Virus record (IMG/VR): IMGVR_UViG_3300049727_000095
Coordinates: 1-40,857 of that record
DNA: 40,857 bases
Strand: one strand, 5' to 3'
Source: a virus
The position numbers and the translations under genes are program-made. This document shows, piece by piece, positions 1-40,857 of this stretch. Every line of letters begins with the position of its first letter. The stretch's first letter is position 1. The notes beneath the pieces were generated by a model. The model ran no database searches. It was not told the DNA's origin and worked only from the letters and a program-made list of their open reading frames with translations.

Positions 1-676
1 GCATTTGCTTTGACAATGACTGGATTTCATTTATTGTATCGCCAAAGTTAGCGCCTGCTTGAGAAAGCGGCTGCGCTGAAGCCATCATCGTAAGCAAATC
101 GCTGGGAATAAAATTTCCATTGCCGACAGTTGCTAATAGCTGTTCAAACGCATTGTTAACCTGTGGAACAGACGTGATACCCCACGCCTGAAAAGTTGGA
201 ATAATCTCATTTATCATGAAACTATTCAAGTCTGTTATGCCATGATTTTTTGCAAAGTTAGCAGCATCTTCAACTGCAGTAAAAGAAGCAGTGCCTGCTG
301 CTCCAGAGTCTTGAAAATAATTCATAGCTGCTGCGAATGGGCTACCTAAGTCACCCATGCTGTCGCCTGTTGAATCAACTAAATCTGAGATGTTCCCTGT
401 AACTGACGCCGCAGTATTGCTTGTTTGAGCTGCTGTCGAATTCAATACGTTAGAAACCTGTTGTTGCATATCAATCGCTCCTGTAATTGCAGTGGCGAAC
501 ATGCCAGCAATTCCTGTGACTATGGCAGGTGTAATAGCGCCCGATAGAATTTTATCCCAATCGACGCTTTGGCCGTTCATTTGACCGACTAAAGACTCTA
601 TCTCTCGATAGATATTTGTAAACTGAGCCTTTAGCCCAGACGCATCTGCTTCGATTAAAATTTGTAACGTTTCCAT
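1..676 (-). CDS. Tail tape measure protein, N-terminal part (cut by window edge)
   Basis: An open frame runs from an ATG at 676-674 to the window start (225 codons) without a stop. It begins METLQILIEADASGLKAQF. It is rich in Ala, Ser, Thr, Gly and Gln and carries a hydrophobic Ala/Ile/Gly segment near residues 47-65, as tape measure proteins often do. It lies directly downstream of the frameshifted tail chaperone (25 bases apart), which is the conserved place for the tape measure gene in long-tailed phages. The tape measure sets tail length and is threaded through the tail tube. The assignment rests mostly on position and composition; the C-terminal part, where lytic domains would sit, is outside the window. 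Confidence 0.75.
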   Translation of the reverse strand, partial: METLQILIEADASGLKAQFTNIYREIESLVGQMNGQSVDWDKILSGAITPAIVTGIAGMFATAITGAIDMQQQVSNVLNSTAAQTSNTAASVTGNISDLVDSTGDSMGDLGSPFAAAMNYFQDSGAAGTASFTAVEDAANFAKNHGITDLNSFMINEIIPTFQAWGITSVPQVNNAFEQLLATVGNGNFIPSDLLTMMASAQPLSQAGANFGDTINEIQSLSKQM

Positions 677-700
677 CGTATAATTTATTGGCTGCCTGTT

Positions 701-1266
701 TTATTTTTTCGGCACCCGTAGTCGACCAATCCCGTTGCTCATATTAAACATTTCCAATTCTTCAAATACCGGATTTACTAAATCATCGCCAGACTTCTTA
801 GTACTAGAAGAGTTCCAATATTCTAAATATTCGTTTATCTGGTCAAATGTTAACTCCCTTATTTGATTGGGAGTCCAACCTGTTCGGTTGGTGATTTCAA
901 CGAAGAGTTGTCTATAGTCAATCGGCTTAGCACTTTTGCTTTTGCTGCTTTTGCTAGTTCCAGATTGGTCGAGTTTAAGAAACCTAAATGAACCATTATC
1001 TCCATAGAGTCAATGTCTGCAGGCGTATTGCTTAGCACGTCGTCTTCTGTCAAGTCTGGGATTTTGTCTTTCAGCATAATATACAAACAAAAAGCAACTA
1101 TTTTTTGTTGACCAGCAGGGTCATTGGCGAGTTCTTTTACTTTCTGTTGCCACGCGACTGCTTTGTCTAAAGTTGCTTTTCGAATAGTATACGTGTTATC
1201 TTTGAAAGCAATAGAAAATTCTGGATTTGTCAGATTTATTAATGTTTGATTTGTCGTATCATTCAT
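701..1266 (-). CDS. Tail assembly chaperone, long form made by -1 frameshift (lambda gpGT-like)
   Basis: Near the end of the short form, the -1 frame is open from just after a TGA around position 1012 to the TAA at 701-703. It encodes AKPIDYRQLFVEITNRTG, then WTPNQIRELTFDQINEYLEY, and ends in GRLRVPKK. This is a typical T-domain composition and it has no good start codon of its own. A single -1 slip would give a fusion of 188 residues. In lambda-like long-tailed phages the G/GT pair is made in exactly this way just before the tape measure gene. Coordinates span the whole fused product; the exact slip point is not fixed. Confidence 0.72.
859..1266 (-). CDS. Tail assembly chaperone, short form (lambda gpG-like)
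   Basis: A 135-residue protein encoded between the tail tube gene and the tape measure gene, the standard place for tail chaperones. It has the usual acidic helical composition (residues 70-90: LTEDDVLSNTPADIDSMEI) and ends in KSPTEQVGLPIK. These chaperones bind the tape measure protein during tail assembly and are not in the finished virion. The start overlaps closely with the tail tube stop (1268), suggesting translational coupling. The family is recognised by position, size and the overlapping -1 frame that continues it, not by strong sequence motifs. Confidence 0.75.
   Translation of the reverse strand: MNDTTNQTLINLTNPEFSIAFKDNTYTIRKATLDKAVAWQQKVKELANDPAGQQKIVAFCLYIMLKDKIPDLTEDDVLSNTPADIDSMEIMVHLGFLNSTNLELAKAAKAKVLSRLTIDNSSLKSPTEQVGLPIK
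933..979 (-). promoter_or_regulatory. Candidate -1 frameshift (slippery) region of the tail chaperone
   Basis: On the minus strand the overlap of the two frames contains C TTA AAC (979-973), which has the X-XXY-YYZ phase in the zero frame, and three GCA-AAA-G sites (954-948, 945-939, 939-933) where a Lys AAA codon can re-pair one base back. Either could serve as the slip site. No downstream pseudoknot was worked out. Confidence 0.5.
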
Positions 1267-1267
1267 A

Positions 1268-1735
1268 TTATGCAGTATACAATAATTGAATATCGGAAGC
1301 TTCTAATTCAAGGTCAAATTCAGCGTAGTCTTCAGCTTTGACTGTAACTTTAGAGCTCTTGAATATTGCATTAAATAATTGGTACTGAATTTCCTTTCCG
1401 TTTCTGTCTGTAAGAGTAAGCACTGGATTTGTTAATGACGGTTGTCCGTCCATAACAGTAACTGTCATTGGTGACCCTGATACAGTCGTCCCATATGCTA
1501 ATTGGTCAGCTTCTGCTGAGAACGATTTAACTTTAGCAGAAAGACTAACTTTTTCACTATGACGAACGTTATCTTGACCTTTAATCGAGCCAAGAACGTA
1601 TAGAAGTATTGTTGAATACTCTACGCCAAATGAAAGATTGTCTAATTCTACAAGTCTATTACTTCCGAAATCCAATGTTCCAGCGTTGAATACTATTCTA
1701 GGAGTCACATTTGTTCCGGGTGTTTGAAATGTCAT
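1268..1735 (-). CDS. Major tail tube protein (probable)
   Basis: A 155-residue protein just upstream of the tail chaperone in transcription order. It is beta-rich, with alternating polar and hydrophobic residues such as VTVKAEDYAEFDLELEASDI near the C-terminus, as in tail tube proteins that form hexameric rings. The phrase NPVLTLTDRNGKEIQYQLFN resembles the beta-hairpin loops of these proteins. The order tail terminator, tail tube, chaperone, tape measure is the canonical one. No sheath gene is present nearby, so a non-contractile tail is likely. Identity is inferred from context and fold-like pattern. Confidence 0.68.
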   Translation of the reverse strand: MTFQTPGTNVTPRIVFNAGTLDFGSNRLVELDNLSFGVEYSTILLYVLGSIKGQDNVRHSEKVSLSAKVKSFSAEADQLAYGTTVSGSPMTVTVMDGQPSLTNPVLTLTDRNGKEIQYQLFNAIFKSSKVTVKAEDYAEFDLELEASDIQLLYTA

Positions 1736-1811
1736 TTTAACTAATTCTTATTATTAACTATTAATTGTCGACTCTTTATTTAATTATACTTGTTCTAACA
1801 TCTTTTTGCCT

Positions 1812-2225
1812 TTAATTTCCTTGGATAACCCAACATTGAAGTGTTATCGACCGATGGAATATCCGCCTATCACTTTCATATTGGTCATTTGCTCCGCTGA
1901 TTTTCTCCCAAAAAATATGGTCTGCATTTTGATTTGAAGATTGGTATGACAATAAAGTAAGAATCCTCTCATAGATATTAATAACTTCAAGCATGCTATT
2001 TCTCGACCATATATCTATCTGAACCATGGTATCTCTTGTATTCAGTGGGACTGTTCTCTGAGATTCACTAATAATATGAACATTTATCTGCGGAAGCAAT
2101 AAGCCTGTTTGTGTTTCTGTTGTTATATCAACTGGACCAGCAAGAATGTTCGCTGCTGGGACAATTGTTGTAAGAGCCGTATCTCCTATTAAGATTGAAA
2201 CAATGTTTGTTAGCAGTGTAAGCAT
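1812..2225 (-). CDS. Tail terminator / tail completion protein (DUF3168-like)
   Basis: A 137-residue protein starting MLTLLTNIVSILIGDTALTT and containing LLPQINVHIISESQRTVPLN and VQIDIWSRNSMLEVINIYER. This matches the DUF3168 pattern of a small alpha/beta domain with a central 'v.i.iws.....a..i...i' strand-helix. Members cap the tail tube at the head-proximal end. It overlaps by one base with the gp10-like gene upstream and lies before the tail tube gene, as usual. A gap of about 76 bases with no gene separates it from the tail tube gene. Confidence 0.65.
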   Translation of the reverse strand: MLTLLTNIVSILIGDTALTTIVPAANILAGPVDITTETQTGLLLPQINVHIISESQRTVPLNTRDTMVQIDIWSRNSMLEVINIYERILTLLSYQSSNQNADHIFWEKISGANDQYESDRRIFHRSITLQCWVIQGN

Positions 2226-2710
2226 TATGATGATTTCTCCTTAAATTTCTTCTTAATCCATTGCAAATTTTCATTATACGCTGGTCTCATAAAAGGTCTT
2301 TTTTCAATTCTAGATGTTCCATATTCAATTGCATTTGCATACGGAATATTCTCTCCTGCCCAAATACGGCCGATTACTTTATCGCCTGACCAAGTAACTT
2401 CTTTTTTAATGCTTTCTTGCAATGCCCCTGTATCAACAGGAACTCCGACACTTGCATTTGGGTCAGATGCTCGATACTCTTTCATCTTTCCAGATGACTG
2501 TCTTCTAAAATATCGAGGAAGCCCGATTGTTTTAATCTCCTGAGCTGATAACTTTGGTCGACGCGCTCTTGCGGTTGTATAAACCACTTGCACAATTGCA
2601 TTCATTTTGTCGTCTAAAATATCATGCACTGCTGGAATCTTATTCAACAATGAACGAGTTAATTTTTCGATGCTCTGGGGCGTAATTGTTGCAAATGCTT
2701 TTTTCTTCAT
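2225..2710 (-). CDS. HK97 gp10-like head-tail / neck protein
   Basis: 161 residues. It has the family signature: VDTGALQESI followed about 30 residues later by YANAIEYGTSRIEKRPFMRP. Proteins with this D-T-G-x-L and Y-a-x-x-x-E-Y-G-T pattern (HK97 gp10/lambda gpZ family) are tail-completion or neck components. The N-terminus is basic and helical. It overlaps by one base with the tail terminator gene and follows the minor head gene by two bases, consistent with a translationally coupled connector cluster. Confidence 0.85.
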   Translation of the reverse strand: MKKKAFATITPQSIEKLTRSLLNKIPAVHDILDDKMNAIVQVVYTTARARRPKLSAQEIKTIGLPRYFRRQSSGKMKEYRASDPNASVGVPVDTGALQESIKKEVTWSGDKVIGRIWAGENIPYANAIEYGTSRIEKRPFMRPAYNENLQWIKKKFKEKSS

Positions 2711-2711
2711 A

Positions 2712-3143
2712 TTATTCTTCTGGAATTAAGACACAGTAGCAATTCGGGTGGATAGGAATTAGCGGGTTGCCATTCTTTGCTAATTGATTTGCTTTAAAGA
2801 TTTTTCCTTTCAGGGCTTTAACGCAATGCTCGCAGGCGTTCCTAGAAAGAATTGCTCGATAGCTTTTTATCTTTAGCTCTTCACCAGCATCAGCAACAAT
2901 TTCAGAGTCAGCTCTTTTAATTTCAGTATAGTAAACTCTTTCTGCTTTCCATAATTCCTTAAGCTTTGGATTGAACTTCTGCAAATGCAAAATAATTGTC
3001 TTTGATGGAGCCTTTTGCTTTTCCAATGCTTTAATATACTGACGAATACTGACTAACTCTTTTTCAGTTAACGCTGATGACTTATAGAACTCAGTTTCAG
3101 TCTGGAATAATGCTATATATGATTGTTGAAATTCGTTTTTCAT
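2712..3143 (-). CDS. Minor head protein, Mu gpF / SPP1 gp7-like C-terminal domain
   Basis: 143 residues. The C-terminus has the typical metal-binding-like pattern of phage head morphogenesis proteins: C-x2-C (NACEHCVKALKGKIF, about residues 102-116), then PIHPNCYCVLIPEE at the end. In full-length family members this domain follows an N-terminal helical region and the gene sits beside the portal; here the protein is short and lies among the connector genes. The N-terminal half is helical and charged. It probably forms part of the head or neck interior. The family assignment is good; the exact role is not known. Confidence 0.7.
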   Translation of the reverse strand: MKNEFQQSYIALFQTETEFYKSSALTEKELVSIRQYIKALEKQKAPSKTIILHLQKFNPKLKELWKAERVYYTEIKRADSEIVADAGEELKIKSYRAILSRNACEHCVKALKGKIFKANQLAKNGNPLIPIHPNCYCVLIPEE

Positions 3144-3144
3144 A

Positions 3145-3501
3145 TTACGGTAATTCCAATGTCAGCTCATAGTGGTCCACAACAGTGTTATTAATATAGC
3201 CAATTGAGACTCCAGTAACAATATATTCAATTCCGTCGGAAGTGATAAGTCTGTCTTCATGATAAAGTTGATATTGCGGTGGAATGTAAGCAATCCCATT
3301 TGGTGTTATCCTTTCGCCCGTCTGAGCGAACTGAATCTGCTTAGATGAGAAAGCAAGACGAGCAGGCATATTAGTGTAAATTGTGCTCCAGTTGGTAGTA
3401 GGTGTTCCATATGTTGGGGTGTTAAGAATGTCTCTAGAGGCAACTGAGACACTCTGGCGTCGTTTAATTGTAACTATGCTATTGAATATTCCCTGCATCA
3501 T
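3145..3501 (-). CDS. Head closure / head-tail joining protein (probable)
   Basis: 118 residues with a beta-rich pattern typical of head closure proteins of the SPP1 gp16/HK97 gp7 type: an N-terminal ITIKRRQ-like strand (SIVTIKRRQSVS), a middle loop with TPTTNWSTIYTNMPARLAF, and the late segment DRLITSDGIEYIVTGVSIGY. The stretch 'hhttdGieYiVtgv' is common in these proteins. It overlaps four bases with the adaptor gene. Its place between adaptor and gp10-like gene matches the normal connector order. Confidence 0.65.
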   Translation of the reverse strand: MMQGIFNSIVTIKRRQSVSVASRDILNTPTYGTPTTNWSTIYTNMPARLAFSSKQIQFAQTGERITPNGIAYIPPQYQLYHEDRLITSDGIEYIVTGVSIGYINNTVVDHYELTLELP

Positions 3502-4481
3502 AAAAATTTAGGCATCCTATTTGTGTAGGGGGATAATAATTCTTTTGCTCTCTTTTCAACTTTATTCTCATCACCATAACTTACAGACCATGTTTGAATG
3601 TTATAACTCTGTGCTCCAGTTGCATTCTGTAAATCTTGACCAATCAAATGAGCAGTTAATAACACGACTGCTTTAATTATATCGGCTGGAAGAGATTGGT
3701 TTGTTGTAAAGTCTGCAGTGATGACATCAGTATTTAATACAGCAGTAGTTAAAATAATCTTTGCATTTATATAATCGATTGTGTATGCTGATGCTGGTAG
3801 CAATGCTGCGTTTTTGTATATGTTAACTGTCTGACTAGGCGCCCATAATCTATTTCCGACTGGAGACTGATATGTCTTTAAATCACTAACTCCAGATGGC
3901 TGTCCAAGCAATTGTCCTGTCAATGCTGTTCCATAGCCAAATGTATAATTAGTCCAAAGAACTCCAAGTCTAACATGGTCAACAATTTGAGCTGGAAGTG
4001 GAGAGCCTGTTCCTTGTCCAGCACTACTTAGCAATGGAACGATTCTACAGTAGCCATCTTCATAAAAATCCTGTAAATAACTAGATGCATCGCTAACATC
4101 AATTTGAATAAACCATTTTAGAACTTGGATATACATCGAATTGACTTTCTGATATGGCCTATTATTGAATACAACAGAAACAAGCTCAGGATTGTATGGT
4201 CTTACTTTAAAGCCAGTTGTTGTCTCATCAATCGTCTGAGTATCAAAATACATATTACAAAGCCTGTTTACTTGAGCGCTTGCTTGCAAGATTACATTCT
4301 GAAGTTCGCCGCTTACTACAAGAGGGTCAGTTATTGAAATTCCAAGACCTTGTGCAGTGTATGTCGCACAAAAATCATCTACTGTAATATACGGATTATC
4401 AACAGCGACAACTTTTTGAGCTCCTGATGGAGTATTGTTTCCTGTCGTAATGTGCCCTGATTGTAGTGGCGTTGCTTGCAT
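3498..4481 (-). CDS. Head-tail adaptor (gp6/gp15-like), with an extra inserted domain
   Basis: 327 residues, long for a head-tail adaptor. The N-terminal part (about 30-110) has the helical adaptor start 'YITVDDFCATYTAQGLGISI', then LQNVILQASAQVNRLCNMYF, which matches the gp6-like helix that binds the portal. The C-terminal end has a second helical part (SLPADIIKAVVLLTAHLIGQ). Between them lies a beta-rich section (about 110-260) with YKNAALLPASAYTIDYINAK, which looks like an inserted small domain. It follows the capsid and GT4 genes and overlaps the head closure gene by four bases. The family call is moderate. Confidence 0.6.
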   Translation of the reverse strand: MQATPLQSGHITTGNNTPSGAQKVVAVDNPYITVDDFCATYTAQGLGISITDPLVVSGELQNVILQASAQVNRLCNMYFDTQTIDETTTGFKVRPYNPELVSVVFNNRPYQKVNSMYIQVLKWFIQIDVSDASSYLQDFYEDGYCRIVPLLSSAGQGTGSPLPAQIVDHVRLGVLWTNYTFGYGTALTGQLLGQPSGVSDLKTYQSPVGNRLWAPSQTVNIYKNAALLPASAYTIDYINAKIILTTAVLNTDVITADFTTNQSLPADIIKAVVLLTAHLIGQDLQNATGAQSYNIQTWSVSYGDENKVEKRAKELLSPYTNRMPKFL

Positions 4482-4484
4482 ATG

Positions 4485-4715
4485 TTAATTCGTACTTCCA
4501 ACCATCCAATAGATAACACCTGCTGATTCTGGATTCTTTGCGTGACTGCATTCTGTAATATGATGAGCTTTAATCGCAGCAGTTCTTAATCCTGTTACGA
4601 TTGTATATGTTGTTATTCCATTCAATGTCGTTGACGAGACGCTCTGTATTAATTCAAATCCTCCACCCGGAACGTTAATACTATGACTTATATAATCTCC
4701 TACTTTTGGTATCAT
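4485..4715 (-). CDS. Small protein of the head-connector cluster, unknown function
   Basis: 76 residues, starting MIPKVGDYISHSINVPGGGF and ending in GVIYWMVGSTN. It contains repeated short beta segments (TTLNGITTYTIVTGLR) and looks like a small beta-barrel. It sits immediately upstream of the adaptor gene with a three-base gap. Its leader contains an A-rich stretch with AGGAAAAAAG before the ATG, one of the few possible Shine-Dalgarno-like sites in the window. It may be a decoration or head-closure helper, but no family is recognised. Confidence 0.55.
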   Translation of the reverse strand: MIPKVGDYISHSINVPGGGFELIQSVSSTTLNGITTYTIVTGLRTAAIKAHHITECSHAKNPESAGVIYWMVGSTN

Positions 4716-4736
4716 ATCTTTTTTCCTACTTAATTA

Positions 4737-5936
4737 TTAAAGATGCTGTTCGAGAGCATCGTGAAACATTTTTATTTTATCTTTCCACTGCCAGTTGTCA
4801 TTAATATATTTTGCAGCAGACTTACCTTTTTCTTTAACCTCGTCTTGATGCTCATAAGCATATAACATCAATTCTTTTAAATGCTGAAGGTCAGGCTCAG
4901 CCCAGTCTCCGCATTCTTCCTTATAAACATGGTCTGTAAAATCTTTAGCTGGGGTCAATGAATATTTTATTGTCCATCCTATCTCATCTGTCATATATTC
5001 TTCTGGCCCCGACCACCCTGTAACAATTGCAGGGACTCCAGTTGATAATGCTTCAAGCGGAGTTAGCCCAAATCCCTCGCCTCTTGTTGGAAACACAAAA
5101 CAATCTATCTCCTTGAAGAATGTTTCCATCAGTTCTTCATGAGAGATGGGCATTAGCATTACTTTAATTCTGTCATCCTTAACCATAAACGGATAATACG
5201 GATTACTTGTTTTACAAATTAATCTAACATTCGGATAAAGATGCTTAGGAAATTGTTCCTGAAATGCTTGGACCAAAACATCAGTCCCTTTTCGAATACT
5301 TAATGCTCCCATCGTTCCAAATGTAAATGTCTCTCTGATTGGTCTTTCAATTACTTTAAATTTATCAGTATCAATTCCCCAATGTACAAGTTCGATAGGA
5401 ACAGTCACTCCGCTTGATTTGAATGCTTCAATATTCTGTTTGCATGGGACAAATAGAGCGTCAAACTTGTTTATTTTAGAAATCCAACTTTTTGGGATGC
5501 CTGTTGTCTCAAATGGGATTATTGCAATATTCTTTGCAAATGGGCTATTTGGCCATGAAGCCTTTGGCTGCTCATGCCAGACCATGCACTCAGATGGCAT
5601 TAGAGCATCTTTAGACATTTTGATGATGTTCCCATCATTTATATTAAACAGTCTTCCAGTTAAGGCAATCTTGTAGTCTAAACTGCTCTTTAAAAGATTA
5701 AAGCTGACATTTCCCCAACCAGAAACTTGGTCTATATCACTTGTAAAAGCGAATTTCTTTTCTTTTGAAAATAACTCAGCGTCATATGGGACTGGGTCTG
5801 TATGAAAGGTAATGTCAAATAGTTTCGAGAGACGAATCGCTATCGAAAATGGGACATCAATAATTTTCTTAGTGTCGTAGTATATGTTATCAAAGAATAT
5901 TGAGCTTGCTTTTTCATTGTTGATTATTATTTTCAT
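4737..5936 (-). CDS. GT-B glycosyltransferase, family GT4 type
   Basis: 399 residues, a full-length GT-B enzyme. The C-terminal half carries the GT4 hallmarks: FGTMGALSIRKGTDVLVQAF (about 207-226), then VFPTRGEGFGLTPLEALSTG (281-300) with the E-x7-E pair E287 and E295 that binds the nucleotide sugar, followed by VPAIVTGWSGPEEYM. These enzymes transfer a sugar from an activated donor with retention. The gene sits alone between the major capsid gene and the connector genes, away from the sugar cassette at 18.9-27 kb, and is flanked by an imperfect 17-base direct repeat. The acceptor (capsid protein, cell-surface glycan or DNA) cannot be told. Confidence 0.88.
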   Translation of the reverse strand: MKIIINNEKASSIFFDNIYYDTKKIIDVPFSIAIRLSKLFDITFHTDPVPYDAELFSKEKKFAFTSDIDQVSGWGNVSFNLLKSSLDYKIALTGRLFNINDGNIIKMSKDALMPSECMVWHEQPKASWPNSPFAKNIAIIPFETTGIPKSWISKINKFDALFVPCKQNIEAFKSSGVTVPIELVHWGIDTDKFKVIERPIRETFTFGTMGALSIRKGTDVLVQAFQEQFPKHLYPNVRLICKTSNPYYPFMVKDDRIKVMLMPISHEELMETFFKEIDCFVFPTRGEGFGLTPLEALSTGVPAIVTGWSGPEEYMTDEIGWTIKYSLTPAKDFTDHVYKEECGDWAEPDLQHLKELMLYAYEHQDEVKEKGKSAAKYINDNWQWKDKIKMFHDALEQHL

Positions 5937-5973
5937 ACTGTTTTTTGTAGCAGGCTTTCTAGAGCATCATGAA
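4749..5973. repeat. Imperfect 17-bp direct repeat flanking the GT4 gene
   Basis: TTCGAGAGCATCGTGAA at 4749-4765 (the end of the GT4 gene) matches TTCTAGAGCATCATGAA at 5957-5973 (just before its start) at 15 of 17 bases. An inverted partial copy, TTCACGATGC, lies at 5990-5999 and makes a 12-bp stem with the 5964-5975 copy. The span given covers both repeats and the gene between them. Confidence 0.5.
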
Positions 5974-6007
5974 GATTTGAAAGCGGGTCTTCACGATGCC
6001 CATCCAC
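5933..6007 (-). CDS. Possible tiny ORF (24 aa, GTG start) coupled to the GT4 gene
   Basis: A frame starting with GTG at 6007 encodes 24 residues ending DALESLLQKTV, and its TGA overlaps the ATG of the GT4 gene. It lies in the same frame as the capsid gene, directly after its TAA, so it could also be a short in-frame remnant. The stretch LHDALESLL resembles the GT4 C-terminus FHDALEQHL. Coding status is uncertain. Confidence 0.25.
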   Translation of the reverse strand: MDGHREDPLSNLHDALESLLQKTV

Positions 6008-6010
6008 TAC

Positions 6011-7048
6011 TTAGTAAGGGTCACTAACATTTGTGACCATTGCCATCCAAGGCTCAGCTTTAAGAGCTAAGACGGTATATTCGTTCAAATAGAAGCGAAC
6101 AGTATCAGCAATCTTTGCTAATTCAGTTCGTCCAATAGGAACAAGGTCTACCATTTGAGCACCCTGTTCGTCATATCTTAGGAGATAGATGCTTGAAACA
6201 CTATTTCCGAATGCACTGGATGAACCAGCAGCATTGTAAGGATATGGCAAAACCGGATTAACAAAGAAGTCTCCAACGATTGGAACTGGCCCAATTGGTG
6301 ACTGATAGCTAACAACGTTAGCACCAGCTTTAAGACTATCAATGTTTGCATCATTCTGAATGAAGTAACGAGCAGCAGGAGCTATAATTTGATTGATTAC
6401 TGTTTGCATACCAAACGAGCAATAAATTGCATCTAACTTCGTGCTACCTTGATTCCTTGCGTACTTAATGGCTCTATCAAGTACAGGAATTGTAGTTCCA
6501 AGTACTGTAAGAGCAGCACCAGCGTTGTTGATAACGTTAGTAACGATTTGAGTGTCAAATCCATCAAATGACAAAGCATTAACAGCGGAACTTGCATTGA
6601 AGATAGCCCACTCTTCTGCCTGAATAATTCGGCGTAGAGCAGCTTCTGCAACTTCAGCTTCGATGTCAGTGTAAGAGCGGCCTGACGCAATCATAGGTCC
6701 GGAGATAACTGCTGTAGTGCCGAGGTACTTGTAAGCAGCTGTCTTTTGAATGTATGTTGGGTCTTGCTGGCTAGGAAGTTGTCCATCTGCGTAGAACAAT
6801 TGAGTTAACCCAGCGACACCATTGGCAACAGTATCTAAACTGGTGCGTTGATTCCACAAATGAGCTAATCCATCACCTTTCATACGAGATACCTTATCTC
6901 GGAATGGTGTTCCACGGTCAGACAGAACAACTATAACTGACTCTAAATCTTGTCGAGCTAAGAGTGATGTAGGGATAGGACCAGCAAATGCTGTATTCAC
7001 ATCCTTTTCAAATCTCTCTAAAGCTCTATCTAATCTTGATTTGTTCAT
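6011..7048 (-). CDS. Major capsid protein, HK97 fold
   Basis: 345 residues from the chosen start (MNKSRLDRALERFEKDVNTA). It lies directly downstream of the prohead protease-scaffold gene, the standard HK97-type order. The central region has the P-domain-like helix IEAEVAEAALRRIIQAEEWA and a hydrophobic Asn/Ala-rich core, and the C-terminal part ends in the beta-strand pattern NEYTVLALKAEPWMAMVTN typical of these capsids. An earlier in-frame ATG at 7081 would add MGIINKKDKKS. The later start is preferred because its A-rich leader resembles those of the tail tube gene and the 4715 gene, but the longer form would contain a K-S-M motif. Residues 16-36 are shared with the protein at 8699-9928. Confidence 0.85.
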   Translation of the reverse strand: MNKSRLDRALERFEKDVNTAFAGPIPTSLLARQDLESVIVVLSDRGTPFRDKVSRMKGDGLAHLWNQRTSLDTVANGVAGLTQLFYADGQLPSQQDPTYIQKTAAYKYLGTTAVISGPMIASGRSYTDIEAEVAEAALRRIIQAEEWAIFNASSAVNALSFDGFDTQIVTNVINNAGAALTVLGTTIPVLDRAIKYARNQGSTKLDAIYCSFGMQTVINQIIAPAARYFIQNDANIDSLKAGANVVSYQSPIGPVPIVGDFFVNPVLPYPYNAAGSSSAFGNSVSSIYLLRYDEQGAQMVDLVPIGRTELAKIADTVRFYLNEYTVLALKAEPWMAMVTNVSDPY

Positions 7049-7091
7049 AGATTTTTTGTCTTTCTTATTAATAATACCCACTTCTTGTCCA

Positions 7092-7128
7092 AGTTATGTT
7101 AGGCTCTTTCGAGGTCCCCATCATAACT
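7092..7128 (-). promoter_or_regulatory. Small hairpin in the capsid gene leader
   Basis: On the minus strand AGTTATG (7128-7122) pairs with CATAACT (7098-7092), with CTC-GAAA-GAG inside. It lies about 45 bases before the capsid start. It may stabilise or separate the capsid message, but this is a weak structure. Confidence 0.3.
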
Positions 7129-7161
7129 CAGGAATAGCATTCGACGACATGCTGGGTTGCT

Positions 7162-8694
7162 TTATTCTTCGCGACTTGCTGAAGAAGAAAAGTTTGAATT
7201 GTAGACATCTTTAAATGTCTTTCCGGAATTGCCTTGGGACTTCTTAACTTCGTCTCCCATGACACTTGCTGTCAATCTGAATGTTTGGCCATCTTTTGTT
7301 CTCATTATTGGTGCTCCGAATAGCATTGACTTCTTGAAGCCTGGCTCTTTCATCATGCCTTGTAGTTCCTTTTGAACTTCAGGGTCGTTCTTAATCATAT
7401 CAACAAACATCTTTGCGAATCCAGGCGCTCTTTTTCCACTCTTTGAAAAGTTGCCTTCAAGTGTATCAAGAGACTTTGTAAGAGTATCAACAAAGGAATC
7501 TAAGTCTGATGTCTTAACTGACTTTGTTGTTTCATCTTCCTCTTCCTCCTTAGCAGCTTTCTCTTTAGTCTCTGTCTCATCTGATGACTTTGACATACTT
7601 TCAATTCTCTTGATGATGCTCTTCATTTTGACGTCGTAGTCAGATGCTTTAGCAGTTGCAGTCTCTTCTGTTTCTGTTTCATCTTTAGTCCCAGCAGCTT
7701 TTTCTTTTGTTTCAGTCTCAGTTTCAGCAGACTTTTCTTCCATGATGGTTGTTTCTTCATCATTCTTTTCTTTAGTCTCTGATGTCTTTGATAAACTTAG
7801 CACTGCTGATGTTAATCCTTCCAATGCTTTTGTAACCATAGACTTGAACTTTTCTTCAGTATCAGTTGCCTCTTTAGTATCAGCAGCTTTTTCCTTGGTC
7901 TCTGTTTCTTCAACAGCCTTCTCCTTAGTTTCAGTCTCTTCGACTGCTTTCTCTTTGGTTTCTGATGTTTCATCAGTCGCCTTTTTAACTTTCATGTCTT
8001 CCATCTTTTTCATATTTGTCTCTTCATTACTTTTATTAATATCGACTTTTTTCCAGGCATTATCTGGAACTGATTTAGCAAACGATTGCATATAATCAAA
8101 TACAGGGGTCTCAAATAAGAACTCTTTATAAATTGGTGAATCGACGAATCTATCTCCGCTTTCGCCATTTTCAATAATACTCTTTGATACTAACCATGCA
8201 TCATAATTTGCAGGTCTAGATGTCACAGAGACCTCATCTAAGGCCACATCATAGAATGTTTTAATGTATTTACCAGCTGCCTCCGAAAGCTCCTTGACTG
8301 CATGCTTTACTCTGCCGCCAACTGACAATCCTAATTTAGCGCCTGTCTTTAATGCCTTATATAGCATTGAAGCTCCAGGGTGGCTCTTGTTGAGACTTGC
8401 TTCTATCCAAAGCTGATTTCTCTCATCGACCCATGCCTTATTAACACTGCCAATTATTGCACTGTCTTCTTTTTGATGCTCTACTCGTAAAGGAACTGTT
8501 TGCTCGTTAATTACTGTGGCCATTGCTTGAAGAGAAGATTCAGACATACGTTCAGCATCATGGTCAATGTTTGTAGTTGATGCAACTCCTTTGATTGTCA
8601 TTTCATCTTCAGTTCCGCCCGGAATGGCTTTTTCTATATAAAATGAGAATGGAAAGTTTCCGTTTGCCTCAATTTTTATGTTTGTGTCTTTCAT
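7162..8694 (-). CDS. Prohead protease fused to a scaffold-like region
   Basis: 510 residues. Residues 1-170 are a HK97-type prohead protease: TIKGVASTTNIDHDAERM, then PLRVEHQ with the probable catalytic His73, LGLSVGGRV with the probable nucleophile Ser124, and LDEVSVTSRPAN (152-163), a hallmark of the family. Residues about 200-420 are very rich in Glu, Lys and Thr with repeated ETKEKA units and predicted helices, as expected for a scaffolding part. The last 80 residues (from GKRAPGFAKMFVDMIKND) form a more conserved-looking end that may bind the capsid protein. The fusion of protease and scaffold in one gene before the capsid gene is known in several phages. It cleaves scaffold and capsid arms during head maturation. 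Confidence 0.88.
   Translation of the reverse strand: MKDTNIKIEANGNFPFSFYIEKAIPGGTEDEMTIKGVASTTNIDHDAERMSESSLQAMATVINEQTVPLRVEHQKEDSAIIGSVNKAWVDERNQLWIEASLNKSHPGASMLYKALKTGAKLGLSVGGRVKHAVKELSEAAGKYIKTFYDVALDEVSVTSRPANYDAWLVSKSIIENGESGDRFVDSPIYKEFLFETPVFDYMQSFAKSVPDNAWKKVDINKSNEETNMKKMEDMKVKKATDETSETKEKAVEETETKEKAVEETETKEKAADTKEATDTEEKFKSMVTKALEGLTSAVLSLSKTSETKEKNDEETTIMEEKSAETETETKEKAAGTKDETETEETATAKASDYDVKMKSIIKRIESMSKSSDETETKEKAAKEEEEDETTKSVKTSDLDSFVDTLTKSLDTLEGNFSKSGKRAPGFAKMFVDMIKNDPEVQKELQGMMKEPGFKKSMLFGAPIMRTKDGQTFRLTASVMGDEVKKSQGNSGKTFKDVYNSNFSSSASREE
7660..7990 (-). repeat. Degenerate repeats coding E-T-K-E-K-A units in the scaffold region
   Basis: The protease-scaffold gene has multiple short units encoding variants of EETETKEKA. 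The three closest copies lie about 7870-7965. They suggest expansion by slippage or recombination of a charged helical segment. Confidence 0.6.
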
Positions 8695-8698
8695 ATAA

Positions 8699-9928
8699 TT
8701 ACATTATTGAGTTAACTATCATAGTTGCGCTCTGAACACTTAAATTAAATTGAACAATTAATCGTAGAATAATTCTCTGCCTATCCCAACCTGCTTTTTT
8801 TCTTTCAATCGCATCCTGTCTAGCATCTGTTGTCAAGTCTTTTGTTAACTCAGCCCATGCTTTTTTAAATGATTTTGTCATACTTTTCTCTCTAGCGTTA
8901 ATAATTGCCTGTTGGCGTTTCAATTGGATAGCTTTAATTTTACCTACTAGCCCACATTTTTCTTCTGTATCAGTAACCTCTTCAGCTTTATCAGCAATTT
9001 GGTCTAGGACTTTACCTGTCTGTTCGATGGCTCCTTTCATTATTTGCTTAAGCCCAGAAGTATTCCCATATTCAACATGCTCTATATGGTCATTTCTAAG
9101 TGCTAAAGAAACGTATCCCATCGCTTCAACACTTGATATATTTCTAAAATGTTGAATTATTTTACCATTAGAATCAATAGTTTTTACCCAAAAATTATTT
9201 TCTTTATTATTATTTGGACCAAAAGAAACTGAAATGTTTTTTGTAGTTTGAGATTTATTTCTTGGATTATCGTCACTACTTAAATTATAATCATCAACAC
9301 TATCATATACTTTATTGTTATAAATACCTCTTACCTTTCCTTTGTAATTATCATCTACATCTTGGACGCTAGGAATATTTGCTTTATTCATAGACTTATC
9401 TATTGCCCAATCACGAATTGCTACTCGCTCTTTAGTTGATAAGTCTTCACAGATGTACATTCTTCCCCCGCCTGCTATTGTTTGAGAATCTAGAACTTTA
9501 AATTTTTTTCCATTGCTGTCAATTATCTCATTATTTCTATGTAAAGGAAGCATTTTACTGTCTTTAGCCTTAGTCATATCATTACATTTACATATATTCT
9601 GACTTTTAACTGAAACAAAATCCTGCCCATCAAATCGAGTTATGTATATTCCACTTGGCAGACCACAGTTAGGGCAAAAACTCTTCGTTGTATCGCCTTC
9701 TAAGTCTTGTTCTGCTAAGTCTGATTTTGGAATTGGCCCCGCATAGGATGTATCAACAGATTTTTTTGCATTCATTTCTTTCAAATTAGCCTTATGACCT
9801 TCTTCCTCTTCAGCCATCTCTTCGAATTTGTCAGCCATGCCATGATACTTAGCAGCGCCATCAGACTCTTCCTGAATCATATCAGTCATTCCTTTTTTAA
9901 TCCAGAGCTGTTTAAAACGATTTATCAT
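8699..9928 (-). CDS. Head-associated multidomain protein: ferritin-like segment, capsid-arm motif, zinc-binding cysteines
   Basis: 409 residues with no known full-length family. Residues 18-50 look like one half of a ferritin-like helix pair: E-S-D-G-A-A-K-Y-H, then EEMAEEEEGHKANL with an E-E-x-x-H motif at 41-45. Residues 56-77 (KSVDTSYAGPIPKSDLAEQ then DLE) match the N-arm of the major capsid protein closely. Residues 85-115 carry C-x2-C and C-x-C (CPNCG, CKC), likely zinc-binding. Residues about 180-290 are AT-rich in DNA, Asn/Asp-rich and look inserted. The C-terminal 70 residues are basic and helical. K-S-M motifs occur at 178-180 and 348-350. Its place right before the protease gene suggests a capsid-interior or minor capsid role. 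Confidence 0.6.
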   Translation of the reverse strand: MINRFKQLWIKKGMTDMIQEESDGAAKYHGMADKFEEMAEEEEGHKANLKEMNAKKSVDTSYAGPIPKSDLAEQDLEGDTTKSFCPNCGLPSGIYITRFDGQDFVSVKSQNICKCNDMTKAKDSKMLPLHRNNEIIDSNGKKFKVLDSQTIAGGGRMYICEDLSTKERVAIRDWAIDKSMNKANIPSVQDVDDNYKGKVRGIYNNKVYDSVDDYNLSSDDNPRNKSQTTKNISVSFGPNNNKENNFWVKTIDSNGKIIQHFRNISSVEAMGYVSLALRNDHIEHVEYGNTSGLKQIMKGAIEQTGKVLDQIADKAEEVTDTEEKCGLVGKIKAIQLKRQQAIINAREKSMTKSFKKAWAELTKDLTTDARQDAIERKKAGWDRQRIILRLIVQFNLSVQSATMIVNSIM

Positions 9929-9960
9929 ATACTATAATTATACTAGTTTTTAATTTTCTT
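9929..9960 (-). promoter_or_regulatory. AT-rich leader shared with the portal gene leader
   Basis: The bases just before the 9928 start read ATTAAAAACTAGTATAATTA on the minus strand, almost the same as ATTAAAAATTAGTATAATTA before the portal start (16392-16425). A shorter form, AATTAGTATAATG, precedes the 17327 start. It may be a translation-enhancing leader or contain a TATAAT -10 element; no good -35 is visible. Confidence 0.35.
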
Positions 9961-9969
9961 TACCTTTCA

Positions 9970-10001
9970 GTCTCCTGCCTAGTCGAAAATAGGCAGAAAC
10001 T
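9970..10001 (-). terminator. Hairpin between 10007 gene and 9928 gene
   Basis: CTGCCTA (9975-9981) and TAGGCAG (9990-9996) form a 7-bp stem that extends outward through AGTCTC / AAACT with one bulge to about 12 bp. No T-run follows on either strand, so it may be an RNA-processing or stabilising stem and not a classic terminator. Confidence 0.35.
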
Positions 10002-10006
10002 AAAAA

Positions 10007-10192
10007 CTAAAGAGGCGCTACTTCTGGTGCAGCTTCAGGCGTAGGAGCATCAGCGACTACTTCAGGAGCAACTTCAGGAACAATTTCTGCTGCTTCTAAA
10101 TCTGCAAGCTGTTTTGCACAGCATTCTGTTTTCTTTGCAATTGCTTCAGCTTTTTCTTCTGGAGAGCTAAACGTTATTTTTACTGTTTTCAT
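10007..10192 (-). CDS. Small Pro/Ala/Glu-rich protein, unknown function
   Basis: 61 residues. The N-terminal half (MKTVKITFSSPEEKAEAIAK) looks like a small folded or helical part with a Cys-Cys pair (TECCAK). The C-terminal half is a low-complexity Glu/Pro/Ala/Val tail (EVAPEVVADAPTPEAAPEVA). It stands alone between the hairpin at 9970 and the membrane protein gene at 10235. No family is recognised. Confidence 0.5.
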   Translation of the reverse strand: MKTVKITFSSPEEKAEAIAKKTECCAKQLADLEAAEIVPEVAPEVVADAPTPEAAPEVAPL

Positions 10193-10234
10193 ATGAATTA
10201 TTGTACTTAATTAATAATTCGACCATTTATATAC

Positions 10235-10579
10235 TTATCTTTTAATCTCATAGACCCACATCAATAATGATGCCAAAGCAACAACTCCAGCAGCGAATGC
10301 ATACGCATATGTTATTCTTAGTCGTAAATTGTCGACAAACTTTTCAAGTGCAGTATGTATTTTTTCATGCTCTACTTTGCCAAGAAAATCATTCTCCATC
10401 GCCCGGATTCTAATTTCGTGGTCATCGATGGTTTTTTGAGTTCCATCTCTTAGTTGTTTGATGTCTTTTCTGACTTCACGAAAATTCAAGGTCGTGGATG
10501 TCGCAATCTGGACCAACAGCTCTCGGTCTGTCAGTTTTCCCACATCGATGTCTTTTGTTTCTGTAATTTCTTGGTCCAT
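10235..10579 (-). CDS. Coiled-coil protein with C-terminal membrane segment (XhlA/holin-associated type)
   Basis: 114 residues. Residues 18-85 are a long heptad-patterned helix (LTDRELLVQIATS, FREVRKDIKQLRDG, DDHEIRIRAMENDF). Residues about 89-110 (ITYAYAFAAGVVALASLLMW) form one membrane helix followed by a short basic tail. This layout resembles XhlA-like lysis helper proteins and small phage membrane anchors. The next gene also codes for a small membrane protein, so the two may act together in lysis or membrane attachment. No endolysin is seen in the window, so a lysis role is only inferred. Confidence 0.5.
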   Translation of the reverse strand: MDQEITETKDIDVGKLTDRELLVQIATSTTLNFREVRKDIKQLRDGTQKTIDDHEIRIRAMENDFLGKVEHEKIHTALEKFVDNLRLRITYAYAFAAGVVALASLLMWVYEIKR

Positions 10580-10613
10580 GCTTGTTATACTATTAATTGT
10601 ATCAAAACAATTA

Positions 10614-10796
10614 TTATTTTACTGGCGTTGTTTGCTTCTGAGAAGCGGCAATTTCTTGATTCAAGAAACCTACAACCTGTGTAAGGGTTGCATGGTCTTG
10701 GCTCACTACATTGCTTACTTGGATAAATTCATAAACGACTCCTACAGTAACCACTAAACAAACTCCTATCACTATTCCATATATAATTTTTTTCAT
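10614..10796 (-). CDS. Small single-pass membrane protein, possible lysis partner
   Basis: 60 residues with an N-terminal membrane segment (KIIYGIVIGVCLVVTVGVVY) and a polar C-terminal part outside or in the periplasm, ending QKQTTPVK. The same KQTTPVK string occurs near the C-terminus of the secreted protein at 23067-23912. It follows the coiled-coil membrane protein gene on the same strand. Size and layout fit a spanin- or holin-like accessory protein, but no family motif is seen. Confidence 0.45.
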   Translation of the reverse strand: MKKIIYGIVIGVCLVVTVGVVYEFIQVSNVVSQDHATLTQVVGFLNQEIAASQKQTTPVK

Positions 10797-10836
10797 TTTT
10801 TTTCGCTTAACTTAATAATAACTTCATTATACCATT

Positions 10837-11283
10837 TTAGTTAGTTGGTGCTACATCTGATGTAGGGTCTATCGGAGGTACAGGCTCTGGTATTGGTACT
10901 GCTTGTAATGAATCGACCTGTGCTGTCAAATCTGCTACTTGTGTATTCAATCCAGTGATTGTCGTTTCGTTATTTGTATTATCAGTACTATGTGCAGTCT
11001 GCTCGGTTGTGAGTGCTGTTTGTGCATCTGTGAGTTGTCCTGTGAGAGTTGTTATAGAAGCATTTGCAGTTTCTAATTCTGCTGTTAAAGTAGCGACATT
11101 TCCATTTGCAACCGATAATTCACTAGCTATTTTGTTTGATTCTTCTTGTGCATTTGTTAATGCAGTTAAGTCTTCCTTGAAAGTATCCTCAAAAATACTC
11201 AAAGCTAAATTCAAGGCGGTTGCTTCGTTTGAATTTGTTGCTATCGCTGTTGTTAAAATTTGTTGAGCTTGTGTAGGATTCAT
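10837..11283 (-). CDS. Coiled-coil structural protein, unknown function
   Basis: 148 residues. From about residue 45 to 130 it is a regular heptad coiled coil with Leu/Ile/Val at a/d positions and many Thr, Ala and Asn residues (VATLTAELETANASITTLTG, TDAQTALTTEQTA). The end is Pro-rich (PIPEPVPPIDPTSDVAPTN). It precedes the small membrane proteins and follows the fibre-like gene, so it may trimerise as a fibre accessory or virion spike stem. No catalytic motif is present. Confidence 0.5.
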   Translation of the reverse strand: MNPTQAQQILTTAIATNSNEATALNLALSIFEDTFKEDLTALTNAQEESNKIASELSVANGNVATLTAELETANASITTLTGQLTDAQTALTTEQTAHSTDNTNNETTITGLNTQVADLTAQVDSLQAVPIPEPVPPIDPTSDVAPTN

Positions 11284-11305
11284 TTTATTTTTGTTAATTT
11301 AATAA

Positions 11306-13237
11306 TTATGAGCCATTTGCTATTACATAATATGTTAATTTGGTACTCGACAAAGCACCTATATTTGTAATAGTAATGGCTGTATTTGAAACAGTGTAGC
11401 TAAAAACTAAACCTGCTTCCGAGACTACTGTTACAAAAGGTGTATTAGTATAAGCAGTTGCAAAAGTAATTACCGCACCAGTAGCTAAAGTTCCTTCGGT
11501 TATTTCTCCTGCTGTATCTGTTGAACCTGTCGTAATAGATGCTCCAGTTCCTGCACTTGTTAAAGTTGGAATAGTACCTAAAGTGCCTATATGACCACTT
11601 ACAGTTAGTTTACTTAATGGACTCGTCGTCCCGATACCGACGTTGCCGTTTACTATTAAGTTTGCATTATCTACTCTAACATCAGCAATACCGGGAATGC
11701 CTGTAGCAGAGGCACTTGTTGTAATAGTCAGTCTACTATTTTGAGCCCCACCATTTCCTTGAAATGTTTTGAATGTTATAGCATCAGACTTAGCACTCCC
11801 AGGATAATAATTTCCATTTATACTTGACAGACCAAATCCAACAGTCGTACCTAAACCAACATTGTTAGTTGAAAAAGTTCCTTGCACTGCAACATTTCCT
11901 CCATGGGTGACTCTAAATTCTTCTACTCCAGCATTAGTGTATACCAAATCTCCTGATGCGGAATCGCCAACCAAAAAAGTTTGGAACGAACCAGCCCTAA
12001 ACCATTGCAAGCCATCATTAAGCCCAGCTGAACCAGTAAGATAATTCCATTGAATTTGATTACCCTCACTAATTTGCATATTTCCAGCAAGGTCTAGTTT
12101 TTGTCCAGGTGTCGTCGTCCCGATACCGACGTTGCCGTTACCTAGAATCGTCATCTTTTCTGTCGGAGTATTGTCTATGCTTCCTGAACTTCCTGCAGTT
12201 GCGGTAAAGAAATGTAGAGCGGAAGTTCCTGTGCCTGTTGAAATTCCTGACTTCAAAGTCAAATCTCCACCCGCTAGATTGTTCGTACCAGCGATTGCTC
12301 CGCCTGAAGACAAGGATAACCCTTGTCCAGCAGTAGCAGCAGTGGTGTTTCGTTCCATCCAAATTGTATGTGCTGTGGTGCCTCCAAGAGAAAGAATGTT
12401 GGTCGGTGCCGTCGTCCCAATCCCGACATTGCCGTTATTTAATATCGTCATGGCGGTTGTTCCGCCAGAGTTTCCGACATTGAAAGTCAGGTTTGCATTA
12501 GTTCCGGTATTCCCGGAAGCGTTGTTGTTGCCTTCAAAAGTGAGAGTGCCGTTGGCTGAAGTAGAACCGATAGCTGTCTGGTTGCCGGAGACTCCGGTAA
12601 TCAAATTGTTTGCAATTGCATTTACGGTGCGAGTCAATCCATTTCCAAAAGTTAAAGGAAATTCATAGTTTGTACCACCTGTAAAATTTGTGGAACGGTA
12701 ATCACTAGCATAGTTGCTGTTTACTGCATTGTCGCCAGTGTTCGTGCCGGTTGAAGTTCCGGAGCCGGAAGGAGCTCCAACCATGGTGGCCGTGATTCCG
12801 GAAACTGTGCCGGTGAATGTTGGAGAAGCGAGAGTGGCATACGGAGCTAACGCGGATGAAACTAAATATCCCGAATCATTCGTGAAAGTAGAAACAGTTG
12901 TAGGGAAAGTTGCCAGCGATAAATTTCCTCGCAAGTATTGTGCAGTTGTGCCTGTAGTGATAGTGTTTTGTTTGGCATTAAGTGCTGTCTGTAAATCTGT
13001 TTGAGCTGAAAGTGTGCCGGTGATAGAACCCCAGGTGCCGCCATCAGTTCCAGCTTGCCAACTAGCAACTGCGTTTGAGCCTGCCCCAGTTGATGTTAAA
13101 AGATAACCAGAGGTTGGCGTTCCAGTCCCTAGCTGAGTCTGATAAAAAGGAAAGGCTGCAGCGCTAGCCGAAGAGATAAATGCGCCTATCCATAAAACTC
13201 CGAACGAAACTATTAAATATTTTATAAATTGCTTCAT
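11306..13237 (-). CDS. Secreted or virion fibre-like protein with GxVGIGTTxP repeats
   Basis: 643 residues. The N-terminus is a clear signal peptide (MKQFIKYLIVSFGVLWIGAF then ISSASA-A), unusual for a phage fibre. Residues about 40-180 have tail-fibre-like turns (GTLSAQTDLQTALNAKQNTI). Three copies of NGNVGIGTTxP (at DNA about 12420, 12125 and 11640) mark beta-solenoid type repeats seen in surface proteins and fibres. The C-terminal 90 residues form a different beta-rich domain (AYTNTPFVTVVSEAGLVFSY). The middle section (12130-13080) has clearly higher GC than its neighbours, suggesting mosaic acquisition. It could be a virion receptor-binding fibre or a protein put on the host surface. Confidence 0.6.
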   Translation of the reverse strand: MKQFIKYLIVSFGVLWIGAFISSASAAAFPFYQTQLGTGTPTSGYLLTSTGAGSNAVASWQAGTDGGTWGSITGTLSAQTDLQTALNAKQNTITTGTTAQYLRGNLSLATFPTTVSTFTNDSGYLVSSALAPYATLASPTFTGTVSGITATMVGAPSGSGTSTGTNTGDNAVNSNYASDYRSTNFTGGTNYEFPLTFGNGLTRTVNAIANNLITGVSGNQTAIGSTSANGTLTFEGNNNASGNTGTNANLTFNVGNSGGTTAMTILNNGNVGIGTTAPTNILSLGGTTAHTIWMERNTTAATAGQGLSLSSGGAIAGTNNLAGGDLTLKSGISTGTGTSALHFFTATAGSSGSIDNTPTEKMTILGNGNVGIGTTTPGQKLDLAGNMQISEGNQIQWNYLTGSAGLNDGLQWFRAGSFQTFLVGDSASGDLVYTNAGVEEFRVTHGGNVAVQGTFSTNNVGLGTTVGFGLSSINGNYYPGSAKSDAITFKTFQGNGGAQNSRLTITTSASATGIPGIADVRVDNANLIVNGNVGIGTTSPLSKLTVSGHIGTLGTIPTLTSAGTGASITTGSTDTAGEITEGTLATGAVITFATAYTNTPFVTVVSEAGLVFSYTVSNTAITITNIGALSSTKLTYYVIANGS

Positions 13238-13241
13238 ATTT

Positions 13242-13484
13242 TTATGCAGTATATACTATTAAAATATCTCCTATCGCCCAACTTTCAGTAGTTGTGACCA
13301 CTGCTCCTGAAAATGAATATCCTCCATTGGCAACATTGGGGTATAAAGCCTGCCCCCTCGCTGATGCTGACACTATAAATAAAGGCACTTTTGGCAAAGT
13401 AAATGACGCTCCAGAATTAACATTTATATATTGGTAGACAGTGCTGCGTCCGCCGCCTCCTGCTTTTGTGACTTTGTTTGACAT
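13242..13484 (-). CDS. Small beta-rich structural protein, unknown
   Basis: 80 residues, with the Gly-rich start MSNKVTKAGGGGRSTVYQYI and a beta-rich remainder (SGAVVTTTESWAIGDILIVY). It sits between the 13486 gene and the fibre-like gene with gaps of one to five bases. The size and context suggest a capsid decoration or fibre-associated protein. No family is recognised. Confidence 0.45.
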   Translation of the reverse strand: MSNKVTKAGGGGRSTVYQYINVNSGASFTLPKVPLFIVSASARGQALYPNVANGGYSFSGAVVTTTESWAIGDILIVYTA

Positions 13485-13485
13485 A

Positions 13486-13782
13486 TCAATTTACTTCACC
13501 AACCCACCAAGTGTATGTTACTCCTTCTCCGCTAACAGTCGCATCCATTAAAATACTAATCAAGTCAGACATTTTTTCTATACTATATACGTCACCTGGA
13601 TTAAGCCCTATTCCTGCAGGTGTTACTGCACTCACACCAGCGCCGCCAAGATATATAACGCCAGTATTTGAAAACTTTGCTTGAATATCAACTCGGTTGG
13701 CAGGCTGTGAAGACATTGCTAATGTCATTGGTGTTCCAGATGTTATAACTTCCATATGGCCTGAGCCTGTCGATGAATACAT
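13486..13782 (-). CDS. Small beta-rich structural protein, possible decoration protein
   Basis: 98 residues, with SGTPMTLAMSSQPANRVDIQ, VIYLGGAGVSAVTPAGIGLN and PGDVYSIEKMSDLISILMD. The pattern 'v.I.a...n.g.iyvG..gvs...G..l.pG' is common in small phage proteins that sit on capsid or fibre surfaces. It directly follows the portal gene with a two-base gap. Function is inferred only from position and pattern. Confidence 0.5.
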   Translation of the reverse strand: MYSSTGSGHMEVITSGTPMTLAMSSQPANRVDIQAKFSNTGVIYLGGAGVSAVTPAGIGLNPGDVYSIEKMSDLISILMDATVSGEGVTYTWWVGEVN

Positions 13783-13784
13783 AA

Positions 13785-16391
13785 TTATGCTTTAAAATAG
13801 ATTGAATATACTAATCCTCGACTGTCTTCTGAGAAAAACACTCCGCCAGAGCCACTTGGATGCTTATCAACTTGTTCTTGCAACGCTTTAACACTTTCAT
13901 TGAATTCATATCGATAACTTATAGGTTGATACCCAGTTGCTGTTAATGCTGCTAAGTCTTTTAATCTAAATAACTCTTTAACTGTTTCTTTTTTATGACT
14001 TGGAAACATTGCTCCAAACAAAACTGGTGTTTCTTGAAAAGTCTCGACTGGCTTAGTTGCTGCTGCAGCAATCTCTTTTGATATTTTGCTCCATAGTTTC
14101 TTCATCATGGACTTTTCTTTTGGCTGCTCTGAAGTCTTCTCTATAAAGAGTTTATACAGTTGGGGGATTTGAACTAAAAACTTTTGGATTGACTCACTTG
14201 TATCTTCCCATCTTTTAAAGTCTCCTTTAAACTGATAGTCAAATCCGAATGCTCGTTTATCTTTTGTGATGATATATTGGTCTACTCGTCTATCACCAAG
14301 AACTAACTCTTTTTCTATATTCCATAAATTAGCTAAATCAATAATTGCTTGTGTATAACTAGTTGGGTCTCGTTTCATATCGTCTCGAATCTGATTAGAG
14401 CCAACAGCAAATCCATCAATGTACTCTGATACCATATAGTATGGATATTTTCTAGAACCGCCAAACTTTGCCCTCCATTTTTCAGAATCATACTCACTAG
14501 TCATATTACAATACTTATCAAACTCAGTTGCAAGCATTGCTCCCATATTAGCAGTTATATCGCCATATGGCTGTTTAGAAACTGGCTTAACATTCAATCC
14601 TCGTTTAGCAAGGTCTGCTGTAATTGCTACTTCCAAGTCTTGAGAGATAAGATTAACTGCTACTGGCGGCTTATAGACTTGACCAACTCCAGTTAGAACG
14701 TTGCACCAAATGAATGGTTGCCCATACCCTCTATCGTCAAACCAAGCTTTAATTCCGTCAGGCAGATATACTGCTTTTGAAATACTTTTTTCTTTAATTG
14801 CAATTAATTCCTTCATATACTTGACTGCATCTGCTTCTTTCATAGACTTGCCATTTATGCTTACTTCTTTTCTTTTTGGATATCTAGTAGCTGTCCAGCC
14901 ATAACTTTCTATTGTATTTATTAAGTCGTCAATATTATCTTTTCTAAATTGACTTTTGCTATAAACTTTCTCTCCTGCGACAGTCGATTCTTCTTCAACT
15001 GATTCATGGTCATCAGTATGAATTACAGTATACCCATCTGACCCAAGTATCATAGGCTGGTCTGCCCATTCTTCATAAGGAAGGTCGCCATTCTTTTCTC
15101 GAGCTTCATTCAACGTCATTGTTCCATTCTTTAATTTAATATCTTGTATCTCAGTCGCTGTTTTAGGGTCTGTCGAGTCTATTGCTATCCAATCAAACTC
15201 TATATCAGCATAACCGAAGTCTTTCCAGATAATATCGTGGTTGATTATCTCTTTAATCAAGTGGAGAATGGAGCCATATCCTTTAGCTTCAGACAAATCC
15301 TTTTGAGTCTCGGAAACATTCTTAGAGCCAGTCGTATCTGTTAGACCAATATCTTCAGGAGACAACCCATAGGCAGCAGCGAGCAACTTAGATAACCAAG
15401 ACGTATACTCCATAAACTGCATATCTCGATTAGACAAGTCTTTTAAATTGTGCACTTTCATTTCTCCTCCGCCAGCTACGATTGCTGGCCTATGGAACTC
15501 CCCTTCTATTTGCTGGTAAATGTACTCTCGATACCTCTCCATGTCCCGCTGTGATAACGATTCTGCTAGTTGTAGGATTATAGGTGGAAATGCTCCAGTG
15601 TCAAAATAAGAGCCATTGTAGTTATCTGAATTTAGCAGGTTTGAAACAACTGATAGAACTCCTTCAATAGGTGATAATCCATATCCAAACGAGGCTATAG
15701 AGCCTTGTGGATGCATATGGAAGTATATAAAATCTTTCTTTGACCAAGCTGCAACGATGTCACCTGATTCTGGTCCGCCATACATTGAGTTATTAAAAAT
15801 TTGCAAATATGATACAGGAGGAGTCTTTCCATTTGGAAGAGGAACTTCAATCTCCTGATTGCCATATTCATCAAAAACTGGGCGAATTGTCGAAGCATCA
15901 ACTGTATACAGCTGAGCAAGCTTTCCATCTGGATAACGAGTCTTCTCAATAGCAACAGCATCTAATATTAAAAGGTCTTCAAGAGCTTTATCAAGAAACG
16001 AACGAGTGCTATCTTGTTCATTCGGCGTTTTAAGCAAGTCTGTAATCTCCTTGATTTGAACTGCATCAGCCTTTGCCATTGGGTCAATTGTTTTAATGAC
16101 CCATTTTGTTTTAGTTATTTTCTCCTTTAAAACATTAACGCAAATACGAGCAATTGGAACAGCATTAACTGCTCTACGTAAAACTTCAAATGAGATTTGA
16201 CCAGGCTTTAACAGCCCTTTCTTCAAAACGCCTAGATTTCTTTGTTTATCATTCTCAAAAACAAGTGCCCTACTATCAGCAGGATGAAGAGCTTTCTCAA
16301 AGAAACGAGTTACATCGTCAGGAATTCCGAGCTTTTCTGTTGCTGACAGTGTCGACGCAATAGTGTTCTCGGACTTTTTAATCTCTTCCAT
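13785..16391 (-). CDS. Portal protein fused to a C-terminal kinase-like domain
   Basis: 868 residues, about twice a normal portal. Residues about 50-450 are an HK97-type portal: VNAVPIARICVNVLKEKITK, then FGYGLSPIEGVLSVVSNLLN (235-254), the helix SQRDMERYREYIYQQIEGEF, LLAAAYGLSPEDIGL (336-350), and the late MTLNEAREKNGDLPYEEW. Residues about 540-755 look like a protein- or lipid-kinase fold: GVGQVYKPP (K574), DLEVAITADLAKRGL (E587), a hinge-like YYMVSEYIDG (651-660), a catalytic-loop-like VLGDRRVDQYII (D700, Q705) and FGFDYQF (D718) in the DFG place. K-S-I and K-S-M motifs flank this domain at 535-537 and 760-762. A basic helical and beta C-terminal part (from 763) follows. The portal forms the DNA entry ring; the kinase-like part is inferred from motif order. 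Confidence 0.85.
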   Translation of the reverse strand: MEEIKKSENTIASTLSATEKLGIPDDVTRFFEKALHPADSRALVFENDKQRNLGVLKKGLLKPGQISFEVLRRAVNAVPIARICVNVLKEKITKTKWVIKTIDPMAKADAVQIKEITDLLKTPNEQDSTRSFLDKALEDLLILDAVAIEKTRYPDGKLAQLYTVDASTIRPVFDEYGNQEIEVPLPNGKTPPVSYLQIFNNSMYGGPESGDIVAAWSKKDFIYFHMHPQGSIASFGYGLSPIEGVLSVVSNLLNSDNYNGSYFDTGAFPPIILQLAESLSQRDMERYREYIYQQIEGEFHRPAIVAGGGEMKVHNLKDLSNRDMQFMEYTSWLSKLLAAAYGLSPEDIGLTDTTGSKNVSETQKDLSEAKGYGSILHLIKEIINHDIIWKDFGYADIEFDWIAIDSTDPKTATEIQDIKLKNGTMTLNEAREKNGDLPYEEWADQPMILGSDGYTVIHTDDHESVEEESTVAGEKVYSKSQFRKDNIDDLINTIESYGWTATRYPKRKEVSINGKSMKEADAVKYMKELIAIKEKSISKAVYLPDGIKAWFDDRGYGQPFIWCNVLTGVGQVYKPPVAVNLISQDLEVAITADLAKRGLNVKPVSKQPYGDITANMGAMLATEFDKYCNMTSEYDSEKWRAKFGGSRKYPYYMVSEYIDGFAVGSNQIRDDMKRDPTSYTQAIIDLANLWNIEKELVLGDRRVDQYIITKDKRAFGFDYQFKGDFKRWEDTSESIQKFLVQIPQLYKLFIEKTSEQPKEKSMMKKLWSKISKEIAAAATKPVETFQETPVLFGAMFPSHKKETVKELFRLKDLAALTATGYQPISYRYEFNESVKALQEQVDKHPSGSGGVFFSEDSRGLVYSIYFKA

Positions 16392-16411
16392 ATAGTTAAT
16401 TATACTAATTT

Positions 16412-16777
16412 TTAATTTTTTCTACTTGCTCGAAGGGTTTTGAATAGGTAGACCTGCCTTAACAAACTCTGGTGATGGCCATAATATTCACGCAAGTTCC
16501 TTAATCCCATGATTTCTATAACTTCTGCGGTCGTAAAACCTAGATGCTTTAAGACCAAAACTGTCTTTGCTTCCTTGCTTAAAAAGAATATAAGACCCTC
16601 CATCTCCATTTTATGTAAAATCTCGTCAGCTGTTTCGTCAAAAACAAGACTATCATAATCAGAATTTCCTTTCTCATACGCTGAGATGTCATCAACATTT
16701 CCAACAGACTCTTCTGCACAGATTAATCGTTTCTCAACTGACTTTTGCTTTCTCGTCTTTTTTTTCCCAGATGGCAT
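16412..16777 (-). CDS. Small sigma-region-4-like / HTH protein
   Basis: 121 residues from the start MPSGKKKTRKQKSVEKRL; an earlier in-frame ATG at 16840 would overlap the upstream gene more. The N-terminus is strongly basic. Residues about 55-115 (ILHKMEMEGLIFFLSKEAKT, VLVLKHLGFTTAEVIEIMG, then NLREYYGHHQSLLRQV) resemble sigma-70 region 4: a helix, then a helix-turn-helix that would bind a -35 element. It overlaps the upstream gene by 44 bases. Such small sigma-like proteins may direct late transcription, or this may be a terminase- or portal-linked DNA-binding protein; the motif match is moderate. Confidence 0.5.
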   Translation of the reverse strand: MPSGKKKTRKQKSVEKRLICAEESVGNVDDISAYEKGNSDYDSLVFDETADEILHKMEMEGLIFFLSKEAKTVLVLKHLGFTTAEVIEIMGLRNLREYYGHHQSLLRQVYLFKTLRASRKN

Positions 16778-17327
16778 ATAATTTATTAGTCCACTCAAAG
16801 AAGAAATCAGCAAACTCGCTTGTCGTGGAAGCCTTGCCATTAACGATTATGCCAACAGCAAAACTGTCCACGAAGAAGATAGAAATCCCTTTAATCGTAT
16901 TGTATTGATTAACAGGCTCAAATATTTTCCCAATGACTGGAATCTTCTTTAAATAATGTAATGTCGCATGAGTCGAGTCCATTTTTTGTTTAGCGACTGC
17001 TTCCTGATGCTTCATTTCCTTAAGACAAAATGTTATGAATAATGCCAAGTTTTCTACATGAGATTCTTTTTTATTCTTCTTTGAATTATAAAACTGCCAC
17101 ATTTTAAAGATGTCATACATAATTCGTTGAGCATCTTTGATAGTCCATTTATAAGGCAAATAAGCAGGAATGCCTGGAAGAATTAGATTAGGAAATTCTT
17201 TTGCTGTTGTTTCAACTAGATTCTCAGGAGAGATAAGCCCTTTTTTAATCAGCATCTGACGAGCTTCTTCGCCTGCTTTCCTGAGTTGCTCTATTGGAGG
17301 TCGTTTCTTTGGGATTTGTTTTTTCAT
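16734..17327 (-). CDS. Unknown phage protein with basic N-terminus
   Basis: 197 residues. The N-terminus is basic (MKKQIPKKRPPIEQLRKAGE). The middle is helical (IKDAQRIMYDIFKMWQFYNS), and a hydrophobic region with ISIFFVDSFAVGIIVNGKAS follows. No signal peptide or clear catalytic motif is present. It overlaps the 17327-17668 gene by one base and the sigma-like gene by 44 bases, so the three are probably co-translated. No family is recognised. Confidence 0.5.
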   Translation of the reverse strand: MKKQIPKKRPPIEQLRKAGEEARQMLIKKGLISPENLVETTAKEFPNLILPGIPAYLPYKWTIKDAQRIMYDIFKMWQFYNSKKNKKESHVENLALFITFCLKEMKHQEAVAKQKMDSTHATLHYLKKIPVIGKIFEPVNQYNTIKGISIFFVDSFAVGIIVNGKASTTSEFADFFFEWTNKLYAIWEKKDEKAKVS

Positions 17328-17668
17328 TATACTAATTTATTTGGGTCATTAAATAGGTCTTGCATATTCCTAGGAACTATCGAGCGAGCGATACTAACTG
17401 ATTTCATTACTTTTGGGTCTTCATAATTAATCGGAGCATGCTCATCAACAAGCGTCTTAGGAATGAATCCAGCAGGCACAATTGTATGCTCAGCCTCTCG
17501 CCTTGCAACTGGCTCCTTTACAATAGGATTATACTCATTTATGTCTTCATTCTTCCCTTTGACAATTCTGATGATAACCATCTCGCATTCATCCATAGGA
17601 AATAGTTTCCCAGATACATCAGAGCGAACCATTTCTATTTTATTTAGTTTTGGAGCTTTCTCTATCAT
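17327..17668 (-). CDS. Unknown small phage protein
   Basis: 113 residues, starting MIEKAPKLNKIEMVRSDVSG with a beta-rich N-terminal part (CEMVIIRIVKGKNEDINEY) and a long charged loop region. It overlaps the tiny membrane protein gene (17665-17742) at TATGA. No family or motif is recognised. Confidence 0.5.
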   Translation of the reverse strand: MIEKAPKLNKIEMVRSDVSGKLFPMDECEMVIIRIVKGKNEDINEYNPIVKEPVARREAEHTIVPAGFIPKTLVDEHAPINYEDPKVMKSVSIARSIVPRNMQDLFNDPNKLV

Positions 17669-17742
17669 AGTGTCAATCCTGTTATAACCCCTAGCATATA
17701 GATAATTGTAACAATCCCGACGATAATAATTGTTGTTGTCAT
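17665..17742 (-). CDS. Tiny membrane peptide (25 aa)
   Basis: A 25-residue frame from ATG 17742 reads MTTTIIIVGIVTIIYMLGVI then TGLTL, a single hydrophobic helix. Its stop overlaps the start of the next gene and its start overlaps the previous stop, like all neighbouring genes. This tight fit is the main sign that it is real. It may be a tiny holin-like or membrane-anchored peptide. Confidence 0.5.
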   Translation of the reverse strand: MTTTIIIVGIVTIIYMLGVITGLTL

Positions 17743-17972
17743 TTGATTTCTATACCCAGCTTTTCCATTTTTCTAATTACATCGACCTTAGTTTCAATTC
17801 CAAGTCTTCCCATGGGAGGGTGAACAATCATAGCGCCAAGCTCACTTAATGTCGGTGAATTAGATACTTGACCATTTATCTTTCCTGCTACCCAACCAAG
17901 GAATGTCATTGTTGATGTCTCTTCCAACGATTGGCCAGCTATTTTAAATTGTAATAAATTGTAATCATTCAT
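17739..17972 (-). CDS. Small unknown phage protein
   Basis: 77 residues from MNDYNLLQFKIAG; the ATG at 17972 is preferred because it follows the previous stop (17977) by four bases, while the earlier ATG at 18008 would overlap that gene by 32 bases. Contains LEETSTMTFLGWVAGKINGQ and ends GIETKVDVIRKMEKLGIEIK. No family is recognised. Confidence 0.5.
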   Translation of the reverse strand: MNDYNLLQFKIAGQSLEETSTMTFLGWVAGKINGQVSNSPTLSELGAMIVHPPMGRLGIETKVDVIRKMEKLGIEIK

Positions 17973-17976
17973 AAAA

Positions 17977-18714
17977 TTAATATCTGTTAGCACTATCTTC
18001 CAAGTCATCTTTATAATCTTGTTTGTCCTTCTTTACAGCGTCTTCGATTTCGTCATCAAAAATGCTAAATGCTCGGCCACTTTTATCTAAGTAGACTCCA
18101 TAGCCTTTTTCTCTCATACGGTCGTTAGTTATCTTTTCTCGTTGAGATGTAAGCAATTCTGCAGCAGATTCAAAACGCTTGCCCATCTGAATAATAGCAT
18201 TCTGGAATGGTGTATATAATTTGCTAGTCTTTCCTTTTTGCTCCTGCTCATGCTCATTAGTAAATTTTGCAATATCATCAGCCATGTCATGAAACATAAT
18301 AACCATTGAATTAGCAAAACTTTCAAAGTCGAATCGAATTTGTCGTTTAAAAGCTTGTGTCTCCTTAACATGAGTTCCTTTGCTAACCATCAAGTCTGCA
18401 AAATAAGCAGCATTTTCTTTGCCTCTTTCAAATAGATAATTAGCGACCCAAGAGTCCTTCTGGTCTTTAGTGGCATCAGGAGATAATAATACCATTGCTA
18501 ACTTCTGGTCTGTTGACCCATCCCTGGATAAAACAATATCTGTCTCCTTGCCTGAGATTGGATTCTTAACATGAATATTCTCTTCCTTATGAGTCTTTAT
18601 TGCAAGAACTTTGGTATACCCTGGGGCATCTTTAAAATTAGGCTTTCCGCCAAGAATGCTATTATCTGAATTAACTGATGTCTGTAACGATTTTTGTAAT
18701 TTCTTATTGTTCAT
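17977..18714 (-). CDS. Unknown helical protein of the late operon
   Basis: 245 residues. The N-terminal 80 residues are polar and beta-rich (KVLAIKTHKEENIHVKNPIS). Residues 85-200 are mainly helical (WVANYLFERGKENAAYFADL, FESFANSMVIMFHDMADDIA), and the end is strongly charged (DEIEDAVKKDKQDYKDDLED). It overlaps the 18704 gene by 11 bases. It could be an internal head or scaffold-like protein, but no family is recognised. Confidence 0.45.
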   Translation of the reverse strand: MNNKKLQKSLQTSVNSDNSILGGKPNFKDAPGYTKVLAIKTHKEENIHVKNPISGKETDIVLSRDGSTDQKLAMVLLSPDATKDQKDSWVANYLFERGKENAAYFADLMVSKGTHVKETQAFKRQIRFDFESFANSMVIMFHDMADDIAKFTNEHEQEQKGKTSKLYTPFQNAIIQMGKRFESAAELLTSQREKITNDRMREKGYGVYLDKSGRAFSIFDDEIEDAVKKDKQDYKDDLEDSANRY

Positions 18715-18910
18715 CTTCTAATTCATTAATCTTAAGCTCTTCTAATCGCTGCTTGTATTTTCTAGATGCTATTGCTCTAAACGTTTTGTCCTTAATTCGA
18801 TTCTTCTTACTTGTATGAATTCGGTGATAAGGAGATGTTTTCGTATGAACTGATTCGTACGGAGTTGCTTCTTGTTTAACGCCATGCGATAACGAATGAA
18901 TGCGCGTCAT
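18704..18910 (-). CDS. Small basic His/Lys/Arg-rich protein
   Basis: 68 residues, rich in His, Lys, Arg and Ser (MTRIHSLSHGVKQEA, HTKTSPYHRIHTSKKNR) with an acidic helical end (YKQRLEELKINELEDEQ). It could bind nucleic acid. It lies between the degenerate glycosyltransferase gene (three-base gap) and the 17977 gene (11-base overlap). No family is recognised. Confidence 0.45.
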   Translation of the reverse strand: MTRIHSLSHGVKQEATPYESVHTKTSPYHRIHTSKKNRIKDKTFRAIASRKYKQRLEELKINELEDEQ

Positions 18911-18913
18911 ATA

Positions 18914-19705
18914 TCATATTGTCGGGAGAAAGCCCCACTTCTTACTAAAGTAAAGCTTGTCTGCTTCTAAATCTGCAGGATTTTCAAAGTTACCAAGAGT
19001 TACGTCAAACACAAACATTGGAATGCGTTGAGATGAGACTGCAGCAAATCCTTTTGCATGCATATTCTGAAAAATGTCTGCTTCAAAATAAGAAGAAGTC
19101 TTGATTTCAGGGTCCAATGGGATTAACTCTAAAAACTGTCTTGTTATTCCCATGAAGTTCAAATCCACTTTATACTTCTCAATAGGGAGATTAAAGTTCA
19201 AAGCCTCAAATTCATCAGGATTAAAATTATCTGAGCTTACTTCGTGCACTAGATTGTAACCAGAGATAATCTTTGCTTCATCGCCATAGTTTATCCTATC
19301 CACCATCATGTCCAAGCCTACACGCTGTATTAGATTCCATGGACTGAATACTACAAAGTATGCTGCTTCAGTCGTATCAACTGCTGCCTCAAGCCCTTTT
19401 CGAATGTAATCTGCATAAGACGCTCCAGTATCGATATGAACGCCACTAACGTTTCCGCCTGCTTTAGACTGCACAATAATATAGTTTTGAATGTCAGTTG
19501 GCATTCTTCCAGGCTCAGCAACAAAGAAAATGTATACTTGATGAACTGATGATTTTAGTCTATCAATGCTTATCTTTAGCGTTTGCAAGTTTAATGGATT
19601 ATCTTTGATATCTTTCCAATATCCAAACAACGGAACAATAACAGCAACTTTGCTCTTTGTTGAATGCGAGATGAAATCATTTAGTTTGTCATCTAATTCA
19701 CTCAT
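18914..19705 (-). CDS. GT-A type glycosyltransferase-like protein (GT2-like, divergent)
   Basis: 263 residues. It begins with a GT-A Rossmann-like strand and loop (KVAVIVPLFGYWKDI), has a helix with ISIDRLKSSVHQVYIFFVAE and GASYADYIRKGLEAAVDTTE, typical of the part where GT2 enzymes recruit the donor. The expected D-x-D is replaced by FVVFSPWNLIQ, so the enzyme may be divergent or may have lost metal binding. A late FMGITRQFLELI segment resembles the GT2 acceptor side. It belongs to the sugar cassette at 18.9-27 kb. Confidence 0.6.
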   Translation of the reverse strand: MSELDDKLNDFISHSTKSKVAVIVPLFGYWKDIKDNPLNLQTLKISIDRLKSSVHQVYIFFVAEPGRMPTDIQNYIIVQSKAGGNVSGVHIDTGASYADYIRKGLEAAVDTTEAAYFVVFSPWNLIQRVGLDMMVDRINYGDEAKIISGYNLVHEVSSDNFNPDEFEALNFNLPIEKYKVDLNFMGITRQFLELIPLDPEIKTSSYFEADIFQNMHAKGFAAVSSQRIPMFVFDVTLGNFENPADLEADKLYFSKKWGFLPTI

Positions 19706-19706
19706 T

Positions 19707-19997
19707 TTATTTTACTTCATCTAATAGCAATTGGCATTGACCGACAATCAATGAGTTGTATGCAGCTGATGTCTCAGTGATTCGAATTATCATGTCAAGT
19801 TCTGCTTTAGTAACTTCTACAGCCTTGTCGTTAAAGAGTTGCTTTGCAAGTGTGTATAGCTTCATCTTCCCGCCTTCTTGACCGCTAATGACAATGTTTG
19901 CTAAAGCTTTTCCAAATGACATTGGCTCCTTCGTATCTGATGTTACTATCTCCTTTCCTCCCAAGTCCTTAAGTTTGATTTGTGTATCTATTCTCAT
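19707..19997 (-). CDS. Small conserved-type phage protein (LKDLDGKE-like), unknown function
   Basis: 96 residues: RIDTQIKLKDLGGKEIVTSD, then MSFGKALANIVISGQEGGKM and KLYTLAKQLFNDKAVEVTKA. I recognise this layout (short beta start with 'lkdl.Gke', then 'kalan.l', then 'klY.LA..') as one common in uncharacterised phage proteins. No enzymatic motif is present. It lies one base from the glycosyltransferase-like gene, though its style fits the phage core more than the sugar cassette. Confidence 0.5.
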   Translation of the reverse strand: MRIDTQIKLKDLGGKEIVTSDTKEPMSFGKALANIVISGQEGGKMKLYTLAKQLFNDKAVEVTKAELDMIIRITETSAAYNSLIVGQCQLLLDEVK

Positions 19998-20013
19998 TTA
20001 TATAAAAAATTAA

Positions 20014-21048
20014 TTATAATAACCATTTTGAATGTTCTAACGTCCACCCAACTGTCTTTCGTAAACTATCTTCAAATGTAACAGGATATTCGAATCCAGC
20101 AGCTTTAAGCTTATCTCCGTTTAAAGCATAACGAAGGTCGTGCCCAGGTCTGCTACTATGAAAATCGACCATCTCATATATTAACTCTGTTCCTAAACAG
20201 TCAGCAATCAATTTTGCCATCTCTAGATTAGAAGTCTCTACTTCTCCGACGATATTGTACTTTCCTTCTCCTGTGTCATTATCTCCTTTGCCATTAAGAG
20301 TCTTGCCATGCTCTAAGATAAATAATACTGCAGAACAGATATTCCTAGTATGCAAGTAATGGCGTGTTCCAGCGATGGTCTTAGTTGCATCTGAATGGAT
20401 GCTAACAGTCTCTCCAGCCTGGATTTTATTAATTAGCATCGGAACAAACTTCTCTGGTGTTTGACGCTCTCCGAAGATATTCATACAATGAGTAACGATG
20501 ATTGGAAGCCTATATGTATTTGCATATGAATCGCAAAGAAGCTCAGCCCCAGCTTTCGTTGCTGCATACGGATTGTTTGGATTGAATCTATCAAACTCTT
20601 TGAATGCCACTCCTTCTGGTGCTGGTCCAAATACTTCGTCTGTTGAGAAGTAAAGAAACTTTGGCAATCCTTTATCTGGGTCTTGGCAATACTTCCTAAA
20701 GAACTCCAAACAATTTGCAGTCCCAACTACATTATCCATAACGAAACTCATCGGGTCTATGATACTTCTATCGACATGGGAGCCAGCTGCTAAGTGGCAG
20801 AAGTAATCAAAGTCTCCTATTGACTTAACAAGCCATTCATTAAACTCCGCCTTTAAATCCCAAAACAGAAACTTAACTCGATGTTTCTCAGTTTCCCAAC
20901 AATCCATATCAGTCAAACGATTCGGATTGCCTGATGTATCAAGTCTGTCAATTGATATAATATCCCAAGTCGTATTTTTAAGTACGTGTTCTATGAGATG
21001 AGCCCCAACAAACCCTGCCCCGCCAGTGATTACTATTTTTTTACTCAT
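20014..21048 (-). CDS. NAD-dependent nucleotide-sugar dehydratase/epimerase (RmlB-like)
   Basis: 344 residues, an extended short-chain dehydrogenase. The NAD-binding loop is GGAGFVG (9-15). The active site has YFSTDEVFG (S135-T136-D137-E138) and NNPYAATKAG with catalytic Tyr161 and Lys165. SHVDRSI (about 90-96) and HCMNIFGERQTPEKFVPMLI are typical of dTDP-glucose 4,6-dehydratases, which remove water from a nucleotide sugar to give the 4-keto-6-deoxy form. The D-E pair after S-T points to a dehydratase. The start overlaps the nucleotidyltransferase stop by four bases, so the two are probably one pathway. The natural nucleotide (dTDP, GDP, CDP or UDP) is not known. Confidence 0.85.
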   Translation of the reverse strand: MSKKIVITGGAGFVGAHLIEHVLKNTTWDIISIDRLDTSGNPNRLTDMDCWETEKHRVKFLFWDLKAEFNEWLVKSIGDFDYFCHLAAGSHVDRSIIDPMSFVMDNVVGTANCLEFFRKYCQDPDKGLPKFLYFSTDEVFGPAPEGVAFKEFDRFNPNNPYAATKAGAELLCDSYANTYRLPIIVTHCMNIFGERQTPEKFVPMLINKIQAGETVSIHSDATKTIAGTRHYLHTRNICSAVLFILEHGKTLNGKGDNDTGEGKYNIVGEVETSNLEMAKLIADCLGTELIYEMVDFHSSRPGHDLRYALNGDKLKAAGFEYPVTFEDSLRKTVGWTLEHSKWLL

Positions 21049-21440
21049 GAATTTTTAATTCTTTCTCTTAACTCAGATGAAGAAAAGCTATGTTGTCGAC
21101 GATTATAATATATTTTAATAGGTAAATCCTTTCCTGTAAACTTTCTATCCAGATACTCCTCTCCAACGATACGAATATCAGGATGAAGTATCTGTAACAA
21201 GTTATATAAATCTCCTTCTGTTTCATACGGAATTATTTCATCAACATACTTACAAGCTTTCAATTGCAAATATCGTTCTGTGACAGATTGAATTGGCTTA
21301 TGCTTGTCAGGTCTATCTAGCTGTGGATTAACTTGAAGCCCAACTACAAGGTAGTCACAAACAGACTTGGCTTCTTCAAGCATAGCAATGTGGCCTGAGT
21401 GTAATAAGTCAAACGCACTCGCGGTAAATCCTTTACTCAT
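21045..21440 (-). CDS. Nucleotidyltransferase (cytidylyltransferase/TagD or RfaE type)
   Basis: 131 residues from MSKGFTASAFDLLHSGHIAM; an earlier ATG at 21458 gives six extra residues. The H-S-G-H motif (14-17) is the nucleotide-binding motif of the cytidylyltransferase superfamily. The late RRQHSFSSSELRERI corresponds to the conserved S-S-T-x-I/L-R end. Family members couple CTP or ATP to a sugar- or polyol-phosphate (for example glycerol-3-phosphate or heptose-1-phosphate). It sits between the HAD phosphatase and the dehydratase, forming a plausible sugar-activation set. Confidence 0.82.
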   Translation of the reverse strand: MSKGFTASAFDLLHSGHIAMLEEAKSVCDYLVVGLQVNPQLDRPDKHKPIQSVTERYLQLKACKYVDEIIPYETEGDLYNLLQILHPDIRIVGEEYLDRKFTGKDLPIKIYYNRRQHSFSSSELRERIKNS

Positions 21441-21585
21441 CATGATTTCCAAAATCAAATACTATTAAAAAACCAAAAAGTCCAAAAATAAACGAATTGC
21501 AATACTCGCATTGATGACAACCAATTTTAACTAAATCGACATTTCCATTCCCGTCTGTCCATTGTGATATAAGCGTTATTTGCAT
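21433..21585 (-). CDS. Small Cys-pair protein (50 aa), unknown
   Basis: A 50-residue frame from ATG 21585 to TAA 21433 reads MQITLISQWTDGNGNVDLVK, then IGCHQCEYCNSFIFGLFGFL and IVFDFGNHDE. It has a C-x2-C-x2-C cluster followed by a hydrophobic segment. It overlaps the upstream gene by 10 and the downstream gene by 8 bases, like its neighbours. No family is recognised. Confidence 0.45.
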   Translation of the reverse strand: MQITLISQWTDGNGNVDLVKIGCHQCEYCNSFIFGLFGFLIVFDFGNHDE

Positions 21586-22280
21586 AAATCATTAACTATT
21601 TTTAAAGTGTCAAGTGGCCCAGTGGTGGATATACAACTCGGGATAACTTCTATTACAGATTCGTCGTTGCCTCCGGGATATAAAGCATCACCAATGTAAA
21701 CACAATCCTCTGGGTACCAATGCTTCTTAAGCAACCATCTCTGTAAATTCTTTCCTTTTGTTCCGTTAATAATTGTGTAGTCTATCGAGGTTGTGCCACC
21801 GACCCTTGCACAAAGCTCAGCATCTATAAAGGGAGTTGTTTTTAACATATGATTTCTTTTCTCTCCTTTTGGGTCAAATTCTCTCTTAAGGTCTTTATCT
21901 GCATGATGGCCTACTAAGCTAAGAGTCAACTGACATCCTCTATCTTGTATTAAATCATTCTCGTCTTCAGCTTGTCTAAAAAGATATCCATAATCAGCTC
22001 GTAATGCTTGAATATGCTTGTTGATTCTTTCCTTTTGCTCTTTGGTTAACTTATTCTTCCAAAAACGAGTGTAGTTACCACTTTCAGCAAGAAGAAAGAT
22101 TCCATCATCTAAATATGGAAGCTGTTGTCTCATTTGAGAGATTAACGCTCCTGAGATAATTGTTACAGTTGCACCCATCATAGATAAATCATTTAGCATA
22201 TCAATTATCTCTTCAGTCGCTTCTGTTCGACTATCAGTAAGAGTTCCATCCATATCAAAAAGAAAGTGGTGATATTTCAT
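21576..22280 (-). CDS. HAD-family phosphatase, phosphomannomutase-like (HAD-IIB)
   Basis: 234 residues. The HAD motif I is FDMDGTLTDSR (8-18, nucleophile D9, acid D11). TIISGA corresponds to motif II. The later DRGCQLTLSLVGHHADKD and VYIGDALYPGGNDESVIEVI (motif IV with GDA...GGND) match eukaryotic-type phosphomannomutase and Cof-like hydrolases. In the cassette it probably makes or removes a sugar 1-phosphate before nucleotide transfer. Whether it is a true mutase or a phosphatase cannot be settled. Confidence 0.8.
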   Translation of the reverse strand: MKYHHFLFDMDGTLTDSRTEATEEIIDMLNDLSMMGATVTIISGALISQMRQQLPYLDDGIFLLAESGNYTRFWKNKLTKEQKERINKHIQALRADYGYLFRQAEDENDLIQDRGCQLTLSLVGHHADKDLKREFDPKGEKRNHMLKTTPFIDAELCARVGGTTSIDYTIINGTKGKNLQRWLLKKHWYPEDCVYIGDALYPGGNDESVIEVIPSCISTTGPLDTLKIVNDLCK

Positions 22281-23062
22281 TTATTATATTTAGTCTTATA
22301 TACTTCAAATCCTGGTAAGCCACCCCACATTTTAGCATATTCAGCTTTATTTCTTTCATACGCAGGGCCAGGAACGACAGGATTGTTTACACCATACGCT
22401 TCGTTTTGAGTAGCGCTCCCATAATGGTAAAATAATGCAGATGGCAAACAAATCGCTTTCATTCCTGAAAGTGTCATTTTATAATGATACGAATTGTCTT
22501 CGTAGTAGGCGGGATAAAACTCTTCATCAGCTTCTCCAACTTTATTCCAACATGATTTATTAATCATAAACCCTGAAAAGTCAGGATGCTCAAATTCTGC
22601 TACTTCATTATTATTCTTTACTGGCAAATTAAATATCTCCCGAGGGTCCCGAATCTCATTTTTTATATTCAAACATGTTACCATACCCAATTCTTTAACG
22701 ATTGTGTCTGAGTGTATTGGAGGGTTACTCAGTTCATCCTCAAATCGTTCTATCATCCTGTCGATTGCCATTGGATGCAATATCACATCGTTATTTAATA
22801 CAAGCACGTAATCAGCAGCACTATCGAAAGCAAGATTAATGCCAAAGTTCCAGCTTCTAGCACAAGACCAACATTCATTATTGCGGTGATAAATAAAGTT
22901 ATTATTAACCAACTTAGCAGCTTCAATTTGTGTTTCATCTGAACTATTGTTATCTATTAAAACGAGAGTAGCATCATGGACTGTCTTTATCGATTCTATA
23001 CATTGTTTTGTATATTTGCTCCAAAGATTAATACATGGAATAACGATAAAGACTTTTTTCAT
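22277..23062 (-). CDS. Glycosyltransferase family 2
   Basis: 261 residues. It starts with a GT2 strand-loop (KVFIVIPCINLWSKYTKQCI) and has TLVLIDNNSSDET (uracil-binding loop). Further on, RSWNFGINLAFDSAADYVLV then LNNDVIL give the D-x-D-like N-N-D metal site. PAYYEDNSYHYKMTLSG is the catalytic-base region (ED). This is close to the rhamnosyltransferase-type GT2 group. It overlaps the HAD gene by four bases and belongs to the sugar cassette. Confidence 0.88.
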   Translation of the reverse strand: MKKVFIVIPCINLWSKYTKQCIESIKTVHDATLVLIDNNSSDETQIEAAKLVNNNFIYHRNNECWSCARSWNFGINLAFDSAADYVLVLNNDVILHPMAIDRMIERFEDELSNPPIHSDTIVKELGMVTCLNIKNEIRDPREIFNLPVKNNNEVAEFEHPDFSGFMINKSCWNKVGEADEEFYPAYYEDNSYHYKMTLSGMKAICLPSALFYHYGSATQNEAYGVNNPVVPGPAYERNKAEYAKMWGGLPGFEVYKTKYNK

Positions 23063-23066
23063 AACT

Positions 23067-23912
23067 CTAAAACCAACTCTTAATTACTAAAAAGATATTT
23101 TCTATCCAACTTGGTTTAACTGGAGTTGTTTGTTTATCCTGTACAGATTGCAGCATGGTCGTATTTACTATTGGAATTGATGCTGTACTTGCTGAAGTTG
23201 CAACTGGAAAGACTTCTGATGATGGGTCAACTTTTACACTATCAATGATTTTTTGTTGATATGGATAAATCTTTGTATCAGGAGTAGGTTGAATTACTGG
23301 AGCGATTAAACTATCAGTTACTGGTACATCAGGCGTATTAGATGCAACTGGCGGAGTTAGAACTGGGTTAGGCGTTACGCAAACTGTAGAGTCTGGCAAT
23401 GGAACTTGGTCAACTTGCTCGCTCGTATCTGGCTCTTTAGCAGATTGAATTAATTCATCAGCTTGAGCATTGCTAATTATATTTTGCAAAGAGATGACTT
23501 GTGCTTGAAGATAGTTTTCGTACTCTTCGAAATTATTTATAACTACAATTGGGTCTGGCATATGTGTATCAAATGTATCTCCTGGCTCTACATAATAAGA
23601 AGTGCCCTTCATTAAATTATTCATGGTGGCAATTCCAAGTATTGAGGTATCATCTTCATAAGACCCCCATTCAGAAACAATAGGCTGATATATAGCTAGC
23701 TGAGCTTGATTATTAACTATCGCCTTTTTATCTGCTGCGACCTGAGCTCCAGCTGCAGATGATGCTGCGTTGTCTTGATTAATCTGGTCTACCTGAGCGT
23801 TATAATCTGCTATATTCTGATTTGCTTGGTCTTCAGTTTCGACACAAGCGTATGATACTTTGCTAGAAACAAAAAACAAAACAACTAACAGCACTACAAG
23901 TTTAGTCTTCAT
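23067..23912 (-). CDS. Secreted protein with signal peptide, unknown function
   Basis: 281 residues. The N-terminus is a signal peptide (MKTKLVVLLVVLFFVSSKVS then YAC). The following part is a helical, Gln/Asn/Ala-rich region (NQNIADYNAQVDQINQDNAA), and the C-terminal half is a Pro/Thr/Val-rich linker (PDVPVTDSLIAPVIQPTPDT) ending in KQTTPVKPSWIENIFLVIKS-WF, a probable short membrane or amphipathic tail. It is encoded between glycosyltransferases, so it could be an exported acceptor or a superinfection factor. No family is recognised. Confidence 0.5.
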   Translation of the reverse strand: MKTKLVVLLVVLFFVSSKVSYACVETEDQANQNIADYNAQVDQINQDNAASSAAGAQVAADKKAIVNNQAQLAIYQPIVSEWGSYEDDTSILGIATMNNLMKGTSYYVEPGDTFDTHMPDPIVVINNFEEYENYLQAQVISLQNIISNAQADELIQSAKEPDTSEQVDQVPLPDSTVCVTPNPVLTPPVASNTPDVPVTDSLIAPVIQPTPDTKIYPYQQKIIDSVKVDPSSEVFPVATSASTASIPIVNTTMLQSVQDKQTTPVKPSWIENIFLVIKSWF

Positions 23913-24741
23913 ATATATTTTTGGTTAAATTTTGATAATACTCGAAATACTCTGGCTTACTTTCTAAATGACTTCTTTGTGGATGATATGCGTAATGAAC
24001 GACCAATGCATTAGGGCATACTATATTCGGTCTTTGCAATTCTGCTGGTTTCCAACTCGATATCCACATCTCTTCATCTCTGTCTGGCTTAAAATGGTCT
24101 TTGCCAAAGAAAGCAAAACAGCTAATTGAGAAGGGCTCGTACTGAGTAAACTTCCAATCTCCTGGTAAATAGTATTCAGATAATAGCTTTTGAGCATACT
24201 TACTTTGGAATGTCTTATGGACATGTTCTGCAAAAGCTGGATGCTCCCATGCTATCGGGTCTAATCTTGTATAATTGCAAACTCCAGCATGTTTGGTTAA
24301 TACTCCCATGTCTTGGTGAATTGCATTAATCATTGTATTGTTTACGATATTGGCACAAACGATAAATGGGCCAGGATTTTCTAATCTACAAAGAATGAGT
24401 TTCTTTAATGCTCCTTTTTCCAAGAAAACAATATCATCATCGAATCTGACATATATCGTATTTTCATCTTGAGCGAATTTGAAGAATAAATGGATTCGAT
24501 ATCCATCGTATGCACCTTGGCCTTCAATCAATTTCATCTCGATTTTAGGATTCTCAGATGAAAGTTTCATCATGCAATCGATGTCCTTTTGAACATTTGT
24601 ATTGCACCATAGTTGCCAACCATCGAGTAATCCAGATTTCATTTCTCGCTCTAGATATTTATTTAGAATCAAAAGAGACTTTTCCCTTCCTGCAGGTGTT
24701 ACGGCAATTACCGAATAATCATGTCCCTTATGACTTATCAT
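23902..24741 (-). CDS. GT-A type glycosyltransferase
   Basis: 279 residues. It has YSVIAVTPAGREKSLLILNK at the start, a donor-loop helix GQGAYDGYRIHLFFKFA, and the metal-binding D-x-D in YVRFDDDIVFLEKGALKKLI. The late part (DEEMWISSWKPAELQRPNIV then HYAYHPQR) has a His-rich acceptor side. It overlaps the secreted-protein gene by 11 bases. The specific GT family and substrate are not recognised. Confidence 0.75.
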   Translation of the reverse strand: MISHKGHDYSVIAVTPAGREKSLLILNKYLEREMKSGLLDGWQLWCNTNVQKDIDCMMKLSSENPKIEMKLIEGQGAYDGYRIHLFFKFAQDENTIYVRFDDDIVFLEKGALKKLILCRLENPGPFIVCANIVNNTMINAIHQDMGVLTKHAGVCNYTRLDPIAWEHPAFAEHVHKTFQSKYAQKLLSEYYLPGDWKFTQYEPFSISCFAFFGKDHFKPDRDEEMWISSWKPAELQRPNIVCPNALVVHYAYHPQRSHLESKPEYFEYYQNLTKNIYED

Positions 24742-24791
24742 TTTATATAATATATACCATTTTTATGAAAAAGTACAATCTTCATAGAGAA

Positions 24792-25373
24792 TTAATAATG
24801 ACTTTTGTGCTTACTCAAAAAAGAATTTTCTAATATTATGCCTTTCCTACCATGTCTTTCAACAACTGGAAACGAATGGTCGCCTGCTCCAAGAGGCTCA
24901 AGTTGCATACTAGAAGTTTCTAATTCTGAGTAATGTAATCCAAAAGGCCTTTCTTCTCGTATTGCTTCTTCTAGATTATATACTCTTGGAATGACCATTT
25001 GTTTTAAGACTGATGTTCGGTATTTTGCAAAATAGCTATACGCTAAATCTTGAGTAAAATAAATTGAGCCTTCAAAGTTAAATGCAATGTCAAACATTGA
25101 TTGGTCTTTAATTATTACAGTGTCATGAAGCAAAATAAATTCATCAAATTCTTCCATCCCTTTTTCAATGCCTGCTAATTCATATCCATTCCAGTCGTTC
25201 TTTATAAAATAAGATAGATGCAAATTTGTTATGGTCGGGTCTGGCAAATAATTATTACTAACAACCATGATAGGATATTTATCTTGGTGGCAAGATAATA
25301 AACAGTCTCGAAGAAAATCGCGTGTTGATTCGCTAGTCACAATAACTATGCCCTGTTTAAGTTTGTTATTCAT
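24792..25373 (-). CDS. Glycosyltransferase-like protein (short GT-A)
   Basis: 193 residues. A GT-A-like N-terminus (GIVIVTSESTRDFLRDCLLS) is followed by MVVSNNYL and EFILLHDTVIIKDQSMFDIA, which holds the place of the D-x-D loop (LHDTV). It is shorter than a normal GT2 and lacks a clear catalytic-base region, so it may be truncated or specialised. It shares TATGA with the 25370-25516 gene and lies 50 bases before the 23902-24741 gene. Confidence 0.55.
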   Translation of the reverse strand: MNNKLKQGIVIVTSESTRDFLRDCLLSCHQDKYPIMVVSNNYLPDPTITNLHLSYFIKNDWNGYELAGIEKGMEEFDEFILLHDTVIIKDQSMFDIAFNFEGSIYFTQDLAYSYFAKYRTSVLKQMVIPRVYNLEEAIREERPFGLHYSELETSSMQLEPLGAGDHSFPVVERHGRKGIILENSFLSKHKSHY

Positions 25374-25516
25374 AGCATATCATCTTCTTCGCCACAATTA
25401 ATGCAAATTCTTTCTTCTGAGTCTTCTTCATATTGATGCAAGCAAGGAGCTTCGTCTCGATTGTTCTTTTCTATCATTGCCTCATATTCTCTTCGTGTCT
25501 TGTCTTCTTTATTCAT
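25370..25516 (-). CDS. Small Cys/His-containing acidic protein (48 aa)
   Basis: A 48-residue frame from ATG 25516: MNKEDKTRREYEAMIEKNNR then DEAPCLHQYEEDSEERICIN-CGEEDDML. It has a C-x2-H and a C-x2-C (CLH, CINCG), suggesting a small zinc site in an acidic protein. It overlaps the HNH gene stop by 8 bases and the next gene at TATGA. No family is recognised. Confidence 0.45.
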   Translation of the reverse strand: MNKEDKTRREYEAMIEKNNRDEAPCLHQYEEDSEERICINCGEEDDML

Positions 25517-26060
25517 GTTCGATATTATTTTGATAAGCATATTCGCCGTACAATTCTAATGCTTTTACGTTATACGCTAATGCTGCTTCTTCAGGAGTAT
25601 AAAAATAGCCAAGCCAATAATGTTTCTTATCCTTAGTCACTATAGCTGCCCATTTTCGATTAGTCTTATTTTTATGAAGAGCGACTCCTTTGTATTTGCT
25701 TGTTGTCAGCTTTCCATTATGTGTTATTCTTTTTCTTGCGTATGCTAAACTTTTTGAAGAAGTTGTGGGTCTAAGATTTTCTTTTCTGTTGTCTAAAGTA
25801 TTGCCATTAATATGACCGATTTTATAATTATTTGGAACTTTAATTAAAAATTGTTCCATATAAATAGTAACTTTATTTCTAGTCTTTTTTGTCTGCCCGA
25901 CAAAACTAGAATGTATTCTCATAAGAGCATGCCAATGCTCCTCTCCAGCAGTTGTCGGCGTTGTTGTATGATGAGACTGCCAAGAAAGACGATTGAGAAA
26001 GATAAAATCCTCATCATCTACAATTGCATATTTCCCTTGCGATAATTTAATTTTTTTCAT
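25509..26060 (-). CDS. HNH homing endonuclease with AP2 DNA-binding domain
   Basis: 183 residues from MKKIKLSQGKYAIVDDEDFI, the typical start of this family; an earlier ATG at 26141 would overlap the GT75-like gene far more. The HNH core is NNYKIGHINGNTLDNRKENL (78-97). The C-terminal part (about 121-175) is an AP2-type domain: YKGVALHKNKTNRKWAAIVT then WLGYFYTPEEAALAYN. These genes are free-standing mobile elements that cut DNA and spread by homing. It overlaps the GT75-like gene by 14 bases, so it may have inserted beside an existing coupling site. Confidence 0.9.
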   Translation of the reverse strand: MKKIKLSQGKYAIVDDEDFIFLNRLSWQSHHTTTPTTAGEEHWHALMRIHSSFVGQTKKTRNKVTIYMEQFLIKVPNNYKIGHINGNTLDNRKENLRPTTSSKSLAYARKRITHNGKLTTSKYKGVALHKNKTNRKWAAIVTKDKKHYWLGYFYTPEEAALAYNVKALELYGEYAYQNNIEHE

Positions 26061-27036
26061 ATTTTTTATCGTCAAACATCTTAACCCATAATTCGAACCC
26101 TGGTAAATATTTCTTAAATGGCGATTGTTTCCATATCCCAAAAGATGCTAACTCTTTAAACATGTTTGCATATGTATCAGGATTTATATCTGCACAGACA
26201 GTATCGACAATATTGTAAAATGATGCTTCTAATCGGATGCCATCTTCTTCAAGTTCAGCGTCTGCATCTGCATCAACGATTGTGTCATGATACACGATTG
26301 GATAACCATATCGAATTAAATCATTCGTTTTCTGCATTAGCTTTTGAAAAATGTACCCTCCCCAAATATCATCGTATCGACGAATTTTAACTTCTCCCAT
26401 ATCAATGTTCGGTAAGAATAAAAACCCAGGTACAGCATATGACCACATTGCAACATTCATTCCGCATAATGGAAGTATTCCATGTGCGATTTCTTGCTTA
26501 TCAATCATAGGCCCTGCTGGCGGTTGACCACGCTTTACTCTGTCTCTGCCGTTGATATCTAATTCATGCTCCCATAAACCGATATTCATAACTGTTGGCC
26601 TCATACGCTCAAAATACGGATATCCTCGTGGAAACCAGCTTGTATTTTTAATTGTATTTACCCAACCGTATGAGTTGCATGAAAGCTCTTCAACATGCTT
26701 TGATATAAAGTCTGGTCCAACGATACAATCAGAATCAAGAGCAATAATAATATCAAAACCCTGTTTATACGCTATCCAATGACCAAAATTCCTGCATGCT
26801 GACGATTTATGAAACTGCTTAAAATCTTTATATAATTCTCCTAACTCTGCTTCTTGTCTAGCATAACCGTAAACATCCCATTCAGCAGGTAATTCAACTT
26901 TCCCGTCCGAATCATCAACAATGATAACAGTACAGTCTTTAGTGACTGCTTTCAAAGATGCAATCCATTCATCTGTAAGTTTGATGTGAACAGGTGCCAC
27001 AACCGCGATTTTATATTTTTTTAATTCTTCATTCAT
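26047..27036 (-). CDS. GT75-like protein (reversibly glycosylated polypeptide / UDP-arabinopyranose mutase type)
   Basis: 329 residues. It starts with a GT-A strand (KIAVVAPVHIKLTDEWIASL) and has IIALDSDCIVGPDF (D101-S-D103). The HGILPLCGMNVAM region (185-197) and RRYDDIWGGYIF (219-230) match the PLCGMN/R-Y-D-D-x-W core of the GT75 family, which in plants interconverts UDP-arabinopyranose and UDP-arabinofuranose and can glycosylate itself. Later VADI-type Asp/Glu acceptor residues (DADADAELEED) follow. It sits between TerL (one-base gap) and the HNH gene. The family call is good; the substrate is inferred. Confidence 0.78.
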   Translation of the reverse strand: MNEELKKYKIAVVAPVHIKLTDEWIASLKAVTKDCTVIIVDDSDGKVELPAEWDVYGYARQEAELGELYKDFKQFHKSSACRNFGHWIAYKQGFDIIIALDSDCIVGPDFISKHVEELSCNSYGWVNTIKNTSWFPRGYPYFERMRPTVMNIGLWEHELDINGRDRVKRGQPPAGPMIDKQEIAHGILPLCGMNVAMWSYAVPGFLFLPNIDMGEVKIRRYDDIWGGYIFQKLMQKTNDLIRYGYPIVYHDTIVDADADAELEEDGIRLEASFYNIVDTVCADINPDTYANMFKELASFGIWKQSPFKKYLPGFELWVKMFDDKKYEKN

Positions 27037-27037
27037 A

Positions 27038-28807
27038 TTATTTTCTCATTGCACGATTCATCATTGCATTAAACTGTGAACGCTCCCATTCTTGTTCGAC
27101 TCTTGCATCTTCATCGGCTTTTTTCTCGCCTGCTGCAAGTTGAGTGGGGTCTTTTAAATTTATAGCAGAAACTGTCTCCATAATTGTACTTGGAATAACG
27201 AGTTGATTACCAGTTCTATCTCTCCATTCTGAATATGCAAACCATAACGCCATCAACGAGTCGCCTGTGTGCCCTTCAGGGTATGCTCTCATCTCATTCG
27301 CAAGCATAGATATTAAATGGCAGGTATTTGGGTCAGTTGGGTCTGACGGAAGTATGAGTTGACCGAGTTCTAATAAAATTGATAAGCTATTCACTCCCTT
27401 GCTTGCATCATTTTTTTCTCCGCCAGTATGGTAACCAGTAATTTTGTTTTGATATCCCATATCAACCATATCTCGGCGAATTGCATCTTGATACCCGACT
27501 GTCTCAACTCTGCATGCTCGAATATCGTCATTGTCTAAATGGTCCTTCAACATTAAACGGACAGTGTTTGGACTCATCTTTCCACGCTTAATATTTCGAA
27601 TTATAAAATCGCCAGACTTTGCTCCAGTTGATTCATCAGCATACAGAATCTTATCAAGTGTTAACAAAACAGTATCGTCGGAAAACTCTTCTTCAGAGAT
27701 AGCCAAGTCAAGTCCAGAGCAAGACATTGAAATCGTTAAGCCTTGATGCTTCTGTTCTTGCAATCGAAATTTCTTGCCTTTTTCTAATGCAGCGTCTATC
27801 CATTCATCTTTAATTGCTTGGTTCGGCCGATTTGATGGGTCGCATTGATACATTCTTTCAAATGCAAACGAATTCGATAATCGTTTCAAATATAATTCTC
27901 GATAACTCCATCTTGCTGGCCAAAGAACTTCGACACCTTCTTCCATTCGAGCTTTATTCTCTTCATAGTAAATATTAGCTTTTTCTTTTCTGATTTTAAC
28001 ATCAAGAGATTCATCTAACAGAATTGATGCCCAAGTCTGCCAAAGCTCTGGATGATTTGATTCATGAATGATTGCTGCACGTTTATTTCGGTAATCGAAT
28101 TGAGGGTCTTTAAGAAGTCTAGCGACTAAATCATCTTGATGCCAAGTATTTCCAAGATAAATAATTCTGCCGCCAGGCACAAGCACTGGAAAGATTGTTG
28201 TATAAAACCAATCAATTACTTTTAGACGTTGGTCTTCAGTCATTGAGTTCACTTGGTTTACAAGGTCGTCAACGATTATGATATCTGCTCTTTTAGAAAG
28301 AATCGAGCCAAACAGTCCGACAGCATTTATCGTTGGGTCTTTTAAGTTTAAGTCTTCTCGGTCAATGATAATAGAATTGCCACTCCATTTTTCATTTGCT
28401 TTTCGAGTTCCCTTAAACTGAGGTAGAACTCCTTTGCCAGTCGGGTCAGTTAAACGAGACCAAGCTTTATATGTTTCATTTTTCTCAATATGACCGATAA
28501 TTTCAGTCATAAACGTTTGGGTCACAGATGATGTACTGGAAACAAGTAAGATTCGGAGATTATGATTTTTTCCAATTTCCCATAATGGATAGCCAATTGA
28601 AAGATGAGTCGATTTTCCATGGTCACGTGCGTACGCAATTGCTATTTTTCGATATGTTGCTTCATCTGATAAAATCTCATCCAATTCGTTTTGAAAAGGA
28701 GCGTTCGTAAGACCAGTCAGTCTAGTAAAAAAATACTTAAAATGAATCGTCATCAAACGAAACATTTCATCTGGAGTTGTTTTATTTCGTGACATCGGTT
28801 GATTCAT
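27038..28807 (-). CDS. terL: Terminase large subunit
   Basis: 589 residues. The ATPase half has a Walker A-like ARDHGKST (60-67), Walker B IIIVDDL (176-182) and the coupling motif LGNTWHQDD (218-226). The nuclease half has GLDLAISEEEFSDDTVLL (365-382) with D367, and the late HTGDSLMALWFAYSEW with the final Asp. It pumps DNA into the prohead through the portal and cuts it. The start at 28807 overlaps TerS by 26 bases; a later ATG at 28795 is also possible. Its unusual place is just downstream of TerS and far from the portal, with the sugar cassette between. Confidence 0.95.
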   Translation of the reverse strand: MNQPMSRNKTTPDEMFRLMTIHFKYFFTRLTGLTNAPFQNELDEILSDEATYRKIAIAYARDHGKSTHLSIGYPLWEIGKNHNLRILLVSSTSSVTQTFMTEIIGHIEKNETYKAWSRLTDPTGKGVLPQFKGTRKANEKWSGNSIIIDREDLNLKDPTINAVGLFGSILSKRADIIIVDDLVNQVNSMTEDQRLKVIDWFYTTIFPVLVPGGRIIYLGNTWHQDDLVARLLKDPQFDYRNKRAAIIHESNHPELWQTWASILLDESLDVKIRKEKANIYYEENKARMEEGVEVLWPARWSYRELYLKRLSNSFAFERMYQCDPSNRPNQAIKDEWIDAALEKGKKFRLQEQKHQGLTISMSCSGLDLAISEEEFSDDTVLLTLDKILYADESTGAKSGDFIIRNIKRGKMSPNTVRLMLKDHLDNDDIRACRVETVGYQDAIRRDMVDMGYQNKITGYHTGGEKNDASKGVNSLSILLELGQLILPSDPTDPNTCHLISMLANEMRAYPEGHTGDSLMALWFAYSEWRDRTGNQLVIPSTIMETVSAINLKDPTQLAAGEKKADEDARVEQEWERSQFNAMMNRAMRK

Positions 28808-29246
28808 CGATTGGAATTATAGTTTCAACTAAGTCTTCATCGCCAGAGTCTAATTCTAAAAATTTATTAGATGTGATAACATTTCGCATTGTTTCGATAT
28901 TAAAAAAGTTATTTGCATCTGTTGATGGAGTTGCTGGTTCGATAAAGTCAGCAGATTGTCTTAATAAAAATTCAACATTCTCAAGTTTTCCTTCGTCAAT
29001 CGAAACTTGAATTTGTTTCTGAATGATTGCTTCTATCGCACTAATCTTTTCTCCATCCTTTTCATATGTCAGCTTATGAAGCATATCCCGAATAATCGTC
29101 TTTGCTGATTTGTAACCTTTTTTCTTTCCGCCAGTCTTAGGCTTTCCTTTTTGCCACATTACTAAATTCTCACGACCTGTGCGTTTTGGAACGATAGCGA
29201 CTGTTTCTGCTGGACTTTCTTCTTCAATTATTTCTTCATCTTCCAT
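28782..29246 (-). CDS. terS: Terminase small subunit (probable, DUF5681-like)
   Basis: 154 residues directly before TerL. The phrase WQKGKPKTGGKKKGYKSAKT is like the DUF5681 'G..kGGrpkG' motif of many small terminases. Then a helical part (TIIRDMLHKLTYEKDGEKIS then AIIQKQIQVSI) follows, and the C-terminal end is acidic. Small terminase subunits bind the packaging site and stimulate TerL. Position beside TerL is the main support. Confidence 0.72.
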   Translation of the reverse strand: MEDEEIIEEESPAETVAIVPKRTGRENLVMWQKGKPKTGGKKKGYKSAKTIIRDMLHKLTYEKDGEKISAIEAIIQKQIQVSIDEGKLENVEFLLRQSADFIEPATPSTDANNFFNIETMRNVITSNKFLELDSGDEDLVETIIPIDESTDVTK

Positions 29247-29260
29247 AATAAAAATATATA

Positions 29261-29380
29261 CTACTCATCTTTAAAATAACAACTTTCGCAAATCCACTTT
29301 CTTACTTCCCTAATAAAATACCTTGCTCCATGAATTTCTTTTCCGCAATCAGGACAAGTTATAACTTTATCAACAATCAT
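29261..29380 (-). CDS. Small zinc-ribbon protein (about 39 aa)
   Basis: A frame from ATG 29380 reads MIVDKVITCPDCGKEIHGAR then YFIREVRKWICES-CYFKDE. Two C-x2-C pairs (CPDC and CESC) would bind zinc. It starts just inside the 29377-29787 gene end, as neighbouring genes do. The exact 3' end near 29261 is uncertain by a base or two in my reading. Confidence 0.5.
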   Translation of the reverse strand: MIVDKVITCPDCGKEIHGARYFIREVRKWICESCYFKDE

Positions 29381-29787
29381 ATTTTTGTATTTGTTAAAAA
29401 GGCTGGTCGATATTTTTTCATTATCTCAACGACCTTCTCTTGAGAGACAACTTCTTTTACTGGTGGCGGCAATAAAGTCTTCTTATAATTTTCAATCTCC
29501 TCGTCTTTCCACTTTTCATGCCTAATTGCTGTTTTTCTATCTGTTGATGTGTACCAACTTCCATTTCGAATAAAAAGCTTTGGCTGAACAGAGTCTACAA
29601 ATGCAGCATATTTTTCTTCGTTTAAAATGTTTGTTATATCAACTGCGTTAATTCCCGTCCCCAATGAAGGAAAGATAATTAGCCCTCCTTTTTGCCATTG
29701 TTGTAAAGAAGATGCAAATCTATCACCTGTATTCTCAATCTCATGGATTAGTCCGTTTCTCTGAATTATGTAAAAAAATGTTTTCAT
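29377..29787 (-). CDS. Unknown protein downstream of the replication-initiator gene
   Basis: 136 residues, starting MKTFFYIIQRNGLIHEIENT, with GGLIIFPSLGTGINAVDITN and a Lys/Glu/Val-rich end. It overlaps the initiator gene by four bases. The C-terminal part (KEVVSQEKVVEIMKKYRPA) is helical. No family is recognised; it may assist the initiator. Confidence 0.45.
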   Translation of the reverse strand: MKTFFYIIQRNGLIHEIENTGDRFASSLQQWQKGGLIIFPSLGTGINAVDITNILNEEKYAAFVDSVQPKLFIRNGSWYTSTDRKTAIRHEKWKDEEIENYKKTLLPPPVKEVVSQEKVVEIMKKYRPAFLTNTKI

Positions 29788-30536
29788 GCAATTATAGCAA
29801 ATGATTTGCTGCGGTTAGATTGTTTTTCTTCTTTTCGACGGGCCCAGTTTAATAACGTCGCGTAATGGTTTTTATATTTATATCCTTTTGATGCAATTCC
29901 AATTGAAAGCTCTTCAATCAACGTTACTAAAGAAGATTCTCCAAATTTCAGTGCCAATTTTTGATAGTCTTCTTGTTTTAATCTAACATTTTTAAATTCT
30001 CCATATGTAATATATATATTATCTATACTATTATCTATCTTATTAACCTTACTTAACTCTACTCTACTTAATATCCCACTGACGGGGGCCTGTAGGCCCC
30101 GTATAGGGGCCGTACTAGAAAGAGAAGTAGATTCTTTTAAAATCAATACCATATACGTATTTTTGTTTGAGTTTGTTATTTCTTGTTCCTGGAACAAATC
30201 TTGCACTATTTGGGGAGCACTCTGTATTTCACGGTTAATACCCGCCGCTGTCGATTCCCCTAGACTCTGATGCTTGATGTGATTTTTAATTACTATCCAG
30301 TGGTCGATTCGAATTATTTTATCGTCTTTTACAAATTGTTGTAAAATGTTTTCAATAACTTCAGCATCATATCCAGTTTCAAATGCCATTCGTTTTAATC
30401 GAATTTCGTATACTCCCGATATATTTGCAAGCGGGTTTGTAAGCAAATACAAAAAAACTAATTTATAATCAGGGCTCATTCTTTCAATGTATGGGTCTGT
30501 CCAGAAACTATCTTTAATATAACGTGATTTTGCCAT
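29784..30536 (-). CDS. Replication initiator / helicase-loader-like protein (O- or DnaD-like)
   Basis: 250 residues. The N-terminal part (MAKSRYIKDSFWTDPYIERM, then YLLTNPLANISGVYEIRLKR) is a winged-helix domain seen in phage replisome organisers. After a variable linker, ITYGEFKNVRLKQEDYQKLA, LIEELSIGIASKGYKYKNHY and ATLLNWARR form the C-terminal domain common to these proteins. Such proteins bind the origin and load the helicase. It is the first gene of the minus-strand operon and sits opposite the other replication genes. Its linker-coding DNA contains GC-rich palindromes beside an AT-rich stretch, as in an origin. Confidence 0.78.
   Translation of the reverse strand: MAKSRYIKDSFWTDPYIERMSPDYKLVFLYLLTNPLANISGVYEIRLKRMAFETGYDAEVIENILQQFVKDDKIIRIDHWIVIKNHIKHQSLGESTAAGINREIQSAPQIVQDLFQEQEITNSNKNTYMVLILKESTSLSSTAPIRGLQAPVSGILSRVELSKVNKIDNSIDNIYITYGEFKNVRLKQEDYQKLALKFGESSLVTLIEELSIGIASKGYKYKNHYATLLNWARRKEEKQSNRSKSFAIIA
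29996..30112. other. Candidate replication origin inside the initiator gene
   Basis: An AT-rich stretch (30001-30075) has direct repeats ATTATCTAT at 30018-30026 and 30030-30038. It is followed by a GC-rich palindrome GGGGCCTGTAGGCCCC (30085-30100) and a third GGGGCC at 30106-30111, in an otherwise AT-rich gene. Iteron-like repeats beside an AT-rich region within an initiator gene resemble the lambda O-gene origin arrangement. Confidence 0.4.
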
Positions 30537-30550
30537 AAAGCAAAGGTCTC

Positions 30551-30593
30551 TCTATTCAACCTACCCCTTTTATGAGTAGGTAGATTGAATAGA
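30551..30593 (-). promoter_or_regulatory. Leader hairpin just before the initiator gene
   Basis: TCTATTCAACCTACC (30551-30565) and GGTAGATTGAATAGA (30579-30593) form a 15-bp stem with a 13-base loop. The single mismatch is a G-U pair on the minus-strand RNA. It ends about 15 bases before the ATG at 30536, so it could control translation of the initiator gene. Confidence 0.6.
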
Positions 30594-30613
30594 AAGCATA
30601 AAAGTTTATAATC

Positions 30614-30694
30614 ATTTATGGGCTCTACTCTCGTATCTTAATTCCGAAAACTTGTGGAAAACGTAATTAAAATACGAAAGTAGAACACATAAAT
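30614..30694 (-). promoter_or_regulatory. Long 30-bp inverted repeat in the minus-strand leader
   Basis: Arms 30614-30643 and 30665-30694 match at 26 of 30 positions with a 21-base loop. Three of the four differences become G-U pairs on the minus-strand RNA, spaced exactly seven bases apart. The plus strand would have C-A mismatches instead, so the structure is best on the minus-strand transcript. It lies just after the start of the predicted minus-strand transcript. Confidence 0.65.
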
Positions 30695-30719
30695 TTATTT
30701 TTTAATGTTCGACTAAATC

Positions 30720-30748
30720 ATTATATACTTTTTTCTGCAATTGTACAA
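30720..30748 (-). promoter_or_regulatory. Minus-strand promoter TTGTAC-17-TATAAT
   Basis: On the minus strand TTGTAC (30748-30743), a 17-base spacer, then TATAAT (30725-30720). The -35 lies inside the 12-base palindrome AATTGTACAATT (30739-30750), a likely operator. It would drive the whole left-ward operon starting at the initiator gene. Confidence 0.6.
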
Positions 30749-30750
30749 TT
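30739..30750. promoter_or_regulatory. Palindromic operator-like site AATTGTACAATT
   Basis: A perfect 12-base palindrome centred on GTAC overlapping the minus-strand -35. Related GTAC sites occur at 30792-30800 (TTGTACATT), 30916-30932 and 39877-39893 (TTGTAC-ATTTC-GTACAA). Confidence 0.5.
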
Positions 30751-30916
30751 CATCAGGATTTAATCTTCAAAATGTAAAATACGTCATTTATTTGTACATT
30801 CTGGTATATTTTATTAGACAAGTTTGAAGGAAATTATTTTTTATGTCAGGAGACCATTGCTATATAAGGGCTAAAAAGAAATGAACAGGCCAAGCTGAGA
30901 GAATATTGATTTTGTA

Positions 30917-30945
30917 TGTACATTTTGTATATAGCATGGTATAGT
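30917..30945 (+). promoter_or_regulatory. Plus-strand promoter TGTACA-17-TATAGT
   Basis: TGTACA (30917-30922), 17-base spacer, TATAGT (30940-30945). The block GTACATTTTGTATA with CATGGTATAGTA closely matches the second plus-strand promoter at 39878-39906. An imperfect inverted repeat ATGTAC-ATTTT-GTATAT overlaps the -35. It would start the early right-ward operon. Confidence 0.65.
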
Positions 30946-30953
30946 ATATATAG

Positions 30954-30996
30954 AGGATGGAATAAATAATTTAATTAACTTGTTATTTCCTATCCT
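30954..30996 (+). promoter_or_regulatory. 5'-end hairpin of the right-ward transcript
   Basis: AGGATGGAATAA (from 30954) can pair with TTATTTCCTATCCT (30983-30996) with small bulges. It would lie right at the 5' end of RNA started from the 30917-30945 promoter. Confidence 0.4.
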
Positions 30997-31165
30997 TAAA
31001 TATTTCTTTGAATATCAACCCTCTTGTTATATCGTGTTCCAAGTATATCAGTATAATATATCACATCGTGGTATAAAAGAAAATATATAAACGACTAATC
31101 AGAGGATTGACTCAATAGAAACCATTATAAACTTGTAACGCTCATATCGTACTATGGAATAAGAT

Positions 31166-31378
31166 ATGGAAGAAGTACATTACACTGCTTATCATCTTGA
31201 AGATGCTATAGATATGATAGATGAAATTGCTGGACTTGCTAAAGATTATAGCTATATGAAAAGAATTTATTTTCCAGAGGCTGATGAAATGATATTCGTC
31301 GCATATAGTAACATAAAGTTTCCAAAGGCCCGGGCAGAAAAAATTATTAGAGCAGACAATCCTGAATTTTTAAAGTAA
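31166..31378 (+). CDS. Small early protein, unknown function
   Basis: 70 residues, MEEVHYTAYHLEDAIDMIDE at the start and a later MIFVAYSNIKFPKARAEKII. It is the first gene after the right-ward promoter. Its acidic N-terminal half and single compact size fit many early phage proteins. No family is recognised. Confidence 0.5.
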   Translation: MEEVHYTAYHLEDAIDMIDEIAGLAKDYSYMKRIYFPEADEMIFVAYSNIKFPKARAEKIIRADNPEFLK

Positions 31379-31379
31379 T

Positions 31380-31583
31380 ATGAAAGAAACAAACTTGTTA
31401 GACAAAATGTATATTCAGGTTGAGCAATATTTGCATAAGCAGTTTCCAAAAAAGCGAATTCATAAATGCGAAGAAATCAATGACCCGAAATTTGAGATTT
31501 ATGGATTTCATAGTATTCAAATTAAATTGGTCGAATCAAAGCACGATATTTATTATCAAATAATTTCTAAAAGACTTAAATGA
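31380..31583 (+). CDS. Small early protein, unknown function
   Basis: 67 residues starting MKETNLLDKMYIQVEQYLHK. It is a mixed alpha/beta pattern with a basic middle (FPKKRIHKCEEI). It starts one base after the previous stop and overlaps the next gene at ATGA. No family is recognised. Confidence 0.45.
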   Translation: MKETNLLDKMYIQVEQYLHKQFPKKRIHKCEEINDPKFEIYGFHSIQIKLVESKHDIYYQIISKRLK

Positions 31584-31744
31584 CAAAATCTAAAAAATGT
31601 GTAATTTGCAAACATGATTATGAAGGTTGGGGAAACAACTCATATCCAATTACTGAAGGGCAATGTTGCGATATGTGTAATTCTCACAAAGTCATTCCTG
31701 CAAGATTAGAATTATTTCGAGTTAAGGGTAATCGAAAACAATAA
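31580..31744 (+). CDS. Small zinc-finger protein of a common phage type (54 aa)
   Basis: A 54-residue frame from ATG 31580: MTKSKKCVICKHDYEGWGNN, then SYPITEGQCCDMCNSHKVIP and ARLELFRVKGNRKQ. The C-x2-C ... N-N-x-x-P-I-x-x-G-x-C-C-x2-C-N layout, followed by VIPAR, is a typical small phage zinc-finger protein. Function is unknown. It overlaps the previous gene by four bases. Confidence 0.75.
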   Translation: MTKSKKCVICKHDYEGWGNNSYPITEGQCCDMCNSHKVIPARLELFRVKGNRKQ

Positions 31745-31745
31745 T

Positions 31746-31961
31746 ATGGAAGAATATAACATTCAAAATTATGTTTACGGATTAGGAATGATGTTGGAAG
31801 ATTTACGAGTCGACCAAAAAGGAAGAATTTTTATTTTAGTTGAAGATACTTTACATGCAGATGAGTTTTATCGAGAAATTACAGTTCCGGAAGAATATCA
31901 GACTTTAGGCAACGTCGAAATTATTAGACAATTTATAGAACAAACAAATGAAGGGAAATAG
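31746..31961 (+). CDS. Small acidic early protein, unknown
   Basis: 71 residues: MEEYNIQNYVYGLGMMLEDL, then IFILVEDTLHADEFYREITV. Acidic, with a beta-alpha pattern. It overlaps the next gene by 14 bases. No family is recognised. Confidence 0.45.
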   Translation: MEEYNIQNYVYGLGMMLEDLRVDQKGRIFILVEDTLHADEFYREITVPEEYQTLGNVEIIRQFIEQTNEGK

Positions 31962-32181
31962 TAATTGCTGTGATGCTCCAATGATTTTAGGTCAATGCCA
32001 AGATTGCGGAGAAGAAGCAGAGGCTCGTAAATTTGATTGTGAGATATGTGAAGATACAGGAACAGTTACTGCTAATGGTCGAGATAATGATGGAAATTGG
32101 CAACAAGGAGTTGATGAAGTTAAATGCGAATGCCAATATGAGCATGATTCAGAAAGAGCAGAAGAAGAGATTAACAGTTAA
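31948..32181 (+). CDS. Zinc-binding protein (DnaJ-type cysteine repeats)
   Basis: 77 residues with eight cysteines: NCCDAPMILGQCQDCG, then FDCEICEDTGTVTANG and VKCECQYEH. The C-x2-C-x-D-T-G-T-V pattern resembles one half of a DnaJ central zinc finger. Probably binds two zinc ions. Such small proteins are common in early phage regions; the exact role is unknown. Confidence 0.6.
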   Translation: MKGNSNCCDAPMILGQCQDCGEEAEARKFDCEICEDTGTVTANGRDNDGNWQQGVDEVKCECQYEHDSERAEEEINS

Positions 32182-32192
32182 TTTAATTTTTT

Positions 32193-32345
32193 ATGGAGAG
32201 CAAATATTATTTACAAAAGAAACAAGCATATTTAAAAGACTTCATTTGGTCTAGACGAGAACAGCTCTACAGTCCATCAGAAGTCCAAGCTTTAGGATTA
32301 TTAATGTTTGGATTAGCGGTCGCAATAACTTTACATTTTCACTAA
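32193..32345 (+). CDS. Small C-terminally membrane-anchored protein (50 aa)
   Basis: A frame from ATG 32193: MESKYYLQKKQAYLKDFIWS then RREQLYSPSEVQALGLLMFG and LAVAITLHFH. The basic, aromatic N-terminal part is followed by a C-terminal membrane helix. It lies two bases before the next gene. Confidence 0.5.
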   Translation: MESKYYLQKKQAYLKDFIWSRREQLYSPSEVQALGLLMFGLAVAITLHFH

Positions 32346-32347
32346 TT

Positions 32348-32713
32348 ATGGCAACAGAAGAAAAAATTATAAAGGACGCTCAGTTTCGAAAAGGATTATC
32401 AATTGCTTTCTTTAATGCTACAAATGCTGCAATATCAATGCTTACAGCGGATAAAATAAATATGACTTCCGAGCAAATGGAAGAATATATTACAAAATGG
32501 CGAAATTGGTTTTTAGATGAGCATAAAGAATATTATGCAAATGTAATTGCTAATGTTGGAGAAATTTATAAATCTGCAGATGCTGTCAAAAAGATTATGG
32601 AGTCAAATTCTTTGGAAGCATTAAAGACAGTTTGGTTAAATTTATCTGAAGATGAACGAAGAGATGGTGAGATATTAAAAGCTAAGGAGACTATGAAAAA
32701 GAAATATGCCTAG
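32348..32713 (+). CDS. Helical protein next to the recombination genes, unknown
   Basis: 121 residues, almost fully helical (FRKGLSIAFFNATNAAISML, YITKWRNWFLDEHKEYYANV, LEALKTVWLNLSEDERRDGE). It lies between small early genes and the recombination block, and overlaps the HNH remnant by 8 bases. No family is recognised; it may assist recombination or replication. Confidence 0.5.
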   Translation: MATEEKIIKDAQFRKGLSIAFFNATNAAISMLTADKINMTSEQMEEYITKWRNWFLDEHKEYYANVIANVGEIYKSADAVKKIMESNSLEALKTVWLNLSEDERRDGEILKAKETMKKKYA

Positions 32714-32839
32714 CGGAATTTATAAAAGAATTGTCAATGGGCCTCTAAAAATCATGACAAAGGAGGGCGAACAAAGGATTTTTATTATCAATTATGTGCA
32801 AGTTGTCATAGAAAGTATGACAATAAAAATATACGATGA
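32706..32839 (+). pseudogene. Frameshifted small HNH endonuclease remnant
   Basis: The zero frame starts MPSGIYKR, a common start of small phage HNH proteins, but then loses HNH features. The -1 frame, joined at the AAAAG after the Tyr codon, continues KNCQWASKNHDKGGRTKDFY then YQLCASCHRKYDNKNIR, which is the C-x2-C-H end of a small HNH protein. This frame ends in an ATGA overlap with the exonuclease gene, suggesting it was the original one. Either it is a decayed gene or it uses -1 frameshifting. The zero frame alone runs to 32852. Confidence 0.5.
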
Positions 32840-33453
32840 AACAATACAATGATGTTGAACAAGGCACTGCTGAATGGCATTTTCTGCGAAAGGGCAAGGT
32901 TACTGGGACTGTTTTAAAGTCCATTATGGGAACTTCGTCAAAACGGCAAGACGCTATCTATGAAATTATTGCTGAACGACTGACCCTTGGCGTTGAAGCA
33001 GAAGTTGAACAAGAAAATCCAATGGCTCGTGGAACAAGGCTTGAGCCTGATGCAATCACAATGTTCGAGTTTGAAAAGAATATTGTTGTTGATAGGACAG
33101 GCTTTTGTGAAGACGATAACGTCTACGGAATTGCTCAGAGCCCTGACGGCTTGATTGGAGATGAAGCAGCAATTGAAATTAAATGTCCAGGCGGAAAGAA
33201 TTACGTTAAGATATGGTTAACAAATCTTGTTCCAGACGAATATTACTGGCAAGTCATTCAATATTTTGTCGTTAATGAAAAGTTAAAGAAATTATATTTT
33301 GTCGCATATCATCCAGATATTAAAATCCATCCAATGCATATTATTGAAGTTACTCGTGATAGTTTAGGCAAACATGTTAATGAAGCACGAGAAGCAGAGA
33401 AAGCATTTTTATTAGAGGTCGAAAGTATTTTATCAACAATTATAACACTATAA
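32836..33453 (+). CDS. YqaJ/lambda-type recombination exonuclease
   Basis: 205 residues. It has the YqaJ start GTAEWHFLRKGKVTGT (10-25), MARGTRLEPDA (63-73), and the PD-(D/E)xK core SPDGLIGDEAAIEIKCPGG (D104, E114, K116). YYWQVIQYFVVNE (136-148) has the Gln/Tyr residues typical of the family. The enzyme digests one strand of double-stranded DNA to start single-strand annealing. The next genes (DUF1351-like, OB-fold, NinB-like) are its usual partners. Confidence 0.93.
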   Translation: MKQYNDVEQGTAEWHFLRKGKVTGTVLKSIMGTSSKRQDAIYEIIAERLTLGVEAEVEQENPMARGTRLEPDAITMFEFEKNIVVDRTGFCEDDNVYGIAQSPDGLIGDEAAIEIKCPGGKNYVKIWLTNLVPDEYYWQVIQYFVVNEKLKKLYFVAYHPDIKIHPMHIIEVTRDSLGKHVNEAREAEKAFLLEVESILSTIITL

Positions 33454-34532
33454 TGTTTAATGAAAAAAGTTTAGATATTGTCATTAAGGAAAATGGGATT
33501 GAACAAACGCAAGCTCAGTTTTTAGTTAGCAAATTTGTTCCATTCTTTAAGTCATTAGATTCAATCATTGATAATGCAAAAGCAATCAATGTTACTGATA
33601 TTACTCAAACTGAAGAAATGTCAAAGGCGAGAGAGTTTCGTCTTCAGCTTAAAGACATTCGAGTTGAAGCAGAGAAGACAAGAAAGCAATTAAAAGAGCG
33701 TTCTTTGAATGAAAGTAATGCTATTGATGGAATTGCAAGAATGCTTAAAGAGCAACTTGTGCCATTAGAAGCAACACTTGAAAGTCAAGAAAAGTTTGCA
33801 GAACGATATGAAGAAGAAAGAAAAGCAAAAGTTGAGGCTGAGAGAGGTCTAGAGTTATCAAAATACGTGGAGGATATAACTCTATACAACTATAAAGAAC
33901 TATCTCCAGAAGCCTTCTCAGCACTTCTAGTAGCTGTAAAGAAATCATATGAGCAGAAGATAGAAGAGAGTAGAAAAGAAGAGCTTTTAAAGATTGAAAA
34001 TGAAAAGAAGTATTCTCTCTGGGAAAAACGTCGATTTGAATTAGCTCAATATAAATTCTTTTTTGGAGCAACTGAAAAAACGTTAACAATTGAGTCAACA
34101 GAAGATGAGTTTCAATATCTTTTAAAATTCTTTGCAAAAACAAAGAAAGAATTTGATGAAGAACAAGAAGCAAAAGAAATTGAAAATAAAAAGCTTAAAG
34201 ATGAAGCTATTCAGAAAGAAAAAGAGCGTCAACTAGAAAAAAAAATTGAGGTTGCTAAACTAAAAAAGATTGAAGATGAAAAGAAGAAGCTTGAAGATGA
34301 GAAACTGCAGAAAGAAAAAGATGCCAGAATCGAACAAGAGAAAAAAGATAGATTGGAAAGAGAGGCAAAGCTGGCTCCAGAAAAAGATAAGCTGCTCGGA
34401 TATGCAGAATTAATTCGAACAATCAAGGCTCCAGAAGGATTGTCAAAAGCTGGACTTGAAATTGTAAAAGAGGTCGAACAAAAATTATTAGCAATATCGC
34501 AAGATATTAAATTACAAATTAAACAATTATAA
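33453..34532 (+). CDS. Coiled-coil recombination-associated protein (DUF1351-like)
   Basis: 359 residues, starting one base before the exonuclease stop. The N-terminal part (SLDSIIDNAKAINVTDITQT then ARE-FRLQLKDIRVEAEKTRKQ) is typical of DUF1351 proteins that stand beside phage exonucleases. Residues about 225-310 are an extreme Glu/Lys coiled coil (AKEIENKKLKDEAIQKEKER). The family is thought to be part of the recombination machinery, but its activity is unknown. Confidence 0.68.
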   Translation: MFNEKSLDIVIKENGIEQTQAQFLVSKFVPFFKSLDSIIDNAKAINVTDITQTEEMSKAREFRLQLKDIRVEAEKTRKQLKERSLNESNAIDGIARMLKEQLVPLEATLESQEKFAERYEEERKAKVEAERGLELSKYVEDITLYNYKELSPEAFSALLVAVKKSYEQKIEESRKEELLKIENEKKYSLWEKRRFELAQYKFFFGATEKTLTIESTEDEFQYLLKFFAKTKKEFDEEQEAKEIENKKLKDEAIQKEKERQLEKKIEVAKLKKIEDEKKKLEDEKLQKEKDARIEQEKKDRLEREAKLAPEKDKLLGYAELIRTIKAPEGLSKAGLEIVKEVEQKLLAISQDIKLQIKQL

Positions 34533-34534
34533 TT

Positions 34535-35023
34535 ATGCCACAGTATAAAAAAAAGGTTAGCGATGGTGTTGGGTTTGCATCAAAGGAAGCATATGAATAT
34601 AATGGAGCAAAGTTTGAAGCAGATTTAAAAGATGGAGATAAAATTATTCTTTTAAATGCTGGTGTTGAAGAAGAAGGAAAATGGGGCGCTCAAACAAACT
34701 TTAAGATTAAGACTCGAAATGGAGAAAAGAAAACTGCGTTCAACCAAAAGTCTATTAATGCGTTAATCGATGATTATGGAGAAGAAGGCACTGAATGGAT
34801 TGGCAAGGAAGTCAATTGTCTTTTGCAGAAAACGATTATTGGCGGAAAGAAAGTTATTGTTGCCTACTTCGTTCCAGATGGTTGGAAACTTGATGAATAT
34901 GGAGAGTTAACAAAGCTTGGACAAGCAACAAACAAGAAGCAGGAAGATAAAGACGAGACTCCAGTTGTTAATCTAGATGATGATAATGACGGATATATTG
35001 ACCCAGAAAATATTCCATTTTAA
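34535..35023 (+). CDS. Single-strand DNA-binding-like OB-fold protein
   Basis: 162 residues. The middle (YNGAKFEADLKDGDKIILLN, then WGAQTNFKIKTRNGEKKTAF and VNCLLQKTIIGGKKVIVAYF) has the beta pattern of an OB-fold. The end is an acidic tail finishing DDDNDGYIDPENIPF, much like the acidic tip of SSB proteins that binds partner enzymes. It follows the exonuclease and DUF1351-like genes, where a ssDNA-binding protein or annealase is expected. Confidence 0.62.
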   Translation: MPQYKKKVSDGVGFASKEAYEYNGAKFEADLKDGDKIILLNAGVEEEGKWGAQTNFKIKTRNGEKKTAFNQKSINALIDDYGEEGTEWIGKEVNCLLQKTIIGGKKVIVAYFVPDGWKLDEYGELTKLGQATNKKQEDKDETPVVNLDDDNDGYIDPENIPF

Positions 35024-35026
35024 CTT

Positions 35027-35449
35027 ATGACAGCTTTTATATTTACAGCAAAAGATGGCAAACTTGATTTTGGAACTCCATATAATGAAGCCCGATTTCA
35101 TGCTCATCTAAAAGATAACGAGGGAAAGTTGTTTCGAATTGAAAAACAAGTAAAGCCACGAACGCTAAGTCAGAATTCATTTTATTGGTTATACTTAGGC
35201 GTTATAGAAAGAGAGACTGGAAACAACTCAAATGACCTTCATGAATACTTTAGACGAACGTTATTGACTCCTGTATTTATAACTGTCATGGGGAAAGAAA
35301 TAAAAATCCCACGTTCAACAACATCATTAAAAAAGGGAGAATTTGGAGAGTATATGGATAAAATTTCGGCACAGACAGGGGTGCCAATTCCAGATGCGAA
35401 AGCCCATAAAGAGTATTTAGACTCTGCTCCTATGATTGATGATAAATAG
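35027..35449 (+). CDS. NinB-like recombination protein
   Basis: 140 residues. The phrase PRTLSQNSFYWLYLGVIERE (about 44-63) matches the NinB 'R.s.qN..yW' signature, and NDLHEYFRRTLLTPVF and KKGEFGEYMDKISAQTGVPI follow in the expected order. NinB (Orf of lambda) binds ssDNA and helps load annealing proteins. It lies three bases after the OB-fold gene. Confidence 0.75.
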   Translation: MTAFIFTAKDGKLDFGTPYNEARFHAHLKDNEGKLFRIEKQVKPRTLSQNSFYWLYLGVIERETGNNSNDLHEYFRRTLLTPVFITVMGKEIKIPRSTTSLKKGEFGEYMDKISAQTGVPIPDAKAHKEYLDSAPMIDDK

Positions 35450-35481
35450 GTCGATATTATTAATTAAATGAATAAACTTAT

Positions 35482-35712
35482 ATGAAATTAGAGAAAGGCT
35501 CTCATATGTGGACAAAGGCAGATATTAAGAAAGTTGCAACTCTTTGGGAGACGTCGACAATTACTGAGATTGCGACTGCTATTGGAATAAACAGGCCGCA
35601 GTTGATGTATATGCTTAGACAAATGCGAAATGCAGGATTTGATATTCCAAAAAAGCATAAGACTGGATATATCCAAATTTTACTCGAAGAATGCAAACGA
35701 GAGATGAAATAA
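35482..35712 (+). CDS. HTH DNA-binding protein
   Basis: 76 residues. KADIKKVATLWETSTITEIA then TAIGINRPQLMYMLRQM form a homeodomain-like helix-turn-helix. The C-terminus is basic. It lies 32 bases after the NinB-like gene. Probably a transcription regulator of the early block. Confidence 0.6.
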   Translation: MKLEKGSHMWTKADIKKVATLWETSTITEIATAIGINRPQLMYMLRQMRNAGFDIPKKHKTGYIQILLEECKREMK

Positions 35713-35717
35713 TAATT

Positions 35718-35984
35718 ATGACTACAAAGAACGCGATGACAATAGAAGAAATTAATCCAACAGCATATTATTCACCACGAAAACTTGTAGACATGAAAGT
35801 GCTTCCATGGGCAAGCGCAATGACGTTTAGTAAGCGTTTAAAAGAAGAGAAGTGGATTGCATTATTTAATCCTATTGTAGAAACACGCAATGGACGAATA
35901 TATATGCATATCAAAGGAGAGAATATTATAAAAGTTTTAGAGCTTGCTGCTAATGGCAAACTAAATACAACAGATGAAAAATAA
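35718..35984 (+). CDS. Small DNA-binding-like protein (excisionase-like)
   Basis: 88 residues from MTTKNAMTIEEINPTAYYSP; the ATG at 35718 follows the previous stop by five bases, while a 35691 ATG would overlap it. RKLVDMKVLPWASAMTFSKR then LKEEKWIALFNPIVETRN look like a winged-helix as in excisionases and MerR-like small proteins. It overlaps the next gene by 11 bases. Confidence 0.5.
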   Translation: MTTKNAMTIEEINPTAYYSPRKLVDMKVLPWASAMTFSKRLKEEKWIALFNPIVETRNGRIYMHIKGENIIKVLELAANGKLNTTDEK

Positions 35985-36126
35985 TAAAGTAGTTACAACA
36001 CGAGCTAATTGCGAAAAGAAAGTAAGTAAGATATTTGCATTACGAGAAAAAGGAATGACTGTTAGCAAGATTGCAGATAAAGTCGGTTTAAGTGAAAGCG
36101 GAGTAAATTATCATTTGAATAAGTAA
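35974..36126 (+). CDS. Small HTH protein (50 aa)
   Basis: A frame from ATG 35974: MKNNKVVTTRANCEKKVSKI, then FALREKGMTVSKIADKVGLS and ESGVNYHLNK. The last 35 residues are a clear helix-turn-helix (LREKGMTVSKIADKVGLSES). Likely a small transcription or replication regulator. Confidence 0.65.
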   Translation: MKNNKVVTTRANCEKKVSKIFALREKGMTVSKIADKVGLSESGVNYHLNK

Positions 36127-36132
36127 TTCTTT

Positions 36133-36393
36133 ATGATTTATACGTACCCCCGCCCCCAAATTATCTTTAATAATACATTGTTTTTAATTAAAGAAACTGT
36201 TGATTCTAACAAATTCGATGAATATCAAATTCCATATCGAGTTGGAAATGGAATTAAAATTCGAAGACTCTCACATGCTTTTTTACAACAGGCAATTGAC
36301 CGGGGGGACGTTAAATTATTAGAGAAAAAAGGAAGTTTTAATGATAAGCCTTATTACAGAGTCCCATTAGAAATTCAGCTAAAGTTATTTTAA
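36133..36393 (+). CDS. Small unknown protein before the dCTPase-like gene
   Basis: 86 residues: MIYTYPRPQIIFNNTLFLIK and VGNGIKIRRLSHAFLQQAID. The tail is basic and beta-rich (KPYYRVPLEIQLKLF). It ends two bases before the dCTPase-like gene. No family is recognised; it could be a winged-helix regulator. Confidence 0.45.
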   Translation: MIYTYPRPQIIFNNTLFLIKETVDSNKFDEYQIPYRVGNGIKIRRLSHAFLQQAIDRGDVKLLEKKGSFNDKPYYRVPLEIQLKLF

Positions 36394-36395
36394 TT

Positions 36396-36752
36396 ATGCA
36401 AGAAGACAAATTAGACGAGATGATAAAGTTTCAATTGAAACTTCAACAAAAAATAGACCCATCGTTCAATCCTGATTTAATGTCATACGAAGATAAAGTC
36501 GAAGCGACAAAACAATTCTGTTTGTATCTTCATGAAGAGGTCGCTGAAGTAATGCAAGCGTTAAAGTACAAAAAGTATCATAAATATGAAAAAGAATACA
36601 AACTTGAAGATGTCAAAACAGAAATTATTGATTGCTTAAAGTTTGTGCTCAACCTTGGAATTTTATGGGGGATGGATTCTATGGAATTTGAAGATGTGTT
36701 TGATAAAAAATCCAATATTAATTTAGTAAGACTTACATCAAATGAAAAATAG
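36396..36752 (+). CDS. All-alpha NTP pyrophosphatase, dUTPase/dCTPase-like (T4 gp56 type)
   Basis: 118 residues. The all-alpha NTP pyrophosphatase core is seen: LYLHEEVAEVMQALKYKKYH with the E-E-x-x-E metal motif (about 48-52), then VKTEIIDCLKFVLNLGILWG with E-x2-D, and FDKKSNINLVRL with the K-x-x-x-N end. Family members are dimeric dUTPases, MazG and phage T4 dCTPase (gp56). The gene overlaps the ThyA-fold hydroxymethylase-like gene by 11 bases, which favours a dCTPase that removes dCTP and feeds dCMP to it. The nucleotide choice is inferred. Confidence 0.72.
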   Translation: MQEDKLDEMIKFQLKLQQKIDPSFNPDLMSYEDKVEATKQFCLYLHEEVAEVMQALKYKKYHKYEKEYKLEDVKTEIIDCLKFVLNLGILWGMDSMEFEDVFDKKSNINLVRLTSNEK

Positions 36753-37536
36753 TGAAGAGCCTTTTAGGCAAATATATGGAAAAATAAATATCGACGGAGA
36801 GTATTCTTCTCCTAGGGGACAATTGATAAAAGAAATTCAAAATGCGATATATGTTCTTCCACCATTTGTTCGGTTTGCAAATTTTAAAGCTCGTAAACTT
36901 AACATCAATTATATTAAGCAAGAGTTTTGTTGGTACCTTCGAGGGGATAAATTTGACTCATCAATTTGCGAGCATGCAACATTATGGAAATCGATAATGA
37001 ACAAAGATGGCTCATTTAACTCAAATTATGGGCAATACTTCTTTGGAAAAGAAAATCAATTTGATAGAGTCGTCAATACTCTTGCGTTAGACAAAGACTC
37101 TCGAAGAGCAAGCATTATGCTATTGACAAAAGACCATCTTGCGTCTGATACAAATGATATCCCATGTACGTATGCTTTAAACTTTAGAATTCGAAATAAT
37201 ACACTTAACATGACTGTTCACATGCGCTCACAAGATTGCATTTATGGACTAGGCAATGACGCTCCAGCATTTAGCTTCTTGCATGAGATGGTTTTAAATG
37301 CACTGAGAGCATTTTATCCAGACCTAGCTTATGGAAACTATGTCCACTTTGTAGATAGCTTGCATGTGTATGAAAAACATTTTAAAATGATAGCATTATT
37401 GCCGAATGATGAATATATCGATGTTGATTGTCCACCGATATCTGGGCCTGGCGAAGTTAAGTTTTTACGAGCATTAGACTTTACATCAATTCCAGAAGAT
37501 TATAAATTTACTCGTTGGCTAACGACATTGTCATGA
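36742..37536 (+). CDS. dCMP hydroxymethylase-like enzyme (ThyA fold)
   Basis: 264 residues of thymidylate-synthase fold. The catalytic cysteine is in DIPCTYALNFRI (C142). HMRSQDCIYGLGNDAPAFSF (160-179) covers the phosphate-binding R-S and the base-binding region. Thymidylate synthases have Asn at the key place (the N of PFN, E. coli N177), but here it is Asp173, as in T4 dCMP hydroxymethylase. FNSNYGQYFF, DSRRASIMLLTK and SLHVYEKHF also resemble T4 gp42 as I know it more than ThyA. The product would be 5-hydroxymethyl-dCMP from dCMP and methylene-THF. It overlaps the dCTPase-like gene (11 bases) and the polymerase gene (ATGA). ThyA remains the other option. Confidence 0.75.
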   Translation: MKNSEEPFRQIYGKINIDGEYSSPRGQLIKEIQNAIYVLPPFVRFANFKARKLNINYIKQEFCWYLRGDKFDSSICEHATLWKSIMNKDGSFNSNYGQYFFGKENQFDRVVNTLALDKDSRRASIMLLTKDHLASDTNDIPCTYALNFRIRNNTLNMTVHMRSQDCIYGLGNDAPAFSFLHEMVLNALRAFYPDLAYGNYVHFVDSLHVYEKHFKMIALLPNDEYIDVDCPPISGPGEVKFLRALDFTSIPEDYKFTRWLTTLS

Positions 37537-39857
37537 AAAGCATAAACGCTTGGGATATTCCGCATAGTGATGATATTTGTATTGTTTATAAAGAAAACGG
37601 CGTGCGAAAATCTCATTATATTAAAAATCCGCCATATTATTTTTATATGCTCAGTAAAGATATTGATGCTAATATGTATATGATTCAAACATATCAACGT
37701 CAAGGGTTGTTAATCAGGCGAGATAATCTTGGCGAATATTCGAAGGTCTTTGCAAGAAAAGAGCGTGACAATTATAGTATAGAGTCATTTCGAGAAGAAT
37801 GCTATCTTAAAAATATTCCATTGTTTGAATTTGATTTGTCAAAATCGAAACGCTATCTAATTGATAATAACATTGAAATTGAAGACGACCTTAGAGTTCT
37901 ATATTTTGACATCGAGACTGATGATAGCATTGGAAATATTGAGATTGGTCGGGATGAAATTTTATCCTGGTCTGCTTGTGATATTAATGGTAAGACATAT
38001 CAAAAAGCTGGAAATGAAGAGAAGATATTAAAATCGTTTGTTCGAACAATTGAAAAGTATGACATTATTGCAGGTTGGAATTCAGAAGAGTTTGATTTGC
38101 CATATATCCAAAAACGCTGTGAGAAGTATGGAATTAAGTATAATTGGAAAACGATTATTCATTTAGATATGCTTCAAAGAGCACATAAGCTCTACAGTTA
38201 TGACGCAACTCATATCGGGCTTGCAAACTTTAAGCTTAATACATTTGCAAAATTCTTCTTAAATGAAACAAAAACAGAGCTTGAAGGAAAAAAGATTCAT
38301 GAATTATATAAGACAAATCTTCCGCTTTTGTTAGAGTACAACTTAAACGATGCGATTCTTCTTAAAAATCTTGATGAAAAACTTAAAATCATCTCATTAA
38401 TGGTTGCAGAATGCAAGTTAACATATTCGCATCTAAATAAATTCTATGTTGGAGAATTGCTTGATAATTATATTCTTAGGCAAGCAAAAGAAAAAGGTGT
38501 CATTTTACATTCAAAAGCATCTAAACTGGAATTGGAAGATATGCGTACAGTTGAAGTTGCGGGCGGATATGTTAAAACTCCTATTAAAGGTTTCTATGAC
38601 AAAGTACATATCTGCGACTTTAAAGGCCTATATCCGTCGATTATTGTTGGATGGAATATTGGCATTGATGTCCTTGATATGAAGAAAACAGAAGAGGGCT
38701 CAATTGCCTTTAATAAATTTCTAAATGGTCATAAAATTGAAGACAAGAATTATGAAGAATGGAATTTATTTTTAGCAGAGCAACGAAAATTGCTTGACCC
38801 AAATAACGAATATTTGCAAACAGCAAATAACGCATTTTTTAGAAAAGATAAAGATAGTTTTATTGCACAGATTGTTCAGTCGTTCATTGATATCCGCGGG
38901 GAATATAAAAAGAAGCTTAAAATATTAAAATTAGATACATCAGAATACAATACTACATACGCCAATGAAAGAGTGTATAAGGAGTTAGGAAATTCAATGT
39001 TCGGCATCACTTGTGAAAAAGCATCTCGATACTTCAACAAATTTACATCTGAGGGGATAACAATGACTGGGCAATTTCTTAATAAGAAAAGTGCATACGC
39101 TGCCGAACAATTAGAGCTTAAAGTTATTTATGGAGATACTGACTCAATTTTCATTACAGGAATTGACAATTTCGATGAGAGTATTAACACAATTAACAGG
39201 GTTTTAAACAGCTCTCTTAATGAAGATTTTGGTCTTTTGCATAACATTGTTTATCTTGAATATGAAAAGAGATTTAAGAAATTTATCATGCTTGAGAAGA
39301 AAAAATACAGTGGCTTATTAGAGATGAAAGATGACAAAATTGTAGATATGCTCTTTTCAAGAGGGACAACGGACGTTCAAAAAAGTAATACTTCTTTTGG
39401 AAGAGAAACATATATTAAAGCAATTAGCCTTGTCTTCGATGCTGGATTGACACCAGATAAATTAATTGCATACATTAAGGAGATTCAGCATTTGATATAT
39501 AACAATAAAGTGCCAACAGAAAAACTTATTAAGCATATCAGAATTTCAAAAGCGCTTGATGAATACAAGGTCGATTCAGTTAATAAAAGATTTGTTGCTC
39601 GTTTATTGGCAGAGCAAAAGATATTGCCAATTGTTTTAAGTGCGAAGAAGATGGGAACAAGATTAGATTACTTTATTATTAATAAAAATGGTCGAAATGA
39701 AGCATGCCTACCAGAAGAGTTAACAGGAACAGTTGATTTTGAATATTATTGGGTTAAAGAAATATATGCTCCAATCAAAAGAGTATTTAAAGTTGTCTTT
39801 CCAATGGTTGATTGGGATACGTACGATAATCAATATCAGCATCCAACCTTATTTTAG
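37533..39857 (+). CDS. Family B DNA polymerase
   Basis: 774 residues from MKSINAWDIP; the ATG at 37533 overlaps the hydroxymethylase stop (ATGA), while an earlier ATG at 37515 would overlap it more. Exonuclease motifs: FDIETD (125-130), GWNSEEFD (181-188), YNLND (269-273). Polymerase motifs: DFKGLYPSII (362-371, motif A), VYKELGNSMFG (481-491, motif B) and YGDTDS (533-538, motif C). The enzyme copies the phage genome with proofreading. The length fits a compact phage replicase. It is the last gene of the early block before the second promoter. Confidence 0.96.
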   Translation: MKSINAWDIPHSDDICIVYKENGVRKSHYIKNPPYYFYMLSKDIDANMYMIQTYQRQGLLIRRDNLGEYSKVFARKERDNYSIESFREECYLKNIPLFEFDLSKSKRYLIDNNIEIEDDLRVLYFDIETDDSIGNIEIGRDEILSWSACDINGKTYQKAGNEEKILKSFVRTIEKYDIIAGWNSEEFDLPYIQKRCEKYGIKYNWKTIIHLDMLQRAHKLYSYDATHIGLANFKLNTFAKFFLNETKTELEGKKIHELYKTNLPLLLEYNLNDAILLKNLDEKLKIISLMVAECKLTYSHLNKFYVGELLDNYILRQAKEKGVILHSKASKLELEDMRTVEVAGGYVKTPIKGFYDKVHICDFKGLYPSIIVGWNIGIDVLDMKKTEEGSIAFNKFLNGHKIEDKNYEEWNLFLAEQRKLLDPNNEYLQTANNAFFRKDKDSFIAQIVQSFIDIRGEYKKKLKILKLDTSEYNTTYANERVYKELGNSMFGITCEKASRYFNKFTSEGITMTGQFLNKKSAYAAEQLELKVIYGDTDSIFITGIDNFDESINTINRVLNSSLNEDFGLLHNIVYLEYEKRFKKFIMLEKKKYSGLLEMKDDKIVDMLFSRGTTDVQKSNTSFGRETYIKAISLVFDAGLTPDKLIAYIKEIQHLIYNNKVPTEKLIKHIRISKALDEYKVDSVNKRFVARLLAEQKILPIVLSAKKMGTRLDYFIINKNGRNEACLPEELTGTVDFEYYWVKEIYAPIKRVFKVVFPMVDWDTYDNQYQHPTLF

Positions 39858-39876
39858 TTATGAACAGGTTATATGA

Positions 39877-39906
39877 TTGTACATTTCGTACAATACATGG
39901 TATAAT
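39877..39906 (+). promoter_or_regulatory. Second plus-strand promoter with palindromic operator
   Basis: TGTACA (39878-39883), 17-base spacer, TATAAT (39901-39906). The -35 is covered by the perfect inverted repeat TTGTAC-ATTTC-GTACAA (39877-39893). The GTACATTT..GTA....CATGGTATA.TA block matches the 30917-30945 promoter. It drives the small membrane genes and the pentapeptide-like gene. Confidence 0.68.
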
Positions 39907-39956
39907 AATTAGGTAAGTTTCAATGTCTTATAGATTATTAGTTAAATAAAAAATAT

Positions 39957-40076
39957 ATGTTGAAAGCATTCATAGTAATAATAGCAGTCATAATATTAAC
40001 TCTCATTATCTGGTCGGGAATGGAGAGTAATTGGAATATAAGTTGCGATACTTCTATTGTGACTTGTTCAAACTAA
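39957..40076 (+). CDS. Small membrane protein (39 aa)
   Basis: A frame from ATG 39957: MLKAFIVIIAVIILTLIIWS then GMESNWNISCDTSIVTCSN. An N-terminal membrane helix (or uncleaved signal) precedes a short tail with two Cys that could form a disulphide. It is the first gene after the second promoter. Confidence 0.5.
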   Translation: MLKAFIVIIAVIILTLIIWSGMESNWNISCDTSIVTCSN

Positions 40077-40077
40077 A

Positions 40078-40257
40078 ATGATACACGATAATTCAACAAA
40101 AGAGCAGAGGTTAGAAAGAGGTCAAATCAAGGACAAAAACTTCCGCAAAATGTTAAACGAGATTGCCTACAAAAACGAAGGCGAAATATTCTTAAAAAGT
40201 CTAAACTATGCCTGTCTAAGGAAATTACAAGACGATAGATATTATCAAGTGAGCTAA
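40078..40257 (+). CDS. Small charged protein (59 aa)
   Basis: A frame from ATG 40078: MIHDNSTKEQRLERGQIKDK, then NFRKMLNEIAYKNEGEIFLK and SLNYACLRKLQDDRYYQVS. Charged and helical with no membrane segment. It starts one base after the previous stop. No family is recognised. Confidence 0.45.
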   Translation: MIHDNSTKEQRLERGQIKDKNFRKMLNEIAYKNEGEIFLKSLNYACLRKLQDDRYYQVS

Positions 40258-40270
40258 CCAATAACAGCGT

Positions 40271-40438
40271 ATGGAAATATTAAAAAAAATAGAATTGATT
40301 ATACTGATTGCAGGACTTATATCTTGGATTGGATTTTGTTTGAATAAGGCTATAAATGCAGAAAATGAATTTAAAACGTCACTATGGATTATTGGTTTAT
40401 TTATGCTTCCAATCACCATAGTAATTATAATTTTATAA
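40271..40438 (+). CDS. Small two-helix membrane protein (55 aa)
   Basis: A frame from ATG 40271: MEILKKIELIILIAGLISWI, then GFCLNKAINAENEFKTSLWI and IGLFMLPITIVIIIL. Two hydrophobic helices with a short polar loop, a holin-like layout. No endolysin is seen near, so a lysis role is open. Confidence 0.5.
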   Translation: MEILKKIELIILIAGLISWIGFCLNKAINAENEFKTSLWIIGLFMLPITIVIIIL

Positions 40439-40447
40439 ATAATCACC

Positions 40448-40463
40448 CCAGCTCGCAAGCTGG
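40448..40463 (+). promoter_or_regulatory. Small hairpin before the pentapeptide-like gene
   Basis: CCAGCT-CGCA-AGCTGG is a perfect 6-bp stem with a 4-base loop, 9 bases before the ATG at 40473. It may control translation of that gene or be a weak terminator of the previous gene. Confidence 0.45.
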
Positions 40464-40472
40464 AATAAGAAA

Positions 40473-40857
40473 ATGAAAGTATATAAAACACAAAGTGAAA
40501 TAGAGAAAGATATTAAAAATGGTGTTCTTGAAATAGAAGGAGATGTGAAGTTTGAGTGTTCTTTTAGTATTAGTGCTTCTATTAAGGTCATCGCTGGGAA
40601 CATCATCGCTAGGAACATCGACGCTGGGGACATCGACGCTGGGGACATCGACGCTGGGGACATCAACGCTAGGAACATCGACGCTAGGAACATCAACGCT
40701 GGGGACATCAACGCTGGGGACATCAACGCTTGGAACATCGACGCTAGGAACATCAACGCTGGGGACATCAACGCTGGGGACATCGACGCTTGGGACATCG
40801 ACGCTAGGAACATCGACGCTAGGAACATCAACGCTGGGGACATCAACGCTGGGGACA
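40473..40857 (+). CDS. Pentapeptide-like beta-solenoid protein (cut by window edge)
   Basis: From ATG 40473: MKVYKTQSEIEKDIKNGVLE then IEGDVKFECSFSISASIKVI, then a run of five-residue units A-[GRW]-[ND]-I-[ND] (AGNI, ARNID, AGDID, AWNID...) to the window end. About 18 units are visible and no stop is reached. A five-residue period predicts a square beta-solenoid like pentapeptide-repeat proteins, though the unit differs from the usual A-[DN]-L-x-x. I have seen such INAGD/INAWN-type proteins as uncharacterised phage or bacterial proteins. Pentapeptide proteins may mimic DNA and bind gyrase; this is not shown here. Confidence 0.65.
   Translation, partial: MKVYKTQSEIEKDIKNGVLEIEGDVKFECSFSISASIKVIAGNIIARNIDAGDIDAGDIDAGDINARNIDARNINAGDINAGDINAWNIDARNINAGDINAGDIDAWDIDARNIDARNINAGDINAGD
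40590..40857 (+). repeat. 15-bp tandem repeat array (ATCRACGCTNGGRAC unit)
   Basis: About 18 copies of a 15-base unit. Variation is mostly at four bases: G/A in ATC(G/A)AC, the first base of (G/A/T)GG, and G/A in (G/A)AC. AGG is nearly always followed by AAC, and GGG by GAC. The array runs past the window edge. Confidence 0.85.

Follow-up and report, generated by a model that had tools for sequence, protein, structure and literature searches.

The window analysed here is the whole stretch of 40,857 nucleotides of the IMG/VR virus record IMGVR_UViG_3300049727_000095, in the late head region of which a single gene encodes a phage portal protein extended by a domain of predicted kinase fold. The open reading frame (ORF) runs uninterrupted on the minus strand from 16391 down to 13785. 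A preliminary description, made from the letters of the sequence, had placed an 868-residue portal at 13785-16391, which was correct; the strand, absent from it, is minus. The features of the ORF are as follows:

13785..16391 (stop codon included), minus strand: portal-kinase fusion ORF, 868 amino acids, ATG start, one open frame
15090..16151, minus strand: portal core, residues 81-434 (Phage_portal PF04860, E 3.2e-34)
14787..15014, minus strand: charged linker, about residues 460-535 (from alignment)
14121..14786 (about residues 536-757), minus strand: predicted kinase-fold domain, about residues 535-760, ~225 residues (from AlphaFold, Foldseek and conservation)
14670..14672, minus strand: codon of K574, candidate beta3 lysine (VYKPP), invariant in 26/26, at a predicted strand end
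14631..14633, minus strand: codon of E587, candidate alphaC glutamate, invariant in 26/26, in a predicted helix
14277..14297, minus strand: catalytic-loop-like GDRRVDQ, residues 699-705, with G, D, R and R in 26/26
14238..14240, minus strand: codon of D718, equivalent of the DFG aspartate (FDYQF), invariant in 26/26
13788..14057, minus strand: C-terminal mini-domain, about residues 779-868, ~90 residues (from alignment; no family match)

Residues 81-434 belong to the portal family, as the PF04860 profile was matched with 119 bits against a cut-off of 39.1. Moreover, PHROG portal families matched the ORF with E-values up to 5e-50 (phrog_2662, E 5.4e-50), and so did the solved portal 8q7d of the PDB (E 1.6e-17). 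Residues 535-868 gave no significant match in Pfam or PHROGs. It should be added that a prohead-protease-like gene is present in the same genome, with a weak match.

The charged linker contains an insertion of ~54 residues (about residues 481-534; about 14790-14951 of the window, minus strand), which among the portals aligned was seen in that of the window only and is missing even from the closest relative, L001, 80% identical to it. The mini-domain follows the pattern PVMFG...GGI...D..G.KY.VYVK and occurs on portals with or without the kinase; it was also present in loci L007, L009, L011, L013, L024, L033, L035, L036, L047, L051, L059 and L062. The ORF of the window joins a portal and a predicted enzyme domain on one polypeptide, and in the divergent relatives L022, L023, L038 and L040 the portal, the kinase and MuF share one polypeptide, the MuF matches being below the curated cut-off. 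An internal start that would yield a free kinase was not found as a conserved feature among the relatives compared.

Predicted fold and active-site residues

As judged from structural models, residues 535-760 almost certainly adopt a kinase fold. AlphaFold, run template-free with 23 sequences, returned this segment with pLDDT 92.9 and pTM 0.87, and residues 530-868, likewise without templates, with pLDDT 78.7, the stretch after the kinase domain being poorly ordered. The order of elements in the model is that of kinases: beta strands, beta3 ending at K574, alphaC with E587, a further strand and a hinge-like segment come first. They are followed by one long helix and the GDRRxxQ loop, after which a beta hairpin leads to D718 and a few short helices. 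In the predicted secondary structure D700 stands directly before the hairpin and D718 directly after it, as in kinases.

Foldseek comparison of the kinase-only model with the PDB pointed in the same direction, since all 50 of the 50 matches listed were kinases (46 PI3K chains and 4 protein kinases), the best of those listed being PI3K-delta with E 1.6e-5. The listed matches had probabilities of 0.97-1.00 and TM-scores by query length of 0.33-0.49, which are modest values, and the similarity to known kinases is therefore remote. With the longer model nearly all PDB matches listed were kinases too, and in the viral structure library protein kinases made up the majority of matches; two proteins of haloarchaeal tailed viruses, HSTV-2 gp16 and HHTV-1 gp13, were matched as well. 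The preliminary description had proposed a C-terminal kinase-like domain on the portal, suggested structure prediction and a structure search as the check and stated that another fold would speak against it; the high-confidence model of two-lobed, protein kinase-like fold, the 50 listed kinases and the invariant motif residues bear the proposal out.

The same holds for the motifs that it named, VYK (K574), E587, SEYIDG, D700, Q705 and FDY (D718), all of which were found as stated, the hinge-like segment being S655-EYIDG-660. K574, E587, D700, R701, R702 and D718 are invariant in 26/26 distinct homologues, and since they remain unchanged down to 37% identity, the motif goes beyond chance. Further invariant positions in the 26 sequences include D553, G555, P559, F560, G570, V579, G699, Q720 and F721. 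In an alignment of 23 sequences about 34 of 226 columns were invariant, and the chance that four preselected positions are all invariant is, by a crude estimate, about 5e-4. By sequence and predicted secondary-structure placement, K574, E587, D700 and D718 would correspond to the beta3 lysine, the alphaC glutamate, the catalytic aspartate and the metal aspartate. The closeness of these residues, which the preliminary description also expected, was judged from their predicted secondary-structure positions, and these are kinase-like.

The catalytic loop departs from that of canonical kinases by Gln in place of Asn and by Arg in place of the His of DRH. The first of these departures had been noted before and stood (position 705 is Q in 25 of the 26 sequences and H in one), but that account was incomplete, as the preceding residue is always acidic or its amide (D17/N9 at position 704). 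With one of these two residues always in front of position 705, an Asn-like metal ligand may lie one place earlier than is canonical. It should also be added that dN/dS of the kinase was 0.056 for L033-L035, the sole pair with unsaturated kinase dS, a value that speaks for constraint.

Distribution and history of the fusion

The same portal-kinase build was found in 25 other distinct IMG/VR sequences (26 in total, duplicates removed) with identity down to 37%; judged from these sequences, the fusion is a family trait and not peculiar to the phage of the window. Searches of GTDB species genomes and of plasmids returned no relative of the kinase domain, and those of public phage records only matches at chance level (E 4 or more). 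Among the ORFs of all viral loci, every match of the kinase profile lay inside a portal ORF. Furthermore, when 2.9 million IMG/VR contigs were scanned with a strict motif (GGN-GAY-MGN-MGN...GAY-TWY-CAR-TTY), 26 contigs were identified, all of them portal fusions already known; relatives with a looser motif may exist outside portals.

In the tree of portal cores the kinase was present in every sampled deep branch and missing from one supported clade, consisting of L047, L051, L057, L059, L061 and L063; L056, also with no kinase, was left out of the losses, as its portal runs off the contig edge. According to this distribution, read from sequence, the fusion arose before the group diversified and was clearly lost once, and hence is old and retained. 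In the kinase-less clade a long linker leads to the C-terminal mini-domain in all members but L057, so a portal can survive the loss of its kinase; and with one clade devoid of it, the domain is not essential for portal function.

Two of the relatives, L009 and L021, share ~5 kb of near-identical DNA (about 8000-13100), their portal cores being 83% identical, and the shared block begins at the portal-kinase junction. This suggests recombination at the linker, an assembly artefact being less likely. A swap specific to the kinase domain between these two was considered and rejected, because the identical block of ~5 kb extends beyond the kinase.

Family placement and comparison with known systems

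At the sequence level the kinase domain gave no match above cut-off in profile searches of Pfam, PHROGs, NCBIfam and PDB. It resembles the fold of PI3_PI4_kinase (PF00454) without being classed as a member: 16 members of the window's family gave no Pfam match, and the loop is DRRx[DN]Q, not DRHxxN. HipA_C (PF07804) was not matched in the record of the window, while four control genomes matched it, and hhalign of the kinase domain against Escherichia coli HipA, taken as a single sequence, was insignificant. A Bud32 kinase model was matched by two members in a single scan (E 0.0018), other members giving 0.04-0.05 over partial ranges, and this identity was not relied on. We infer a place on the PI3/4K-HipA-like, atypical side of the kinases, since PI3K chains ranked at the top and the spacing between the two aspartates, 18 residues, is that of HSTV-2 gp16.

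The latter protein and its relatives from Mincapvirus haloviruses are among the closest parallels in kind, as they carry a PI3/4K-like domain at the C terminus of a protein of the head/neck gene region. HSTV-2 gp16, a structural neighbour of the window's domain in BFVD, has a beta3 'FKP', a DRHxxN loop and the same 18 residues from catalytic to metal aspartate; against PF00454 it gave E 1.5e-5, slightly below the cut-off, and some records of these haloviral proteins are annotated as phosphatidylinositol kinase. It differs from the window's protein, however, in that its carrier is a neck-position protein and not a portal, its loop is the canonical DRHYGN and no sequence homology is detectable, profile comparison with gp16 as a single sequence being insignificant. 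There are also haloviruses with the N-terminal part of gp16 alone, the kinase missing. HHTV-1 gp13 (L043:9436-12735), the other structural neighbour, is a protein of 1100 amino acids that adjoins a gpF-like gene; it has kinase-like DIHGGN...D and two HExxH-type metallopeptidase-like motifs, and is possibly a multidomain effector.

Enzymes of polyvalent-protein type fused to portal or MuF, namely PBECR, 2H and InPase domains (Iyer et al. 2017, PMC5512222), resemble the present case in that the enzyme sits on a portal and is thought to be packaged, but the portal fusions named there are not kinases; MuF toxins are described as well (PMC5576092). The kinases of polyvalent proteins are kinase-like, as is the present domain, and phage-packaged, as would be the present domain; they lack the C-terminal subdomain and keep the active-site His, in a loop with an insert (PMC5512222). 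The domain of the window, compared with them by description, is set apart by its DRR loop, by helices after D718 in the model and by the lack of a Pfam match. In 'Gratiaviridae', phages of Bacteroidetes, a gene of HipA-like kinase lies between those of portal and major head protein (PMC8008677); likewise compared by description, it is a separate gene with no portal fusion, and superinfection immunity was suggested as its role (PMC8008677). The DAC16 phage, with a head protein resembling that of the window, had no detectable related kinase within the 28 kb examined. Full-text searches of open-access literature turned up no phage portal described as carrying a kinase, in agreement with the earlier statement that enzyme fusions on portals are known and a kinase-like one is not.

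Proposed role and genomic setting

The basis for a functional proposal is a single polypeptide, a fold predicted with high confidence, an invariant motif and a fusion that is old and retained. Taken as a whole, our preferred explanation, held with moderate confidence, is an atypical PI3K/PI4K-HipA-like kinase that would face the lumen from the portal and be packaged as an effector delivered at infection. The altered loop residues, the modest TM-scores, the missing family-level match and the clade that does well with no such domain weigh against it. Every subunit of the dodecameric portal would carry the domain via the flexible charged linker, with the beta3 'KP' lysine, the alphaC Glu, the DRRx[DN]Q catalytic loop and the metal ligand D718 as putative parts of the active site. 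Judged from conserved residues and the model, the portal-anchored domain is probably catalytically active, and would bind ATP-Mg and transfer phosphate. The portal C-terminal crown faces the capsid lumen in SPP1-type portals, and domains following the portal C terminus, up to 12 of them, would by analogy therefore lie in the lumen of the head.

The 12-mer portal itself is not injected, and delivery consequently requires release of the domain, which might be freed or partly released, perhaps in connection with the prohead-protease-like gene. Once released, the kinase would reach the host at infection and modify proteins there, in line with what was proposed for MuF- and portal-fused enzymes. 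The portal of SPP1 binds the MuF protein gp7 and directs it to the procapsid interior, and delivery to the host was proposed for toxins fused to gp7-like proteins (PMC6316719). That the main role is delivery into the host is a tentative suggestion. The idea of the preliminary description, that the domain could modify host or virion proteins or be injected, is plausible. Evenly poised, in our judgement, is the broader proposition that the DRRx[DN]Q proteins form an atypical kinase family confined to portals, with up to 12 active copies per virion, which modifies the host at entry or couples ATP-dependent signalling to packaging.

An active portal-tethered kinase might instead work undelivered in the producing cell, phosphorylating scaffold, major head protein, terminase or host factors and regulating packaging; our second choice of mechanism is likewise that it acts on head proteins of the phage while the particle is assembled. 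That the kinase is always covalently joined to the portal would suit a local substrate at the vertex, and the gene is located in the late head region, but sister phages devoid of the kinase manage packaging with the same core, and we regard this reading as unlikely. Still less likely is a pseudokinase, or a kinase-fold enzyme with other chemistry (a nucleotide sensor, AMP or UMP transfer), that would act on the portal allosterically or as a scaffold. AMPylators of SelO type are a precedent for a kinase fold with other chemistry, the loop is non-canonical with Gln at the Asn position, and invariant DDRG, QF and other residues outside the classical motif suggest chemistry specific to the family; unlike in typical pseudokinases, however, none of the 26 sequences deviates at the Lys, the Glu or the two Asp that a working kinase has. 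Chance motif matches within a structural part that extends the portal crown, to which the absence of a family-level match and the moderate TM-scores might point, are highly improbable given the template-free model (pLDDT 92.9), kinases at all 50 listed PDB matches with probabilities of 0.97-1.00, motif residues invariant and correctly placed in predicted secondary structure, and a kinase domain separable from the portal.

Portals are usually regarded as passive gates of fixed fold, and the few reported enzyme fusions that we found included no kinases. The invariant kinase-type residues on ~26 related phage portals, together with the model, suggest a protein-modifying enzyme kept at the DNA gate. 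A kinase-type active site that stayed invariant on the portal through deep divergence would mean that the packaging vertex bears an enzyme whose copy number is fixed. Kinases would gain a family whose catalytic loop is unusual, the virion would possibly carry an immediate-early host-modifying effector, and a testable way of placing cargo in capsids would be at hand. The proposal also gives a first functional label to an otherwise unannotated domain of uncultivated phages.

As to the host, Shine-Dalgarno-like sequences are rare in the window (3 of the 42 gene starts examined), the best isolate matches of the major head protein were Bacillus and Bacteroides phages, and portal matches included a Chryseobacterium phage; these observations hint at a Bacteroidota-like host. 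The GC content of the window is 36%. Adjacent genes at 20014-23062 (minus strand) were read as sugar-nucleotide epimerase, nucleotidyltransferase, HAD-like phosphatase and family 2 glycosyltransferase, and a second glycosyltransferase-like gene (4737-5936) lies among the head genes.
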